A stretch of 64,000 nucleotides of DNA from Microvirga terrestris (GTDB lineage: Bacteria; Pseudomonadota; Alphaproteobacteria; Rhizobiales; Beijerinckiaceae): assembly GCF_015694425.1 (NCBI RefSeq), contig NZ_JADQDN010000001.1, forward strand, positions 186,001 through 250,000. The letters are read 5' to 3'. This document shows positions 1-64,000 of the stretch, piece by piece. The notes under the pieces were generated by a model that was not told where the DNA came from, searched no databases, and saw only the letters and a program-made list of their open reading frames with translations. The translations under genes and the position numbers were made by a program. Positions within the stretch are counted from its first letter, which is position 1; every line of letters starts with the position of its first letter.

Positions 1-1691
<1,691 letters not shown>

Positions 1692-1737
1692 GACTCCTGT
1701 CCAAGACTTGGCAAGCCCGATATGGCATGGTGCGCCC

Positions 1738-2604
1738 ATGACGGTGATCACCCCGGAGGTCTCGCTCGATCCTGCCCAGGTCGGAGCGGGCGACGTGACG
1801 CATTTCTGGCGGGTGCCGCGCTATCGCGGCCTCGACTGCCTGCGCGCGACCTTCTGCCGTCACGCCTACGCCCGCCACAGCCACGACACCTATGCTATCG
1901 CGGCCGTGCTTGCCGGCTGCGAGACGTTCTTCCATCGGGGCGAGCAGCGTTATGTTCCGGCCGGCTGCGTGGCCGTCGTCTGCCCCGACGAGATCCATGA
2001 CGGCGAACCCTATGGCGGCGGCTTCGAGTACCGCACCTTCTATCCCTCGCCGGAGCTGATGCAGGAGATCGCCGAGGATGTGGCCGGGCGTCCGCTCTCC
2101 CGTCCACCCTGGTTTCGGCATTCCGTCATCGACGATCCCGCGCTGTTTCAGGCTCAGGTCAGGCTCCATGCCTGCCTCTGCCAGGAGGACAGCTGGGCCT
2201 CCGAGATGGAGCAGGACACCCGGCTCATCGATTTCCTGAGCCGTCTGATTGCCCGCTGGGCCGATCTCGATGCCCTGCCGAGCGTCCGCTATGGCTCGAC
2301 AAGCATCCTGCGGGTGCGAGACTACCTGGATGAGCATATCGGCGAGGAGGCTGACCTCGCCAACTTGGCCAATCTGGCGGGGCTGTCGCGCAGCCATTTC
2401 ATCCGCGCCTTCGCCAAGGAGACCGGGCTGACGCCCCATGCCTATCTCCTCGACCGCCGTTTCCGGGCCGCGACCCGGTTGCTGGGGCAGGGCGAGGTTC
2501 CGGGCGATGTGGCAGCGGCCTGCGGCTTCTTCGACCAGAGCCATCTTAACCGGGTCTTCAAGGCCCGCATGGGCGTGACGCCAGGGGCATATCGAACTGC
2601 TTGA
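1738..2604 (+). CDS. AraC-family transcriptional regulator, probable regulator of azlCD
   Basis: A 288-residue one-component regulator. The N-terminal half looks like an AraC-type cupin sensing domain (RHSHDTYAIAAV, then a PDEIHDGEP turn near residue 85). The C-terminal ~100 residues hold two helix-turn-helix motifs ending in the family signature (FFDQSHLNRVFKARMGVTPGAYR). The frame is open from 1654, but the ATG at 1738 is preferred because it avoids overlap with ligA and leaves a standard AraC N-terminus. It lies 54 bp upstream of azlC on the same strand. This arrangement is common for AraC regulators of amino-acid exporters, so control of azlCD in response to an amino acid is inferred, not shown. 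Confidence 0.85.
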   Translation: MTVITPEVSLDPAQVGAGDVTHFWRVPRYRGLDCLRATFCRHAYARHSHDTYAIAAVLAGCETFFHRGEQRYVPAGCVAVVCPDEIHDGEPYGGGFEYRTFYPSPELMQEIAEDVAGRPLSRPPWFRHSVIDDPALFQAQVRLHACLCQEDSWASEMEQDTRLIDFLSRLIARWADLDALPSVRYGSTSILRVRDYLDEHIGEEADLANLANLAGLSRSHFIRAFAKETGLTPHAYLLDRRFRAATRLLGQGEVPGDVAAACGFFDQSHLNRVFKARMGVTPGAYRTA

Positions 2605-2658
2605 AACCGCACTTTCATCCAAGACGTCCCAGGATTCATACCGCATAAGGCCGGGACA

Positions 2659-3381
2659 ATGAGGACGGTCATGGATCAGGCAAACCCCTTCGTCTCCACA
2701 CCGCGCCGGGACATCCAGGCGGGCCTGCGCGACATCGCGCCGGTGGCCGTTGCGGCTCTGCCCATCGGTCTCCTGTTCGGCGCGATTGCTGCCGCCAAGG
2801 GCATGTCGACCCTCGAGGTCATGTTGATGTCCGCGCTCGTCTTTGCAGGCGGTGCTCAGTTCGCCGCCATCGAGACCTGGATTCATCCCGCGCCAATCCT
2901 GACGCTCGCCTTCGCGACTCTGCTGATCAATGCTCGGCATGTGCTGATGGGGGCATCGCTCACGCCGAAGGTCCGCATGTCACGGGTCCAGACCCTGCTG
3001 GCCTATTTCTTTCTCACCGACGAGGCCTGGGCTTTGTCCGAACGCCGCGCGCTGGAGCGGCCCGTGACGGGAGCCTATTGGTTTGTCATGGCCGTGGTGC
3101 TGTGGGCAAACTGGACGCTCTCGTCGACCATCGGTGCCATCCTCGGTTCCTTCCTCGGTAGCCCTGAGCGCATCGGCGCCGACTTCGCCTTCACGGCGCT
3201 GTTCATCGGGCTCGTCGCCGGCTTCGGGAAAAGCCGCGTGACGCTGGTGACGGTTGCCTCCAGTGCTGCTGTCGCGGCCCTCGTGCATTACTTCATCGGC
3301 GCACCCTGGCACGTGGCATCGGGTGCACTCGCAGGGATTGCCGCAGCTTACCTCGCAGCCCCTCAGGAGGCGCGCTCATGA
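2659..3381 (+). CDS. azlC: AzlC-family branched-chain amino-acid exporter, large subunit
   Basis: Inner-membrane permease of 240 residues. AzlC-type proteins pair with small AzlD proteins and export branched-chain or related amino acids. The sequence shows the family features: an N-terminal amphipathic stretch (RDIQAGLRDIAPVAVAALPIG), GAQFAAIE near residue 75, the conserved NARHVLMGASL segment near residue 95, and several hydrophobic helices. An in-frame ATG at 2671 is an alternative start. The stop codon overlaps the azlD start in an ATGA (3378-3381), indicating translational coupling. The substrate cannot be read from sequence. The biosynthetic genes ilvBNC and leuA lie elsewhere in the window. 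Confidence 0.9.
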   Translation: MRTVMDQANPFVSTPRRDIQAGLRDIAPVAVAALPIGLLFGAIAAAKGMSTLEVMLMSALVFAGGAQFAAIETWIHPAPILTLAFATLLINARHVLMGASLTPKVRMSRVQTLLAYFFLTDEAWALSERRALERPVTGAYWFVMAVVLWANWTLSSTIGAILGSFLGSPERIGADFAFTALFIGLVAGFGKSRVTLVTVASSAAVAALVHYFIGAPWHVASGALAGIAAAYLAAPQEARS

Positions 3382-3677
3382 GCCTCGACACGACAACTCT
3401 GATCGCCATCCTGGCCATGGCGCTTGTGACCTATTTTACGCGCATCGCGGGCCTGTTCGTAGCCGACCGTCTTGTGCTCACGGGCCGCGCAAAAGCCGCC
3501 TTCGACGCCATTCCGCCGGCGGTGCTCGTGGCCGTGATTGCGCCCACCGCGCTCACCACCGGTTGGGCGGAAGCCATCGCGGCGGCGATTACGGCAGTAG
3601 CAGCGTTCCGGCTGCCGCTGCTCGGCACGGTGGCGGTCGGCGTGATCGCCGTCGTGGTGCTTCGGAACTTGATTTGA
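3378..3677 (+). CDS. azlD: AzlD-family branched-chain amino-acid exporter, small subunit
   Basis: A 99-residue integral membrane protein with about four hydrophobic segments. It has the AzlD signature: the N-terminal YFTRIAGL motif and the FDAIPPAVLVAV segment. It starts within the azlC stop codon (ATGA overlap), so the two are one translational unit and likely one transporter complex. A REP-like palindrome (3690-3733) follows directly and could protect or end the message. Confidence 0.9.
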   Translation: MSLDTTTLIAILAMALVTYFTRIAGLFVADRLVLTGRAKAAFDAIPPAVLVAVIAPTALTTGWAEAIAAAITAVAAFRLPLLGTVAVGVIAVVVLRNLI

Positions 3678-3689
3678 TCACACACAGCC

Positions 3690-3733
3690 ACTGTCATTCC
3701 GGGCTCGCCCGTTGGCCGCCCCGGAATGACAGT
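3690..3733. repeat. REP-like palindrome, copy 1
   Basis: Fourteen-base inverted repeat (arms 3690-3703 and 3720-3733, arm core TGTCATTCCGGG) around a 16-base GC-rich loop, between the convergent ends of azlD and the M24 peptidase gene. A second copy with the same arm core lies at 9778-9817. The element has no T-tract, so a REP-like or transcript-stabilising element fits better than a classic terminator. Confidence 0.75.
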
Positions 3734-3742
3734 TGTAGTTCT

Positions 3743-5563
3743 CTAGCCGATGGCTCGCGTCGCGTTCTCCAACCAAGCGCGCGTCTCGGCATCGAGGTGT
3801 GGGCCGATCTTCTCTTGAACAGCGGAGTGATACGCGTTGAGCCACGCAATCTCGTCCGCCGTCATGATCGCCGGCTCCACAAGGCGCAGGTCGATGGGCG
3901 TGAAGGACAGCGTCTCGAAGCCCATCATCTCGCGGTCGCCGCCAGGGATCGTGCGCGGCTCGACGAGGATGAGGTTCTCGATGCGGATGCCATAGGCGCC
4001 GGGCTTGTAGAAGCCGGGCTCGTTGGACAGCATCATCCCGATCTCGAGCGGCGTGTGGCCGGTCTTGGCGATGCGCTGCGGGCCCTCGTGCACGGAGAGA
4101 TAGCTGCCGATGCCGTGGCCGGTGCCGTGATCGAAATCGAGGCCCGCGTCCCAAAGGGGCTTGCGCGCAAACGCGTCGATCTGCGCGCCCGTCGTGCCTT
4201 TCGGGAACACCGCCTGCGCGATGGCGATGTGCCCTTTCAGCACGCGGGTGAAGCGATCCTTCATCTCCGCTGTCGGCTCACCCACGATGATCGTGCGGGT
4301 GATGTCGGTGGTGCCGTCCTCGTATTGCGCGCCGGAATCGATCAGGAAGATCTGGTTGCGCTCGATGGCGCGGTTGCTCGTACTGGTCACGCGGTAATGG
4401 GGCAGGGCGGCGTTCGGGCCTGCTCCCGAAATGCTCGGGAACGAGACGTTTTTCAGCGCGCCGGTCTCGACGCGGAACGCCTCCAGCGCCTCGACGGCAT
4501 TGATCTCGGTCAGCTTGCCCGAGGGCGCCTCCCGGTCGAGCCATGCAAGGAAGCGGGCCACCGCCACGCCGTCACGCAGATGCGCCGCGTGCGAACCTGC
4601 GATCTCGGCCTCGTTCTTCACAGCTTTCATGAGGGCGATGGGATCGGCCCCCACGTCGACTTTGCCGCCCGCTGCCTCAAGGCGCCGGATCAGGGCAACG
4701 GCGCCGGTGGCCGAATCGATGCGGATATTGCCGCCTGTTTGCCCCAACGCGTCGAGGGCGCCCTGGAAGCCGCTGATCGGCGCGAACGCGGCAAGGTCAC
4801 CCACCGCGTCGCCAGCCTCGTTCGTCACCTTCGCGGGATCGAAGAACAGGCTGGCGCGACCCTCCCTGGGAAGAATGGCATAGCCGAGCGGCAGGGGCGT
4901 ATGCCCTACGTCGCCGCCGCGCAGGTTGAACGCCCAGGCGAGGTTGTGCGGATCGGAGATGACGAGCGCGTCGATCTTGGCCTCCGCCATCTTGCGCCGG
5001 ATGCGCTCCAGCTTGGCGGGCGCCGCTTCACCGGCATAGTCGAGCGGATGCGGCCGCACGGGAGCCTGTGGAGGCGCCGGGCGGTCGATCCAGATCACAT
5101 CGACCAGGTTCATGTCGACGGGGGCAAGCTTCCCGCCGGCCCGGCTTACTGCCTGCTCCAGGCGCTTCAGGCTGTCGCTGGTGTGCAGCCAGGGGTCATA
5201 GGCGAAGGTGCCGCCCTGCGGCAGGTTCTCGGTGATCCAGTCCTCAGGCGTGAAGTCGGCCAGCTGAACCGGCGTGATGACGGAAGTATCCACCTGTTCG
5301 GCGGCCTGCACCGTATAGCGACCGTCGACCACGAGAGCGGCCTTGTTCTGAAGGATGACGGCTGTTCCGGCCGAGCCGGTAAATCCGGTAAGCCATGCCA
5401 GACGCTCTGCACTCTTCGGCACGTACTCGCCCTGGTGCTCGTCGGCGCGCGGCACGATGAACCCGTCGAATCCCCGGCGGGCCATCTCGGCTCGCAGCTT
5501 GGCGATATGCTTAGGTCCTTGGGCGGGAGAAGTCGTATCGTCGAAGAACTGGAATTGAGCCAT
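3743..5563 (-). CDS. Xaa-Pro aminopeptidase (M24 family, aminopeptidase P-like)
   Basis: Cytoplasmic metallopeptidase that removes an N-terminal residue preceding proline. The 606 residues match the long three-domain form: two creatinase-type N-terminal domains (WLTGFTGSAGTAV near 55-70; VDGRYT near 80) followed by the pita-bread M24 domain. Metal-binding motifs are visible: DSGAQYEDGTTDITRT (about 408-423, two Asp), HGTGHGIGSYL (about 478, His), NEPGFYKPGAYG (about 511, Glu) and a later Glu in ENLILVEPR (about 530). The frame is open to 5677, but the ATG at 5563 starts a normal N-terminus (MAQFQFFDD). The frame upstream of it is arginine- and cysteine-rich and unlike the family. Encoded alone, convergent with azlD. 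Confidence 0.93.
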   Translation of the reverse strand: MAQFQFFDDTTSPAQGPKHIAKLRAEMARRGFDGFIVPRADEHQGEYVPKSAERLAWLTGFTGSAGTAVILQNKAALVVDGRYTVQAAEQVDTSVITPVQLADFTPEDWITENLPQGGTFAYDPWLHTSDSLKRLEQAVSRAGGKLAPVDMNLVDVIWIDRPAPPQAPVRPHPLDYAGEAAPAKLERIRRKMAEAKIDALVISDPHNLAWAFNLRGGDVGHTPLPLGYAILPREGRASLFFDPAKVTNEAGDAVGDLAAFAPISGFQGALDALGQTGGNIRIDSATGAVALIRRLEAAGGKVDVGADPIALMKAVKNEAEIAGSHAAHLRDGVAVARFLAWLDREAPSGKLTEINAVEALEAFRVETGALKNVSFPSISGAGPNAALPHYRVTSTSNRAIERNQIFLIDSGAQYEDGTTDITRTIIVGEPTAEMKDRFTRVLKGHIAIAQAVFPKGTTGAQIDAFARKPLWDAGLDFDHGTGHGIGSYLSVHEGPQRIAKTGHTPLEIGMMLSNEPGFYKPGAYGIRIENLILVEPRTIPGGDREMMGFETLSFTPIDLRLVEPAIMTADEIAWLNAYHSAVQEKIGPHLDAETRAWLENATRAIG

Positions 5564-5853
5564 GGAGAGGAGCACCGGCAGTCGGGAATGAAGAGGTCCG
5601 CACGCTAGGCTGGAGCGCGCGCGGCCGCAACTGCAATGCTGCCTAGAAGGGAGGCTGCATTGCGGAGCAGATCGCATCAGAATTATGTGCCAAACGACTA
5701 GATGTTAATCAAATTTAGGAGTGACCTGCGGCTAGTGCATGACTTGCATGTGATCATGTGACTTCTACCAAAGTCGAACAGCGCTTATCTTCCTGACAAC
5801 AAGAACAGAGGAGCGCTGAAGGGTTTCAGCATCGATCTGTTGGAGATAAGCCC

Positions 5854-6078
5854 ATGACCGCAGCCGTTTTTTCCTCCCACCTTGCCAGCCCCGTCACCAC
5901 GTCATCCAAGCTGTCGCAGGTCGCGACCCGCGTGATGAATGCTCTCATCGAGAGCCGCGCTCGGAGCGCTGCACGGGAGCTGCGCCGTCACGAAACACTC
6001 ATGTCCGATCTCGGCCGCCGGCAGGATCACTCGCCCCTGTTCCTCGATCAATCCGACGATTTGCCGTTCAAGCTGTAA
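5854..6078 (+). CDS. Small basic protein, DUF1127-like C-terminal half
   Basis: A 74-residue protein of unknown function. The N-terminus is Ser/Thr-rich. The central stretch (LIESRARSAARELRRHETLMSDLG) resembles the arginine-rich helix plus xLxDLG turn of DUF1127 proteins, and the C-terminus is acidic (DQSDDLPFKL). It starts at an ATG after an AT-richer leader (5678-5853). A 34-residue frame starts 29 bp downstream on the same strand. Alphaproteobacterial DUF1127 proteins are often linked to regulation or RNA turnover, but the match here is only partial. Confidence 0.6.
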   Translation: MTAAVFSSHLASPVTTSSKLSQVATRVMNALIESRARSAARELRRHETLMSDLGRRQDHSPLFLDQSDDLPFKL

Positions 6079-6107
6079 TCAGTTCATTTGCCAAGAAAGA
6101 TAAGACC

Positions 6108-6212
6108 ATGATCATCATCACCGCCCTCAAGGCCGTCCGCGACGTCTGGACCGAGACCCTCAAGCTCCGCCGCGAACTCGCCAAGCGTTATCCGGGCGTT
6201 CTGTCCGAGTAA
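6108..6212 (+). CDS. Very small basic protein (34 residues)
   Basis: Begins MIIITALKAVRDVWTET and ends KRYPGVLSE before TAA. It is preceded by a purine-rich AAGAAAGATAAG stretch about 6-16 bases before the ATG, a plausible ribosome-binding site. Composition is that of a single amphipathic helix with repeated Lys/Arg (LKLRRELAKRY). It sits 29 bp after the 74-residue DUF1127-like gene, so both are probably co-transcribed. I recognise no family with certainty. The ordered codons, Shine-Dalgarno-like sequence and neighbour make it more likely real than chance. Confidence 0.5.
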   Translation: MIIITALKAVRDVWTETLKLRRELAKRYPGVLSE

Positions 6213-6218
6213 TAGGAA

Positions 6219-7139
6219 CTACAGGCGGGGCAGCGCACGGGCGCTGCCTCGGGTCATGACCAAAGCTGCCCAGCCGTCCAGATCGTAGCGGCGCTGCAGA
6301 TACCAGCCCTGGTGCGCATAGGCCGACAGAACGCCGGGGACGTCGCGGTAGAGAAGACCCGACAGAATGATTGTCCCGTCATCGCTCGCAACCCGTGCTA
6401 GCGCCGGTGCCAGCATCCGCAGGGGCTTGGCCAGAATATTGGCGAAGACCAAATCGAAATGACCGGGGCGATCCGCTTCCGCATGGCGGATGCCGGGGCC
6501 GACATAGAGCCTCATCCACGCCGCGATCCCATTGAGCCGCGCGTTCTCCCGCGCCACCCGAACCGCCTCCGGGTCGATATCACCCGCCACGACGGGACGC
6601 TTCAGAACCTTCGCCGCCGCAAACGCGAGAATGCCCGTGCCAGTGCCGACGTCGAGCACATGGCGCGGCGTACGCATTTTCAGCTCGTCCACGAAGGCCA
6701 GCAGGCAGCCCTTGGTGGTGCCATGGTGGCCGGTACCGAAGGCGAGACCCGCCTCGATCTCGATGGCGATGTCGCTGGGCAAGCGTTGCTCGCGGTCATG
6801 AGAGCCGTGGACGAAGATGCGGCCGGCGCGAACGGGCTTGAGACCCTCCAGAGACGATTTTACCCAATCCTTCTGCTCGAGGGGAAGGAAGACGCCCTTG
6901 TCGGCCTCCGCGCCCACGATGGGGCGCAGCAGGTTGCGGATTGCCGCCTCATCGGGCTGATGCGCGAAATAGGCTTCCAGCAGCCAGGGGCCGTCATCCT
7001 CCGTCTCGAACGACGCCACGGCGGTCTCGGCCGGATCGAAGATCTCGCCGATCATGTCGGTCATGGCGCGCGCGGAGCGCTCGTCCGTGGTGATGCGGAA
7101 GACGTGAGTGGGGCGGTTGGGGTGCAGACCTTCAAGCAT
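6219..7139 (-). CDS. prmA: Ribosomal protein L11 methyltransferase PrmA
   Basis: SAM-dependent methyltransferase of 306 residues that trimethylates ribosomal protein L11. It has the PrmA layout: an N-terminal substrate domain (from MLEGLHPNRPTHVFRI), then the class I Rossmann fold with motif I VLDVGTGTGILAFAAAK (near 160), the acidic post-I DIDPEAVRVARENA, and the catalytic NILAKPL motif near 225. The FGTGHHGTT segment just before the Rossmann fold is diagnostic for PrmA. Encoded on the minus strand, convergent with the tiny gene ending at 6212. Confidence 0.93.
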   Translation of the reverse strand: MLEGLHPNRPTHVFRITTDERSARAMTDMIGEIFDPAETAVASFETEDDGPWLLEAYFAHQPDEAAIRNLLRPIVGAEADKGVFLPLEQKDWVKSSLEGLKPVRAGRIFVHGSHDREQRLPSDIAIEIEAGLAFGTGHHGTTKGCLLAFVDELKMRTPRHVLDVGTGTGILAFAAAKVLKRPVVAGDIDPEAVRVARENARLNGIAAWMRLYVGPGIRHAEADRPGHFDLVFANILAKPLRMLAPALARVASDDGTIILSGLLYRDVPGVLSAYAHQGWYLQRRYDLDGWAALVMTRGSARALPRL

Positions 7140-7292
7140 GCGGTCGCCTTACCATCCATCAAGGCGCAGGTCACCTGTCCGTGAAGATGAGGACCGGGAG
7201 GAACCGTCAGGGAGGCGGCTCGTTTTGCCCTCGCTCAGCAGCAGTCTTGCCCGAGGGCAAATGGCTGTGCTTGTTCCTTTCAGGAGATCCCC

Positions 7293-8168
7293 ATGACCGG
7301 ACGCCTCTTCGACAAGGTTGCCATCGTGACGGGTGCCGGAACCGGCATCGGCGAGGCGATTGCTCTCAAATTTGCTCGGGAGGGCGCCCGCCTTCTCCTT
7401 GTCGGCCTGCCGGACGATCCGGTGGAGGATGTGGCCCGGATGATCAACCGGGCCGGCGGTTTTGCCGAGATCTACCTTGGCGATATTGCCGAGGAGCGTC
7501 ATGCAGAGGCTGCCGTCGAAGCCTGCCTCCATGCCTATGGGCGCATCGATGTGCTCGTCAACAATGCCGGCAAGTTTCTGGTCGCGGCGGAAACGCAGGA
7601 TTATCCAATCGACAAGTTCGACGAGACCCTGCGGTCAAACGTCCGTTCGGTCTTCCTGATGACCAAGTTTGCCCTGCCTCATCTTCAGAAGACCTACGGC
7701 AACATCGTTTCCACCGGTTCGGAAGCCGGCATGATCGGTATCGCCAAGAACACCATGTACGGCGGCACCAAGGCTTTCATTCATTCCTTCATGCGCGGCG
7801 TGGCCGTGGAACAGGCGGCTTACGGTGTGCGCGCCAACTGCGTCTGCCCAGGTCCGATCGACACTGCATGGACCCACAAGTCAAGCGGCCCTATGGACCG
7901 GGAGATGGAGTCGATGATGATCGACGCGACACCGATGGGCCGTCGCGGTGCGCCGGAGGAGGTTGCGAACGTATTCTGCTTCCTCGCTTCCGATGAGGCC
8001 AGCTACGTCACCGGCGCGCTCTATGCGGTAGACGGCGGTGTGACGATCGCCAAGGGGGCCGTCGGCTCCATGGCCTCCTCGCATTTCAAGAAGCAACCCG
8101 ACGGCACATTGCCGACCCGTCATTCGCATGACGGTTTGAAGAACAAGGATTACGAGACCCTCACATGA
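7293..8168 (+). CDS. Short-chain dehydrogenase/reductase (classical SDR)
   Basis: NAD(P)-dependent oxidoreductase of 291 residues. Cofactor motif TGAGTGIG (13-20), NNAG (about 92-95) and the catalytic triad with Ser near 140-143, Tyr156 and Lys160 (YGGTK) are all visible, as are the PGPIDTAW and YVTGALYAVDGG segments typical of 3-ketoacyl-reductase/glucose-dehydrogenase-like SDRs. The C-terminus is extended by about 30 residues beyond the usual VDGG end. A good ribosome-binding site (AGGAGA) lies 7 bp before the ATG. The substrate cannot be assigned from sequence, and neighbours (prmA, cfa) give no clue. Confidence 0.9.
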   Translation: MTGRLFDKVAIVTGAGTGIGEAIALKFAREGARLLLVGLPDDPVEDVARMINRAGGFAEIYLGDIAEERHAEAAVEACLHAYGRIDVLVNNAGKFLVAAETQDYPIDKFDETLRSNVRSVFLMTKFALPHLQKTYGNIVSTGSEAGMIGIAKNTMYGGTKAFIHSFMRGVAVEQAAYGVRANCVCPGPIDTAWTHKSSGPMDREMESMMIDATPMGRRGAPEEVANVFCFLASDEASYVTGALYAVDGGVTIAKGAVGSMASSHFKKQPDGTLPTRHSHDGLKNKDYETLT

Positions 8169-8202
8169 GCGATAGCCGATCAGTTCAGCTGATGCCGGTT
8201 CT

Positions 8203-9480
8203 TCACACCGGCGTCAGCTCCCTGGCCGGCTCGAGAACCTTGAGGCGCTCCGCCTCCTTCGCCTTGTACTCGCGCTGCACATCCGTCACGTAGTCGCGCA
8301 CGATCGGTGCTGCATCGCGCTTGCGGGCGAGCTGCATGTGGAACACGAGCTGGCTGCCGGTGGTGAACATGGTCTCGGCGCTGATGAGATAGAACTCGAA
8401 CATGCGGCAGAAACGCTCGTCGTACATGGCGGCGATCTTCTCGCGGTTCGCCTCGAAGCGCCGGTGCCAGTGGTTGAGCGTCTTCGCGTAATGCAAGCGC
8501 AGAAATTCGAGATCCGTCACCCAGAGCTGGTTCTGCTCGACGGTGGGGAACACCTCCGACAGTGCGGGCGAGTAGGCGCCGGGAAAGATGTATTTCCTGA
8601 GCCATGGGCTCGCCGTGCCGGGAGGGCTCATCTTGCCGATGGAGTGCAGCACCATCAGCCCCTCATCGTCGAGCAGCGCGTTGATCTTGGCGAAGAACTC
8701 GCCGTAATGATGCACGCCCACATGCTCGAACATGCCGACCGAGACGATGCGATCAAACTTCCTGTCGACCTTGCGATAATCGAGCAGTTCGAAGCGCACC
8801 CGATCCGACAGGCCCGCCCGCCGCGCCTTCTCGTTGGAGAGTTCGTACTGCTCTTTCGAGAGCGTGACCCCTGTCACGTCCACGTCCTCCATGGCCGCGA
8901 GATAGAGGGCGAGGTCGCCCCAGCCGCTGCCGATATCGAGGATCTTCAGGCCCGGCTTCAGCCGAAGCTTCGATGCGATCAGCCGCAGTTTGTTCTGCTG
9001 CGCCTCTTCCAGCGTGTCGTTATCGTTGATGAAATAGGCGCAGGAATACTGCATGCCCTTGTCGAGGAAGAGCTTGTAGAAGTCGTTGCCCAGATCGTAG
9101 TGATGCGCCACGTTCTGTTGTGCCTTGCCGACGGGGTTCGCCTGCTGGAAGCGCTTCACACCCCGCGAGATGCGCTTGAGCACGCTCTGCAGCGGATAGT
9201 TTGCCAAGGACGAGCGGTTCATCGAGAAGAGGTTCAGGAAGTCTCGTAAGCTGGAGCCTTCCTCGAAGCTCATACGGCCGTCCATATAGGCTTCGCCTGC
9301 ATGCAGTTCCGGGTTGAGGAACAGCTTGTGATAGAGCGAACGGTCCGTTAGCCGCATGGTGACGCTCGGTCCCGGCTTCTCGCCGCCGAACGTGTGAATG
9401 CCGCCCTCCGCGTCGATCACCTTCAGGTTTCCAGCGCGGACGAAAGATTTCAGCATGCTCGACAAGGGAAACATCGGCAC
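8203..9480 (-). CDS. cfa: Cyclopropane-fatty-acyl-phospholipid synthase
   Basis: Transfers a methylene group from SAM to cis double bonds of membrane phospholipid acyl chains, a membrane-stress modification. The 425 residues carry the family features: HHYDLGNDFYKLFLD (about 127-141), YSCAYF, the SAM motif LDIGSGWGDLALYLA (near 180), VGMFEHVG (near 240) and C-terminal HY.KTL.HW.RRF, with FEANREKIAAMYDERFCRMFEFYL near 340-365. It starts at ATG 9480 and ends 35 bp from the convergent SDR gene. Promoter control cannot be read with confidence. Confidence 0.93.
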   Translation of the reverse strand: MPMFPLSSMLKSFVRAGNLKVIDAEGGIHTFGGEKPGPSVTMRLTDRSLYHKLFLNPELHAGEAYMDGRMSFEEGSSLRDFLNLFSMNRSSLANYPLQSVLKRISRGVKRFQQANPVGKAQQNVAHHYDLGNDFYKLFLDKGMQYSCAYFINDNDTLEEAQQNKLRLIASKLRLKPGLKILDIGSGWGDLALYLAAMEDVDVTGVTLSKEQYELSNEKARRAGLSDRVRFELLDYRKVDRKFDRIVSVGMFEHVGVHHYGEFFAKINALLDDEGLMVLHSIGKMSPPGTASPWLRKYIFPGAYSPALSEVFPTVEQNQLWVTDLEFLRLHYAKTLNHWHRRFEANREKIAAMYDERFCRMFEFYLISAETMFTTGSQLVFHMQLARKRDAAPIVRDYVTDVQREYKAKEAERLKVLEPARELTPV

Positions 9481-9833
9481 CTCTTCAGGTTTGGTCCTCT
9501 GAACCGGATGGTTCCACAGTTGCGAGCGGGTGGCTAGAGGGAGGTCGGAAGTCGCCTAAAGCACAGGAACCATGACCTCAATCGGGAACAACGGGAATCG
9601 CTTTTGTTGGAAAGGCTGACTCTTGCGGGGCTGAGAGACGCCACTCGATCCCCGCACTTACGGCACCCCGCTGGCTCCCGTGCCGCCGGCTGCTGCGGAG
9701 TAGTCGCCAGTTCAAATCGTTGTTCTGCGTCATGCCCGGCCTCATGCCGGGCATTGTCACCTCTGAGGTGCTTTTCGCTGTCATTCCGGGCTCGCCTGCT
9801 GGGCCCCGGAATGACAGTTGGAGACGTTGCGGC
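9481..9833. other. 353-bp intergenic gap with two palindromes, no gene
   Basis: Lies between cfa and uvrD, both on the minus strand. It holds a nine-base inverted repeat (9732-9740 / 9746-9754, arm ATGCCCGGC) and a second REP-like copy (9778-9817). The short frames here have no homology I recognise and no convincing start. The cfa promoter is expected near 9481-9600 on the minus strand, but no clear boxes were identified. Confidence 0.5.
9778..9817. repeat. REP-like palindrome, copy 2
   Basis: Thirteen-base inverted repeat (9778-9790 / 9805-9817) whose arms have the same core as the element at 3690-3733 (TGTCATTCCGGG). The loop differs in length and in part of its sequence, so only the arms are closely conserved. 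It lies 16 bp downstream of the uvrD stop codon, a typical REP position. Confidence 0.75.
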
Positions 9834-12209
9834 TCAGCCCATCGCCTCGACGAAACTGTCGAGCACCATCTTCCGCCCGGCCTTGTCGAACTCGACCGTG
9901 AGCTTGTTGCCGTCCACGGCCTCGATGGTCCCGGGACCGAACTTGGTGTGCAGGACGCGCCCGCCCAGCGTGAAGCCTGAACCGCCGGTGGATTTCGCCA
10001 CCAGCTCGCCCTCGATCAGCATGGGCCCGCGCCGTTCGCCGGAACGCCGGGCGGAATAGCCGCCGTCATCGGTCGCTGCACGATGGGCCTGAGCTCGCTG
10101 CCATCCGGGAGTCTGGTAGGACGAGCCGCTGAAGGGCTGCATGCGGTCGAAGCGTGATCCGCCATGGGAGAAGTTGGCCGGAGCCTCGGCGATCTCCACG
10201 TTCGATTCAGGCAGGTCGTCAACGAAGCGGCTCGGCACCGTCGAGTTCCACAGGCCGTGGATGCGCCTGTTGGAGGCAAAATAGATCTTCGCCCGGCGCC
10301 GGGCGCGGGTGATGCCCACATGGGCGAGGCGCCGCTCTTCCTCAAGGCCCGCGCGGCCGCTCTCGTCGAGGGCCCGCTGGTTCGGGAAGAGGCCTTCCTC
10401 CCAGCCGGGCAGGAACACGGTGTCGAATTCCAGGCCCTTGGCCGCATGGAGCGTCATCAGGCTCACGCGCTCAGTGGTGTCGGATTCGTTGGCTTCCATC
10501 ACGAGCGACACGTGCTCAAGGAAGCTCTGCAGGTCGGGGAATTCCTCCATGGAGCGCACGAGCTCCTTGAGGTTTTCCAATCGCCCCGCTGCATCCGCCG
10601 ATTTGTCCTTCTGCCACATGTCGGTATAGCCGGATTCCTCCAGCACCGTCTGGGCGACTTCGGACTGAGACAGGGTCTCGGACAGCTTCGCCCACCTTCC
10701 GAAGGAGATGAGCAGATCGCGAAGGGTGGCGCGCGGCTTCGGCTTCAGCTCATCGGTCTCGACGATGAAACGCGCGGCCTCCATCAGGGGTACACGAGCG
10801 GCGCGGGCATGATTGTGCAGCACCTGGATCGTCGCATCGCCCAGGCCGCGCTTCGGCGTGTTCACGATGCGCTCGAAGGCAAGGTCGTCCGCAGGCTGGT
10901 TGACGACGCGCAAATAAGCGAGCGCATCGCGGATTTCTGCGCGCTCGTAAAAGCGCGGGCCGCCGATGACCCGATACGGCACACCGAGCGTCACGAGCCG
11001 GTCTTCGATCTCGCGCATCTGGGCGGAAATACGCACCAGGATGGCGATCTCGGACAGCGAGTGCTTCTTGGCGTGCAGCGCCTCGATCTCCTCGCCGATG
11101 AGTCGGGCTTCTTCCTCGGAGTCCCAGGCGCCGGTGATCGTCACCTTCTCGCCTAGCTCGTCCTCGGTACGCAGGGTCTTGCCGAGGCGGCCCTGGTTCT
11201 TGGCGATGAGGCCAGACGCGGCGGAGAGGATGTGGCCGGTGGAGCGGTAATTGCGCTCCAGACGGACCACGGTCGCGCCGGGAAAATCGTGCTCGAAGCG
11301 CAGGATGTTGTCGACCTCAGCACCACGCCAGCCATAGATCGACTGGTCATCATCGCCGACGCAGCACAGGTTCTTGCGCGCCTGGGCGAGAAGCCGCAGC
11401 CAGAGATATTGGGCCACGTTAGTGTCCTGATACTCGTCCACCAGCATGTAGCGGAAGCGGTTTTGATACTGCTCCAGAATATCCGGATGCTCACGCCACA
11501 GGCGCAGGCATTCGAGCAGCAGATCGCCGAAATCGACGGCGTTCAGGGTCTTGAGGCGTTCCTGATAGGCGCGGTAGAGCCGCCCGCCCTTGCCATTGGC
11601 AAAGGCTCCGGCTTCGCCGGCCGGCACCTGATCGGGCCCGAGGCCTCGGTTTTTCCAGCCGTCGATGTGGCCGGCCAACTGCCGGGCCGGCCAGCGCTTC
11701 TCGTCGATGCCCTCGGCCTCGATCACCTGTTTCATCAGGCGGAGCTGGTCGTCGGTGCCTAAAATCGTGAAGTCGGAGCGCAGGCCCACCAGCTCCGCAT
11801 GGCGGCGCAGGATCTTGGTGCCGATGGAGTGGAACGTGCCGAGCCACTGCATGCCCTCGGCCACGGGGCCGATGACGGCGGTGATGCGCTCGCGCATCTC
11901 CCGAGCGGCCTTGTTGGTGAAGGTCACGGACAGGATCTGGGACGGGTAGGCTTTGCCGGTCGCGATCAGGTGGGCGATCCGGGTGGTAAGCACACGGGTC
12001 TTGCCCGTGCCGGCGCCGGCTAGCACGAGGACCGGACCCTCGGTCGCCTCGACGGCGGCGCGCTGTTCCGGGTTCAGGCCGTTCAGGTACGGAGATTGCG
12101 GCGCAACCGCCGCACGGGCGCGGGCGCTCAGCGAGCCGGACGCCGGCTCATGGGCCAAGCTGTCCTGCGGATCGGGTCTGGGATCGGACTGATTCATCGG
12201 CGGGACCAT
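9834..12209 (-). CDS. uvrD: ATP-dependent DNA helicase UvrD/PcrA
   Basis: Superfamily 1A 3'-5' helicase of 791 residues acting in nucleotide-excision and mismatch repair. Helicase motifs are in order: Q-motif LNPEQRAAV (about 44), Walker A GAGTGKT (about 64), SVTFTNKAAREM, motif II VDEYQDTN (about 253), motif III GDDDQSIYGWRGA (about 282), motif IV RLERNYRST, and motifs V-VI (TLHAAKGLEFD; AHVGITRARR). The C-terminus ends in a Tudor-like segment (GRVLHTKFGPGTI). The ATG at 12209 is used; an in-frame ATG at 12197 is equally plausible. No alphaproteobacterial LexA box was found in the 150 bp upstream. Confidence 0.95.
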   Translation of the reverse strand: MVPPMNQSDPRPDPQDSLAHEPASGSLSARARAAVAPQSPYLNGLNPEQRAAVEATEGPVLVLAGAGTGKTRVLTTRIAHLIATGKAYPSQILSVTFTNKAAREMRERITAVIGPVAEGMQWLGTFHSIGTKILRRHAELVGLRSDFTILGTDDQLRLMKQVIEAEGIDEKRWPARQLAGHIDGWKNRGLGPDQVPAGEAGAFANGKGGRLYRAYQERLKTLNAVDFGDLLLECLRLWREHPDILEQYQNRFRYMLVDEYQDTNVAQYLWLRLLAQARKNLCCVGDDDQSIYGWRGAEVDNILRFEHDFPGATVVRLERNYRSTGHILSAASGLIAKNQGRLGKTLRTEDELGEKVTITGAWDSEEEARLIGEEIEALHAKKHSLSEIAILVRISAQMREIEDRLVTLGVPYRVIGGPRFYERAEIRDALAYLRVVNQPADDLAFERIVNTPKRGLGDATIQVLHNHARAARVPLMEAARFIVETDELKPKPRATLRDLLISFGRWAKLSETLSQSEVAQTVLEESGYTDMWQKDKSADAAGRLENLKELVRSMEEFPDLQSFLEHVSLVMEANESDTTERVSLMTLHAAKGLEFDTVFLPGWEEGLFPNQRALDESGRAGLEEERRLAHVGITRARRRAKIYFASNRRIHGLWNSTVPSRFVDDLPESNVEIAEAPANFSHGGSRFDRMQPFSGSSYQTPGWQRAQAHRAATDDGGYSARRSGERRGPMLIEGELVAKSTGGSGFTLGGRVLHTKFGPGTIEAVDGNKLTVEFDKAGRKMVLDSFVEAMG

Positions 12210-12346
12210 GGATCAAAAGGCGAACGGCGTCGAGCCCGGAATGCCTGTCGATCCTGCCGCAGGCGCGAACTTTGGGACCAAAATGTCATTGTTGACGAGG
12301 GGCCTTGTTCCCATATGAGAATGACCTGCTCGAAAAGGAATGTGCC

Positions 12347-12631
12347 ATGCGTTTCATGGTGGCAGTAGCCGTCGTTTCCAGCTTCGTCCTGCCTCTATCC
12401 ATTCCCGCGGACGCTCAAACGCGCCTGCCGCGAGTAAGCCCTTCCGAGCGATCTGCGAAGGACACTAACCGTCGGATCCGGCAGGATCAGCAGTTGCTGA
12501 ACTTGGAAGAGCGGATCCAGATGGAGAACAACCAGATCCGCCAGGATATCCAGCGCGAGCGTCTCTTTGCGCCCCGCTCATTGCCCTCAATTCGTCCCGG
12601 AGCCTGCCCACGGGGTTCGATCAGCTGCTAG
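12347..12631 (+). CDS. Small secreted protein, unknown function
   Basis: A 94-residue protein with a clear Sec signal peptide (MRFMVAVAVVSSFVLPLSIP, cleavage probably after ADA). The mature part is a charged helix rich in Arg, Gln and Glu (about residues 40-75), possibly coiled coil, with two Cys near the C-terminus. The ATG at 12347 was chosen over an upstream in-frame start at 12305 because it places the signal peptide at the N-terminus and follows AAAGGAAT. Its TAG overlaps the stop of the convergent thioesterase gene (shared CTAG at 12628-12631). No family recognised. Confidence 0.65.
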   Translation: MRFMVAVAVVSSFVLPLSIPADAQTRLPRVSPSERSAKDTNRRIRQDQQLLNLEERIQMENNQIRQDIQRERLFAPRSLPSIRPGACPRGSISC

Positions 12632-13206
12632 TGTCGAGTGCCCGAGACTGACAAGGCCTCCTGAATCTCGGTTCGATGCGGAATGCCGATGACACGGCCC
12701 AAGGCCGATGGTTTCGGCAGCCGGGCATGGGTGGTCTTCATCACGGCGAGGTTAGCCATGATGTCATCCGGGAAGGGGCTGACCTTGCGGGTTTCCATGT
12801 CCACGTGAAGGGACAGGCCTTCCATGGTGGCGGCAACCCAGCCTTCGCCCGCATGGCGGATTTCCATGTAGTAATGGATGCGCTTTTCGTCGAAGTCGAC
12901 TAGTTGGAGCGTGACGCGCACTCTATCGTGCATCGCCAGTTCGCGTTTGTAGGTGGTGTGGATCTCGGCCGCGAAGAACGAAGCCTTGCGCTTCTCCAGG
13001 TAGTCCTGGCCCAGGCCGACGAGGCTGAAGCCCTCTTCCACGGCCCGGTCGAAGAGGACATGGTAGTAGGCCATGTTCATGTGGCCATTGTAGTCGATCC
13101 AGGCGGACTCGACCCGCATCGTGGAGGACACGAAGGGCGCGAAGAAAAAGACGGGGGTCCGCTTTTCCATGTCAGTCTCGTCCTTCGATCCGTCCCAGAG
13201 GCCCAT
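12628..13206 (-). CDS. 4HBT-type acyl-CoA thioesterase
   Basis: Hotdog-fold thioesterase of 192 residues. The AWIDYNGHMNMAYYHVLFDRA segment (about 36-56) carries the conserved acid and GHMN motif of 4-hydroxybenzoyl-CoA-thioesterase/YbgC-like enzymes; the mid-domain RVRVTLQLVDFDEKRIHYYMEI strand also fits. An in-frame ATG at 13170 would give a 180-residue protein starting MEKRTP and may be the real start. The closest remembered relatives are thioesterases near carnitine dehydrogenases, but no carnitine gene is present here, so the acyl substrate is open. Confidence 0.82.
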   Translation of the reverse strand: MGLWDGSKDETDMEKRTPVFFFAPFVSSTMRVESAWIDYNGHMNMAYYHVLFDRAVEEGFSLVGLGQDYLEKRKASFFAAEIHTTYKRELAMHDRVRVTLQLVDFDEKRIHYYMEIRHAGEGWVAATMEGLSLHVDMETRKVSPFPDDIMANLAVMKTTHARLPKPSALGRVIGIPHRTEIQEALSVSGTRH

Positions 13207-13351
13207 CCCCTCGCGCTGGAAGAAACAATGTTAGCACGATCCGGCAGCCTGTGCATGATGGGTGCGGCATCTTTCTCATCGGAGTGTTGCCTTTGCAACG
13301 GTTCTGGTAGCTATGGATCCCGTGAGCATTACAACCGGATCTGAAGCCTCC

Positions 13352-14767
13352 ATGAATACGCCCCACGCTGCCGTCCGCCAAAAAGCCAGCGATGCCGCCC
13401 TTGCCTCCCTCCAGGCCGAGTTGACGCGTCGCCTAGGCGACCGGGTCGCAGTCTCGGCCGCCGTTCGAGAGCAGCACGGCCACTCGCTCACCTGGGTGAA
13501 GAACCAGCCGCCGGACATCGTGGTGTATCCCCGGACGACCGAGGAGGTGTCGGAGATCGTGAAGCTTTGCGCCGTGCACAAGATCCCGATCATCCCCTAC
13601 GGCACCGGTACCTCGCTGGAAGGGCACGTCAACGCCCCATACGGCGGCGTTAGTATCGATCTGAGCCTGATGAAGCGCATCATAGCCGTGCATGACGAGG
13701 ATCTGGACTGCGTGGTCGAGGCCGGCGTGACTCGCAAGGAGCTCAACGAGCACTTGCGCGACAAGGGCCTGTTCTTCCCCATCGATCCCGGGGCCGACGC
13801 TTCCATCGGCGGCATGGTCGCCACACGGGCGTCCGGGACCAATGCGGTGCGCTACGGAACCATGAAGGACGTCGTGCTTGCGCTCACCGCGGTGCTGCCC
13901 AGTGGCGAGATCGTGAAGACGGCAAGCCGCGCCAAGAAGAGTTCGGCGGGATACGATCTCACGAGGCTCCTGATCGGCTCGGAGGGGACGCTGGGTATCG
14001 TCACCGAGATCACCCTCAAGCTCAACGGTATCCCTGAGGCGATCTCGGCCGGAATCTGCCCGTTCCCGTCGGTGAAGGCGGCCTGCGACGCCGTGATCAT
14101 GACGATCCAGTCCGGCATCCCGGTGGCCCGCATCGAGCTGCTCGACGAGGTGCAGGTGAGGGCGGTCAACCTCCACTCCAAGCTCACCCTGCCGGAGAGC
14201 CCTTTGCTGCTGCTGGAATTCCACGGCTCCGAAGCCGGCGTGCAGGAGCAGGCGGAGCGCTTCGGCGAGATCGCGGCCGAGTTCAGCGGCGGACCTTTCG
14301 AATGGGCTACGAAGCCCGAGGAGCGCTCGCGCCTCTGGCAGGCTAGGCATGACGCCTATTGGGCCGCCAAGGGCCTGCGGCCGGGCGCCCAATCGGTGGC
14401 GACCGATGTCTGCGTGCCGATCTCGCGTCTTGCCGAATGCGTGGATGCCACGAAGCAGGACATTCTCGAGAGCGGGCTCATCGCCCCCATCGTGGGCCAC
14501 GTAGGCGACGGCAATTTCCACGTCCAGCCCCTCGTGAACACGGATGATCCGGCCGAAATCGAGGCCTGCGAGGCCTTTGTAGACCGGCTCGTGCGGCGGG
14601 CGGTGGCCATGGAAGGCACCTGCACAGGCGAGCATGGCGTCGGTCAGAAGAAGATGAAGTACCTGGAGATTGAGCATGGGCCGGCGGCGCTCGGCCTCAT
14701 GCGCGTCTTGAAACAGGCCATCGATCCTCACAACATCATGAATCCGGGCAAGATCATCGCGCTTTGA
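13352..14767 (+). CDS. FAD-linked D-lactate/glycolate-type dehydrogenase
   Basis: Flavoprotein of about 471 residues from the start chosen, of the GlcD/DLD family, which oxidises D-2-hydroxyacids to 2-oxoacids. FAD_binding_4 features: PDIVVYPRTTEEVSEIVKLC, PIIPYGTGTSLEGHV, DPGADASIGGMVATRASGTNAVRYGTM and GSEGTLGIVTEITLKL. The C-terminal FAD-oxidase domain ends VGHVGDGNFHV ... TGEHGVGQKK ... MNPGKI, typical of D-lactate dehydrogenase (cytochrome) rather than of the GlcE/GlcF complex. No GlcE or GlcF genes are adjacent. In-frame starts at 13262 and 13313 exist; none has a strong ribosome-binding site, so the N-terminus is uncertain. Confidence 0.88.
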   Translation: MNTPHAAVRQKASDAALASLQAELTRRLGDRVAVSAAVREQHGHSLTWVKNQPPDIVVYPRTTEEVSEIVKLCAVHKIPIIPYGTGTSLEGHVNAPYGGVSIDLSLMKRIIAVHDEDLDCVVEAGVTRKELNEHLRDKGLFFPIDPGADASIGGMVATRASGTNAVRYGTMKDVVLALTAVLPSGEIVKTASRAKKSSAGYDLTRLLIGSEGTLGIVTEITLKLNGIPEAISAGICPFPSVKAACDAVIMTIQSGIPVARIELLDEVQVRAVNLHSKLTLPESPLLLLEFHGSEAGVQEQAERFGEIAAEFSGGPFEWATKPEERSRLWQARHDAYWAAKGLRPGAQSVATDVCVPISRLAECVDATKQDILESGLIAPIVGHVGDGNFHVQPLVNTDDPAEIEACEAFVDRLVRRAVAMEGTCTGEHGVGQKKMKYLEIEHGPAALGLMRVLKQAIDPHNIMNPGKIIAL

Positions 14768-14850
14768 CGGTGGAACACGGTGAACAGCGCTCCCGGTCCT
14801 TGCTGTCATGGGGTAAGGACGTGTCAGAGTAACGGAGAAAAGGCGGCTTC

Positions 14851-17800
14851 TTGCGCGATATCCTGACGATCATCGCCTCCATCGTGATCCTGATCCTGGC
14901 GATTGCCGTGGCGGCGCCTCCCTTCATTCCCTGGGAGGCCCACCGCGAAACAATCGATCAGATGATCGCGCGCGCGTCGGGAACGGAAGCACAGACCGAG
15001 GGCGAGATCGGCATTCGCCTGCTGCCCGAACCCAGGATCATCCTCGACCGGCTGAGGCTCGGCGGGAAGACGCCGGACTCGCCGGTCCTGACCGCCGACA
15101 ATGTCTGGGCTGAGGTCGCCCTCACGCCCCTGCTGCGGGGCGAGGTGCGCTTCACGGAAACCCGGGTGGGACGCGCCGATATCCGCGTCCCGGTCTCCGG
15201 AGACGGCGAGTGGCGCCTGCCGCCGGATCTGGTGTCGGGCAGCGGCCGGGCTCGGGAATGGGCAATCGAGAACCTTGCCGTCGGCCAGCTCCTCGTCACC
15301 ACCCAGAGCGCCAACACCGGCCGCACCAATCAGGCTTTTGCCGAGAACGTCCTCATCGAGGGCCAGAAGCTCATCGGCCCCTGGCGCGTTGAGGGAACGA
15401 CATCGGGCGTCCCCTTCCGGCTCGTGACCGGGGAACTGGCCGAGGACAAGACGATCCAGGTCAAGCTCTCCGGCGGAGGCGACATCTATCCGCGCTTCGA
15501 TCTCGATGCCCGGCTGGGACTGAGCGAAGGCGCCGGCGAGGCTGCGACCCCGAACGTCTCAGGCAAGGCCAAGATCCTGTTCGGTCCCCCGGCGCAGGTC
15601 TCCGCCGCCGGCATACCGATCCCGATCGTCGTCGAGACCGAGTTCAAGACGGTGCCGGGCGCGGTCGAGCTCAACCCCGTCAGCCTGGAAGCGGGAGAGG
15701 GCGGGGCAAGCCTTCGCATGACCGGCGAGGGGAGAGTTGGACTCAATGATCCGCGCATTTCGTTGCGTCTCGAAGGGCGCAGACTCGATGCGGACAGCTT
15801 CATCCTCTCCGGCAACGGGCAGGACTTCGCAAGCCGCCTTCAGCAATGGTCGCTGCCGCTGATCCGGGTACCGGTCGATCTCGATCTCAAGATCGACAGC
15901 ATCGGCCTGGGCCAGGAGGATCTGACGAATGCCAATCTGCGCCTGTCCCTGGACACCGGACGGGCGACGTTGGATCGGATCGAGTTCACGGCTCCGGGCG
16001 ACACAAAGGTGGCCCTCGAAGGACAGCTCGGCCTGACCACGAGAGGCGGCATCAACGGCAAGGTAGCGCTAGCCTCTAAAGCGTCCGACCGTCTCGCGCG
16101 CTACCTTGCCAAGATCAACCTGAACTCGCCGCTTCTGACGGCCCTGGATGGGCGGCCTGTGGAGCTCTCCTCCGAGGTCGCTTTCTCGAACCCCGTCCTG
16201 TCCTTCAATCGGCTGCGGCTGAAGATGGGCGAGTCCACGCTCACCGGCAATGTCCGCTATACGGCCCCGGAGGCAAGCGAGCGCGGCAGGCTCGAAGCCC
16301 AGGTGGCTCTGCAAGGCCTGAACCTCGACGATCTGCCCCAGGTCTCAAGCGTGTTCCAGGCGACCGAGAACCTCGACATCGGCTTCATCCTGGACGCCCG
16401 TGGGGTCAGCGCCGGCAAGAGCCCGGCGACGGGGCGGATCACCGCCCGTATCCTGTCCGACGGTCCGGCGCTGTTGGTCGAGACCCTCGACATCGTGGAT
16501 CTTGCCGGCGCCAATGCCCGGGTGCGCGGGCGGATCGCCCCGGATGGCGCGGGCCGGATTTCCGGCAAGGTCACGGCCCAGCGCGCCGATCCCCTGATCG
16601 ACCTCCTAGGAAGCGTCTGGATCGGCGGCATCTCGAAGCTCGTGCCGCATTTCGTCCGTGAGGGGGCGCTCGATCTCGACGTCGCCTCCGAGCGGGTGGC
16701 GCCGCCTCCCGGGTCGACCGAGCTGCGGCTGCGCACGACGGCTACGGGCCGCATGGCCGGTGGGCCGTTCGAGGGGCAGGTCGAATCCATCGACGGACGC
16801 ACCGAGAGCCTGACACTCGCCCTCTCCACCGACAATACCGGGCGCTGGGTCAACCGGGCGAACATGACCGGCCTCAACCAGCCGTCCAGGATGGACCTGC
16901 GTGGCTCCCGCGCCGGAACCGGCCGGTTCAGCGTGACCCTCACCGGGGATGTCGCCGGATTGAAGGTGGCGACGACAAAGCCGTTTGCCCTGAGCGAGGG
17001 CGACGATGTGGTGGACAGCGGCGAGGCCGAGCTCGCAACCCCCGACATCACGCCCTTCCTGCGTCTGCTCGGCGATGGGGCCGGCGTCGCCCCGCCGGTG
17101 CCGGTGAGCGGGCGAGTGACTCTCGGCCGTGAGCGCGGCGCGACCCTGCTCGACATCAACGCCAAGGTTTCCAACGAACCCGTTCAAGCGCGCCTCGTGG
17201 CCGCCTCGCGGTCCGAGATCGGCGGAGACGTCTCCCTGGGCCGCCTCTCCATGCCGTGGCTTGCGGCGGCCCTGGCGCTCAATGTGCCGGGTGATCAAAC
17301 CACAAACGCGATCTGGTCCACGGCCCGGTTCGGCCAGAGCGGACGCCTCGTCTCCGGCGGTCAGGTCACCTTCCGGGTCGGGACGCTCGATCTGGGCCGC
17401 GGCCTTCAGGCCACACGAGCCGCCTTCGTCGTCGGCGCGCAGCCGGACGGGATCTCCATCCGCAACCTTGAGGCGACCATCGGCTCAGGCAGGATCACCG
17501 GGACCACGACGATCACCCGGCAGGGAGCGGTCGCCACCATCGTGGGCGAGGGCGCTCTGGATCGCGTGCCCCTCTGGGCCCTGACGGGCTCTTCGCCTTT
17601 CGAGGCCATCCTGTCCGGTCCGCTCCGGTTCGGAGCAGCAGGAGCAAGCCTCTCGGAACTCGTCGCCAATCTTGGTGGCGCCGGCGACTGGCAGGTCGCC
17701 AATCTGCGTATCCCGGCAGCCGATCCGAACGTCTTCGACCGTGCTCTCAAGCGCGCTCTCGCGGAGACCGATCCTCTGGTCGAGGGCAAGGCGGAGGCGA

Positions 17801-18420
17801 TCTTCGGGATGGAGCTTGGAAGAGGCCCACTCAACACAGGTCTGGTCCGAACGTCGGCGGCCCTCGTCAGCGGAGTGCTGCGGCTTTCACCCTTCGTGGC
17901 CGAGAGCGGGCCGGCTGTCTGGCAGGGCGGCATCACCTACGACTTGAAAACCCTCCAGCTCGATGCCCGCGGCGCGCTCACGGCAAAAGCTGCTCCGCCT
18001 GAATGGGTCGGCGCCCCGCCGTCGATCGGCTTGAACTGGCAGGGTTCCCTGACGGCCCCTGTTCGCCAGATCGACGCGGGGCCGTTCCGCAATGGGTTGG
18101 CCGCCATCGTGTTGAAGCGGGAGCTGGAGAAGATTGAGGCATTTGAGCGGGCCGCGGCGGAGCGCCAGCGCCAGATCGATGCCCAGCGCGAGGCCGAGCG
18201 TCAGAGGGCTAAGGCTGCCGAAGAGGAAGCGCTTCGGCAGGCCAAGGCCCGGGCCGAAGCCGAGAGGGCGCGAAGGGAGGCGGAACGGCTGCAATCGGAA
18301 CAGCGGAGGCAAACGGAAGAGCCTGAGCCTGCCCCGTCGCAGACCTCGCTGCCGCCCTTGAACCCGCCCGTCGAGGTCGCTCCTCCGCCGTCCGTCTATG
18401 GGGCTCCGCCGGTACGCTGA
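14851..18420 (+). CDS. Large AsmA-family envelope protein
   Basis: A 1189-residue protein anchored by one N-terminal helix (ILTIIASIVILILAIAVAAPPF). A long beta-rich body follows, with the AsmA signature in GEIGIRLLPEPRIILDRLRLGG near residue 50 and an AsmA_2-like C-terminal region. AsmA/TamB-like proteins are proposed to bridge inner and outer membranes for lipid transport. The last ~130 residues are different: a charged Glu/Arg/Ala-rich coiled coil (about 1093-1155) and a proline-rich tail. The start is a TTG at 14851 preceded by GGAGAAAAGG; no upstream in-frame ATG fits. Its 3' end overlaps the convergent RHH gene by 25 bp. Confidence 0.87.
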   Translation: MRDILTIIASIVILILAIAVAAPPFIPWEAHRETIDQMIARASGTEAQTEGEIGIRLLPEPRIILDRLRLGGKTPDSPVLTADNVWAEVALTPLLRGEVRFTETRVGRADIRVPVSGDGEWRLPPDLVSGSGRAREWAIENLAVGQLLVTTQSANTGRTNQAFAENVLIEGQKLIGPWRVEGTTSGVPFRLVTGELAEDKTIQVKLSGGGDIYPRFDLDARLGLSEGAGEAATPNVSGKAKILFGPPAQVSAAGIPIPIVVETEFKTVPGAVELNPVSLEAGEGGASLRMTGEGRVGLNDPRISLRLEGRRLDADSFILSGNGQDFASRLQQWSLPLIRVPVDLDLKIDSIGLGQEDLTNANLRLSLDTGRATLDRIEFTAPGDTKVALEGQLGLTTRGGINGKVALASKASDRLARYLAKINLNSPLLTALDGRPVELSSEVAFSNPVLSFNRLRLKMGESTLTGNVRYTAPEASERGRLEAQVALQGLNLDDLPQVSSVFQATENLDIGFILDARGVSAGKSPATGRITARILSDGPALLVETLDIVDLAGANARVRGRIAPDGAGRISGKVTAQRADPLIDLLGSVWIGGISKLVPHFVREGALDLDVASERVAPPPGSTELRLRTTATGRMAGGPFEGQVESIDGRTESLTLALSTDNTGRWVNRANMTGLNQPSRMDLRGSRAGTGRFSVTLTGDVAGLKVATTKPFALSEGDDVVDSGEAELATPDITPFLRLLGDGAGVAPPVPVSGRVTLGRERGATLLDINAKVSNEPVQARLVAASRSEIGGDVSLGRLSMPWLAAALALNVPGDQTTNAIWSTARFGQSGRLVSGGQVTFRVGTLDLGRGLQATRAAFVVGAQPDGISIRNLEATIGSGRITGTTTITRQGAVATIVGEGALDRVPLWALTGSSPFEAILSGPLRFGAAGASLSELVANLGGAGDWQVANLRIPAADPNVFDRALKRALAETDPLVEGKAEAIFGMELGRGPLNTGLVRTSAALVSGVLRLSPFVAESGPAVWQGGITYDLKTLQLDARGALTAKAAPPEWVGAPPSIGLNWQGSLTAPVRQIDAGPFRNGLAAIVLKRELEKIEAFERAAAERQRQIDAQREAERQRAKAAEEEALRQAKARAEAERARREAERLQSEQRRQTEEPEPAPSQTSLPPLNPPVEVAPPPSVYGAPPVR

Positions 18421-18647
18421 TCGGCGGCTCCCAACCGGGTCCGTAAATCATTGAACACGAAGACGCGGATGGCTGAGGACAGATTCTGCTCGCCGCGTTC
18501 CGCATCGATGCGGCCGATCAGAGACTGCACGGAGCGCTTGTCCCGCTCCGCGATCTCCCTCAACGCCTCCCAAAATGGCTCCTCAAGGGAAATGCTCGTC
18601 CGGTGACCGGCAATGGAGACGGAGCGCTTGACGACGGCAAAGCCCAT
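18396..18647 (-). CDS. Ribbon-helix-helix DNA-binding protein
   Basis: An 83-residue protein with a ribbon-helix-helix fold of the RHH_4 type: beta strand KRSVSIAGHRTSISLEEPFW, then helices EALREIAERDKRSVQSLIGRI and SSAIRVFVFNDLRTRL. Such proteins usually regulate a few genes or act as antitoxin-like repressors. No toxin gene is adjacent. It follows the DUF4169 gene with no gap (TGA then ATG at 18645-18650), so the two are one operon with fumC upstream, an arrangement often kept in Hyphomicrobiales. Confidence 0.85.
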   Translation of the reverse strand: MGFAVVKRSVSIAGHRTSISLEEPFWEALREIAERDKRSVQSLIGRIDAERGEQNLSSAIRVFVFNDLRTRLGAADQRTGGAP

Positions 18648-18836
18648 TCACGGCGTCTCGTCAGAATCGCGCTTATGGCCTTCCAGGCGGCTCTTCGCCA
18701 GATCCTGCTCGGCCTTGCTCAGCGCCTTTTCGGCCTTGGTGCGGCCGAAGCTCGCACGGTTCTGTTCGGCGCGGATCTCTTTCTCGGCCCGCGCCTTGTG
18801 CTTGCGCGCCTGGCGCAGATTGATGATCTCAGCCAT
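18648..18836 (-). CDS. DUF4169 family small protein
   Basis: A 62-residue, highly charged protein beginning MAEIINLRQARKHKAR, the recognisable DUF4169 N-terminus, followed by a Lys/Glu/Ala-rich helix (KAEKALSKAEQDLAKSRLEGHKRD). Function is unknown. It is cytoplasmic by composition, with no signal or membrane segment. It lies 14 bp downstream of fumC and directly abuts the RHH gene, so the three are probably co-transcribed. Confidence 0.85.
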   Translation of the reverse strand: MAEIINLRQARKHKARAEKEIRAEQNRASFGRTKAEKALSKAEQDLAKSRLEGHKRDSDETP

Positions 18837-18850
18837 GGCGCGAATGTAGC

Positions 18851-20245
18851 CTATTCGCCCGGTTGAAGCATCGTTTCGGGGCGGACGACGGCGTGGAAGT
18901 GATCTTCCGCTACCCCCGCCTTCAGAGCCTCTTCCTTCAGCGTCGTGCCGTTCTTGTGCGCCGACTTGGCGATGGCGGCCGCCTTGTCGTAGCCGATGGA
19001 CGGGGCCAGCGCCGTCACCAGCATCAGGGAGCGCTGCATCAGGTCCTGGAGGCGGTCGTGGTTCGGCTCAATGCCGACCACGCAATTGTCCGTGAAGCTG
19101 ATCGCGCCGTCTGCCAACAGGCGGATCGACTGCAGCACGGCATTCACGATGACCGGCTTGAATACGTTGAGCTCGAAATGGCCCTGAGAGCCCGCGACGG
19201 TGACAGTGGTCTGGTTGCCCATGACTTGGCAGCAGAGCATCGTCATAGCCTCGGCCTGGGTCGGATTGACCTTGCCGGGCATGATGGATGAGCCAGGCTC
19301 GTTCTCAGGCAGTGAAATCTCGCCGATGCCGGAGCGGGGGCCGGAGCCCATCAGGCGGATGTCATTGGCGATCTTGAACAGGCCGGCCGCGAGGCTTGCC
19401 AGGGCACCGTGGGTGTAGACGAGCGCGTCATTTGAGGCGAGCGCCTCGAACTTGTTCGTGGCCGAGGTGAAGGGCAGAGCGGTCAGCTCCACAACCTTCG
19501 AGGCGAAGCGATCCGCGAATTCCGGGTGGGCGTTGAGGCCGGTGCCGACGGCGGTGCCGCCCTGGGCCAGAGCATAGATGCCGGGCAGCGTCTGCTCGAT
19601 GCGAGCGATGCCGAGGCGGACTTGGGCGGCATAGCCGGAGAATTCCTGGCCGAGGGTGACTGGTGTTGCATCCTGCAGGTGCGTGCGGCCGATCTTGACG
19701 ATGTCCTTGAAGGCTTCCTGCTTGTCTTCCAGCGCCTTCAACAGGTGCTTGAGGGCGGGCAGCAGGCGATCATGGACCTCGCGGGCGACTGCGATGTGCA
19801 TGGCGGTCGGGAACGAGTCGTTGGACGACTGGCCCATGTTCACATGGTCGTTCGGGTGGACTGGTTTCTTGCTGCCGCGCTCGCCGCCGAGGCGTTCGAT
19901 GGCAAGATTCGAGAGAACCTCGTTCATGTTCATGTTGGACTGGGTGCCCGAGCCGGTCTGATAGACCACGAGCGGGAACTCGTCGTCATACTTGCCCTGC
20001 ACCACATCGGCCGCCGCCGCCGCAATGGCGTCGGCCAGGCGTGACTCCAGCTTGCCCAGATCCTTGTTCACAAGGGCGGAGGCCTGCTTCACGATGGCCA
20101 GCGCATGGACCAGGGGCAGCGGCATCCGGTCTGTCCCGATGCGGAAGTTCTGGAGGGAGCGCTGCGTCTGGGCACCCCAGAACTTGTCGGCGGGAACGTC
20201 GATGGGGCCGAAGGTATCTGTTTCGATGCGGGTGGAGGGCGACAT
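18851..20245 (-). CDS. fumC: Fumarate hydratase class II
   Basis: Hydrates fumarate to L-malate in the TCA cycle; iron-independent tetramer. The 464 residues show the FumC set: N-terminal [23 protein letters not shown]-like segment, [17 protein letters not shown] (about 98-114), [21 protein letters not shown] (about 130-150), [20 protein letters not shown] (about 187) and the superfamily signature [15 protein letters not shown] (near 318). The catalytic loop Ser is in GSSIMPGK. The start ATG at 20245 is 89 bp from the divergent P450 start, so the two promoters share that gap. Confidence 0.96.
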
Positions 20246-20334
20246 CCTGACCTCTTTCGATGGAGTTGCGTGTTCTTATCTCAAATGATGGCGCTCGCAA
20301 CCGCGAACGCGCATTGGAGGCCTTGGAAATTCGC

Positions 20335-21750
20335 ATGAGCGACACCCTGGAAACGCCCCTTTTCCGCCCGCCTCACCCAAAGCCGCGCACCGAGCTTCTC
20401 GGCATGATGGCCTTCCTGCGCGCCGTTCGCGAGAACCCCTTGAACATGTGGATGGAGGCGCACTTCGAGGAGCCGGTCGTCACGGGCGAGGGAGCCTTGG
20501 GCCGCATGACCGTGGTGAGCGACCCTGCCGGCATCCGCCATATCCTGGTGGACAATGCCGCCAACTACCGCAAGGACGACCTGCAGATCCGGATCCTGGC
20601 GCCTGGCTTAGGCCGGGGCCTCGTGACGGCGGAAGGCGACGAGTGGCGGCTTCAGCGCCGCACTCTGGCGCCGCTCTTCACCCCGCGCACGGTCACCGGC
20701 TTCTTCCCAGACATGGTGGAGGCGGCCGATCGTCTGGTGAGGCGATGGCAGAGACGGTCCGACGGCCGCGTGGTCGATGCGGCTCTCGACATGACCCGGG
20801 TTACCCTCGATGTGCTGGAGCGGACCATCTTTACCCAAGGCGTGCCCAAGGACCCGGACGCCCTGGGACGGGCAATCACCCGCTACTTCAACTCCATCGG
20901 CCGGGTCGACCCGCTCGACATTTTCGGCTTCCCGGATTGGGTGCCCCGGATCGGGCGCCTGCGAGCAAGACCATCGATCCAGTTCTTCGAGGAGACCGTC
21001 AATGAACTGATCGACGCCCGCAAGGCGTTGCTCGCCAGCGGGGAGCCTGCTCCCCGCGATCTGCTCACCCTGCTCCTGGAGGCGGCTGACCCTGAGACGG
21101 GCAAGGGCCTCAGCGACATCGAGGTGCGGACGAACATCGTCACCTTCATCGGCGCCGGGCATGAGACGACGGCCAACGCCCTGTCCTGGTCGCTCTATCT
21201 CCTCTCGCAGGACGAGCATGCCCGCGCCCGTGTCGAGCAGGAGGTGGACGAGGTGCTGGCAGAAGGGCCGGTCGAGCCCCACCACCTGGAGCGGCTCGTC
21301 TATACCCGGGCTGTCATCGACGAGGCAGTGCGGCTCTATCCGCCCGCACCTTATATGAGCCGGACGGCTATCGCGGATGATCGAATCGGGGATGTGGATA
21401 TACCGGCGGGATCGATGGTGGCGATTGCTCCTTACGTGCTTCACCGCCACCGGAAGCTGTGGGACGAGCCCGATGCCTTCAGGCCTGAGCGCTTCCTGCC
21501 GGAAAACCGCAAGCAGATCGACCGCTTCGCCTATCTGCCGTTCGGAGCGGGCCCGCGAGTCTGCATCGGGGCGAGCTTCTCCCTGCAGGAGGCCGTGATC
21601 GTGCTGGCGACCATCGCCCGGTCCATGCGGCTCGATCTCGTAGAGGGGCACATGGTCGAGCCCGTGCAACGCATCACCTTGAGGCCGCGGGGCGGCCTAC
21701 CCATGCGCGTGACACAGCGCGTGAGCAAAGAGGCTTTGGTCGAGGCTTAG
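20335..21750 (+). CDS. Cytochrome P450
   Basis: Haem-thiolate monooxygenase of 471 residues, soluble by sequence. Diagnostic motifs: I-helix GAGHETTANALSW (about 274-286), K-helix ExxR in DEAVRLYPP (about 329), and haem-binding FGAGPRVCIGASF with the thiolate Cys at about 410. It resembles the bacterial fatty-acid/alkane-type P450s related to CYP102 haem domains rather than camphor-type CYP101. No ferredoxin or reductase gene is adjacent, so the electron donor is encoded elsewhere. The frame is open to 20260, but the ATG at 20335 (MSDTLETPLF) gives a standard start. Confidence 0.92.
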   Translation: MSDTLETPLFRPPHPKPRTELLGMMAFLRAVRENPLNMWMEAHFEEPVVTGEGALGRMTVVSDPAGIRHILVDNAANYRKDDLQIRILAPGLGRGLVTAEGDEWRLQRRTLAPLFTPRTVTGFFPDMVEAADRLVRRWQRRSDGRVVDAALDMTRVTLDVLERTIFTQGVPKDPDALGRAITRYFNSIGRVDPLDIFGFPDWVPRIGRLRARPSIQFFEETVNELIDARKALLASGEPAPRDLLTLLLEAADPETGKGLSDIEVRTNIVTFIGAGHETTANALSWSLYLLSQDEHARARVEQEVDEVLAEGPVEPHHLERLVYTRAVIDEAVRLYPPAPYMSRTAIADDRIGDVDIPAGSMVAIAPYVLHRHRKLWDEPDAFRPERFLPENRKQIDRFAYLPFGAGPRVCIGASFSLQEAVIVLATIARSMRLDLVEGHMVEPVQRITLRPRGGLPMRVTQRVSKEALVEA

Positions 21751-21757
21751 GAGGCGC

Positions 21758-22351
21758 TTAGTTCTTCTTACGGAAGGCGTCGAGGCTGACGACCTCGGCG
21801 GTGCCTGAGGCGGCGTCGGACTCGGGAACCTGCTCCACTGGCGCCTCGGTCTGCTCGGCCTTGGGAGATGCGGTCGGCTTCTCCGCCGCCGAAAGCGCTT
21901 TGCGGGGCTGCTTCAGCTCCACGGGTTCAGACGACGTATCGCGCACCGGCTGAGGTGCGGGTGCAGCCTCGGGGGTCTCCTCCGCTTCGTCATCCTGGCT
22001 GTCGAACTTCAGGCCGAACTGCACGGACGGGTCAAAGAAGCCGGTGAGGGCATCGAACGGAATGAGCAGCCGCTCCGGGATGCCGGAGAACGACAGGCCC
22101 ACTTCGAAAGTGTGCTCCGTGACGTTCAGGTCCCAGTACTGATGCTGGAGAACGATGGTCATCTCCTGCGGGTATTTTTCGCGCAAGCGGTTCGAGAGGC
22201 GAACGCCTGGAAAATCCGTCTGGAAGGAGATGTAGAAATGGTGCTCGCCCGGGAGCCCGTCCTTGGCATCGATCAGCACCTTGCGCACGACGCCCTTGAG
22301 AGCATCCTGCACCAGAAGATCGTAGCGGATCAGGTCTTTACCACCGGCCAT
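21758..22351 (-). CDS. sspB: SspB adaptor protein (alphaproteobacterial type)
   Basis: Adaptor that binds the ssrA tag on trans-translated proteins and tethers them to ClpXP. The 197 residues have the alpha-type SspB core (IRYDLLVQDALKGVVRKVL, HHFYISFQTDFPGVRLSNRLRE, IVLQHQYWDLNVTEHTFEVGLSFSG, IPFDALTGFFDPSVQFGL; residues ~8-130). An acidic, Pro/Ala/Glu-rich linker and a short C-terminal tail (VVSLDAFRKKN) follow, the latter corresponding in position to the ClpX-binding tail of other SspBs. Its start lies about 17-27 bp downstream of the tmRNA terminator on the same strand, so the adaptor and the gene encoding its tag are neighbours. Confidence 0.92.
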   Translation of the reverse strand: MAGGKDLIRYDLLVQDALKGVVRKVLIDAKDGLPGEHHFYISFQTDFPGVRLSNRLREKYPQEMTIVLQHQYWDLNVTEHTFEVGLSFSGIPERLLIPFDALTGFFDPSVQFGLKFDSQDDEAEETPEAAPAPQPVRDTSSEPVELKQPRKALSAAEKPTASPKAEQTEAPVEQVPESDAASGTAEVVSLDAFRKKN

Positions 22352-22367
22352 AAGCGAGCCCTTGCAG

Positions 22368-22403
22368 AAACAAAAGTGGAGGCTTCTGTTGCCAGGTGCC
22401 TCC
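22368..22403 (-). terminator. Rho-independent terminator of ssrA
   Basis: On the minus strand a six-base stem (GGAGGC at 22403-22398, GCCTCC at 22383-22378) with a 14-base loop is followed by ACTTTTGTTTC. It lies between the tmRNA coding piece and the sspB start. The hairpin may be part of the mature tmRNA coding piece as well. Some readthrough into sspB is possible. Confidence 0.55.
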
Positions 22404-22692
22404 GGACCCCGCCTTACGGTGCTAACCGCAAGGGCTTTGATTCGGCGTTAGGGACCGCTTACGCAGCCACTGCAACCGGAGCATAGTTGTCGTTGGCAAC
22501 TATAGATTCGGCCCGATAACGGCGGAACCATGCCGAGCGAAAGTCTACCCTTTACGCCCTCGTCGATCCTATTTCGCCCCCGCCGAAAGCCAGATACTGC
22601 CTGGATTTTGGTGGAGGCGCCGGGTACCGCCCCCGGGTCCGATGGGTTTATTCCGATAGCCGTTTATCGCCATAGCCGATCTTGCGACCGGC
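22370..22692 (-). ncRNA. ssrA: tmRNA gene, circularly permuted two-piece form
   Basis: Rescues stalled ribosomes and adds a degradation tag. Read on the minus strand, the acceptor piece comes first (about 22692 to 22609). It ends in a five-base T-stem CCGGG/CCCGG, the acceptor 3' strand CGCCTCC (22619-22613), discriminator A and encoded CCA (22611-22609). A 27-base spacer follows. The coding piece then starts GGGGGCG (22581-22575), which pairs fully with CGCCTCC and places a G-U wobble at the third pair, the alanyl-tRNA synthetase identity element. The tag frame GCC AAC GAC ... TAA (22497-22459) encodes ANDNYAPVAVAA. This order (acceptor before coding) is the known alphaproteobacterial permutation. 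The loop of the T-arm reads GGCGGTA rather than TTCRANN. Exact mature ends are estimated. Confidence 0.95.
22459..22497 (-). other. tmRNA tag-peptide reading frame
   Basis: Thirteen codons, GCC to TAA, giving ANDNYAPVAVAA after the alanine carried by tmRNA itself. The preceding bases TAGTT before the resume codon GCC match the usual UAGUC-like element. The C-terminal VAVAA has the two alanines recognised by ClpX, and the N-terminal (A)ANDN part is the SspB-binding region known from Caulobacter and E. coli tags. Confidence 0.95.
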
Positions 22693-22698
22693 ACCCCC

Positions 22699-22727
22699 AA
22701 TATAGGCAGGCTGGACAGATTTTGAAA
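22699..22727 (-). promoter_or_regulatory. Candidate ssrA promoter
   Basis: On the minus strand TTTCAA (22727-22722) and TATATT (22704-22699) are separated by exactly 17 bases and lie about 7 bases before the first G-rich bases of the tmRNA acceptor precursor. The -35 box is a weak match to TTGACA, while the -10 box is good. Position and spacing support it; no other candidate is nearer. Confidence 0.5.
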
Positions 22728-22799
22728 GAGTGGGGATGGAGATGAATCGCGACTCGGAGGGGCAAACAGCCTGACCTATAATGCGTCGAGGAGTACCGT

Positions 22800-23594
22800 A
22801 TGCAGGCCTATCACGATCTCATCCGCCGCATCATGGACGAGGGCGTCCGCAAGGACGACCGGACCGGAACGGGCACCATTTCCGTGTTCGGCCACCAGAT
22901 GCGCTTCGATCTCAGCGAGGGTTTTCCGCTTGTCACCACGAAGAAGTTGCATCTGCGCTCCATCATCCATGAACTGCTCTGGTTCCTGAAGGGCGACACC
23001 AACATCCAGTATCTGAAGGACAATGGTGTTTCGATCTGGGACGAGTGGGCGGACGAAAAAGGCGACCTCGGTCCGGTCTACGGCAAGCAGTGGCGCTCCT
23101 GGGCCAAACCCGATGGGGGCACGGTCGATCAGATCCGCTGGGTCCTGGATGAGATCCGCCGCAATCCGGACAGCCGCCGCCTGATCGTCTCCGCCTGGAA
23201 TCCGGCCGACCTCGACAAGATGGCGCTGGCGCCCTGCCATTGCCTGTTCCAGTTCTACGTGGCGGAGGGGCGGCTCTCCTGCCAACTCTACCAACGCTCG
23301 GCGGATGTGTTCTTAGGGGTTCCCTTCAACATCGCATCTTACGCGCTGCTCACGCAGATGATGGCGCAGGCGACCGGACTGCAGCCGGGCGATTTCGTCC
23401 ATTCCTTCGGCGACGCGCACCTCTACCTCAACCATCTGGAGCAGGCCCGCCTGCAGCTCTCCCGGGAGCCGAGGTCTCTGCCGAAGCTGCGGCTCAACCC
23501 GTCCGTGCGGTCGCTGTTCGATTTCACCTACGACGACATTGCCATCGAGGATTACGACCCGTACCCGGCCATCAAGGCTCCCGTCGCAGTCTGA
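22800..23594 (+). CDS. thyA: Thymidylate synthase ThyA
   Basis: Methylates dUMP to dTMP using methylene-tetrahydrofolate, yielding dihydrofolate. The 264 residues equal the E. coli length. Landmarks: [22 protein letters not shown] (about 20-40), [31 protein letters not shown], the active-site Cys146 in [11 protein letters not shown], and [23 protein letters not shown], then HLYLNHLEQ. The product dihydrofolate is the substrate of FolA, encoded about 2.7 kb downstream on the same strand. Divergent from ssrA; the gap of about 70-100 bp must hold the promoters of both. Confidence 0.97.
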
Positions 23595-23599
23595 CCGAC

Positions 23600-23893
23600 A
23601 TGAACAGGCGCGAAGCCATCGAGAGCGCCGTCCGCATCCTCGCTCCGCGCATTCCGCGGCACGAATTCGAGGCCGTGACCGATCATGCCTTGGGCAGCCG
23701 CGGCCTGCACGGCGCTTCCCCGGAGGCCGCCGCCTGGCTGTCCCTCACCGCCTATATCCGCCACCGGCTGACCGATTACGACAGCCTTCTGGACGAAGGC
23801 TATGACCAGGAAAGCGCCCGGTTCTTCGTGCAGGACGACATGAACGCCGTCCTGGAGGAATGGGGGGCGCCGCGTCGGGTCGTCGAGGAGTAG
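23600..23893 (+). CDS. DUF2293 family protein
   Basis: A 97-residue protein starting MNRREAIESAVRILAP, six bp after the thyA stop. The central RHRLTDYDSLLDEGYDQESARFFVQDDMNAVLEEWG part matches the DUF2293 pattern (R..TDYD.LL..GYD...AR). Function unknown; helical and cytoplasmic. The tight spacing implies co-transcription with thyA. Confidence 0.8.
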   Translation: MNRREAIESAVRILAPRIPRHEFEAVTDHALGSRGLHGASPEAAAWLSLTAYIRHRLTDYDSLLDEGYDQESARFFVQDDMNAVLEEWGAPRRVVEE

Positions 23894-23986
23894 GGTGAGG
23901 GGGCGAGATAGCCGCACTGTTCAAGGCAAGGATAATTGGTTAGGACATTCAATATATTTTATATCGTTTGTTTTTGAGGTCCTCCC

Positions 23987-25765
23987 GTGCCTTCGCTTCG
24001 TCAGTTGCAAACGACCGGCTCCAGCTCGAACCGGATCGACATGGTTTTCATGGGGGATGGCTACACCGCCCCGGAAATCGGCACGACTTATACGTCGCAG
24101 GTCCAAGGCTTCCTTCAATACATGTTCAGCGGAAGCCTTTTGAGTGAACCCTTCGGGCGCTACCAAAACTTCTTCAACATCCATTCTATCGAGGTCATCT
24201 CCAACGAATCCGGCGCGGACGATCAGGCGAACGGCATTTATAGGGATACTGCCCTGGACGCACACTACAACGGCCGTGAGCTGAGCGTCGACCTCTACAA
24301 GGCGGACCAGATCGAGGAGGGGGTGCTGCCCTATGGCGTCACATCGGAGATGCGCTACATCCTTGTGAACAGTGCAGTTTATGGAGGCGCAGGTTATGAT
24401 TCCGGCATCTACTCGGCTGGAAACGTCCATGCGCATGAGATTGCGCTGCACGAGATAGGGCATGCCTTTGCAAATCTAGGCGATGAGTACGATTATGGCA
24501 TTTCTGGTCCTTATACAGGCAATGAGCCATCATACGTCAATGTGACAGCGGACCCTACTGGAGCCAAATGGGCTCGCTGGCTCGGCTACGATCAGCCAGG
24601 TATCGGTGTAATTGGAGCCTATGAAGGGGCCTACTATCGCGCTGACGGCGCGTATCGTCCCTCGCTCAATTCAAAGATGAAAAACTTAGGGCAGCCCTTC
24701 GATGCGGTCTCCCGGGAGCAGTTCATACGTAAATTCTATGAATTTGTAGATCCACTCGACGGCTACATGGATCCCTGGTCAACGAAGCACAATCTGACCG
24801 ATTTCTATGTCGACACGATCGACCCTGCAGTCATCAAGGTGGACTGGACTGTCGATGGGAAAACAGTTGTCAATGCGGGTGAAACCTTTCGCGTTGATCA
24901 GGACTATTACGGGTTTGGCACTCACACCGTGACAGCCCGTGCCTATGATCCTACAGATTGGGTGCGGGGTGACCGCAGCGCCCTGGAGCAGAGTGTCAGC
25001 TGGACTGTCGTGAATGATCACCTTCTGACGGGCGGTTCCGCGGCTGACAGGTTGGTCGGCAATGGGTTGCCCAATGAGCTTCAGGGCAGAGCTGGCAGCG
25101 ACACGCTCGATGGTGGAGCTGGCGCAGACGTCCTCATTGGCGGTTCAGGCAACGATACCTACTATATCGACGAGCTCGATACGCTCGTTGAAGCGGCCGG
25201 CGGCGGTAGTGATACGGCCTATGCCAGTGTCAGCTATGCTCTAGGCGATAGTGAGGTCGAGACCCTGGTTGCCCTTGGTTCGACAGCCATTAGCCTGACC
25301 GGAACGCAATCTGCTAACAGGCTTCATGGCAACTCAGGTAAGAACACGCTCAAGGGCCAGGCCGGCCATGATACAATCCACGGAGGGGGCGGCAACGACA
25401 CTTTGTGGGGTGAGCACGGCAGAGACGTATTTGTTTTCAATTCCAAGCTCGGGACCCATACCTCCGATCGCAAAGTGAACTTCGACAGGCTCACCGACTT
25501 CAAGGTCGACGACGACACGATCTGGCTTGACAATGCGGTGTTCAGGAAGCTGGGCAAGGGTTCGGAGGCCAAACCGGTCAAGCTCAGCCATGAGCTTCTG
25601 TCCGTCAGCGGTGACGCCAAGGAACGGGACGATCATATCATCTACAACAGGAAGACGGGTGTGCTCTCCTACGATGCAGATGGCTCGGGTAGGGGCAGGA
25701 TGGTGGAGTTTGCTCAGCTTGCAAAGAACCTCAAGCTGACCTCCAGCGACTTCTTCATCGTCTGA
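23987..25765 (+). CDS. Secreted M64-type metalloprotease with RTX repeats
   Basis: A 592-residue protein with two parts. Residues ~15-270 resemble the IgA peptidase M64 domain: RIDMVFMGDGYT near 16 and the zinc motif HEIGHAFANLGDEYD at 155-169 (two His and a downstream Asp/Glu). Residues ~345-395 and ~435-475 hold glycine/aspartate-rich RTX nonapeptides (GGAGADVLIGGSGNDTYYID; GGGGNDTLWGEHGRDVF) that bind calcium. The C-terminus ends in a hydrophobic LTSSDFFIV, as in type I secreted proteins. There is no N-terminal signal, consistent with type I export, but no ABC exporter genes are in the window. The start is a GTG at 23987. Codons and upstream bases are more AT-rich than the neighbours, suggesting insertion between thyA-DUF2293 and GNAT-folA. 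Confidence 0.87.
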   Translation: MPSLRQLQTTGSSSNRIDMVFMGDGYTAPEIGTTYTSQVQGFLQYMFSGSLLSEPFGRYQNFFNIHSIEVISNESGADDQANGIYRDTALDAHYNGRELSVDLYKADQIEEGVLPYGVTSEMRYILVNSAVYGGAGYDSGIYSAGNVHAHEIALHEIGHAFANLGDEYDYGISGPYTGNEPSYVNVTADPTGAKWARWLGYDQPGIGVIGAYEGAYYRADGAYRPSLNSKMKNLGQPFDAVSREQFIRKFYEFVDPLDGYMDPWSTKHNLTDFYVDTIDPAVIKVDWTVDGKTVVNAGETFRVDQDYYGFGTHTVTARAYDPTDWVRGDRSALEQSVSWTVVNDHLLTGGSAADRLVGNGLPNELQGRAGSDTLDGGAGADVLIGGSGNDTYYIDELDTLVEAAGGGSDTAYASVSYALGDSEVETLVALGSTAISLTGTQSANRLHGNSGKNTLKGQAGHDTIHGGGGNDTLWGEHGRDVFVFNSKLGTHTSDRKVNFDRLTDFKVDDDTIWLDNAVFRKLGKGSEAKPVKLSHELLSVSGDAKERDDHIIYNRKTGVLSYDADGSGRGRMVEFAQLAKNLKLTSSDFFIV

Positions 25766-25843
25766 AAGAAGACCCTATAGGCATCCCCACCTCTTTCGGG
25801 ATGATGGATTACAAGCAGCCGCAGGTTCGGGTAGAGACGGATC

Positions 25844-26326
25844 ATGACCCTCTCGATCCGACCTGCCATAGCGTCAGACGCGGCCCTGATCTTCCGCTTC
25901 ATCCGGGAGCTCGCCGAGTATGAGCAGCTGGCCCATGAAGTCGATGCGACCGAGGCCGATATTGCGAGTGCCCTCTTTGGCCCCAACCCGCGCGTCTTTG
26001 CGGACGTTGCCGAGTGGGAGGGTGAGCCTGCCGGCTTTGCCCTCTGGTTCTACAATTTCTCCACCTTCCGCGGGCGCCATGGGATCTACCTCGAGGATCT
26101 CTTCGTGAGGCCTGATCTGCGCTCCAAAGGGATCGGCCGCGCTCTGCTGCGGCATCTGGCTCGTCGGTGCGTGGCGGAGGGGCTGGCGCGCCTCGAATGG
26201 TGGGTGCTCGACTGGAACGAGCCGGCGCTCAAGGTCTACAGATCCATCGGGGCGATGCCGATGGACGAGTGGACGGTGCAGCGCGTGACAGGCGAGGCCT
26301 TGCAACAATTGGCGGAGGAGCCATGA
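25844..26326 (+). CDS. GNAT-family N-acetyltransferase, diamine-acetyltransferase-like
   Basis: A 160-residue acetyl-CoA-dependent acetyltransferase. The GIYLEDLFVRPDLRSKGIGRALLRHLA segment (about 85-110) contains the V-R-P and (R/Q)xxGxG/A acetyl-CoA loop, and WWVLDWNEPALKVYRSIGA near 128-146 is the motif seen in spermidine/spermine and thialysine acetyltransferases. Polyamine or small-amine substrate is therefore an inference. The stop overlaps the folA start (ATGA at 26323-26326), so the two are translationally coupled. Confidence 0.87.
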   Translation: MTLSIRPAIASDAALIFRFIRELAEYEQLAHEVDATEADIASALFGPNPRVFADVAEWEGEPAGFALWFYNFSTFRGRHGIYLEDLFVRPDLRSKGIGRALLRHLARRCVAEGLARLEWWVLDWNEPALKVYRSIGAMPMDEWTVQRVTGEALQQLAEEP

Positions 26327-26835
26327 CCATCCCCCTCATCCTCGTGGTCGCCATGGCCGAGAATGGCGTGATCGGGCGGGACAACCGTCTGCTCTGGCGG
26401 ATCAAGACCGACATGGGCCGCTTCCGACACCTCACCATGGGCAAGCCGATGATCATGGGACGCAAGACGTTCGAGTCGATCGGCAAGCCCTTGCCGGGCC
26501 GGGAAACGATCGTTCTCACCCGCGACAGAGAATTCTCAGCGGAGGGCGTGCATGTGGCCCACACCTGGGAAGAGGCCGTTGCCAAAGGGGAAGAACTCGC
26601 TGATAAGGCAGGAGCCGATGCTGTCGCCGTGGCCGGCGGGGCGGAGATCTATGCCCTGTCGCTGCCGCATGTGCAGACCCTCTTCCTGACCCAAGTCCAT
26701 ACAGCGCCCGAGGGCGACGCAGTCTTCCCGTCCTTCGACCGGTCACAGTTCCGCGAGGTCAAGCGCGTGGACCACCCGCAGGGGCCGGATGATGAGCACC
26801 CGTTTACCTTTATTGACCTCGAAAGGCGCCATTGA
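26323..26835 (+). CDS. folA: Dihydrofolate reductase
   Basis: Reduces dihydrofolate to tetrahydrofolate with NADPH. The 170 residues start MTIPLILVVAMAENGVIGRDN and show the family motifs: IGRDNRLLWRIKTDM, GKPMIMGRKTFESIGKPLPGRETIVLTRD (about 45-73), VAVAGGAEIYALSLP (about 105) and LTQVHTAPEGDAVFPSFD. The usual Trp-Xxx-Asp substrate motif is conserved in form (LLWRIKTDM). The ATG at 26323 overlaps the GNAT stop by four bases. A longer frame from 26167 overlaps the GNAT gene and is not used. It forms the folate/dTMP pair with thyA. Confidence 0.95.
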   Translation: MTIPLILVVAMAENGVIGRDNRLLWRIKTDMGRFRHLTMGKPMIMGRKTFESIGKPLPGRETIVLTRDREFSAEGVHVAHTWEEAVAKGEELADKAGADAVAVAGGAEIYALSLPHVQTLFLTQVHTAPEGDAVFPSFDRSQFREVKRVDHPQGPDDEHPFTFIDLERRH

Positions 26836-26974
26836 GCCGCCTCAAGGTTGACGAAGCCGTTCGGAGTCCCCAATTCGCAGGCTTGACAGGCGGAAGAGGC
26901 AACACCCACAACCGTCTCAAGTTTCTTATCGGCTGTCTCGGCCGGTCTCTTCGTTAAGTGAGGAAAGGCGTCCT

Positions 26975-28123
26975 ATGCCTTGGAGTAACCAAAGCGGCGG
27001 CGGCGGCCCCTGGGGGCAGCGTGGCGGGTCGGGAGGCGGCAAGAGCCCATGGGGCTCGGGCGGGCCGCAGGGGAACGGCAACCCCCCGGATCTCGAAGAT
27101 ATTCTGCGCCGCAGCCAGGACCGGCTGAAGGACTTTATCCCCGGCGGCTCCATGGGAGGCCGGGGTCTGATTATTCTTGTCTTGGGTGTCATTGCCGTCT
27201 GGCTGCTCACCGGCTTCTACACGGTGCGGCCGAACGAGGTCGGCATCAACATGATCTTCGGGGAATATACTCGGACAGCCGGCGAAGGCCTGCGCTACAA
27301 CCTTCCTTACCCGATCGGTCGCGTCATGAAGCCCAATGTCACCGCTCAGCAGCGGGTTGAGGTTGGCTACCGGTCCACCCCGACGGGGCAGGGACGGGCT
27401 CGTGACGTCATCGAAGAAAGCCTGATGCTCACTGCTGACGAGAACATCGTCGACATCGATTTCGATGCGGTCTGGCAGATCAATCCAGCCCGTCCGCAAG
27501 ATTATGTCTTCAACCTGCAGAACCCTGATGGCACCATCAAGTCCGTAGCAGAAAGCGCCATGCGCGAGGTCATTGGCCGCCGCAATATCCAGGCGATTCT
27601 AACCACCGAGCAGGCCAGCGTCGCCCAGGAAGTCCGCGAGATCATGCAGGAAGCCCTGGATGCCTACGGGGCTGGTGTGCTGATCAACGTGGTCCAACTC
27701 CAGGCGGTCAGGCCGCCGTCGGAAGTCCAGCAGGCCTTCTTCGACGTCAACGCTGCCCAGCAGGATGCCGTGCGCGTGCAAAATGAGGCGGGCGCCTTCG
27801 CTAGTCGTGTCGTCCCCGAATCGCGAGGCGAGGCCGCCCGCACGGTCCAGCAGGCCGAAGCCTATCGCGAGCAGTCGGTGGCCGACGCCACCGGTCAGGC
27901 CGCCCGCTTCCGTCAGGTCTATGAGGAGTACCGCAAGGCTCCGGAAGTCAGCCGCGAGCGCATCTTCCTCGAGACGATGGAGCGCGTTTACGGTGGCGTC
28001 GACAAGATCATTGTGGACCAGAACGGGCAGGGTGTTGTGCCCTTCCTGCCGCTCAACCAGATGCAGCAACGGCTGCAGCCTCAGGGCAATGCCGCCAACC
28101 CGCAGCAGGGAGCCACGCGATGA
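26975..28123 (+). CDS. hflK: HflK, FtsH-associated membrane protease modulator
   Basis: SPFH/band-7 protein of 382 residues that forms, with HflC, the HflKC complex regulating the FtsH protease. N-terminus: Gly/Pro-rich cytoplasmic segment (about 1-50), then one transmembrane helix (LIILVLGVIAVWLLTGFY, about 62-80). The SPFH domain follows (TVRPNEVGINMIFGEY to about 260) with a coiled-coil region (VQQAEAYREQSVADATGQAARF). The last ~30 residues are Gln/Pro-rich. ATGA overlap with hflC (28120-28123). Confidence 0.95.
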   Translation: MPWSNQSGGGGPWGQRGGSGGGKSPWGSGGPQGNGNPPDLEDILRRSQDRLKDFIPGGSMGGRGLIILVLGVIAVWLLTGFYTVRPNEVGINMIFGEYTRTAGEGLRYNLPYPIGRVMKPNVTAQQRVEVGYRSTPTGQGRARDVIEESLMLTADENIVDIDFDAVWQINPARPQDYVFNLQNPDGTIKSVAESAMREVIGRRNIQAILTTEQASVAQEVREIMQEALDAYGAGVLINVVQLQAVRPPSEVQQAFFDVNAAQQDAVRVQNEAGAFASRVVPESRGEAARTVQQAEAYREQSVADATGQAARFRQVYEEYRKAPEVSRERIFLETMERVYGGVDKIIVDQNGQGVVPFLPLNQMQQRLQPQGNAANPQQGATR

Positions 28124-29049
28124 ACGGTTCGACTCTTCGCACAGGCCTCCTCCTCCTGGTGGGCCTGATTGCCATCGTCCTCTACAGCTCGATTTTCATC
28201 GTGCAGCAGACCCAGTACGCCCTGGTGCTGCGCTTCGGCGCAGTACAATCCGCGATCTCGGAACCGGGCTTGAAGTTCAAGGTACCGCTGGTCGACAACG
28301 TCACCTATTTCGAGAAGCGGGTGCTCGATCTCGACCTGCCGGTCCAGACCGTTCTCTCCGCCGACAGGCAGAACCTGGAGGTCGATGCCTTCACGCGTTA
28401 CCGGATCGTCGATCCGCTGCGCTTCTATCAGGCGGTCGGCAACATCGCCCTCGCCAATCAGCGCCTGCAGAGCTTCACCAACTCGGCCATGCGTAATGTC
28501 CTGGCGAATGCTTCTCGCGACGCCATCGTGCGCACCGAGCGGTCCGTTCTGATGAACCGCATTCAGGACGACGTGAACCGGCAGGCGGGCAGCCTCGGCA
28601 TTGAGATGATCGATGTGCGTCTCACCCGGGTCGATCTGCCTGCAGCGAACAGCCAAGCGGTCTATCAGCGCATGCGCACGGAACGTGAGCGTGAGGCTGC
28701 CGATATCCGGGCCAATGGCCAGCAGCAGGCCCAGACAATCCGGGCGCGGGCCGAGCGTGAGGCAACCGTGATCCGCGCTGATGCCAATCGACAGGCCGAG
28801 GAACTGCGCGGCCAGGGCGATGCGGATCGAAACCGCATTCTGGCTGAGGCCTTCGGACAGGATCCGGAGTTCTTCTCCTTCTACCGGTCCATGCAGGCCT
28901 ATGAGATTGGGTTGAAGGGGGATGACACCCGCCTCGTGCTGAGCCCGGATTCCGATTTCTTCCGCTATTTCAATGATCCCACGGGTCAGCGCGGTCGTGG
29001 AGTTGCTCGTCCAGCACCAGCGCCGGCCCAACCGGCTCCAGCCCAATAA
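28120..29049 (+). CDS. hflC: HflC, FtsH-associated membrane protease modulator
   Basis: SPFH/band-7 partner of HflK, 309 residues. One N-terminal transmembrane helix (LLLLVGLIAIVLYSSIFIV), then VQQTQYALVLRFG and the band-7 core. A long charged coiled coil (QRMRTERERE ... ANGQQQAQTIRARAERE, about 190-235) is followed by the conserved FYRSMQAYE motif near 264. The tail is Ala/Pro-rich. It begins inside the hflK stop codon, so the two subunits are made in a coupled way. Confidence 0.95.
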   Translation: MNGSTLRTGLLLLVGLIAIVLYSSIFIVQQTQYALVLRFGAVQSAISEPGLKFKVPLVDNVTYFEKRVLDLDLPVQTVLSADRQNLEVDAFTRYRIVDPLRFYQAVGNIALANQRLQSFTNSAMRNVLANASRDAIVRTERSVLMNRIQDDVNRQAGSLGIEMIDVRLTRVDLPAANSQAVYQRMRTEREREAADIRANGQQQAQTIRARAEREATVIRADANRQAEELRGQGDADRNRILAEAFGQDPEFFSFYRSMQAYEIGLKGDDTRLVLSPDSDFFRYFNDPTGQRGRGVARPAPAPAQPAPAQ

Positions 29050-29058
29050 GCCTGCCTA

Positions 29059-29250
29059 ATGTTAGACTTGATTGCAGCCCTCGGCCTCGCTCTCGCGGTC
29101 GAGGGCATTCTATTTGCGGCCTTCCCGGACGGGATGCGCCGGGCGATGTACGAGGCCGCCCACAGCCCGAGCGACCAGATGCGGATCGTCGGCATCATTT
29201 CGGCGGTGCTTGGGCTCGGGGTGATCTGGCTTGTGCGCCAGTTTGGATAG
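29059..29250 (+). CDS. DUF2065 small membrane protein
   Basis: A 63-residue protein with two hydrophobic helices (IAALGLALAVEGILFAAFP and VGIISAVLGLGVIWLV) flanking a short loop (DGMRRAMYEAAHSPSDQMR). This is the DUF2065 pattern (YjeT-like in E. coli, where the gene is also next to hflC). Lies 9 bp after hflC. Function unknown. Confidence 0.88.
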   Translation: MLDLIAALGLALAVEGILFAAFPDGMRRAMYEAAHSPSDQMRIVGIISAVLGLGVIWLVRQFG

Positions 29251-29338
29251 GCGGCGGTCAGGCTTCCGCTGCCATGCCCGCTTGAATGCCGGGGCCAAGC
29301 ACCAATCTATATGCACAAACTCCGAAAGAGGATTGTCG

Positions 29339-30868
29339 ATGAACACAGCCACGAATGCGCTGGCCCCTTCCAAGGCGGTGCTGCCCCAGCGTCCCCTGCG
29401 CCGGCTTGCTACGTCCTGCTTCGCGGTCCTGACCTTGGTCGCGACGGCGATGCCCCTGCCGGCCTATGCCCGCTCGGCTCCTGAATCCTTTGCCGACCTG
29501 GCTGACGAGGTCACGCCGGCGGTGGTCAACATCTCGGCCTCGACCACGGTTGAAGCCCGCAGCCGCACCCTGCCGCAGCTTCCACCCGGCACGCCTTTCG
29601 AGGATCTCTTCGAGGAATTCTTCAACCGTCGCGGCCAGGGCGGTGGCCCCGGTGGAGGTGGAGGTGGTGAGAATTCCCCCTCGCGTCCCCGCAGCTCGAA
29701 CTCTCTTGGCTCCGGCTTCGTGATCGATCCGTCCGGCATCGTGGTGACGAACAATCACGTGATCGGCGACGCGAACGACATCAGCGTGATCTTCCCCGAC
29801 GGGACGCGCCTGAAGGCGGAGATCATCGGCAAGGATTCCAAGGTGGATCTCGCGGTCCTGAAGGTGAAGTCCGACAAGCCCCTCAGGGCTGTGAAGTTCG
29901 GCGATTCCGAGACCATCCGCCCGGGCGACTGGGTCATGGCGATCGGCAACCCCTTCGGTCTCGGTGGTTCCGTGACGGCCGGCATCGTATCGGCCCGCGG
30001 CCGCAATATCGAGTCCGGTCCTTATGACAACTACATTCAGACCGATGCCTCCATCAACAAAGGCAATTCCGGCGGTCCGCTCTTCAACATGAATGGCGAG
30101 GTCATCGGCATCAACACGGCGATCCTTTCGCCCACCGGCGGCTCGGTTGGCATCGGCTTCGCGGTTCCTGCCTCCACGGCGGTGCCGATCATCGATCAGC
30201 TGCGCCAGTTCGGCGAGACCCGCCGCGGCTGGCTCGGCGTGCGCATCCAGAACGTGGACGACGCCACCGCCGAGGCCCTGAATCTTGGAACGGCGCGCGG
30301 CGCGCTTGTCGCCGGGATCGACGAGAAGGGACCGGCCAAGCCGGCTGGTCTCGAAGTTGGTGACGTGATCGTTCGCTTCGACGGCAGGGAGGTGAAGGAT
30401 TCCCGCGACCTGCCGCGGATCGTAGCTTCTTCGCCTGTCGGCAAGGCGGTGGACGTGACGATCGTCCGGAAGGGCCAGGAGATGACAAAGCAGGTCACCC
30501 TGGGCCGTCTTGAGGACACCGAGAAGCAGGCGAGCCTGCAGCAGCCCTCGACCGAGCCCCCGACGGCCACCCGTCAGGCCCTCGGCCTCAACATGTCGGG
30601 CATGACGGACGAGTTGCGCCGCCGCTTCAGCCTGAAGGATGATCTGAAAGGCGTGGTAATCACCCGGGTCGACCCGAACTCGGCCGCTTCCGACAAGCGG
30701 ATCCAGGCCGGTGAGGTGATCGTCGAGGTCAACCAGGAGCCGGTCTCCAATCCGGCCGATGTGACCAAGAAGATCGACGACCTCAAGGCGCAGAACCGCA
30801 AGTCGGCCCTGCTTCTCGTGGCAAATGCCCAGGGCGAGGTGCGCTTCGTGGCCCTGTCCATCGAGTAA
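29339..30868 (+). CDS. degP: DegP/HtrA-type periplasmic serine protease
   Basis: Periplasmic Do-like protease and chaperone of misfolded envelope proteins, 509 residues. It has an N-terminal Arg-rich region and export signal (LRRLATSCFAVLTLVATAMP, cleavage after ~AYA). The trypsin-like domain has triad His140 (NNHVIG), Asp170 (DLAVLKV) and Ser244 (GNSGGP). A Gly-rich loop (about 99-110) precedes the His. Two PDZ domains follow (about 290-375 and 415-500). The ATG at 29339 was chosen because it places the signal peptide near the start. The frame is open upstream, but that part overlaps the DUF2065 gene. Confidence 0.94.
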   Translation: MNTATNALAPSKAVLPQRPLRRLATSCFAVLTLVATAMPLPAYARSAPESFADLADEVTPAVVNISASTTVEARSRTLPQLPPGTPFEDLFEEFFNRRGQGGGPGGGGGGENSPSRPRSSNSLGSGFVIDPSGIVVTNNHVIGDANDISVIFPDGTRLKAEIIGKDSKVDLAVLKVKSDKPLRAVKFGDSETIRPGDWVMAIGNPFGLGGSVTAGIVSARGRNIESGPYDNYIQTDASINKGNSGGPLFNMNGEVIGINTAILSPTGGSVGIGFAVPASTAVPIIDQLRQFGETRRGWLGVRIQNVDDATAEALNLGTARGALVAGIDEKGPAKPAGLEVGDVIVRFDGREVKDSRDLPRIVASSPVGKAVDVTIVRKGQEMTKQVTLGRLEDTEKQASLQQPSTEPPTATRQALGLNMSGMTDELRRRFSLKDDLKGVVITRVDPNSAASDKRIQAGEVIVEVNQEPVSNPADVTKKIDDLKAQNRKSALLLVANAQGEVRFVALSIE

Positions 30869-30892
30869 GCCGATCGCTGAGATTAACAATCA

Positions 30893-30925
30893 AAAAGGCG
30901 GCCTCCAGGGCCGCCTTTCTCGTTT
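30893..30925 (+). terminator. Rho-independent terminator after degP
   Basis: Ten-base stem AAAGGCGGCC (30894-30903) pairing with GGCCGCCTTT (30909-30918) around a five-base loop TCCAG, followed by CTCGTTTC. It lies 25 bp after the degP stop and before the convergent serB end at 30950, so it may serve both strands. Confidence 0.8.
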
Positions 30926-30949
30926 CAGGGATGACTCAATAGCTTCGGC

Positions 30950-31858
30950 TTATTCCTGCACGATATCATCTGGCTGATAGCCCTGCGCATAGAGCAGCGC
31001 CGTCAGGTCGGAATGGTCGAGCCGCGCATGAGCCGCGGCCGCCACCGCGGGCTTGGCCCGGAAGGCCACGCCGAGGCCCGCTTCACCCAGCATGGCGAGG
31101 TCGTTGGCGCCGTCGCCCACGGCCATCGTTTCTTGCGGGGTCAAACCGAAGCGAGTGCGCAGTTCGATCAAGGTCGCAAGTTTGGCTTCGCGGCCGAGGA
31201 TCGGCTCTTCAACGGTGCCGACAAGCTTCTCTCCGTTCAAGACCAGGCGGTTGGAGCGGTCCTCATGGAAGCCGATCATCGCTCCGATGGGGCCGGTGAA
31301 GAGTGTGAAGCCACCGGAGACGAGGCAGGTATAGGCACCATTGGCGCGCATCGTCCGGACGAGCGCCGTTCCACCGGGCGTAAGGGTGATGCGCTTCTCG
31401 ATGATCTCATCGACAACGTTGACGGGAAGATTCTTCAACAGGGCCACGCGCTCGCGCAAGGCTGGCTCGAAGGCGATCTCGCCGCGCATGGCGCGCTCCG
31501 TGATCTCGGATACTTCGCTTTTGAGCCCCACATAATCGGCGAGTTCGTCGATGCATTCCTGACCGATCATGGTGGAGTCCATATCGGCCAGGAACAGGCG
31601 TTTGCGGCGGTGGGCTGACGGTTGGACCACGATGTCGATGGGTTGCCTGTTCAGGGCTTGACGCAGGGCTGTTTCGACGGCTTTCGCGTCTGTTATACCG
31701 GGAAGAATTATATCTGCCGCAATTCCGCTTGCCAGAACAGCTTGTTCCGTCTTTTGTCCGAGCGCCTGGGCAGCCAGGGCCACGATCTCGTCGGTGACGA
31801 CCGGTTGCGACGGATTGGCGATCAGGGTCGCGACGAGAGAATTCTGGGGAAACGCCAT
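30950..31858 (-). CDS. serB: Phosphoserine phosphatase SerB
   Basis: HAD-superfamily enzyme releasing phosphate from O-phosphoserine in serine biosynthesis. The 302 residues comprise an N-terminal ACT-like region (about 1-80) and the phosphatase core with DMDSTMI (D92 nucleophile, D94), [12 protein letters not shown] (motif II Ser, about 188), K in [11 protein letters not shown], and [19 protein letters not shown] (motif III/IV, about 247-266). Divergent from miaA with only 15 bp between starts, so the promoters overlap the two coding starts or a leader. Confidence 0.95.
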
Positions 31859-31873
31859 TGGGGAGACCTGGCT

Positions 31874-32812
31874 GTGAGTGACGTTCGGGTCGGCGCGATT
31901 CTCATCGCAGGGCCGACCGCATCAGGCAAGTCCGCTCTGGGCATCAGGCTGGCCCAAGCCTTGAACGGCCTAGTGGTCAATGCGGATTCCATGCAGGTCT
32001 ACCGGGACCTGCGCGTCATCACAGCCCGTCCCACGCCAGACGAGGAATCCCAGGCGCCCCACCGGCTCTATGGCCATGTGGATGCCGGGGTGAATTTTTC
32101 CGTGGGGCGCTATGTGGCCGATGCCATCAAGGTCTTACGGGAGATCGAGGGAACGAAACTGCCGATCTTTGTGGGAGGCACTGGCCTCTACTTCAAGGCC
32201 CTGACCGAGGGGCTCTCCAATATGCCGCCTGTCCCGGAGGAGGTTCGTGAGCAGGTGCGGCGGGAGAGCGAGGGCCTTGAGACGCCCGAGCTTCATCGCC
32301 TGCTCGTTGAACGCGATTCCGAGACGGCGCGGACCTTGCGCCCATCAGACCGCCTACGCGTGCAGCGGGCTCTCGAAATCTTCGCGGCGACCGGCCGCCC
32401 GCTCGTGTCGTTCCATGGCGCCCGCGAACCGGGCCCCTTAGCGGATCGCCCCGTCGTCAAGCTCTTCCTTGCCCCAGACCGGGACGAGTTGCGCCGGCGG
32501 ATCGACCGGCGGTTCGAGTCCATGATGGAGCATGGTGCGCTCGATGAGGTCAAGGCCTTGGGCGAGCGGAATCTCGATCCGATGCTGCCCGCCATGCGCG
32601 CCCATGGCGTGCCCGGTCTCCTGGCCTACCTGCGCGGCGAGAGCTCGCTCGATGAGGCTATTGCCAAAGGGCAGGGGGATACGAGGCGCTATGCCAAACG
32701 CCAGTTCACATGGTTCCGCCACCAGTTACCCGACTGGCATTGGGTCGATCCCGAGCAAGGCTATGAGGCCGTGATGGCCACCTGGAGAGAAGCCAATCCT
32801 CAAGCAAAATAG
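31874..32812 (+). CDS. miaA: tRNA dimethylallyltransferase MiaA
   Basis: Adds the dimethylallyl group to A37 of tRNAs reading codons beginning with U. It is 312 residues from a GTG at 31874. Walker A GPTASGKS sits at residues 13-20, [17 protein letters not shown] at about 38-54, HRLYGHVD, and [16 protein letters not shown] near 100. The C-terminal [14 protein letters not shown] motif is the MiaA tRNA-binding signature. GTG is used because the frame further upstream overlaps serB and lacks homology; GGGGAGACC precedes it at a usable distance. The 3' end overlaps the convergent oxidase gene by 13 bp. Confidence 0.94.
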
Positions 32813-34245
32813 GCATCCCACATCAGATTGCGGAACAGCAGATCCTGGTCATAGTGACGCTTCTGGGAAATGAACCTTTGAATCCGGGGATAAGATTTCT
32901 CGACTTGATCGCGTCTCGCATGAAGCCGGTAAGGTAAGTAGAAGCTGCCTCCTATGGCCAGAACGCGGTCTATAAGCTCCTCAGTCATCCGCATCATGTC
33001 CGCCTCCACCCCTGGAAGCATCTCCTGCGAGAAGGACATAACGGCGGCTATTCGGGCCGTTGGGGCATAGGCGAGCACGCTGAGTTGATCAGCTTCAACA
33101 TACCGTAACGTAATGTTGAGAAGCTCCTGCTGCGATCGTGGAATGACTTCTCGACAGGCCTTGATGAAATCGTTCAGGCGCTCAGGGGGGACGAAATATT
33201 CGTGGAGTATGTCCGTGCGTTTGATGGATCTCCCTGCGAGGTTTGACACGGGCTCATTAAGCAGAGAGTTGCGAGTGAACATGGTTGATGCGATGGAAGG
33301 ACCGGCCACCGTTTCCGCGAACCAGCGGGCTCGTTTGCCTGTCTCCCATCCGGTCTGCGCCCGATATATCTCCCGAGCCAAGCCAGCCATTTTGCCGCCG
33401 GATTCCGCCCCGGGCAACTTTCCTTCGGGTCGTGGCTGCTCGTGGAAAACGACGATGAGCGCTTCCTGGAGAAAGTTGGAGCGCGCCACAGTGACTCGGC
33501 CATAGGCCATGCGAGCTCTATGATTTTGCGTGATTAATCTCAGGAATTGCTGCGCGAAGTTTTCAGTCGGCACGACCTGAAAAGATGGCTTTAGAAGCAC
33601 GTTTTGAACCATCTCGACCTCAAGGTCTAAGATGACGCCGAATAGACCATACCCGCCCATCGTGAGAGCAAATAGCTCGGAATTTTCTTCACGTGAGCAG
33701 GTCAGGATCGTTCCGTCTGCCAGCATGAGGCGGAAAGAGCGAACAGTCGTTCCGAAGGGGCCGAAAGGTGTCGGCCAGCCATGTGCATTGACCGAAAGAG
33801 TGCTGGCGACGCCGAAGTCATTGTTGGATTGCATGACTGCAGGCGAGAACCCGATGGGATCAAGCGCGGCGATCACATTTCTCCAGCGCGTTCCGGAGCC
33901 AACCCTGTAGATGCGCTTGTCCACATCGGGATCGCAGGAGGACGGTGTCAGCGTGATTACAGTGCCGTCACGTGCGAGGCTTTGCCCTCCCATGGAATGA
34001 CGGGCTGCGCCGAATGCCACCGGCCTTCTCGCAGCCTGCGCCGCCTTCAGCTCCGAACGCAGTCGTGCGATGAAGGTGTCATCCTTCTCCTCAGCGACCC
34101 AATGCCTAAAAACGGGAGTCGGGTTGAGCTGACTTGCATCATTGAGAACAAAGCGCTGCTGGGCTCTGGACACCTGAGGCAGGCTTAAGCTTAGGGCGGC
34201 CGCTCCGCCCCCAGCAAGGAGTGATCGTCTGGAAATTTTCGCCAT
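32800..34245 (-). CDS. Tat-exported FAD-linked oxidase
   Basis: A 481-residue protein with a twin-arginine signal ([20 protein letters not shown], cleavage probably after SRA), so it folds with FAD before export. An FAD_binding_4 domain follows ([17 protein letters not shown] near 70; [57 protein letters not shown]). The C-terminal half resembles D-arabinono-lactone oxidase/L-gulonolactone-oxidase-like proteins. The gene is more AT-rich than its neighbours and stands alone between miaA and the RMD1-like gene, so it may have been acquired. The substrate is unknown. Confidence 0.82.
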
Positions 34246-34311
34246 CAGGCGATGTAATAAAATTCTAATTCAAATAAAAGTTTTTTCGAACCCCAGTCAG
34301 GCAGCCCGCTG

Positions 34312-35145
34312 TCAATGTCCCGAGACGCCGGTAAACATCTGATAGAACGTGATGAAGATCTCGAAGACGATCAGGAGGACGATGATCAGTTCGAGGCGCA
34401 AAGAACGCTCAGTGTCGATGATGTCGGTCAGGGCCTGCGCTGTATCACCGAGAACCTCCAGCTTGCGGTGGAGGGCCGCCGCCCGTTCCTTCAATTCGTA
34501 TTCGTCCTCAAGTCGGGCATAGAGACGCTCCAGGTCCGGTCGGTCCCACAGAACATCTGGCTTCTCCTCCACGGCCACGCCTCCCGACATGCGCTGCCGG
34601 ACAAGGAGTGCTTGGCCGACCTGCTTGAGGATCCTGCGGCGGTCGCGCGGGCGGCGCCCATTCTCGGCAAGGTGCTGAACGGAGGGCTCGACCAGTTCGA
34701 AGGCTGCGGTGGCCTCCCGCTCGTCGCGGGCGAGGGTGGCACTCTTGGACAGGGCATCCGCAATGACGAGCAGCCGCTCGGTGGACATCTGCTTGATGTA
34801 GATCGGACCGCCCGGTGGGATCTGGTCGTCCCGGTCGGGCGAGATCTCGATGATCGCGGTTTCCTCCTCATGGCGGGCGAACTCGCCGGAGATCCGCTGG
34901 CGCAGGCTGCGGATGACCTCGTCTTCCTCCAGGGGTGTGAGACCGACCAGAACCGCCACGCCATAGCGGAACAGGGCCACGAATCCGTCCTGACCGGCGC
35001 GAAAGGCAAGGGGGGTTGTCGACAGAACATCGCTGCGCTCCAGCCCCGCGACATCGAGGCGGTCGCCCAGGAGGAGGGCACGGGCCGTAAGGCGCAGGTT
35101 CTGCGTCGGCACGGCGGTGGAAGAGCTGGTATCGGTCATGATCAT
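34312..35145 (-). CDS. RMD1/DUF155 family membrane protein
   Basis: A 277-residue protein with the RMD1/SIF2 (DUF155) layout: N-terminal ARALLLGDRLDVAGLE and GFVALFRYGVAVLVGLTPLEEDEVIRSLR (about 50-80). A long helical region follows (YARLEDEYELKERAAALHRKLEVLGDTA, about 208-236). One C-terminal transmembrane helix (LELIIVLLIVFEIFITFYQMF) anchors it. Eukaryotic relatives act in mitochondria; the bacterial role is not established. It is divergent from the ilvB leader region, 121 bp from the leader peptide start. Confidence 0.82.
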   Translation of the reverse strand: MIMTDTSSSTAVPTQNLRLTARALLLGDRLDVAGLERSDVLSTTPLAFRAGQDGFVALFRYGVAVLVGLTPLEEDEVIRSLRQRISGEFARHEEETAIIEISPDRDDQIPPGGPIYIKQMSTERLLVIADALSKSATLARDEREATAAFELVEPSVQHLAENGRRPRDRRRILKQVGQALLVRQRMSGGVAVEEKPDVLWDRPDLERLYARLEDEYELKERAAALHRKLEVLGDTAQALTDIIDTERSLRLELIIVLLIVFEIFITFYQMFTGVSGH

Positions 35146-35204
35146 ACGACTAAAATAGGGGTCTCACCCTAAAAGCTAAGCCGCTTTGCGCCAAGTCGCT
35201 TCCG

Positions 35205-35232
35205 CTTGACCGAATGAAATGGATCGTTTAGC
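35205..35232 (+). promoter_or_regulatory. Candidate promoter of the ilvB leader
   Basis: CTTGAC at 35205-35210 (a good alphaproteobacterial -35) and a weak -10 (GTTTAG/TTTAGC, 35226-35232) at 15-16-base spacing, about 35 bases before the leader peptide ATG. The -10 match is poor, so this is a candidate only. Confidence 0.4.
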
Positions 35233-35266
35233 CTCAGCGCAACTTTTGAAATTAAGAGCTGCCTCA

Positions 35267-35317
35267 ATGCGCAAGCTTATTCTCGTAGTACGAGCGCCAT
35301 CGACGGAGCGGGATTGA
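35267..35317 (+). CDS. Putative ilvB leader peptide (16 residues)
   Basis: The frame ATG ... TGA encodes MRKLILVVRAPSTERD. Leu-Ile-Leu-Val-Val occupy residues 4-8, the three products of the branched-chain pathway in consecutive codons. It precedes a terminator (35342-35366) and ilvB. The composition and position match leader peptides of ribosome-mediated attenuators: stalling at these codons would signal shortage of charged Leu/Ile/Val tRNA. The ribosome-binding site is weak (AAGAGCTGCC). Confidence 0.72.
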   Translation: MRKLILVVRAPSTERD

Positions 35318-35366
35318 CCCGCATGTCCGGCGATGGCGCACAGGCCCCCTCAGGGGCCTTTTTTAT
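35294..35366 (+). promoter_or_regulatory. Attenuator structure before ilvB
   Basis: Two alternative-type elements follow the leader codons. A nine-base stem (GCGCCATCG 35294-35302 with CGATGGCGC 35331-35339) begins directly after the Val codons and would be blocked by a ribosome stalled there. The second is a Rho-independent terminator, AGGCCCC (35342-35348) / GGGGCCT (35353-35359) with loop CTCA and a T-tract 35359-35364. The first stem probably acts as the pause/protector hairpin. An anti-terminator strand that would pair with AGGCCCC is not obvious by eye. Confidence 0.65.
35342..35366 (+). terminator. ilvB leader terminator
   Basis: Seven-base GC-rich stem AGGCCCC/GGGGCCT with a four-base loop and a run of six T before ATT. 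It lies 48 bp before the ilvB ATG, so it must be conditionally overcome for ilvB to be expressed from an upstream promoter. Confidence 0.8.
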
Positions 35367-35413
35367 TGCCCAGATTTCTTGAGACAGCAGACGAGACCGA
35401 CGGAGCAAGACCC

Positions 35414-37186
35414 ATGAGCGAGATGATGACCGGAGCCGAAATGGTGATCCGAGCCCTGCAGGATCAGGGGGTCGACCATATTTTCGGTTATCCGGGCGGC
35501 GCGGTACTCCCCATTTACGATGCACTTTTCCATCAGGAGAAGGTGCGGCACGTTCTCGTCCGTCATGAGCAGGGCGCGGTTCACGCAGCCGAGGGCTATG
35601 CCCGCTCGTCAGGCAAGCCCGGCGTGGTGCTGGTGACCTCCGGCCCCGGCGCGACGAATGCCATCACGGGCCTTGCCGATGCTATGATGGATTCGATCCC
35701 GCTGGTCTGCATCACCGGTCAGGTGCCGACCCATCTCATCGGCACGGACGCGTTCCAGGAATGCGATACGGTGGGCATCACGCGCCACTGCACGAAGCAC
35801 AACTATCTCGTCAAATCGATCGAGGACCTGCCGCGGGTCATGCACGAGGCCTTCTATGTGGCCCAGAACGGCCGCCCGGGTCCGGTCGTGGTCGATCTGC
35901 CGAAGGACATTCAGTTCAAGACCGGCTCCTACGTGCGGCCCCTGAGCAACCAGCACAAGACCTATCGTCCGACCGTCAAGGGCGACATAGAGCACATCCG
36001 GGCCGCCATCGAGCTGATGGCCAATGCCAAGCGGCCGGTCTTTTACACGGGCGGCGGCGTCGTCAACTCGGGGCCCCATGCCGCGACGCTGCTGCGCGAA
36101 CTCGTCAGACTCACGGGCTTTCCCATCACCTCGACCCTGATGGGGCTCGGCGCCTATCCGGCCTCCGACAAGCAGTGGCTTGGCATGCTCGGCATGCACG
36201 GCACCTACGAGGCCAACCTCGCGATGCATGAATGCGACGTGATGATCAATATCGGGGCACGCTTCGATGATCGCATCACGGGACGCCTCGACGCGTTCTC
36301 GCCCTTCTCCAAGCGCATCCATGTGGACATCGATCCGTCATCCATCAACAAAACCGTGAAGGTAGACATTCCGATCGTCGGCGATTGCGCCCATGTGCTG
36401 GAAGACATGGTGCGTCTGTGGCGGCAGGGTGCGCATCAGGCCGAAAAGGTGGCGCTGAAGGACTGGTGGGGCAAGATCGAAGGTTGGCGCGCCCGCAACT
36501 GCCTCGGGTTCCGGAATTCGACCGAGACCATCAAGCCGCAATACGCAATACAGCGCTTGTATGAACTCACCAAGGATCGCGAGACCTATATCACGACGGA
36601 AGTGGGCCAGCACCAGATGTGGGCGGCCCAGTACTTCAGGTTCGAGGAGCCGAACCGCTGGATGACCTCAGGTGGTCACGGCACCATGGGCTACGGCCTT
36701 CCGGCTGCCGTCGGCGCACAGCTCGCGCATCCCAATGCGCTGGTGATCGACATCGCCGGCGAAGCCTCGATCCAGATGATGCTGCAGGAAATGTCCACCG
36801 CCCTGCAGTACAATCTGCCGATCAAGGTCTTCATCCTCAACAACGAGTATATGGGCATGGTGCGCCAGTGGCAGGAGCTGCTGCATGGTGGGCGCTACTC
36901 GCAGAGCTACTCGGAATCTCTGCCCGATTTCGTCAAGCTCGCCGAAGCCTATGGCGGCGTCGGTATCCGTTGCGACAATCCCGGCGATCTCGATGCAAAG
37001 ATCCTTGAGATGATCAATGTGAACCGCCCGGTGATCTTCGACTGCCTCGTCGACAAGACCGAGAACTGCTTCCCGATGATCCCATCGGGCAAGGCGCATA
37101 ACGAGATGCTGCTCAACGATTATCTCGGCGAGACAGGAGCCGATATTGGCTCCGTGATCGACGAGAAGGGCAAGATGCTGGTTTGA
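35414..37186 (+). CDS. ilvB: Acetolactate synthase large (catalytic) subunit
   Basis: ThDP-dependent enzyme making acetolactate or acetohydroxybutyrate, the first common step of Val/Leu/Ile synthesis. 590 residues from ATG 35414 (GGAGCAAGACCC before it). Features: catalytic Glu in VLVRHEQGAVHAAEGYARSSG (about 50-70), SGPGATNAITGLADAMMDSIPLV, a central domain (about 200-340), and a ThDP-binding C-terminal domain with TSGGHGTMGYGLPAAVGAQ. The ThDP/Mg motif, usually GDG/GDA, reads IAGEASIQM (about 448) with Glu in the place of the Mg-binding Asp, before LNNEYMGMVRQWQEL. The small subunit ilvN follows after an intervening GST gene. Confidence 0.94.
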   Translation: MSEMMTGAEMVIRALQDQGVDHIFGYPGGAVLPIYDALFHQEKVRHVLVRHEQGAVHAAEGYARSSGKPGVVLVTSGPGATNAITGLADAMMDSIPLVCITGQVPTHLIGTDAFQECDTVGITRHCTKHNYLVKSIEDLPRVMHEAFYVAQNGRPGPVVVDLPKDIQFKTGSYVRPLSNQHKTYRPTVKGDIEHIRAAIELMANAKRPVFYTGGGVVNSGPHAATLLRELVRLTGFPITSTLMGLGAYPASDKQWLGMLGMHGTYEANLAMHECDVMINIGARFDDRITGRLDAFSPFSKRIHVDIDPSSINKTVKVDIPIVGDCAHVLEDMVRLWRQGAHQAEKVALKDWWGKIEGWRARNCLGFRNSTETIKPQYAIQRLYELTKDRETYITTEVGQHQMWAAQYFRFEEPNRWMTSGGHGTMGYGLPAAVGAQLAHPNALVIDIAGEASIQMMLQEMSTALQYNLPIKVFILNNEYMGMVRQWQELLHGGRYSQSYSESLPDFVKLAEAYGGVGIRCDNPGDLDAKILEMINVNRPVIFDCLVDKTENCFPMIPSGKAHNEMLLNDYLGETGADIGSVIDEKGKMLV

Positions 37187-37203
37187 TCCGGAAAGTATGA
37201 GCC

Positions 37204-37884
37204 ATGCCGACTCTTGTCATCGCCAACAAGTGCTACTCGTCCTGGTCGCTGCGTCCCTGGCTGCTGATGAAGCAGCTTGGGGTGGCTTTCGACGAGATCA
37301 GCATTCCGCTCGATCTGCCGGATACCAAGGAGAAGGTGCTCAAGCATTCGCCTGCTGGTAAGGTGCCGATCCTGATCGATGGCGATGTGACCGTGTGGGA
37401 GAGCATCTCTATCATGGAATATATCGGCGAAGCCTATGGTGTTCCTGTATGGCCCGCGGATCGTAAGGCCCGCGCCATGGCACGCTCCATCGCGGCCGAA
37501 ATGCATGCCGGGTTCTTGGCGCTGCGTTCGGCTTGTCCAATGAACCTCGGCAAGAAATATGCTTCGAGAGATCGCAGTCAGGCTGTCGCGCAGGATGTCA
37601 CGCGCTTCAGTGAGATCGTGCGCGAGGCGCGTCAACGCTTTGGCGCTGGCGGTACCTTCCTGTTCGGCGCCTTCTCGGCGGCGGATGCCATGTATGCGCC
37701 GCTTGCGACCCGCCTCGACACATATTCCATTACCCTCGATACAACAACGCGCGCCTATGTTGATGCGATCCTGTCGCTGCCTACCTTCCAGGAGTGGCGC
37801 TCGGCAGCGCTCAAGGAGGAGTGGATCGTCCCGGCTGACGAGGTGGAAGAGGATGCCATTGAGAACTACCGCAAGGCGGCTTGA
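37204..37884 (+). CDS. Glutathione S-transferase
   Basis: A 226-residue cytosolic GST. N-terminal thioredoxin fold: TLVIANKCYSSWSLRPWLLMKQLGVAFDE with the catalytic Ser region (YSSWSLRPW, about 10-18), and PAGKVPILIDGDVTVWESISIMEYI (about 49-73) containing the cis-Pro and the ES pair that binds glutathione. The helical C-terminal domain holds FLFGAFSAADAMYAPLATRL, where the conserved N-cap Asp lies. It sits 17 bp after ilvB and 29 bp before ilvN on the same strand, an unusual intruder in the acetolactate synthase operon. The substrate is unknown. Confidence 0.9.
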   Translation: MPTLVIANKCYSSWSLRPWLLMKQLGVAFDEISIPLDLPDTKEKVLKHSPAGKVPILIDGDVTVWESISIMEYIGEAYGVPVWPADRKARAMARSIAAEMHAGFLALRSACPMNLGKKYASRDRSQAVAQDVTRFSEIVREARQRFGAGGTFLFGAFSAADAMYAPLATRLDTYSITLDTTTRAYVDAILSLPTFQEWRSAALKEEWIVPADEVEEDAIENYRKAA

Positions 37885-37913
37885 GGCTTGAAAGACATTC
37901 GGGAAACCAGACC

Positions 37914-38456
37914 ATGCTCCAGATGAAGACCCACTATCCCGATGCGACCCGCGTCGAGCCCTCTCACCGGCGCACGCTCGCCATCATCGTCGATAACGAG
38001 CCGGGTGTTCTCGCCCGCATTGCGGGCCTCTTCTCGGGCCGCGGCTACAACATCGAGAGCCTGACCGTCACCGAGACGGAGCACGAAGCGCACATCTCGC
38101 GCATCACCATTGTGACCACGGGCACCGACAGCATCATCCAGCAGATCAAGAGCCAGCTCGAGCGTCTCGTGCCGGTGCACCGCGTGGTCGATCTCACCCT
38201 CACCGGCGAGGCTGTCGAGCGCGAGCTCTGCCTCGTGAAGGTGGTGGGCAAGGGTGATCATCGTGTGGAGGCCATGCGGCTGGCATCCGCCTTCGGCGCC
38301 CGCACCCTCGATGCGACGCTGACCTCGTTCGTCTATGAGCTGACCGGCACGACCGACGAGGTCGAGCGCTTCATCAAGCTCATGACGGCCGTCGGCCTCG
38401 TCGAAGTCTCTCGCACCGGCGTCGCCGCTATGGCGCGCGGTGCGGAAGGAATGTGA
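37914..38456 (+). CDS. ilvN: Acetolactate synthase small (regulatory) subunit
   Basis: Regulatory partner of IlvB, 180 residues from ATG 37914. The N-terminal ACT domain (RTLAIIVDNEPGVLARIAGLFSGRGYNIESLTV, about 18-50) binds valine for feedback inhibition; the C-terminal half (ELCLVKVVGK onward) matches the ALS_ss_C domain. The alphaproteobacterial protein is longer than E. coli IlvN and closer to the IlvH type. Separated from ilvB by the GST gene. Confidence 0.94.
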   Translation: MLQMKTHYPDATRVEPSHRRTLAIIVDNEPGVLARIAGLFSGRGYNIESLTVTETEHEAHISRITIVTTGTDSIIQQIKSQLERLVPVHRVVDLTLTGEAVERELCLVKVVGKGDHRVEAMRLASAFGARTLDATLTSFVYELTGTTDEVERFIKLMTAVGLVEVSRTGVAAMARGAEGM

Positions 38457-38461
38457 GCCTA

Positions 38462-38570
38462 GCGCATCGTGCGGAAAAGTGGGAACCGGTTTTCCGCTCA
38501 GAACGATGCGCGAGCTCAGAAGATGAGCATCGGACACAAAAGTGCAAGTCCAGTTTTGTGTCCGATGCTC
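38462..38570. repeat. Tandem pair of palindromic intergenic repeats
   Basis: Two palindromes lie side by side between ilvN and the DUF924 gene. The first has outer arms GCGCATCGT (38462-38470) / ACGATGCGC (38503-38511) and inner arms GCGGAAAA/TTTTCCGC around a GTGGGAACCGG core. The second is a 17-base perfect repeat (38525-38541 / 38554-38570) that begins GAGCATCGGACACAAAA. The AGCATCG...GAAAAGTGG...CGATGC pattern is a well-known intergenic palindrome type in rhizobia and relatives. The last base overlaps the DUF924 stop codon. Confidence 0.8.
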
Positions 38571-39118
38571 TAACCCCTGAAGTCGCTTTCCTTCAGGAAT
38601 GCCTCCTCCTCGGGCGTCGTCTCACGGCCCAAGATGGCATTGCGGTGAGGGAAGCGGCCGAAACGGGCGACGATGTCGTGATGATGATGGGCATACTTGA
38701 CCGAGTCCTCCGCGCCGAGAGCTTCGTTCAGGGCCACTGAGCGCTCCTGATCCGCCAGGGCTTCGGAGTGCATGAAGGGCAGGTAGAAGAACCGGCGGAA
38801 CTGCGGTTCCACCTTGTGGTCGAAACCCCGCTCGATGGCGCGGTCGGCAGCCATCAGGGCAACCGGGTCGGTCTTATAGGTTTCACGCTGACCCCGGAAC
38901 ATGTTCCGGGGAAACTGGTCGAGAAGGAGAATGACGGCGAGAGCCCCATCTGGGGTGAGTTCCCACTCGTTGAGATCGCCTCTCGCGGCGGCCTCGTAGG
39001 TGGGCATGAAACGGTCACGGCAGGCTTGGTCGAAGGTTTCATCCTTCGAAAACCACTTCTCCGGACCGGCTTCGCGCCAAAATGAGATGACTTCGTCGGG
39101 AGTGGCAAGGCGCTGCAT
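38570..39118 (-). CDS. DUF924 family protein
   Basis: A 182-residue all-helical protein with the DUF924 signature: VISFWREAGPEKWFSKDETFDQACRDRF (about 10-37), LAVILLLDQFPRNMFRG (about 60-76) and RFFYLPFMHSEALADQERSV (about 108-127). Function unknown, proposed TPR-like. The stop codon at 38570-38572 abuts the palindromic repeat. No operon partner is visible; ilvC is divergent. Confidence 0.9.
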   Translation of the reverse strand: MQRLATPDEVISFWREAGPEKWFSKDETFDQACRDRFMPTYEAAARGDLNEWELTPDGALAVILLLDQFPRNMFRGQRETYKTDPVALMAADRAIERGFDHKVEPQFRRFFYLPFMHSEALADQERSVALNEALGAEDSVKYAHHHHDIVARFGRFPHRNAILGRETTPEEEAFLKESDFRG

Positions 39119-39291
39119 GCGGTTTTGTCCTTCTCGGTCGAGATATGAAATTCCAATCTAGAGCATCGGGGAGCTGTTTGAACTCTCCAGGCTCGGATCG
39201 TTTGAGCGAAATGGTTTCTTCTGCATCTAAAGCAGGGAGGGTCGAAGTTTTGCTACAAACAACAGCTTGTCAGCGCAGTTTTATTCGCTAA

Positions 39292-40413
<1,122 letters not shown>

Positions 40414-40420
40414 GCCTGAT

Positions 40421-40484
40421 AGGCGGGGCGAGGCTCTAGAACCCTTATCCGTTAAGAGATAAGGGCTTTGCCTCTGCCCCGCCT
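40421..40484 (+). terminator. Nested inverted repeat after ilvC
   Basis: Outer arms AGGCGGGGCGAGGC (40421-40434) and GCCTCTGCCCCGCCT (40470-40484) pair over 14 bp with one bulged T. Between them sits a second eight-base hairpin, CCCTTATC (40442-40449) / GATAAGGG (40458-40465). The element begins 7 bp after the ilvC stop. No long T-tract follows, so it could be a terminator or a stabilising repeat. Confidence 0.6.
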
Positions 40485-40573
40485 ATTATCCCTTATGCAC
40501 TAAGCTGAATGTGGATTTGCGACGTAAGGCAATCCCGGCTAGTGGGCTTTAAACCGCAAATGCCCGACAGCCC

Positions 40574-42325
40574 ATGAGTGCACCGATTCTGACCGAAGAC
40601 CTGCTGGAATTGAAGGCGTCCTTCTGGGCGGGTCTCGATCCTGTGACGCGCCTTGAACTCCAGGCAGAACTACAGCAGGTGGTTCTTCCGGGAGGGGCGG
40701 TTCTGTTCCAGGAAGGTGATCCGGCTGACGCGCTCTACATGCTCGTCTCGGGTGCGCTCGGAGTGTCCATCCAGGGCAGCCATGGAGAGCAGAGGCGCGT
40801 TGCTCGCATCTTTCCCCCAGAGACGATCGGGGAAATGGCCCTCATCACAAATGCGCCCCGCTCGGCCAGCGTAACCGCCTTACGAGACTCGGTGCTGCTC
40901 AAACTCACGCGGGAATCATTTGAGCGCCTCGTGGAGCGCTGCCCCTCGGTGATGGTCTACCTGTCGCGGCTTCTCGCCGATAGGCTTCGCGCCACGACCC
41001 GCAGCAGCCCCATCACCTTCAAGCCCACCACCTACGCCATCGTTCCGATTACTCAGGGCGTGGCCGTGGCCGACTTCGCCCATGCGTTTCAGGAGGAGAT
41101 GCGGCGCAGTCATGGGGCCGGGGTGGATCTTCTCGATGCAATGCCGTCCGAGGAGGACGAGAACTGGCTCTATCGCTTCGAGGCCAGCCGGGAGCGCGTC
41201 ATCTATGTTGCGTCGGAGCCGTCTGGCTCCTGGACGGGACGCTGCATCCGCCACGCCGACCATGTCATGTTTCTGGCCTGTCCGGGCGAGCCCTTGGTGC
41301 CTGAGGCGGAGGCGCTGACCTGCGCCGTATCGTCCTGGCGCCGTCATGACCTCGTGCTGCTTCAGACGGCAGACGCCCCCCGCCCGATGCCGGCCCATCC
41401 GTCGCTCGCCCGTCTTCCCGTGGACCAGCGGCTTCATGTGCGGGCGAAAAGCCCAGCCGATATGCAACGCCTCATCCGCACCTCAAGCGGGCACGCTGTC
41501 GGCTTGGTTCTGGCCGGGGGAGGGGCTCGGGGCTTTGCTCATCTCGGGGCCATTCGGGCCCTTGGCGAGTATGGCTTTCCGATCGATCTCGTCGGAGGAA
41601 CCAGCATCGGGGCCGTCATGGCTGCAACGGCTGCGATTCAGATCGGTTTGGACGAGGCTAAGGACCTCATGAGGGAGGCCTTCGTTAGAAACCCGCCGCT
41701 GAACGATTACACGCTCCCGCTCGTCGCGCTGGTGAGAGGGCGCAAGGTTGATGCGCGGCTGTTCGAGCATTTCGGTGATCGGAAAATCGAGGATCTCTGG
41801 TTGCCGTTCTTCTGCGTGTCGTCGAATCTGACGACTGGCACGGCCCATGTGCATCGTCAGGGTTCGCTCTGGCGCGCCTTGCGGGCGAGCCTTGCCATTC
41901 CCGGCTTACTGCCGCCGGTCATCGAGCCGGAGGGCGTGCTTGTGGACGGAGCCATGATGAACAACCTGCCGGCAGACATCATGTCCGACCTGCAGAGAGG
42001 CCCGGTGCTCGGCATCGATGTGGCGCGGGACGTTGCCTTCACCACGGCAGGCGAGGAGGAGAAGAAAGCACCCTTCCTGCGCCGGCTCCTCGGCCTTCCA
42101 TCCCAGGCGCCGGATATCGTCAGTCTGCTCTACCGGGCGGCTACGATTTCCAGCGATGCTCAGACGCTCAAGGCCCGCGCTCATGCGGCTCTCGTCATTC
42201 ATCCGCCGCTGGCCGACGTGCCGCTGAGGGGCTGGGAGCATTTCGAGAGGGTGGTGGAGATCGGGTACCAACACACCCGAGACAGCATCGAGGCTGGCGC
42301 TCTCGATGGATTCAACGTGGCCTGA
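40574..42325 (+). CDS. Cyclic-nucleotide-binding-domain patatin-like phospholipase (RssA/NTE-type)
   Basis: A 583-residue fusion. N-terminus (about 15-135): CRP-like nucleotide-binding fold (PGGAVLFQEGDPADALYMLVSGALGV; ETIGEMALITNAPRSASVTAL). C-terminus (about 310-480): patatin lipase with oxyanion loop GGGARG (about 315), nucleophile Ser344 in GTSIG, and catalytic Asp in VDGAMMNN (about 457). Same order as eukaryotic neuropathy target esterase. The middle region (about 140-300) fits the linker. Ligand (cAMP/cGMP) is not provable from sequence. Encoded alone, 160 bp after ilvC. Confidence 0.92.
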   Translation: MSAPILTEDLLELKASFWAGLDPVTRLELQAELQQVVLPGGAVLFQEGDPADALYMLVSGALGVSIQGSHGEQRRVARIFPPETIGEMALITNAPRSASVTALRDSVLLKLTRESFERLVERCPSVMVYLSRLLADRLRATTRSSPITFKPTTYAIVPITQGVAVADFAHAFQEEMRRSHGAGVDLLDAMPSEEDENWLYRFEASRERVIYVASEPSGSWTGRCIRHADHVMFLACPGEPLVPEAEALTCAVSSWRRHDLVLLQTADAPRPMPAHPSLARLPVDQRLHVRAKSPADMQRLIRTSSGHAVGLVLAGGGARGFAHLGAIRALGEYGFPIDLVGGTSIGAVMAATAAIQIGLDEAKDLMREAFVRNPPLNDYTLPLVALVRGRKVDARLFEHFGDRKIEDLWLPFFCVSSNLTTGTAHVHRQGSLWRALRASLAIPGLLPPVIEPEGVLVDGAMMNNLPADIMSDLQRGPVLGIDVARDVAFTTAGEEEKKAPFLRRLLGLPSQAPDIVSLLYRAATISSDAQTLKARAHAALVIHPPLADVPLRGWEHFERVVEIGYQHTRDSIEAGALDGFNVA

Positions 42326-42347
42326 AGATCGCTTTCCGGCTTCGATT

Positions 42348-42695
42348 CTACAGCCGGTGCCATGCCATGGCAGCCGCCGCCGCTAGAAGGCAGAGAACGA
42401 GGCCCAGCCTTTCCGAGCGGTGTCGGCAGAACTGGTAAACGGCATAGCTGCTCCCGAGGACTAGGATCAGGCACCAGAGATCCTGCGCTAGATTGTTGAT
42501 TTTCGTGGGCCCGATCAGAGACTGCGCTGCCCTCCAGCCCTCCGCCATCCAGAACATGGAATAGACCAAGGACCCAAAGCTCCAGACGCAGGGCCACCAG
42601 AGAGCCGGCAGGCCTGTCGCGAGCGGGTTTGCACCGTTTGAGTGCAGGGGCGCCGGTGCAAGATTGGTATAAGAGTCAGATGTGGACAGGGTCAC
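42348..42695 (-). CDS. Small membrane protein, unknown
   Basis: A 115-residue frame with two or three hydrophobic segments (LWWPCVWSFGSLVYSMFWMA; NLAQDLWCLILVLGSSYAVYQF; LGLVLCLLAAAAAMAW). The first codon is GTG at 42695, inside the arm of the 26-base palindrome at 42691-42752, so the true start may be further in. Convergent with the patatin gene. No family recognised. Confidence 0.5.
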   Translation of the reverse strand: MTLSTSDSYTNLAPAPLHSNGANPLATGLPALWWPCVWSFGSLVYSMFWMAEGWRAAQSLIGPTKINNLAQDLWCLILVLGSSYAVYQFCRHRSERLGLVLCLLAAAAAMAWHRL

Positions 42696-42752
42696 GGCAG
42701 CGTTTCGCAGTGTTATAGCTAAGCCAATAACACTGCGAAACGCTGCCGTGAC
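42691..42752. repeat. 26-base perfect inverted repeat
   Basis: Arms 42691-42716 and 42727-42752 (26 of 26 bases complementary, arm core CGGCAGCGTTTCGCAG) with a ten-base spacer AGCTAAGCCA. It overlaps the presumed start of the small membrane protein and has no T-tract on either side. It was not seen elsewhere in the window. It is unusually long and exact for a terminator. Confidence 0.9.
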
Positions 42753-42803
42753 CTATGGAAATGGATAGGCTTAAGGATAGGCGAGACAGAATGATGCCAG
42801 CTG

Positions 42804-42959
42804 TTACTGCTGGTTGTTCTTCGTGTTCTGCGCCTTGTTGTTATCCTGCTTGCCGGGATCCTTGCGGTTCTTCATCGTGCCGCCCGAGCCCCTGGTATGA
42901 TCATCGGGGTGCTTCTTGCTCTCGCTGGAATTGTCGCCGTTCATCTTGCCTTTGCCCAT
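42804..42959 (-). CDS. Small hydrophilic protein (51 residues)
   Basis: Encoded on the minus strand from ATG 42959 to TAA 42804. Begins MGKGKMNGDNSSESKK and ends NKAQNTKNNQQ: very polar, rich in Lys, Asn, Asp and Gln, with no hydrophobic helix, so probably disordered. A strong AGGAGG lies in the 5' leader (about 8 bp before the ATG). The composition resembles small stress-associated hydrophilic proteins, but I recognise no family. Confidence 0.62.
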   Translation of the reverse strand: MGKGKMNGDNSSESKKHPDDHTRGSGGTMKNRKDPGKQDNNKAQNTKNNQQ

Positions 42960-43023
42960 GGAGGCCTCCTCTAGTGATGGAGGTTAATGAGCCCTCGGAC
43001 CGCAGGTTCCCAGGTGCGCGGCC

Positions 43024-43545
43024 CTACCACAGCAGGTATTGCGCCAGACCCGCACCGGGCGCGAGGATCACGAAGGCCCAGACGGAGGCCGAGGCCAGGT
43101 TGGCGGCTTGGAACAGCACGCCCGGCATGAGGAAGATGCCGGCGATCAGGGCAATGACGGCTCGGACGGGGCCGAAGAAGCGACCCAGGAACACGGCCCA
43201 GGGGCCGAAGCGCTGGAAGAAGTCCTCTCCCCGCACGATCAGCTTGGGATTGCGGGACAACGGCCAGACTCCATAGGCGGCCTTCTTATAGCGCTGGCCG
43301 ATGGCATAGGAGACCCAATTGCCCAGAAAAGCCCCGCAGACAGCTCCGACCCAAGCCTGCCAGAACGGAATATCCGCTGCAGCCAGGATGAAGCCTACGG
43401 CGATCATGATCGTCATGGTCGGCAGGAGAAGAGACACGAAAGCGAGCGACTCGGCAAAGGTCATCAGGCCGAGCACGAAGGGCGCATAGGCCTGATGGGT
43501 CTGCACAAACTCCAGGACGCTGTTCTTCCAAAACTCGATATCCAT
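43024..43545 (-). CDS. DedA family membrane protein
   Basis: A 173-residue integral membrane protein of the DedA/SNARE-associated family, implicated in membrane-lipid flipping and envelope homeostasis. Conserved features: FAESLAFVSLLLPTMTIMIAVGFI (about 29-52), the GAFLGNWVSYAIGQRYG-like motif (about 70-85) and FLGRFFGPVRAVIALIAGI (about 117-135) containing the R-F-x-P-x-R family motif. A start at ATG 43545 is supported by a normal N-terminus. Confidence 0.9.
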   Translation of the reverse strand: MDIEFWKNSVLEFVQTHQAYAPFVLGLMTFAESLAFVSLLLPTMTIMIAVGFILAAADIPFWQAWVGAVCGAFLGNWVSYAIGQRYKKAAYGVWPLSRNPKLIVRGEDFFQRFGPWAVFLGRFFGPVRAVIALIAGIFLMPGVLFQAANLASASVWAFVILAPGAGLAQYLLW

Positions 43546-43696
43546 GAATCCGACCCGCCTCCTTCATCGTTGAGGGCATATAAGCATTTGCGGCTGATCA
43601 GACAGATCCAATCGCATCCGTGATGAATAGGATCACATCGCGCAATTTGAAGCAGGGCTCATGTTGCGCTAACCCATCCTCAAGGGGGCAAGAGCC

Positions 43697-44545
43697 ATGA
43701 ACGTTCTCTCAATCCAATCCCATGTCGCCTATGGCCACGTCGGCAACGCTTCGGCGGTCTTTCCGATGCAGCGCCTCGGCGTCGAGGTGTGGCCCATTCA
43801 TACGGTCCAATTCTCGAACCACACCGGCTACGGGTCCTGGAAAGGCCGCGTCTTCGATGGCCCCGCCATCGAGGATCTGGTGGAGGGCATTGCCGAACGC
43901 GGCGTTCTCGGTCGCTGCGATGGTGTTCTCTCCGGCTATATGGGCTCGGCCGATATCGGCAACGCTGTCCTGTCCGCCATCGCGCGGGTGCGGTCTCTCA
44001 ACCCGGATGCGCTTTATTGCTGCGATCCGGTGATCGGGGATGTTGGCCGCGGTGTGTTCGTGCGCCCTGGCATTCCGGAATTCATGCGCGAGCAGGCGGT
44101 GCCGGCAGCTGACATCATCACCCCGAACCAGTTCGAGCTGGATTATCTGTCAGGCCTCACGGCACAGACACTCGACGATGTGAAGAAGGCAGTCACGATT
44201 GTGCACAAGATTGGCCCTAAGGTCATTCTTGTCACCTCCGTCGAGACGAAGGAAACGCCCTCGGATAGCGTCGATCTGATCGCTGGGGAAAACGGGCGCT
44301 TCTGGCGCGTGCGCACGCCGAAGCTGTCTCTGTCCGTCAACGGGGCGGGGGATGCCATTGCGGCGCTCTTCTTCGTTCATTATGCCCGCTCACGCTCAGC
44401 GTCGACGGCCCTTGCCGAAGCCTCGGCCTCTGTTTACGGCTTGCTCAAGCGCACGGAAGAGGCAGGCTCCCGCGAGATCCTGACCATTGCCGCGCAGGAT
44501 GAATTCGTCTCGCCCACCCGTCGCTTCGATGTTGAAGAGGTTTGA
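43697..44545 (+). CDS. pdxY: Pyridoxal kinase
   Basis: Phosphorylates pyridoxal in the vitamin B6 salvage pathway. 282 residues of the ribokinase-like fold: N-terminal [26 protein letters not shown] (3-28), [10 protein letters not shown] (about 80), [13 protein letters not shown] (about 140), and the anion-hole/catalytic motif [13 protein letters not shown] with Asp about 219. PdxY-type rather than PdxK by the N-terminal SHV motif. Good ribosome-binding site (AAGGGGGCAAGAGCC). The next gene starts 5 bp after its stop. Confidence 0.94.
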
Positions 44546-44550
44546 TCCGC

Positions 44551-45456
44551 ATGACTCGCCGCTTTGTCACCCTCGATGTCTTCACGGGCGAGCGCTTCGC
44601 CGGCAATCCTCTCGCGGTCGTGCTCGATGCCGAGGGGCTCGACACGGCGGCCATGCAGCGGATTGCGAAGGAGTTCAATCTCTCCGAGACGGTCTTCGTT
44701 CTGCCTGCTTCCGAGCCTCGCCAACGCGCCGACATCCGGATCTTCACGCCGGCCCGCGAACTGCCCTTCGCGGGTCACCCGACAGTAGGAACCGCCGTGC
44801 TCCTAGCCCTGCTCGATCAGGACGGCCAGCCGGGCGCAGTGGCTTTCGGGCTCAAGGAGCAGGTCGGCATCGTGCCCTGCGCCGTCGAGGTCATGGATGA
44901 GGTGAGCGGTACGGCGCGTTTCCGTCTCCCGCGTCTGCCGTTCGTGTGGGGCGAGGGCAAGGATTCCACGACCTGTGCCTGGGCGCTTGGTCTCGATCCG
45001 ACTGAGATTGGCTTCGACCGCCATGTTCCCAATCGCCACTCGGCCGGCGTCGCTTACGATCTTGTGCCTGTTGCGTCTCTTGAAGCATTGGCGAAGTCCA
45101 AGCCGCAGGGCGAGGCCTTCGACAAGGCATTTGGCGACAGTGACCACCCGGCACCCTATGTCTATGCCCGGATCCCTCAAGCCGATGGCTTGCGCTTCCG
45201 CGCCCGCATGTTCGGATTGGGCATGGGCATCGCGGAAGATCCGGCTACCGGCTCGGCCGCTGCGGCCTTCGCCGGTGCACTCATGCAATGCGAACCCCTG
45301 GGCGACGGCGAGCACAACATCATCATTGAGCAAGGCGTCGAGATGGGCCGCCCGAGCGAGATTCGCCTGCAGATGGTGATCAAGGATGGAGCGCTTGTCT
45401 CCGCCGAGATCGGCGGCGGCGCCGTGATGGTGAGCCGTGGCGAGATTTTCGCGTGA
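44551..45456 (+). CDS. PhzF-family isomerase
   Basis: A 301-residue member of the PhzF (diaminopimelate-epimerase-like) family. Motifs: DVFTGERFAGNPLAVVLDAEGL (about 8-29), FNLSETVFVLP (catalytic Glu region, about 45), FTPARELPFAGHPTVGTA (about 68-85), and EDPATGSAAAAFAGAL near 230. PhzF proteins isomerise 2,3-dihydro-3-hydroxyanthranilate, but most chromosomal homologues have unknown substrates; nothing here suggests phenazine synthesis. ATG 44551 is used, with a TTG 9 bp earlier as alternative. Overlaps the NUDIX start (GTGA). Confidence 0.92.
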   Translation: MTRRFVTLDVFTGERFAGNPLAVVLDAEGLDTAAMQRIAKEFNLSETVFVLPASEPRQRADIRIFTPARELPFAGHPTVGTAVLLALLDQDGQPGAVAFGLKEQVGIVPCAVEVMDEVSGTARFRLPRLPFVWGEGKDSTTCAWALGLDPTEIGFDRHVPNRHSAGVAYDLVPVASLEALAKSKPQGEAFDKAFGDSDHPAPYVYARIPQADGLRFRARMFGLGMGIAEDPATGSAAAAFAGALMQCEPLGDGEHNIIIEQGVEMGRPSEIRLQMVIKDGALVSAEIGGGAVMVSRGEIFA

Positions 45457-46166
45457 ACCGTGAGATCGAGATCCGACGCGTCTCCCGCGTCGAGGCGTGC
45501 TGCCGCCCGTACGACTGGGCTTGGCCGAAGCAGAACCGAGGTTTCATCGAGGAGAACTGGAAGCGGCGCACCGCGGGCAAGCCGCAGATGTTCAACGGGC
45601 GCGTGCTGCTGCTGCAGGATGTGGTGTTTGAACAGGACTTATGCCGCAACACCTATTTCGAAGTGGACTATGCCGACTTCGTCGCCTGGATCGACAAGGG
45701 CTACCCCAACCCGGTGATCGCCAACGGTTTTGCCATGGGGGCGCTGCGTGGGTCGGACGGCGCTTATATCTGCGCCGTGATGGGCTCGGGTACGACGAAT
45801 GCAGGGCGCGTCTATTTCGCGGCCGGAACGCCCGACCCCTCCGACGTGAGACCCGACGGCACGGTCGACCTTGCCGCTAGCCTCACCCGGGAGCTTGAAG
45901 AGGAAACGGGTCTGCAGGAGGGCGACTACCACGTGGATGACGAATGGATCATCGTCCAACGCTGGCCGACTATCGCCCTCCTGCGCATGGTGACTCTGCC
46001 GGTGACGGCAGAGGAGGGCGCGGCGAGGATCCGCGCCAACATCGCCCGGCAGCACGAGCCTGAACTGCAGGATGTCCGCATCATCCGTAGTGCGGACGAT
46101 ATCGATCCTGAGCGGATGCCGCTCTTCCTGCAGTCCTTTTTCGATTGGGTCTTCGATCAGAGGTAG
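45453..46166 (+). CDS. NUDIX hydrolase
   Basis: A 237-residue protein starting at GTG 45453 inside the PhzF stop codon. Residues about 135-155 carry a NUDIX-box-like helix, LAASLTRELEEETGL, with the key RE..EE residues; the usual GG at the start of the box reads DGTVDL. The N-terminal ~100 residues are longer than in typical NUDIX proteins and lack a recognised domain. Some relatives are annotated as NUDIX hydrolases acting on small nucleotides, but substrate is unknown. Operon with pdxY and phzF-like. Confidence 0.82.
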   Translation: MNREIEIRRVSRVEACCRPYDWAWPKQNRGFIEENWKRRTAGKPQMFNGRVLLLQDVVFEQDLCRNTYFEVDYADFVAWIDKGYPNPVIANGFAMGALRGSDGAYICAVMGSGTTNAGRVYFAAGTPDPSDVRPDGTVDLAASLTRELEEETGLQEGDYHVDDEWIIVQRWPTIALLRMVTLPVTAEEGAARIRANIARQHEPELQDVRIIRSADDIDPERMPLFLQSFFDWVFDQR

Positions 46167-46462
46167 CCGTGGCGCGCCTTCGTGGCGTTGACCATCCGCA
46201 CGGCTTCCGCATCCCGGCCTGCGGCGCAGACTTCCTCGGCCTGAGCGATATCCCGATCTACCCGGTTATAGACGGATTGGTTCACGTGCCCCATGGCCAA
46301 GTCATTGCTCATGACGGCGCGATAGCGGGCGATTTCGCCATTGCAGCCGGTGGCGGAGCTGCCGGCCACGACACTGGGGCCGGCAGGTGCCGAAGCGGTC
46401 TGGTTGCATGCGGCCAGCGCCAGACCGCCGGTCAGGAGCAGAGCGGGGGTGACAATCTTCAT
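46157..46462 (-). CDS. Small outer-membrane lipoprotein
   Basis: A 101-residue protein with a lipoprotein signal: MKIVTPALLLTGGLALAAC, lipobox LAAC, Cys19 as the lipidation site. The mature part is short and helical (GCNGEIARYRAVMSNDLAMGHVN), with a second Cys pair (C40, C79 or nearby). No family recognised. Its 3' end overlaps the NUDIX gene by 10 bp (convergent). Confidence 0.8.
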   Translation of the reverse strand: MKIVTPALLLTGGLALAACNQTASAPAGPSVVAGSSATGCNGEIARYRAVMSNDLAMGHVNQSVYNRVDRDIAQAEEVCAAGRDAEAVRMVNATKARHGYL

Positions 46463-46694
46463 GAAAGCATCTCCTCGATGGACCTCGCGAGCGAGGAATA
46501 AAGGTCAAGCTTCATCCGTTCTAGGGCGCTTTCCCGGGAGAACAGCCCCGTCACGCTTTGAGTCACATCCCGTCCAATAGTCGATGCTTCTCTTTTCGTT
46601 TGTTTCAACGGCTTGCCATTCCAGTGGACCGCCGTTACAAACGAGCCCGTTGTTCGCGGCTCAAAGCCCGCGGCCATGGAGGATTTGGGCAGCG

Positions 46695-46790
46695 ATGATC
46701 ATCGGCTCCCCCAGCGCAAGGATGAACGGCACCGCTTCCGCTGCCGCTCGCGCGCGCCTTCTTGGCCTCCTTCTCCTTAGCTGCCCCTGA
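46695..46790 (+). CDS. Putative leuA leader peptide (Leu-rich)
   Basis: A short frame ending TGA at 46788-46790, from ATG 46695 (31 residues) or ATG 46722 (22 residues). Its C-terminal part reads LLGLLLLSCP: six of seven consecutive codons are leucine. It lies 95 bp upstream of leuA. GGAGGA (46678-46683) precedes the first ATG by 11 bases. Leucine codon runs in a short leader before leuA are the hallmark of ribosome-mediated leucine attenuation. Confidence 0.7.
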   Translation: MIIGSPSARMNGTASAAARARLLGLLLLSCP

Positions 46791-46864
46791 GGGTCGGCTG
46801 GGCGTTGCCGCCTGGGCTCTCAGGGGTTCTGGACAAGCAGGAACAACCTTGAGCCCAAAGGCTC
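46784..46864 (+). promoter_or_regulatory. Attenuator-like stems before leuA
   Basis: An eight-base stem CCCCTGAG (46784-46791) / CTCAGGGG (46819-46826) encloses the leader stop codon, and a second hairpin GAGCC (46851-46855) / GGCTC (46860-46864) with loop CAAA follows, 20 bp before the leuA ATG. No strong T-tract follows either stem, so control could be at translation or by a Rho-type mechanism rather than a classic terminator. The exact pairing scheme is unresolved. Confidence 0.5.
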
Positions 46865-46885
46865 CTCCCAAGAAGGACTAGACTG

Positions 46886-48448
46886 ATGACCGCTTCCGTA
46901 TCCGGCTCCCCCAAGGACCGCGTTCTGATCTTCGACACCACCCTGCGCGACGGCGAGCAATGCCCCGGCGCCACCATGACCCTGGAGGAGAAGCTCGAGG
47001 TTGCGGAACTGCTCGACACCATGGGCGTCGACATCATCGAGGCGGGCTTCCCCATCGCGTCGAACGGCGATTTCGAGGCCGTCGCCCTGATCGCCAAGCA
47101 TGTGAAGCGGGCCACCGTCGCTGGCCTCGCCCGCGCCATCTCGGCCGACATCGCCCGTGCCGGCGAAGCTGTTCGCCACGCGGCGCGGCCGCGCATTCAC
47201 ACCTTCGTGTCCACGTCCCCGATCCATCTGGCGCACCAGATGCGCAAGTCGGAGGAAGAGGTGCTGGAGATCATCACCACGACGGTGACCCAGGCGCGCA
47301 ACCTGATCGAGGACATCGAGTGGTCCGCCATGGACGCCACCCGGACCCCGATCGACTATCTGTGCCGCTGCGTGGAAGCAGCCATCAAGGCCGGCGCCAC
47401 CACCATCAACCTGCCCGACACAGTGGGCTATGCCACGCCTGACGAATACAGGGCCATGTTCCGCGCCGTGCGCGAGCGCGTGCCGAACGCCGACAAGGTG
47501 ATCTTCTCCGCCCATTGCCACAACGACCTGGGCCTCGCGGTCGCCAATTCCCTGGCGGCGCTGGAAGGCGGCGCACGGCAGATCGAGTGCACACTCAATG
47601 GCATCGGCGAACGCGCTGGCAATGCAGCCCTGGAAGAGATCGTCATGGCGATCAAGACCCGTGGCGACGTGCTGCCGTACGAGACCGGCATCGAGGCCAC
47701 CATGCTGACCCGCGCCTCGAAGCTGGCGTCCGCCGCGACCTCATTCCCGGTGCAGTACAACAAGGCCATCGTCGGCCGGAACGCCTTCGCGCATGAGAGC
47801 GGCATCCACCAGGACGGTATGCTCAAGAACGCCCAGACCTACGAGATCATGACACCCGAGAGCGTCGGCGTGTCTAAGACCTCTCTGGTCATGGGCAAGC
47901 ACTCCGGTCGGGCAGCCTTCCGCAACAAGCTGGAGGAGCTGGGCTACAGCCTCTCGGACAATCAATTTCAGGACGCCTTCGAGCGGTTCAAGGAACTCGC
48001 CGACCGCAAGAAGCACGTCTATGACGAGGATATCGAGGCCCTAGTCGACCAGAATATCGCCATGGCGCATGACCGCATCAAGCTGGTCTCGCTCCACATC
48101 GTGGCCGGCACCCGCGGGCCCCAGCGCGCCACCATGCGGCTCCAGGTCGACGATCGGATCGTTGTGGAGGAGCAGGAGGGCAACGGCCCGGTGGATGCCA
48201 CCTTCAACGTCATCAAGGCCCTGGTGCCCCACGAGGCGGTGCTGGAACTCTATCAGGTCCATGCCGTCACGGAGGGCACGGACGCCCAGGCCGAGGTCTC
48301 TGTGCGCCTCTCGGCCGACGACCGCAGCGTCACCTCCCGCGCCGCCGACCCGGACACCCTGGTCGCCTCCGCCCAAGCCTATCTCGGTGCCCTCAACAAG
48401 CTCATGAGCCGGGGTGCCCGCCTGCACGCCCAGCACGCGGCAGAATGA
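46886..48448 (+). CDS. leuA: 2-isopropylmalate synthase LeuA
   Basis: First step of leucine synthesis, condensing acetyl-CoA with 2-oxoisovalerate. 520 residues: catalytic TIM barrel with DTTLRDGEQCPGATM (about 12-26, DTTLRDGEQ metal/catalytic motif), HCHNDLGLAVANSLA (about 210, metal His pair) and GERAGNAALEEIVMA (about 240). The linker follows, then the C-terminal LeuA dimer/allosteric domain (about 390-500) that binds leucine. 520 residues fit the LeuA type with regulatory domain. Preceded by a leucine-rich leader. Confidence 0.95.
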   Translation: MTASVSGSPKDRVLIFDTTLRDGEQCPGATMTLEEKLEVAELLDTMGVDIIEAGFPIASNGDFEAVALIAKHVKRATVAGLARAISADIARAGEAVRHAARPRIHTFVSTSPIHLAHQMRKSEEEVLEIITTTVTQARNLIEDIEWSAMDATRTPIDYLCRCVEAAIKAGATTINLPDTVGYATPDEYRAMFRAVRERVPNADKVIFSAHCHNDLGLAVANSLAALEGGARQIECTLNGIGERAGNAALEEIVMAIKTRGDVLPYETGIEATMLTRASKLASAATSFPVQYNKAIVGRNAFAHESGIHQDGMLKNAQTYEIMTPESVGVSKTSLVMGKHSGRAAFRNKLEELGYSLSDNQFQDAFERFKELADRKKHVYDEDIEALVDQNIAMAHDRIKLVSLHIVAGTRGPQRATMRLQVDDRIVVEEQEGNGPVDATFNVIKALVPHEAVLELYQVHAVTEGTDAQAEVSVRLSADDRSVTSRAADPDTLVASAQAYLGALNKLMSRGARLHAQHAAE

Positions 48449-48456
48449 TTGGGCAC

Positions 48457-48490
48457 AAAGGGCCCGCTCGGCGGACCTTTCTCTTGTTTG
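48457..48490 (+). terminator. Terminator after leuA
   Basis: Imperfect stem AAAGG (48457-48461)...CCTTT (48476-48480) with an inner CCGC/GCGG pairing and a small internal loop, followed by CTCTTGTTTG. It lies 9 bp after the leuA stop. Confidence 0.65.
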
Positions 48491-48500
48491 CGTGAGCATA

Positions 48501-48536
48501 GAGGCTCGAACCCTCAAGCTTGAGGGTTCGAGCCTC
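48501..48536. repeat. 18-base perfect palindrome with no loop
   Basis: A 36-base exact palindrome: both halves match over 18 bases (half begins GAGGCTCGAACCCTCAAG), with zero spacer. It sits 11 bp after the leuA terminator and followed by TTGCC. Possibly a second terminator, a protein-binding site or a REP-type relic. Confidence 0.85.
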
Positions 48537-48740
48537 TTGCCACTTGCCGCAACATTCAAAGGCTTGTGGGACCGGTTCGAGGCCGAATAGCGCAATAGAT
48601 CTGCTCTGCATTCTGAGCTCTAGGGAAAAAACCTTTCCATGGCGGAAAACCGCACCTGCGGGGCTAGACAGGCCCCGTCCGGTTTGTTACACGCACGACC
48701 TCTTCAGCGGACATCGCGCCGCTGAATTCGCTTCGGCGAT

Positions 48741-48816
<76 letters not shown>

Positions 48817-49418
48817 ATCTCTTCAAAGAATTAGCTAAGATTTGGATTGGCGTTTTAAGAATCTAGCAACCCTATAGCTACCACAAGCTTACACCTGCGA
48901 CTGAACTTCAGGCGAACGCTCTCATCCTCGTCAGTCAGGGGGATTTCTGGCTCCTTCAATGTAACTGCAAGCGTGCAACGGTACCTGAAGGCGTCGACCC
49001 AAACGTATTAGTATCCAGATCGCATTTTATCGACCGTGATCGCTAATCAGGCGCTTCCGAGAGAAGCGGAAAGCCATAGAAGTGGAAGCTGAAGCTTTGA
49101 TTTAAGCTGTCGGCGAGCCGGCTTGTTTCAGTGCGCGGATCGGGTTCGTGAAGCTCCCAAATTGGAGACAGTGTCAAAAGCAGGTTCTGGTACAAAGTTG
49201 CCGTTTCTATCGTAAAGCAGAGTAACTACGCTATCGGCGAGAAAAACCGCCGACAAGTACCTTTCAGACAACGTAAGGTCGTCCTGAACATAGGCGAGAC
49301 AATACTCAGGAACAATGTTCTCCACAAAGTCCAGCGGCAGAATAAACCAATAATTTGAGTGCTATAGCTCCGCCTTGTCCACAGCACTCTGCGGTTGTTT
49401 GACTCACTAGGCATATAA
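48817..49418. other. Low-density gap between tRNA-Lys and imuA
   Basis: About 600 bp with lower GC than the rest. No intact gene is visible. The minus strand from 49361 to 49128 has an open frame of 77 codons that looks protein-like (see separate entry). I found no duplicate of the tRNA 3' end to the right, so no attachment-site pair can be named. Confidence 0.45.
49128..49361 (-). pseudogene. Remnant coding frame, unknown
   Basis: Following an in-frame TAG, the minus strand reads an open frame with protein-like composition: NYWFILPLDFVENIVPEY near the start and LSERYLSAVFLADSVVTLLYD in the middle, ending before TGA. No ATG is in frame; the only start candidate is GTG at 49325. The composition is typical of real globular protein, so it is probably the 3' end of a lost gene. 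No family recognised. Confidence 0.3.
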
Positions 49419-49433
49419 GAACAAAATAAGAAC
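49419..49433. promoter_or_regulatory. LexA (SOS) operator
   Basis: GAAC-AAAATAA-GAAC (15 bases): the alphaproteobacterial LexA box GTTC-N7-GTTC read on the minus strand, exact in both half sites. It ends 35 bp upstream of the imuA ATG and overlaps the -10 position of a TTGACT (49399-49404) promoter spaced 18 bases from AAAATA (49423-49428). Direct-repeat spacing of seven is diagnostic for this order. SOS control of the operon is therefore well supported. Confidence 0.85.
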
Positions 49434-49468
49434 ATCAACGCAGATCAAACAGACAAGAGGCAGGGCGC

Positions 49469-50221
49469 ATGCGTGCCGGGCAGCAGGTGGCTATTGCCGA
49501 TTTGCGAGAGCAGATCGAGCGCATGGAAGGTGACAAGCGTCATCGCCCGGTTCTGCCATTCGGTGTTTATACACTTGACCAACACCTGCCCAATGGCGGT
49601 TTGGCGCTAGGAGCAGTCCACGAAGTTGTTGAAGCGGGTCCTGCTGCCGAATTCGCCGGAGCGGCGACCCTTTTCACAGCAGGGATCGCGGCGCGCCGCA
49701 AAGGCCCTGTGGTTTGGTGCCTGACGCGGCGTGACCTATTTGCGCCAGGCCTTGCGGCAGCCGGCCTTCACCCGGACCGGGTCATCTATGTCGAAGCAGG
49801 CCATGACCGGGAAGTCTTGCCTCTGGTCGAAGAAGCCCTTCGTGAAAGGGGCCTTGCCGCTGTTGTAGGGGAAGTCACGCGCCTCAACCTTGTTGCGTCA
49901 CGACGTTTGCAACTCGCAGCGGAAGCCTCCGGCGTACCAGCCCTCATGTTGCGACGATGGTGGACGGTTGCCGAGAAGAACCTCACCACATTGCCAACGG
50001 CTGCCGTCACACGTTGGCGGATCGCGTCAGCGCCGTCAGCCGTCCTTTCCGTTCCGGGTATCAGCCGCCAACGATGGCGGGTTGATCTTGTTCGTTGCCG
50101 TGGCGCTGAAGCGCGTTCCTGGATTGTTGAGGGGTGTGATGCGAAGGGTCGTCTCGCTGTTTCTGCCGACATGGCCTACAGATCGCATACGTCGCCAATT
50201 CGGCACGCCGCCTTTGGATGA
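49469..50221 (+). CDS. imuA: ImuA, SOS mutagenesis protein
   Basis: RecA/SulA-like component of the ImuA-ImuB-DnaE2 translesion mutasome. 250 residues; the start MRAGQQVAIADLREQIERMEG and the HRPVLPFGVYTLDQHLPNGGLALGAVHEV segment (about 24-52) match the ImuA family, which resembles RecA but lacks its full ATPase. ALMLRRWWTVAEKN and WRVDLVRCRGAEARSWIVEGC are also family-typical. Preceded by a LexA box at 49419-49433. Its 3' end overlaps the imuB start by 83 bp. Confidence 0.9.
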   Translation: MRAGQQVAIADLREQIERMEGDKRHRPVLPFGVYTLDQHLPNGGLALGAVHEVVEAGPAAEFAGAATLFTAGIAARRKGPVVWCLTRRDLFAPGLAAAGLHPDRVIYVEAGHDREVLPLVEEALRERGLAAVVGEVTRLNLVASRRLQLAAEASGVPALMLRRWWTVAEKNLTTLPTAAVTRWRIASAPSAVLSVPGISRQRWRVDLVRCRGAEARSWIVEGCDAKGRLAVSADMAYRSHTSPIRHAAFG

Positions 50222-51641
50222 GCCGCTTGTCACTGTCGCCAATGAAGGCTCACGCCGCATCATTGCAGCGGCGGACAGGGCAGCGAAGATGGCAGGGCTG
50301 AAAGCAGGTCAAACCATCGCCCATGCTCAGGCACTTATCCCTGATCTTCATGTTCGCGATGCTACTCCGGAAGAGGATAGGGCGGCTCTGACACGTTTAG
50401 CCTTATGGTGCCTGCGCTACTCGCCAATCGTTGCGCCCGATACGCCCGATGGCATCTGGATCGATACGGCCGGAGCAGATCATCTTTTCGGCGGAGAACA
50501 TGCCCTCCTTGAGGATCTTACCGGACGGTTGAATGCCAAAGGGATTGCAGCCCGTGCATCCATTGCCGACGCGCCCGGAATCGCCTGGGCTGTTGCTCGA
50601 TACGGCAATCAAGCTGTTGTCTCTCCAGGCAGAGCCGTTGATGCTGTGGCTGGCTTGCCGGTCCAGGCTTTACGCCTTGAGCAGAAGACTCTCGACATCA
50701 TGGATCGCCTTGGCATTGAAAGGATAGGGCAACTGGCTGCGATGCCACGCGGACCGATGACCCGGCGCTTAGGAACACAGACAGCGTTGCGTCTTGATCA
50801 GGCGCTGGGACATGCCTTCGAGCCGATCAGCCCGCTTGTGCCGCTAGAGACCCTATCCCATTCCATCGTCTTTCCAGAGCCAATTGGCCGCCCTGAGGAC
50901 CTGAAGCGGGTTGTATCGCGGCTGACAGCTATTCTCTGTGCGGATCTTGCCAAGCAGGGGATTGGCGCTCGCCGCCTCGACTTGATCTTCCGCCGGGTCG
51001 ATCAAAAGTCCTTGGCTCTTCGCGTCGGAACAGCAAGAGCATCCCGTGACCCCATCCACCTTGCGAAGCTATTTGACGAAAGCCTTGGCACGATCGACCC
51101 TGGTTTCGGAATCGATGAAGTCCTGATCGTGGCCAGCCGTGTCGAACCGCTCGGTGCGATGCAGCTTCAAGCCCGTGGCATCGACAAACAAGATCCTGAA
51201 CCGGATATCAGCCCTCTGGTTGACCGCCTCTCCGCGCGCGTGGGTGCGGGCAAGGTCTTTCGCCTTGTCCCGGTTGAGAGTCATGTGCCTGAGCGGTCCG
51301 CGAGACGTATTCCGGCGCTTGCTCCAGCGTCCGGGCTGACATGGCCTGAAGACCTGGTGCGACCCGCCCGTATCCTCGATCCGCCTGAGCGCGTCGAAGC
51401 CACCGCGGTCGTACCAGACCATCCGCCGATCTTCTTTGTCTGGCGACGGGTACGGTATGTCGTGCGCGGGGCTGATGGCCCGGAGCGGATCACAGGTGAG
51501 TGGTGGAAGTCTGACAGCGAGATGTCGTCGTTTCGCGACTATTACCGGCTTGAGACCGACCGGGATGCTCGCTTCTGGCTCTTCCGCGATGCGCCGGCCG
51601 CCGAAGGCGGGCGCTGGTGGCTCCATGGACTCTTCGGGTAG
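50139..51641 (+). CDS. imuB: ImuB, inactive Y-family polymerase of the mutasome
   Basis: Y-family DNA polymerase homologue of 500 residues that organises the mutasome but is thought to lack polymerase activity. N-terminus RRVVSLFLPTWPTDRIRR, then DEPLVTVANEGSRRIIAAADRAAKMAGLKAGQTIAHAQ (about 28-66). In canonical Y-family members this region carries the acidic catalytic residues (DxD, SxDE), which are not evident here. The C-terminal part binds the beta clamp and DnaE2 in studied relatives. ATG 50139 is used because the frame from 49890 would overlap most of imuA; the stop is 6 bp before dnaE2. Confidence 0.9.
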   Translation: MRRVVSLFLPTWPTDRIRRQFGTPPLDEPLVTVANEGSRRIIAAADRAAKMAGLKAGQTIAHAQALIPDLHVRDATPEEDRAALTRLALWCLRYSPIVAPDTPDGIWIDTAGADHLFGGEHALLEDLTGRLNAKGIAARASIADAPGIAWAVARYGNQAVVSPGRAVDAVAGLPVQALRLEQKTLDIMDRLGIERIGQLAAMPRGPMTRRLGTQTALRLDQALGHAFEPISPLVPLETLSHSIVFPEPIGRPEDLKRVVSRLTAILCADLAKQGIGARRLDLIFRRVDQKSLALRVGTARASRDPIHLAKLFDESLGTIDPGFGIDEVLIVASRVEPLGAMQLQARGIDKQDPEPDISPLVDRLSARVGAGKVFRLVPVESHVPERSARRIPALAPASGLTWPEDLVRPARILDPPERVEATAVVPDHPPIFFVWRRVRYVVRGADGPERITGEWWKSDSEMSSFRDYYRLETDRDARFWLFRDAPAAEGGRWWLHGLFG

Positions 51642-51647
51642 GCCTGC

Positions 51648-54600
51648 ATGAGCTATGCCGAACTGCAGACCACCACGCATTTCTCCTTTCTGCGCGGTGC
51701 CTCAAGCCCGCGTGAACTCTTCGAGCAGGCCAAGCTTCTCGGCATTCCGGCCTTGGCGGTCGTTGATCGGAATTCTGTCGCTGGCATTGTCCGCGCCTTT
51801 GAGGCTGCAAAAGAGACGTGCGTTCGTCTCGTGGTCGGCTGCCGCCTAGATCTCAGCGATGGCATGTCCTTGCTTGTCTATCCGACTGACCGCGCTGCAT
51901 ACTCTCGACTTTGTCGCCTGCTCAGCACCGGAAAGGCGCGAGCAGGGAAGGGCAAGTGCCTGCTGACCTGGGAGGACGTGGTCCAATGGAATGAAGGAAT
52001 GCTTGCCATTCTGCTCGGCGATAAGCCCGATGATGCGTTGGCAGAACGGTTGAGGCGATTGAAGTCAACCTTCGGTGACAGGGCTTACATGGCTCTCATT
52101 CGCCGGTTTGCTCCTAATGAGTTCGCTCGTCTCCGCGCTGTCGCTGATATGGCGCAAGCTGCACGGGTGCCTGCTGTCGCAACCGGCGACGTCTTGTATC
52201 ACCACCCCAGCCGCCGCATGATGCAGGATGTGATGACGTGCATCCGGTTGAAGACGACCATCGATCAGGCAGGCTACCGGCTGGAGCGTCACGCGGATCG
52301 CTTCTTGAAAGACCCTGACGAGATGGCCCGTCTGTTCAAGGACTATCCAGAAGCGGTGGCAAGGACGCTCGAAGTTGCAGGACGCTGTCGCTTTTCGCTG
52401 GATGAGCTTGATTATCACTACCCGAACGAGATTGTGGCTGCTGGCGAAACAGCGCAACAGACGCTGGAGCGCCTGACGTGGCAAGGCGCCAAGCGGCGCT
52501 TTCCTGATGGGTTGCCGGATCGTGTCGCCGCTCAACTCCGACATGAGCTGACGCTGATCGAAGAGCTTCAATATGCTCCCTACTTTCTCACCGTCCACTC
52601 TATCGTCCAGTTCGCCCGCGGGCGTGGCATTCTTTGTCAGGGGAGGGGAAGTGCGGCGAACTCCGCCGTCTGCTATGTGCTCGGCATAACGGAGATTGAC
52701 CCTGTGCGGTCTGGGCTGCTGTTTGAGCGGTTTATATCTCAGGAGCGCCGGGAGCCGCCGGACATCGACGTCGATTTTGAACATGAGCGGCGGGAAGAGG
52801 TCATTCAGTGGGTCTTTGAAACCTATGGGCGGCATCGGGCGGCTCTGACTGCGGTGGTCACGCGCTTTCAAGCGAAAGGGGCCGTGCGAGAGGTCGGGAA
52901 GGTTCTTGGCATTCCAGAGGATGTCACAAAAGCCCTGTCGCGTTTGGTTTGGGGATGGGGGACTGAAGGCATCGGCGAAAAGGAAGCGAAGGAACTCAAC
53001 CTCAACCTGAACGACCGCCGCTTGCGACTGACGCTGGAGCTGGCTTCCGAACTGATTGGGACGCCGCGTCATCTGTCGCAGCACCCCGGCGGGTTTGTGC
53101 TGACGCAAGGACGCCTTGACGAAATGGCTCCCATCGAACCGGCGGCTATGGAGAACCGCCAAGTTATCGAGTGGGACAAGGATGATATCGACATTCTGAA
53201 GTTCATGAAGGTCGACGTGCTGGCGCTTGGGATCCTAAGCTGCATGAGGCGCACCTTCAACCTCCTACGTGAGTACAAAGGTATCGATCTAGACTTAGCT
53301 TCCATCCCGCCTGAGGACCCAAAGACCTATGCCATGATCCGCCGCGCAGACACAATGGGCACCTTTCAAATCGAGAGCCGGGCCCAAATGTCGAGCCTGC
53401 CTCGAATGAAGCCCAGAACATTCTATGATCTCGTGATCCAGGTTGCGATCGTCAGGCCAGGGCCGATCCAAGGCGACATGGTACATCCCTATGTGCGGCG
53501 TCGCAACGGCGTGGAGCCTGTAACTTACCCAAGTCCGGAACTGGAAAAGGTTCTTGGAAAGACGCTTGGCGTTCCTCTCTTCCAGGAACAAGCCATGCGG
53601 GTTGCCATCGAATGTGCAGGCTTTACTCCATCTGAGGCTGATCAACTCCGCCGCTCTATGGCGACCTTCAAGTTCACAGGTGGCGTCTCAAAATTCAGAG
53701 ATAAGCTCATCAACGGGATGGTCACCCGTGGCTATGAGCGCGAGTTCGCCGAACGCACGTTTAGGCAGTTGGAGGGTTTTGGCTCCTACGGCTTTCCTGA
53801 GAGCCACGCAGCTTCTTTTGCGCTGATCGCCTACGCTTCGTCCTGGATGAAGTCCCATCATCCCGAAGTGTTTCTATGTGCGTTGCTCAATTCCCAGCCA
53901 ATGGGTTTTTATCAGCCGGCGCAACTGGTGCGTGATGCCAGGCAGCATGGGGTTGAGGTCCGGCCTATCGATGTGAATCACTCCCGTTGGGAGAGCACCC
54001 TTGAGCCAAGCAAGGGGGGCAATCTTGCCGTTCGTCTTGGCCTCCATCTGGTGAGGGGACTACCTAACCAAGAGGGGGCTATCATTCCGCTAATGCGAGC
54101 TTCCGGCCCATTCGTATCAATTGAGGATGTTGGAAGACGTGCAGGCTTATCCTTTTCTACCCTGAAGCATCTGGCGGACGCTGATGCATTTGGAACGCTC
54201 CGCGTGAACCGGCGGGATGCGTTCTGGAAGGTGCTCATCTTGAGCGATGAACAGCTACCACTGTTTGCAGTTGCCGATGGTCGCGAGGGTGAAATTAAGC
54301 CCGAAGTGGTGGAGCGGAATGTTGCTCTTGAGCCGATGACAGCAGGCCGGGAAGTCGTTGAGGATTATATCTCAACAGGCCTGACCCTGCGACAGCACCC
54401 GGTGTCTTTCCTTCGACCTGACCTAGAGAAAAGACGCATGACCCCATGCGCAGCCTTGAGGCAGGCTCGTGACGGCAGCCGGGTCACAGTCGCGGGATTG
54501 GTCCTTGTGCGACAGAGGCCGGGCACAGCTAAGGGCGTCACATTCATGACAATCGAGGATGAAACTGATGTTGCAAACGTTGTAATTTGGTCGGCAATCT

Positions 54601-54842
54601 TTGAAAAGCATCGGCAGTTGATCCTATCCTCCGGAATGATCGCTTGCCGGGGAAGCGTTCAACGAGAGGGAGATGTGATCCATGTCGTCGCCGAGCATCT
54701 GATCAGCCTCTCAGATCTCCTGCGCAGCGTCGCCCAAAGAGGAAAGAATGGGCTGCTTTCGCACCGTGAGCCAAACTACAAGCCTGATATGGACACTTCA
54801 GGCGCACGAAGCATCAAGATGCCAACGCGGGATTTCCGGTAG
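51648..54842 (+). CDS. dnaE2: Error-prone DNA polymerase DnaE2
   Basis: C-family polymerase of the SOS mutasome, 1064 residues. N-terminal PHP domain ([30 protein letters not shown]; typical DnaE2 start). Catalytic palm with [24 protein letters not shown] (about 362-385; the Asp pair) and [15 protein letters not shown] (about 335-349). Finger and thumb regions and a C-terminal OB/tau region ([28 protein letters not shown], about 940-967) follow. It lacks proofreading. SOS-driven through the LexA box before imuA. The length is normal for DnaE2 (1050-1100). Confidence 0.95.
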
Positions 54843-54898
54843 GACGCAACCCTTATAAAATGGTAGAATGAACCTTCAACAGTCAATCGGATGATCCA

Positions 54899-55388
54899 AT
54901 GCCTGATACTTTACAGATGGCAATGAACGTACAGCGAGCCTGGGCTGCGCCGAACCAGCCCACCACGACGTTAGAAGCTGCTGGAACCGCGTTCTCACAA
55001 GCAGTAGGGTACCGCCTCTATACCGTGACGCGAATGCTGAATGGCGGACTGGAAGTCGAACGAATCTATTCGACGAATGCCACTGTCTACCCTGTTGGCG
55101 GCCGCAAACCTGTATTGCCTAATGCCTACACCGAGCGTGTGCGGGCATATGCAACCATTTCTTGCGAGAACGCCTGCCGAATTCGCGCCTCTGTTTCCGG
55201 ATCACGAGACAATTACGAGCCTCGGCCTCGGAAGCGTCATGAACTTGCCGGTCGTTTTCGATGGGGCAATGCTCGGAACTGTGAACCTGCTCGACAGCGA
55301 GGGGGCGTACCACGAAGGGCACGTCGACCAGGCTATGTTGATCGCGCAGCAGATTGTACCATCACTTCTGGCTTCTAGGCCTGATTGA
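54899..55388 (+). pseudogene. GAF-domain protein broken by a frameshift
   Basis: Two overlapping frames together make one GAF domain. The first (from ATG 54899) gives MPDTLQMAMNVQRAW to NAYTERV with the usual FTVTRM-like core and VYPVGGRKPVLPNAYT. The second frame continues from about 55150 with PFLARTPAEFAPLFPDHETITSLGLGSVMNLPVV and GTVNLLDSEGAYHEGHVDQAM. The shift lies between about 55130 and 55155, near GTGTGCGGGCATATGC. If the frame were intact the protein would be about 160 residues. Sequencing error cannot be excluded. Confidence 0.75.
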
Positions 55389-56599
55389 TAATCGATGGAA
55401 CACCGCTCCCATCCCAATCCAGCCTAGAAGAGCAGGGGCGACCTTAAGGCCCCGCATCAGGCTCCGAGCTAGTGTTGTCATTGGCCTTCTGAATCTTACT
55501 AAGATCAACACAGAGCTGAGCCACGACCTCCCTGGCTTCGCTCGGAAGAGTACCATAAGGCCTGATGAACTGGCGGGTATGTGCGCCGTGTGCTCCGCAT
55601 GCGTTGATGCCGCGATCGGACGCTGATCGACGAACCGCCTTCACCCTTCAACGAAAGAGCTCCATCGAGCAAACGGCCAAGGCAAGTTCCAACAGTCAAT
55701 GAAAATGCTATTAGCCAAAGCCGTAGTGCTCTCAGCGTTGACGTGAGCACACAGGATGAGCTGCCTCAGGCCTATCATTTTATCTGCAGGTCTATCAGCA
55801 GGTGCCGAATGATCGCCTGCAGTCTGCACCCCTGCAGAATAAAAAAACCATTTATAATCAGTCCTTCGTACAGCCAGACAAAGAGAAAATTGGGACTCGG
55901 AACCCTGCACAATCGGCCGCAACTTTGCCTGCGAGCGATGTAGCGTCGCAATTCGAGCTTGGATTTGCTGTGCAATCCAAAAGAGCGAACCTAGCGGGTC
56001 GCTGAACTTGCTGTCTGGCTATCTTGGGTGTGTGGACTAACGACAAGTCTTCATGCATGACGAGCTTCGATCTTCGATCAAGTACCATTGGGTCCTGCTC
56101 CGGATCGTTTGTGGGTAGGGCAGTCGGCGCGTCTACTCGCTGATAACCGAGCAGGATCCGTAAGTCGGCGAGACGATCTTTATCGGCATGCAAGGGACCG
56201 ATTAGCGACGACAGCATCCACTGACCAGGCAGCCATTCCGGAGGTTAATTGTGAACGCTATTCCTTGGCAATGGATTGAGTGATGGGAAACCGTGACTCA
56301 TGGTACATCTCGGAAGTAAGTCGAATGTCTGCCATCCTGCAGTGAGCAGACGTTCATTACGTCGGCTCAATTGCCTGGTTTGACCCTAAGGAGACAGTTG
56401 AGGTCAAGCCACGGCTTCAGATTTGGGACAAGTTCGCAAACCTAGCCTATGGAGATAGGAGACGCGACTCAAGGCGTCTACAGAGCGCCGAAGTTCGAGC
56501 GCCTCAAGCAGTTCATCTCAAGCCATCGATAGACCACCGCTTAGTCCGGATGGTTAGAACCCGCTTCAGTAAATCATTCGAGTGCCAAGCGGCGCTGCA
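55389..56599. other. 1.2-kb stretch without a credible gene
   Basis: Both strands hold only short, broken frames with poor starts. Two are better than the rest: minus 55444-55644 (66 codons from a GTG; ends KANDNTSSEPDAGP) and minus 55858-56217 (119 codons). Neither has a family I know. GC is lower than the backbone. No IS terminal repeats, tRNA or long palindrome were seen. It separates the mutasome/GAF block from the catabolic cassette and looks like decayed DNA. Confidence 0.5.
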
Positions 56600-57256
56600 T
56601 TATTCATCACCCGACCCGCCGTTGCAGCTTTGCTTGAGATAGTTGTAGACCGTCGCCCGGCCCAGCCCAAGCACTCTCGAGATGTAGGACGCCATATTGC
56701 GTCCGCCGAATGCTCCGTCCCCGGAAAGGTCCATGATGAGTTGTTGTTTCTCGCGTCGCTCCAATTCGGCAACGGACAATCCGCGTTCCCAGGTCCAGGA
56801 TTGGATGTACTCGTTGACCCGTTCGTGCCAGTCGTCCTTGAACAGCGATGCCGGTTTCTCGTGAGACTGGGGCACCGAGACAAGAGCCTCCAATGTGCTG
56901 ATGACGGCGTGGAAGTGAGAAACATCCACATTGATGCATAGAATGCCGATTGCCTTCTCGCCGGCCCGGATCACTGCGCTGACCGACTTGATGCGTCGCC
57001 CGTCCCAATTCACCTTCTCGTACGGGCCGATGATCCTGTCGGAGGGCTTGAAATCAATCTCATGAATGAGGGACGGCTCACCCAGCTCCCGTTTTGAGAA
57101 GCTATTGGTCAGATATACCACCGTCTCGGTCGCGAGGTCGTGCAGGACCACCTCGGCATAAGGCTGGAACAGCAGCGTGATCGCATCGCAGATATGAGTA
57201 TAGGCCGCGAGCTCCGGCACAAGCCCAGGCTTGGCCGCTTGCCTTGCTTTTCTCAT
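56600..57256 (-). CDS. YheO-type PAS-like transcriptional regulator
   Basis: A 218-residue regulator. N-terminal PAS-like sensory domain of the YheO type: LAAYTHICDAITLLFQPYAEVVLHDLATETVVYLTNSFSKRELG (about 16-60). It continues with GEKAIGILCINVDVSHFHAVI (about 110-130), where ICINVD is the family motif. The C-terminal HTH_22-like segment (GGRNMASYISRVLGLGRATVYNYLK, about 182-206) follows. Starts at ATG 57256 or GTG 57298. Divergent from the binding-protein gene, with 243 bp between; it probably controls the cassette to its right. Confidence 0.85.
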   Translation of the reverse strand: MRKARQAAKPGLVPELAAYTHICDAITLLFQPYAEVVLHDLATETVVYLTNSFSKRELGEPSLIHEIDFKPSDRIIGPYEKVNWDGRRIKSVSAVIRAGEKAIGILCINVDVSHFHAVISTLEALVSVPQSHEKPASLFKDDWHERVNEYIQSWTWERGLSVAELERREKQQLIMDLSGDGAFGGRNMASYISRVLGLGRATVYNYLKQSCNGGSGDE

Positions 57257-57420
57257 CTCGGCATCTCGTTGCGCTTTGAGTGGGTCATGCTTTCTCACCC
57301 AGGCACAGGAGGCTTGAGAGGATTCTCCTAGACTGTCGCATGCTCGAAAGTCCAGGCAAGCGGCGCTACTCGGACAGACCAAGAGATAACGACCACCTGC
57401 GAAAAAAATATAGACAAACC

Positions 57421-57435
57421 AGTCCAAATTGGACT
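57421..57435. promoter_or_regulatory. Candidate operator in the divergent gap
   Basis: AGTCCAA-A-TTGGACT is an exact 7+1+7 palindrome between the YheO-type regulator and the binding-protein gene. A second, shorter one (TGTTG-T-CAACA, 57461-57471) lies 26 bases further on, just before the binding-protein start at 57500. Position in the divergent gap makes one or both plausible regulator sites; binding is not shown. Confidence 0.4.
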
Positions 57436-57499
57436 TTATTGTTCAATACAACAACTGCCATGTTGTCAACAATCACGCATCCACAAGGGAACTCTGACG

Positions 57500-58354
57500 A
57501 TGAAGAAGCTCGGTCGCCTAGCCCTGGTAGCCGTCGGCATTGCGATGGCTCCGGCGCTCGCCCACGCCCAAGCCGGAAAGGTCACAAGCCTCAAGATCGC
57601 GACTGAGGGCGCCTATGTCCCCTGGAACTTCACGGGCGCGGGCGGCAAGCTGGAAGGCTTTGAGATCGACTTGGCCAACGACCTGTGTAAGCGCATGAGC
57701 GTGTCCTGCGAGATCGTGGCCCAGGACTGGGACGGCATCATTCCAGCGCTTGCCGCCAAGAAATACGATGCCATCATGGCCGGCATGAGCATCACCGACA
57801 AACGCCTGGAGACCATCGATTTCACCCGACCCTATGCTCAGGTGAGCAACGGAATCGTAGTCGCGAAGAGCTCTGCGGAAGCGAAGGCGCTTGGTCCTGT
57901 TGCGCAGTTCAGCCTCACCTCCCAGGCGACCGAATCCGAAGCGGCTGTAGCCAAGATTCGCGAAGCCCTCAAGGGCAAGACGCTCGGCGTCCAGACCTCT
58001 TCGTCTCACTCAAACTTCACCGACAAATACCTTAAAGGTGCCGTCGAGATCCGCGAGTACAAGACGACGGAGCAGTACGATCTCGATCTAGCTGCCGGAC
58101 GCATCGATGCGGTGATTGGTGACAAGACGGCCCTTCAGGGCACTCTGGATAAGCCGGAGTTCAAGGATTTCGCAGTTGCGGGACCAGGCTTCTCCGGCGG
58201 CATCCTGGGTCGCGGCGTAGGAGTAGGCCTGCGTAAAGACAGCCAAGAGCTCAAGGCCATGTTCGATACCGCCATCGGGGCAGCCATTGCCGATGGCACC
58301 GTCAAGAAGCTCGCCGAGAAGTGGTTCAAGGTTGATGTAACACCAAAGGGCTAA
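57500..58354 (+). CDS. Periplasmic amino-acid-type solute-binding protein
   Basis: ABC-transporter substrate-binding protein of 284 residues with a Sec signal (MKKLGRLALVAVGIAMAPAL, cleavage after AHA). Mature protein matches SBP family 3 (His/Arg/polar amino-acid-binding): SLKIATEGAYVPWNF, GFEIDLANDLCKRM (about 51-64), WDGIIPALAAKKYDAIMAGMSIT (about 75-97) and AEKWFKVDV at the end. No permease or ATPase genes are adjacent, so it works with a transporter encoded elsewhere or one lost. First gene of the cassette; followed by a strong stem-loop. Confidence 0.9.
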   Translation: MKKLGRLALVAVGIAMAPALAHAQAGKVTSLKIATEGAYVPWNFTGAGGKLEGFEIDLANDLCKRMSVSCEIVAQDWDGIIPALAAKKYDAIMAGMSITDKRLETIDFTRPYAQVSNGIVVAKSSAEAKALGPVAQFSLTSQATESEAAVAKIREALKGKTLGVQTSSSHSNFTDKYLKGAVEIREYKTTEQYDLDLAAGRIDAVIGDKTALQGTLDKPEFKDFAVAGPGFSGGILGRGVGVGLRKDSQELKAMFDTAIGAAIADGTVKKLAEKWFKVDVTPKG

Positions 58355-58367
58355 TCAGAGGTTGCGA

Positions 58368-58400
58368 CGGTTGCCCTGCGGAATGTTCGCAGGGCAACCG
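58368..58400 (+). terminator. 13-base stem-loop after the binding-protein gene
   Basis: Perfect arms CGGTTGCCCTGCG (58368-58380) / CGCAGGGCAACCG (58388-58400), loop GAATGTT, no T-tract after it. It lies 13 bp past the stop codon. Such stems after binding-protein genes often stabilise the upstream message so that it is more abundant than the downstream genes; Rho-independent termination is less likely without a T-tract. Confidence 0.6.
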
Positions 58401-58522
58401 CCTATGGGAACCATACGGGATGCAGCACCGTCGGACGATGCCGTGACATAGTAGGCTGTTGCGCAAGCCGCTCTTGTTGATTTCCGACCCTATCTCAAGA
58501 CCTTGAACGAGGCCGAGACCCG

Positions 58523-59488
58523 ATGATGAATAACAGCGTCCTTGAATCTGCCGCCCGCTCCGTCCAGGCGCGGCGTCGCATCCGCAATTACGTCTACGAG
58601 ACACCACTGTTGCCTTCGCGCCAGATCAGCCGCGACATCAATTCCACCATCTCCTTCAAGGCGGAGAACTTCCAGCTCACCGGGTCATTCAAGATCCGTG
58701 GCGCGGCGAGTAAGATGACCGCGCTCGGCCTCGATCAGGGCGTCATCACGGCATCCTCTGGCAATCATGGTATCGGGTCCGCTCAGGCTGCGAGCCTGAT
58801 CGGCCAGAAGCTGACGGTTGTCCTTCCCGAAACCGTGTCGCCTGCGAAGCTCGCCAAGATCCGCTCCTTTGGCGTGGAAGTAATCCTTCACGGGGCAGAG
58901 ACCGGGTTGGCGGAGCAGCACGCGCAGAAGGAGGCCCAAAGTCGGAGCCTCGTCTACGTCTCCCCGTACAACGATCCCGAGATCATTGCGGGGCAGGGTA
59001 CGATCGCGCTGGAGATGCTAGAACAGGCCGACCGGATCGACAACGTCTTCGTCGCCATGGGCGGCGGCGGGCTGATCAGCGGGATCGGTTCTGTCCTGAA
59101 GTGCTTCAGCCCGAGCACGCGCGTGTTTGGTGTTTCCGCACAGAACTCGGCCGCGTTGGCGGCCTCGATTGTGGCGGGGCGCGTCGTCGAGACGGAGCAT
59201 CTCGATACTCTTGCAGACGCCGTCGCAGGTGGCGTCGACGATGACAGCATGACCTTGCCGCTGTCGAGCGCCGTCATCGACGAAGTCTTGACGTGCACGG
59301 AGGCAGAGATCGCCGCCGCGCTCAAGGACATGGCCATCAAGGAGAACCAACTCGTCGAAGGAGCGGCGGCCCTTGCTCTTGCGGGCCTCTATCAGGTTGC
59401 CAAGCGTTGTGAGGAGCAGAACAACGTCGTGGTGCTCTGCGGGGCCAATTTTGACCATGACCGAATCCTGGCGGTCGTAAACGGTTAA
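58523..59488 (+). CDS. PLP-dependent threonine-dehydratase-like enzyme (EutB-like)
   Basis: Fold-type II PLP enzyme of 321 residues. ENFQLTGSFKIRGAASKM (about 49-66) carries the PLP lysine in SFKIRGA; SSGNHGIGSAQAASL (about 77-91) is the phosphate-loop Asn motif; VAMGGGGLISGIG (about 177-189) binds the phosphate. It belongs with serine/threonine dehydratases, hydroxyectoine-utilisation EutB and beta-hydroxyaspartate dehydratase BhcB. The neighbouring DoeB-like and cyclodeaminase-like genes favour EutB-like. Starts at ATG 58523 (or 58526). It lacks an ACT regulatory domain. Confidence 0.82.
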   Translation: MMNNSVLESAARSVQARRRIRNYVYETPLLPSRQISRDINSTISFKAENFQLTGSFKIRGAASKMTALGLDQGVITASSGNHGIGSAQAASLIGQKLTVVLPETVSPAKLAKIRSFGVEVILHGAETGLAEQHAQKEAQSRSLVYVSPYNDPEIIAGQGTIALEMLEQADRIDNVFVAMGGGGLISGIGSVLKCFSPSTRVFGVSAQNSAALAASIVAGRVVETEHLDTLADAVAGGVDDDSMTLPLSSAVIDEVLTCTEAEIAAALKDMAIKENQLVEGAAALALAGLYQVAKRCEEQNNVVVLCGANFDHDRILAVVNG

Positions 59489-59500
59489 GGGTCGGACGCC

Positions 59501-60499
59501 ATGGCAAGTCTCGAGATCGACTGGAACAGAGACGGCCGGCAGGCCTCCTACATCCAGGTGCCAAGTTCCACGAACCGGAGCGCATGGCAGAACCTGCGCA
59601 TACCAGTGTTCGTCATCCGCAATGGCTCGGGACCAACGACGCTACTGCTCGGAGGCAGCCATGGTGATGAATACGAGGGACCGGTCGCCCTCTCGAAATT
59701 CGCCCATTCCGTCGACCCGGACAGTATCAAGGGCACCCTCATCGTCGTGCCGGCGATCAACCTGCCGGCCGTCCTGGCAGGAGCACGCCTGTCGCCGCTC
59801 GATGGCCTCAACCTCAACAGGGAGTTCCCCGGCAACGGGCGCGGGTCGGCGACCCAGCGCATCGCGCACTTCATCACCACGGAACTGGTCCCCAGGGCCG
59901 ACAACGTCTTCGATATCCATTCGGGTGGCCGCTCACTGCGCTTCGAGCTCTGCACATTCATCCATGAGCAGCCCGACCCCGAGCGGACCAGCAGTTTCCT
60001 GGCGGCCGCCGAGTCCTTCGGAGCCCCGCTGATTGTCGTGATCCGCGAGCCGCATGCAAGCGTGATGCTAGACGATGTTGTGGAGAGCTCGGGCAAGCTC
60101 ATGCTGTCCAGCGAACTCGGCGGGAGCGGCATCATCACGGCCGAGACAGCCCGCATGAGCTACGAGGGGTTGCTAGGAGTCCTGCGCCATCTGGGTCACC
60201 TTGCCCCGTCTGACCAAGACGGCGCCGAAGACCGTAGGATCTCGCGCCGCGTCTCGGTGCCGGGTTCGGATTACTATGTCCATGCGGACGACACCGCCTT
60301 GTTCGAACCTGCCGTGAGTCTCGGCGCGCCAGTCGAAAAAGGGATGGTCATCGGCTACTTGCACTACGTGGACCGGGTGGAAAGGGCACCTACACCAGTG
60401 CTCTCTCCCCAGTCGGGGCTCCTACTCTGTCTGCACGGGCAGGGCGTCGTTCACCGCAACGACACCCTGGTCGTCGTAGCCAGAGACTACACGCCGTGA
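59501..60499 (+). CDS. DoeB-like N-acyl amino-acid deacylase (AstE/AspA family)
   Basis: Zinc-dependent carboxypeptidase-like deacylase of 332 residues of the succinylglutamate desuccinylase/aspartoacylase family. Zinc motif GGSHGDEYEGP (about 50-60: His and Glu) and a third ligand His in DIHSGGR (about 145). LSPLDGLNLNREFPG (about 92-106), and SSELGGSGIITAET (about 205-218), resemble closely the DoeB proteins that deacetylate N-alpha-acetyl-diaminobutyrate in ectoine degradation. The remaining ~90 C-terminal residues are a beta-rich domain as in AspA. 12 bp after the dehydratase gene. Substrate is inferred from family only. Confidence 0.85.
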   Translation: MASLEIDWNRDGRQASYIQVPSSTNRSAWQNLRIPVFVIRNGSGPTTLLLGGSHGDEYEGPVALSKFAHSVDPDSIKGTLIVVPAINLPAVLAGARLSPLDGLNLNREFPGNGRGSATQRIAHFITTELVPRADNVFDIHSGGRSLRFELCTFIHEQPDPERTSSFLAAAESFGAPLIVVIREPHASVMLDDVVESSGKLMLSSELGGSGIITAETARMSYEGLLGVLRHLGHLAPSDQDGAEDRRISRRVSVPGSDYYVHADDTALFEPAVSLGAPVEKGMVIGYLHYVDRVERAPTPVLSPQSGLLLCLHGQGVVHRNDTLVVVARDYTP

Positions 60500-60544
60500 C
60501 ACCGCTTTGCACCCATCATCTAATTCAAACCCGGAACCGAGACT

Positions 60545-61492
60545 TTGACCTCCATCACATTCCTCAATCCAGACGAAATCGAAGAGCGCGTCGGAAACCT
60601 CGATGTCGTTGGACTGATGGAGCAGGCCTTCGCTGCGTTCTCCAAGGGAGAGGCCGTCATGCCGATGCCGGGCGAGTTGCTGATCGAGGATCCGCCGGGC
60701 GAAGTCCATCTCAAGTACGGGTACTTTAAGTCCGGTGATACCTACGTCATCAAGATCGCCTCGGGATTCTGGAACAACCCCGCCAAGGGGCTGAGCAGCA
60801 GCGATGGGCTTCTCCTCGTCTTCAGGAAAGAAACGGGCGAGCTTGCTGCCGTTCTCAATGATCGCGGCCGCCTGACCGATCTACGGACCGCAGCAGCCGG
60901 GGCCGTGGCCGCCAAGCATCTAGCATCGACGGATGTGGACACGATCGGGGTCATCGGGAATGGAATCCAGGCCGAGTTGCAGGTTCTGGCTCTACAAGCC
61001 GTCCGTCCCTGCAAGAACGTCGTGGCTTGGGGACGAAATCCCGAGCGCACGTCTGCCTATGCCAAGCGCATGGAAGAGAAAGGCTTTACGGTCGAGATTG
61101 CGCCATCGGCCTCCGACGTCGCTGCCCGCAGCCGCCTTATTGTTACCGCGACCGCAAGTCCATCGCCGTTGCTGCAATGGTCCGACATTCGGCTTGGTAC
61201 CCACATCACTGCGATCGGGGCGGACAGCGCAGACAAGCAGGAGCTGGCTGAGGCGATCATTCGCAATGCCGACATCGTCGTGACGGACAGCCGGCGCCAG
61301 GCCATAACGCGCGGCGAGCTCTTGCGTGCGTACGGGGAAGACTCAGCCGCCCTGTCCAGGGTAGCCGAGATTGGTGAGATCGTTTCGGGTATCGCCAAGG
61401 GACGTACGAGCGAGAGGCAGGTCACTGTTACGACCCTATCGGGCCTCGCCGTCCAGGATATTGCCATGGCTTCGGCGGTGCTGTCCGGGTAG
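60545..61492 (+). CDS. Ornithine-cyclodeaminase/mu-crystallin family reductase (EutC-like)
   Basis: NAD(P)-binding protein of 315 residues. TYVIKIASGFWNNPAKGLSSSDGLLLVF (about 62-90) and DRGRLTDLRTAAAGAVAAKHLA (about 102-122) form the substrate lobe. The dinucleotide motif GVIGNGIQAELQ (about 132-144) follows. This family includes ornithine cyclodeaminase, delta1-pyrroline-2-carboxylate reductase, EutC and iminosuccinate reductase BhcD. It begins with a TTG at 60545, 45 bp after the deacylase gene; no nearby ATG would keep the conserved N-terminus. The substrate is likely the product of the dehydratase/deacylase steps. Confidence 0.85.
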   Translation: MTSITFLNPDEIEERVGNLDVVGLMEQAFAAFSKGEAVMPMPGELLIEDPPGEVHLKYGYFKSGDTYVIKIASGFWNNPAKGLSSSDGLLLVFRKETGELAAVLNDRGRLTDLRTAAAGAVAAKHLASTDVDTIGVIGNGIQAELQVLALQAVRPCKNVVAWGRNPERTSAYAKRMEEKGFTVEIAPSASDVAARSRLIVTATASPSPLLQWSDIRLGTHITAIGADSADKQELAEAIIRNADIVVTDSRRQAITRGELLRAYGEDSAALSRVAEIGEIVSGIAKGRTSERQVTVTTLSGLAVQDIAMASAVLSG

Positions 61493-61933
61493 TGGGATAT
61501 CGTGTGTTCAACGCGGGCTGGGCAAGCAGGCGCGCGAACGTGATTCCATAAGGACACATTCATCATCTTACCCGGTTGATCCCGCAAGGCGGAAGCATTC
61601 GTTGAAGGTGTCCTCAGTCTGTCTGCGAAGCGCCAGTGATTCTGTGTTGGACTTGCAGGACTTGGCTTAGATCCTTTCGGGGAAGTTCCACTTCTGGCAC
61701 TGAGCTGAAGTAGGGCTTGAGTCTCCTCCTGCGGCGTTTAGTGAACCTTCATTTCATTTACTGCACATTACTCTTTGACCCGACTCGAACCTCCGCTTGC
61801 ACCAGGCGCAGTTGCCGATCGATGATAGGCAAGGTGGGTTTGCATCGGCAGATACAGTCGTCTCCTGCAAGATCGGCGCATGCCGGCGGGAACACATCGG
61901 CGCTGGGCAGCGCCTTCACAAGGATAGATCGAC
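61493..61933. other. 441-bp gap before the M81 gene
   Basis: No gene is supported. Short frames here have no homology I recognise. A purine-rich AAGGATAG lies about 6 bp before the M81 ATG. It probably holds a separate promoter for the M81 gene. Confidence 0.5.
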
Positions 61934-63478
61934 ATGCACTTCGTCGTCGCCCGCCTGAATCATGAAACCAATACATTCTCGCCGGTACCAACGCCACTCG
62001 CATCGTTCAACCCACGCTGGAACGAGGATGCCCTGCAGGTGGGCAGGGGCTCCCGCACCGCCATGGGCGCCTTCCTGGCCTTTGCGGAAGCGCGGGGCGC
62101 AGAGGTGGTGACACCGATCTTCGCCACTGCCAACCCGAGCGGCCCTGTGGCCGATGAGGCTTTCGAGGCCATGGTGGTCGCCATCGTCGATGCGGTTGGG
62201 AAGGGATGCGACGCCATTCTTCTCGATCTTCATGGTGCGATGGTGACGGACAGCTTGGACGATGGCGAGGGCGAGCTTCTCGGCCGAATCCGCGCCGTCG
62301 CGCCGGATGTGCCAGTCGGCGTTGCCCTCGATCTTCACGGTAATATCACTGAACGTATGGTCGCCAACGCCGACGTACTCGTGGGCTTCAAGACCTATCC
62401 TCATGTGGACATGTATGAGACCGGCGCCCATGTGGCCCGGCTCGTCGGGCGCATGCTCGACGAGGGGCTCGCGCCGAAGCGGGCATGGTGCCATCCACCG
62501 CAATTGGCTCATACCTTGAAAATGAATACCGGCATACCAGGAGCCATGCAGGACGCGATTGCGGCCGCCCGGCAGGCGGAAGCAAGGTCCGGCATCCTCG
62601 CGGTCAGCGTTTTCGGCGGCTTTCCGATTGCAGATACCCCGGAGGCCGGCGTATCAGTGGTCACGGTCGCGGAAACGGCAGATCTCGCGGCGGAGGTCGC
62701 ACGCGAGATTGGTGGGCTTCTGTGGGAGCGCCGAGCTGAACTCGTCTATCACGAGGAGCCTCTTCAGCAATCGGTTGCCGCTGCGCACGCCGCCGGCGAA
62801 GAAGAGGGACAGGGCCCTGTGCTTCTGCTCGATCACGGCGACAACTGCATGTCCGGCGGCACCTGCGATACGATGGATGTGCTTGGCGAGGCACTAGCGC
62901 AGGGGCTCGACGACATCGTCGTGGGCCCGATCTGCGATCCCGATGCCGTGGCGGCGATGATGGCCGCAGGCGTCGGCGCACGGATCAGGGTTAAAATTGG
63001 CAACCGCGTGGCCATGCCTCGTATCGGCATCTCCAAGGATCCGCTGCAGCTCGGCGGCGTAGTCCGCGCTCTGGGCGACGGGGAATATACGATCAGCGGC
63101 CCGACTTACACGGGGATGCGCTGCTTCATGGGGCAGGCTGCCGTACTTGATACTGGTCAGGCGCGCATACTCGTCACCGAGTTGCCCCACGAGCCGTGGG
63201 ACCTTGCCGTGTTCACAAGCGTCGGTCTCGACCCACGTGCGTGCCGTCACCTCATCCTGAAATCCCGCATGTACTGCCGCCCCGTCTTCGAACCTATCGC
63301 GAGGGTTGTCATCGAATGTGCAAGCCGTGGGGTGACGAGCTCGGATTACAAGTTATTCCATTTCGAGAAGCTCATCCGCCCGGTATATCCCCTCGAGGAA
63401 GACGTCTTGTGGAGGCCTGAGGCAGTTCGGCTATGGCAAACGATAAGGACAGCGTCTTGGCCCAGGGGGCGCGGTTGA
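61934..63478 (+). CDS. M81 family metallopeptidase (MlrC-like)
   Basis: A 514-residue protein of the M81/MlrC family, first known for the last step of microcystin-LR breakdown but widespread as an amidohydrolase/peptidase of unknown substrate. Conserved: RLNHETNTFSPVPT (about 7-20), ILLDLHGAMVTDSLDDGEGELLGRIR (about 96-121), VGVALDLHGN (about 127-136; metal-binding Asp/His), and VLLLDHGDNCMSGGTCDTM (about 296-314). The last ~15 residues are variable. It is preceded by AAGGATAGATCGAC before ATG 61934. It may belong to the upstream cassette or form its own unit, as the 441-bp gap is long. Confidence 0.87.
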   Translation: MHFVVARLNHETNTFSPVPTPLASFNPRWNEDALQVGRGSRTAMGAFLAFAEARGAEVVTPIFATANPSGPVADEAFEAMVVAIVDAVGKGCDAILLDLHGAMVTDSLDDGEGELLGRIRAVAPDVPVGVALDLHGNITERMVANADVLVGFKTYPHVDMYETGAHVARLVGRMLDEGLAPKRAWCHPPQLAHTLKMNTGIPGAMQDAIAAARQAEARSGILAVSVFGGFPIADTPEAGVSVVTVAETADLAAEVAREIGGLLWERRAELVYHEEPLQQSVAAAHAAGEEEGQGPVLLLDHGDNCMSGGTCDTMDVLGEALAQGLDDIVVGPICDPDAVAAMMAAGVGARIRVKIGNRVAMPRIGISKDPLQLGGVVRALGDGEYTISGPTYTGMRCFMGQAAVLDTGQARILVTELPHEPWDLAVFTSVGLDPRACRHLILKSRMYCRPVFEPIARVVIECASRGVTSSDYKLFHFEKLIRPVYPLEEDVLWRPEAVRLWQTIRTASWPRGRG

Positions 63479-63770
63479 GCAGACAGGTGAAGGCGGGATT
63501 TTGGCGTGAGGCGGAAGTATGGCCAATTTCTGAGTTGAGGCAGTAAGCCGACCTTCATTCAATCCGCTCTTCGTTATACTTTGACCCAAACCAGACCTGT
63601 CGTGCCCTGCCAATAATTCCTCAGATAACGTTCTGTCCTGCCAGCAGTGCTCTGCGCCGCACTTACGCTCCGATTGTGCCGACAGATTCGTCAATGATCG
63701 GCTTGCAGCCAGTCCCAAGCAGGCTGCGCCGCTTCCGGCAATTCTGTGCGTCAAGCATGAGCAAAGCCTC

Positions 63771-64000
63771 TCAGCGGATTCGCGGTGGGGCTCCGCCTGC
63801 CGACTGCACGGAGAGGGCTCCCGCTTCAATCCCGGCGGCCAAGCTTCTCCCAAGGTCCGAGGTGCCGAGCCAGGAGTGCAGAAAGCCTGCATTGAAAGCA
63901 TCACCCGCTCCTGTTGTATCGACAACGTTCACCCGAAGCGCTTCAGCAGAGATACGGGTCGATCCGCAGGAGGCCACTGCACCGCGCTCGCCGCACTTCA
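63771..64000 (-). CDS. PfkB-family carbohydrate kinase, C-terminal fragment
   Basis: The window edge cuts the 5' part. Visible are the last ~76 residues: KCGERGAVAS, then VVDTTGAGDAFNAGFLHSWL, the ribokinase/PfkB signature with the catalytic Asp in GAGD, and a short C-terminal tail. The sugar substrate cannot be inferred. Reads toward the M81 gene (convergent). The 292 bp between them hold no gene. Confidence 0.85.
   Translation of the reverse strand, partial: KCGERGAVASCGSTRISAEALRVNVVDTTGAGDAFNAGFLHSWLGTSDLGRSLAAGIEAGALSVQSAGGAPPRIR

Follow-up and report, generated by a model that had tools for sequence, protein, structure and literature searches.

A native tmRNA gene in Microvirga, the promoter it most likely shares with the adaptor gene sspB, and its apparent replacement by mobile-type tmRNAs

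Is the gene of a protein-tagging RNA joined to that of the adaptor serving its tag by position only, or by a common promoter, and what becomes of the adaptor gene once the tagging RNA is lost? Nearly all bacteria have a tmRNA, as a rule encoded by one native gene, and in the SspB families the adaptor passes ssrA-tagged proteins to ClpXP. In Escherichia coli, sspB belongs to an operon with sspA. In contrast, sspB of the window (the whole 64,000-nucleotide stretch of Microvirga terrestris DNA analysed here) follows directly after a tmRNA gene and is apparently transcribed from the ssrA promoter. A search of the literature, mostly outside subscription journals, found no report of an ssrA–sspB gene order or of the replacement of a native tmRNA.

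The initial annotation of the locus had proposed a permuted, two-piece tmRNA on the minus strand directly upstream of sspB, within coordinates that indeed span the promoter, the tmRNA, and sspB. A covariance search with the Rfam alphaproteobacterial model (alpha_tmRNA, RF01849) bears this out, matching the minus strand at 22731–22375 over the full length of the model (positions 1–355 of 355) and scoring 321.5 bits (E 4.8e-93), where the gathering score is 50. With RF04321, the general model of permuted tmRNA, the same gene scores 158.8 bits, and ARAGORN agrees in calling a permuted tmRNA at 22701–22368 (minus) with the tag ANDNYAPVAVAA and a stop. This native permuted two-piece tmRNA is referred to below as tmRNA1. 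Its parts and neighbors are as follows.

22800–23594, plus strand: thyA, the divergent upstream neighbor (NCBIfam thymidylate synthase)
22699–22727, minus strand: ssrA promoter TTTCAAA-N16-TATATT, facing sspB (promoter scan, pattern comparison)
22675–22692, minus strand: 5′ leader hairpin GCCGGTC-GCAA-GATCGGC (folding z −2.85)
22609–22671, minus strand: tmRNA acceptor piece with T-arm, acceptor 3′ strand, and encoded CCA (RF01849, RF04321, sequence)
22582–22608, minus strand: intervening segment of 27 nt, from the CCA to the coding piece (sequence)
22375–22581, minus strand: tmRNA coding piece, from the acceptor 5′ strand to the 3′ hairpin (RF01849 to 22375; acceptor pairing)
22459–22497, minus strand: tag frame ANDNYAPVAVAA and stop (ARAGORN, sequence)
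22378–22403, minus strand: 3′ hairpin GGAGGC...GCCTCC, then ACTTTTGTTT (folding z −2.33 for a 65-nt stretch)
21758–22351, minus strand: sspB, the alphaproteobacterial SspB adaptor of 197 aa (PF04386)

The finer details that had been read from the sequence also hold. The 5′ end of the coding piece, GGGGGCG at 22581–22575, forms seven of seven pairs, G3–U70 among them, with the acceptor 3′ strand CGCCTCC at 22619–22613, after which ACCA is encoded, and the expected tag frame is the one that ARAGORN returns. The ANDNYAPVAVAA tag is common to 30 Microvirga tmRNA1 loci (L001, L006–L034). tmRNA1 is an ordinary RF01849 member, sharing with the family the G3–U70 pair, the encoded CCA, and a tag ending in AA, and showing no difference from it; its processing into two pieces would be as established for that family, and its alanylation is predicted. 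The native tmRNA of G042 (L191) encodes CCC, not CCA, after the acceptor strand. Only one further RNA gene of the window passes the threshold, a tRNA-Lys (CTT) at 48741–48816 on the plus strand.

From the end of the tmRNA1 model match (22375) to the ATG of sspB (22351) the gap is 23 nt, in keeping with the 20–25 bases first estimated, and the whole thyA–sspB interval measures 448 bp. The downstream product is an ordinary member of PF04386 (167.2 bits against a cut-off of 27; E 3.5e-49). It ends in VVSLDAFRKK, and the form VVSLD[AS]FRKK, which we take to be the ClpX-binding motif, is present in 16 of 16 aligned SspB proteins.

Gene order across genomes bears directly on the physical linkage of the two genes. 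tmRNA1 is present in 42 of 48 Microvirga genomes, counting a decaying copy in G037, and in each of these 42 sspB lies downstream on the same strand, 53–64 bp separating the tmRNA from the SspB domain match. Outside the genus, 53 relatives within Hyphomicrobiales were compared, of which 44 were decidable; 41 of these 44 have the tmRNA–sspB order, with gaps of 51–387 bp. tmRNA and sspB lie 17 kb apart in G070 and 1.6 Mb apart in G060, and the sole tmRNA of G055, a mobile-type one, is 105 kb from sspB. Matches on separate contigs leave the order undecidable in six relatives (G051, G063, G067, G071, G074, G097); neither gene was matched in G069 and G076, and sspB alone was matched in G086. Since sspB is not beside tmRNA in G060 and G070, the linkage is not indispensable. 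The conserved gene order rules out that the adjacency is unconserved, so the physical linkage claimed at the outset stands, and by this distribution the ssrA–sspB order is evidently old.

tmRNA1 is not the only tmRNA of this genome. A second, divergent permuted tmRNA (tmRNA2), with the tag ANDNVDMGAVRLAA, lies at G000:C11:263161–263546 (ARAGORN: L003:13189–13595), 54 kb from tmRNA1 and 13 kb beyond the end of the window, and scores 153.4 bits with RF01849 and 142.6 bits with RF04321. Its T-loop is ordinary and tRNA-like (TTCGATT), unlike that of tmRNA1, and its tag begins with the same (A)ANDN as the tmRNA1 tag. Because of this second RNA with its other tag, the linkage of tmRNA1 to sspB does not cover all tag output. 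By strict filters, which may miss weak matches, 26 of the 48 Microvirga genomes have both tmRNAs, 16 have tmRNA1 only, and 6 have tmRNA2 only; tmRNA2 is found in 32 of the 48 and coexists with tmRNA1 in 26 of its 32 carriers. The exact ANDNVDMGAVRLAA tag recurs in 33 of 45 sequences designated T2, a set that includes Enterovirga, phage, plasmid, and other members.

The affinities of tmRNA2 point to mobile elements. In an unrooted tree of 38 tmRNA sequences and 199 columns (G058 left out), 13 tmRNA1 sequences split from the other 25 with a support of 100, and tmRNA2 of Microvirga, Enterovirga, and two other bins form one group (support 81) among plasmid and phage sequences. These phage and plasmid relatives were gathered by similarity, and two viral contigs by pattern; tags among them are ANDNVRMDAQALAA, ANDNVGMEMRLAA, and ANDNVDMGSYALAA. 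The nearest phage neighbor of tmRNA2 is CcrPW, on a very long branch and under thin sampling. In Microvirga sp. VF16, tmRNA2 resides on a 1.39-Mb plasmid. Viral contigs L206 and L207 carry tRNA clusters and a permuted tmRNA with the tag ANDNVDMGSYALAA.

Signs of both function and decay are seen. Both strands of the acceptor stem have changed, to GGGGACG and CGTCTCC, in Enterovirga rhinocerotis and in a metagenome bin of Enterovirga, which fits a working RNA; L095, L118, and L127 have these acceptor strands, and the acceptor-pair counting gave no count for L199. On sequence features, tmRNA1 of G037 (G037:C327:27453–27811; 226 bits, not found by ARAGORN) and tmRNA2 of G004 (G004:C62:25668–26049; tag ending in VCLAV, one acceptor mismatch) look like decaying copies of opposite kinds. 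tmRNA2 occurs in two copies each in the tmRNA1-less genomes G044 (L046, L047) and G046 (L048, L049). Its intervening piece measures 28–51 nt in the six tmRNA2-only Microvirga and 86–92 nt in seven two-tmRNA genomes compared.

Parallels exist in the literature. The OM43 phage Melnitz carries a two-piece tmRNA (PMC9004378), which tmRNA2 resembles in falling among phage and plasmid permuted tmRNAs; tmRNA2 differs in residing in bacterial genomes, in having a tag conserved across species, and in that some of these genomes have no other tmRNA. Additional ssrA alleles (a second or a third), sometimes plasmid-borne, appear in the accessible portion of "Ends of the line for tmRNA-SmpB" (2014; PMC4131195), where such genomes, like Microvirga, have more than one ssrA; neither replacement of the native gene nor a promoter retained at sspB is described in that portion. 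Phrases denoting a second tmRNA gene, or two, multiple, or paralogous ones, were found in no paper of a mostly non-subscription literature.

Downstream of tmRNA2 is a gene for a 246-aa protein (L003:13620–14360, plus strand), an arrangement that mirrors tmRNA1–sspB. The open reading frame starts 24–33 bp past tmRNA2 in 23 of 25 two-tmRNA loci examined, is absent in G041 and broken in G023, and was not seen next to tmRNA2 in any of the six tmRNA2-only genomes. Pfam gave nothing above cut-off for the protein, and neither PHROG nor the PDB sequences nor phages yielded a match; one plasmid did. Its AlphaFold model is poor (pLDDT 43.8). Upstream of tmRNA2, few genes are common between loci.

The six Microvirga genomes without tmRNA1 speak to the transcription of sspB. 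With thyA, located by tblastn, as the marker of the locus, thyA and sspB prove to be neighbors on one contig in all six, separated by 217–281 bp in five and by 393 bp in G046, and most of the tmRNA1 body is gone or unrecognizable. The promoter stays: TTTCAAA-N16-TATA[ATC]T is present at six of six loci, 134 to 201 bp upstream of the sspB ATG (−134 to −201) and facing sspB. With its exact spacer, the pattern has no match in 1,135,804 control strand-bases from 36 other loci, nearly all of Microvirga and including one Methylobacterium stretch. Among the 42 tmRNA1 loci (G037 included), 36 have the strict promoter pattern, 2 a looser one, and 4 neither, and in two of these four, which were inspected, the −35 box reads TTCCAAA. 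Within the loss clades G017–G044–G046 and G010–G021, the −35 box matches at 7/7 and the −10 box at 5–6/6 positions, and the 16-nt spacer at only 7–13/16. SspB itself gives dN/dS values of about 0.14 (G044/G046), 0.10 (G010/G021), and 0.18 (G017/G044) in tmRNA2-only pairs and of about 0.18–0.28 in three tmRNA1-carrying comparison pairs, by simple counts with dS near saturation in some pairs; on these ratios, SspB after the loss of tmRNA1 is under purifying selection. Given a promoter kept at every loss locus, a pattern absent from the control, boxes conserved over a drifting spacer, and purifying selection on SspB, sspB most probably relies on the ssrA promoter. The transcriptional linkage that had been suggested for ssrA and sspB thus gains indirect support from the promoter kept at six loss loci and from the scan of 21700–22900, which found no other promoter-like site; readthrough of the ssrA terminator, by which tag output and adaptor level would be coupled, is a hypothesis.

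The foremost alternative, which we regard as unlikely, is that sspB has a promoter of its own, located in the coding piece of the tmRNA or in the 23 nt between the genes, the adjacency reflecting descent only. tmRNA1 does end in a hairpin with a T-rich tail (22403–22371) that could end most transcription, in which case sspB might use a promoter unseen by the scan, and promoters within structured RNA genes are possible. The terminator scan matched no terminator and did not call the hairpin at 22378–22403, which together with ACTTTTGTTT is possibly a weak terminator or a processing end. Against a separate promoter stand the scan of 21700–22900, which detected nothing promoter-like besides the ssrA promoter, and the six loss loci, which dropped most of the coding piece and kept the ssrA promoter.

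It is less probable still that the promoter in tmRNA1-less genomes is an undecayed fossil that says nothing of sspB. Other remnants do linger there: the 3′ hairpin in G044 and G046, part of its sequence in G017, and a T-arm-like piece of tmRNA1 in G010 and G021. An equivalent of the 5′ leader hairpin is kept in G002, G017, G044, and G046, four of the six Microvirga, and also in G055, and folding of the six loss loci did not find it in G010 and G021. Both promoter boxes, however, are intact at all six loci, where little of the tmRNA body is left or recognizable, and box-intact pairs differ at 3–9 of 16 spacer positions, with sspB dS of 0.86–1.4. That the tmRNA2-only genomes are assembly gaps or contamination is scarcely credible: the drafts do comprise about 20–220 contigs, but the contiguous thyA–sspB interval in six of six already contradicts it, completeness is 99–100%, close relatives in the rpoB tree have the tmRNA2-only state in common, and decay is seen in tmRNA1 of G037 and in tmRNA2 of G004.

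Dependence of sspB on the ssrA promoter thus remains the preferred reading, and the history of the losses can be traced with rpoB. A tree of 52 taxa, 46 of them Microvirga, and 4044 columns (without G004, which has no rpoB match, and G025, which has fragments only, of the 48) places tmRNA1 losses in three places, besides the G037 pseudogene; as some backbone supports are 51–77, the case for three separate losses rests partly on the differing remnants. Outside Microvirga, the G055 locus (Methylobacterium) has, by eye, a similar promoter, a hairpin, and a CACCA remnant. Upstream of sspB in three Enterovirga loci, a search for the Microvirga promoter pattern gave no match; by eye, the E. rhinocerotis sspB locus has a −10-like box and a hairpin, and other Enterovirga have less. 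Nor was the pattern found in eight tmRNA1–sspB relatives outside the genus (L076–L080, L082, L083, and Camelimonas at L126 and L135). Since tmRNA1-carrying relatives, which have differing promoters, are also without the pattern, its absence outside Microvirga is uninformative.

Replacement of the native tmRNA seems to extend to other genera of the family, of which 219 genomes were surveyed for tmRNA matches. In genus g81, taken as Enterovirga, 8 of 9 genomes were matched, each by one weak tmRNA match only. In genus g9, 3 of 11 sampled genomes (G055, G175, G236) have only a tmRNA with the ANDNVVMDARLAA tag, and G297 has both kinds; rpoB of G055 shares 97.9% identity with a record of Methylobacterium bullatum, and in the tree the tmRNA of G055 groups as sister with that of a Methylobacterium plasmid (support 100). 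By these matches, Enterovirga and some Methylobacterium have mobile-type tmRNAs only. G153, one of three sampled genomes of genus g61, has only the ANDNVATSEVRLAA tag; its tmRNA is outside the tree, which makes a fourth genus of replacement less sure. G224 resembled a further replaced genome, but the native tag is present at the edge of one of its contigs, so it was not counted. It is likely, in our assessment, that the native tmRNA was repeatedly replaced in Microvirga, Enterovirga, Methylobacterium, and probably a fourth genus by tmRNAs of phage or plasmid ancestry with different tags, and that sspB of Microvirga survives on an orphaned ssrA promoter, pointing to an ancient ssrA–sspB operon and one adaptor for two tags.

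For the locus itself, we consider it quite likely that tmRNA1 and sspB form one unit on the ssrA promoter, that a mobile-type tmRNA2 replaced tmRNA1 in some genomes, and that promoter and sspB stayed since sspB needs the promoter and its product serves the other tag. The ssrA promoter would drive both genes as a single transcription unit, RNA polymerase producing the precursor of the tmRNA and some of the transcripts presumably continuing past the 3′ hairpin to supply sspB message. As established for the family, cleavage of the precursor would yield separate acceptor and coding pieces; tmRNA1 would add (A)ANDNYAPVAVAA to stalled proteins, and SspB would pass them to ClpXP, again as established for the families concerned. 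A tmRNA2 of the mobile-element type would then have entered the lineage, coexisting with tmRNA1 in most carriers and replacing it in some. Upon loss of tmRNA1, most of the gene body would have gone, and promoter and sspB would have stayed.

The points of interest here appear to be the promoter shared by tmRNA1 and sspB and the repeated replacement of the native tmRNA. Repeated replacement by mobile types, together with decaying copies of either kind, suggests that a core quality-control RNA can be swapped. If this is true, the replaced species would be natural tmRNA1 knock-outs that reveal an ancient ssrA–sspB operon. The retained promoter would allow a direct test of whether the amounts of tagging RNA and adaptor are set together, and the presence of two tags per cell would make adaptor specificity testable in a natural setting.
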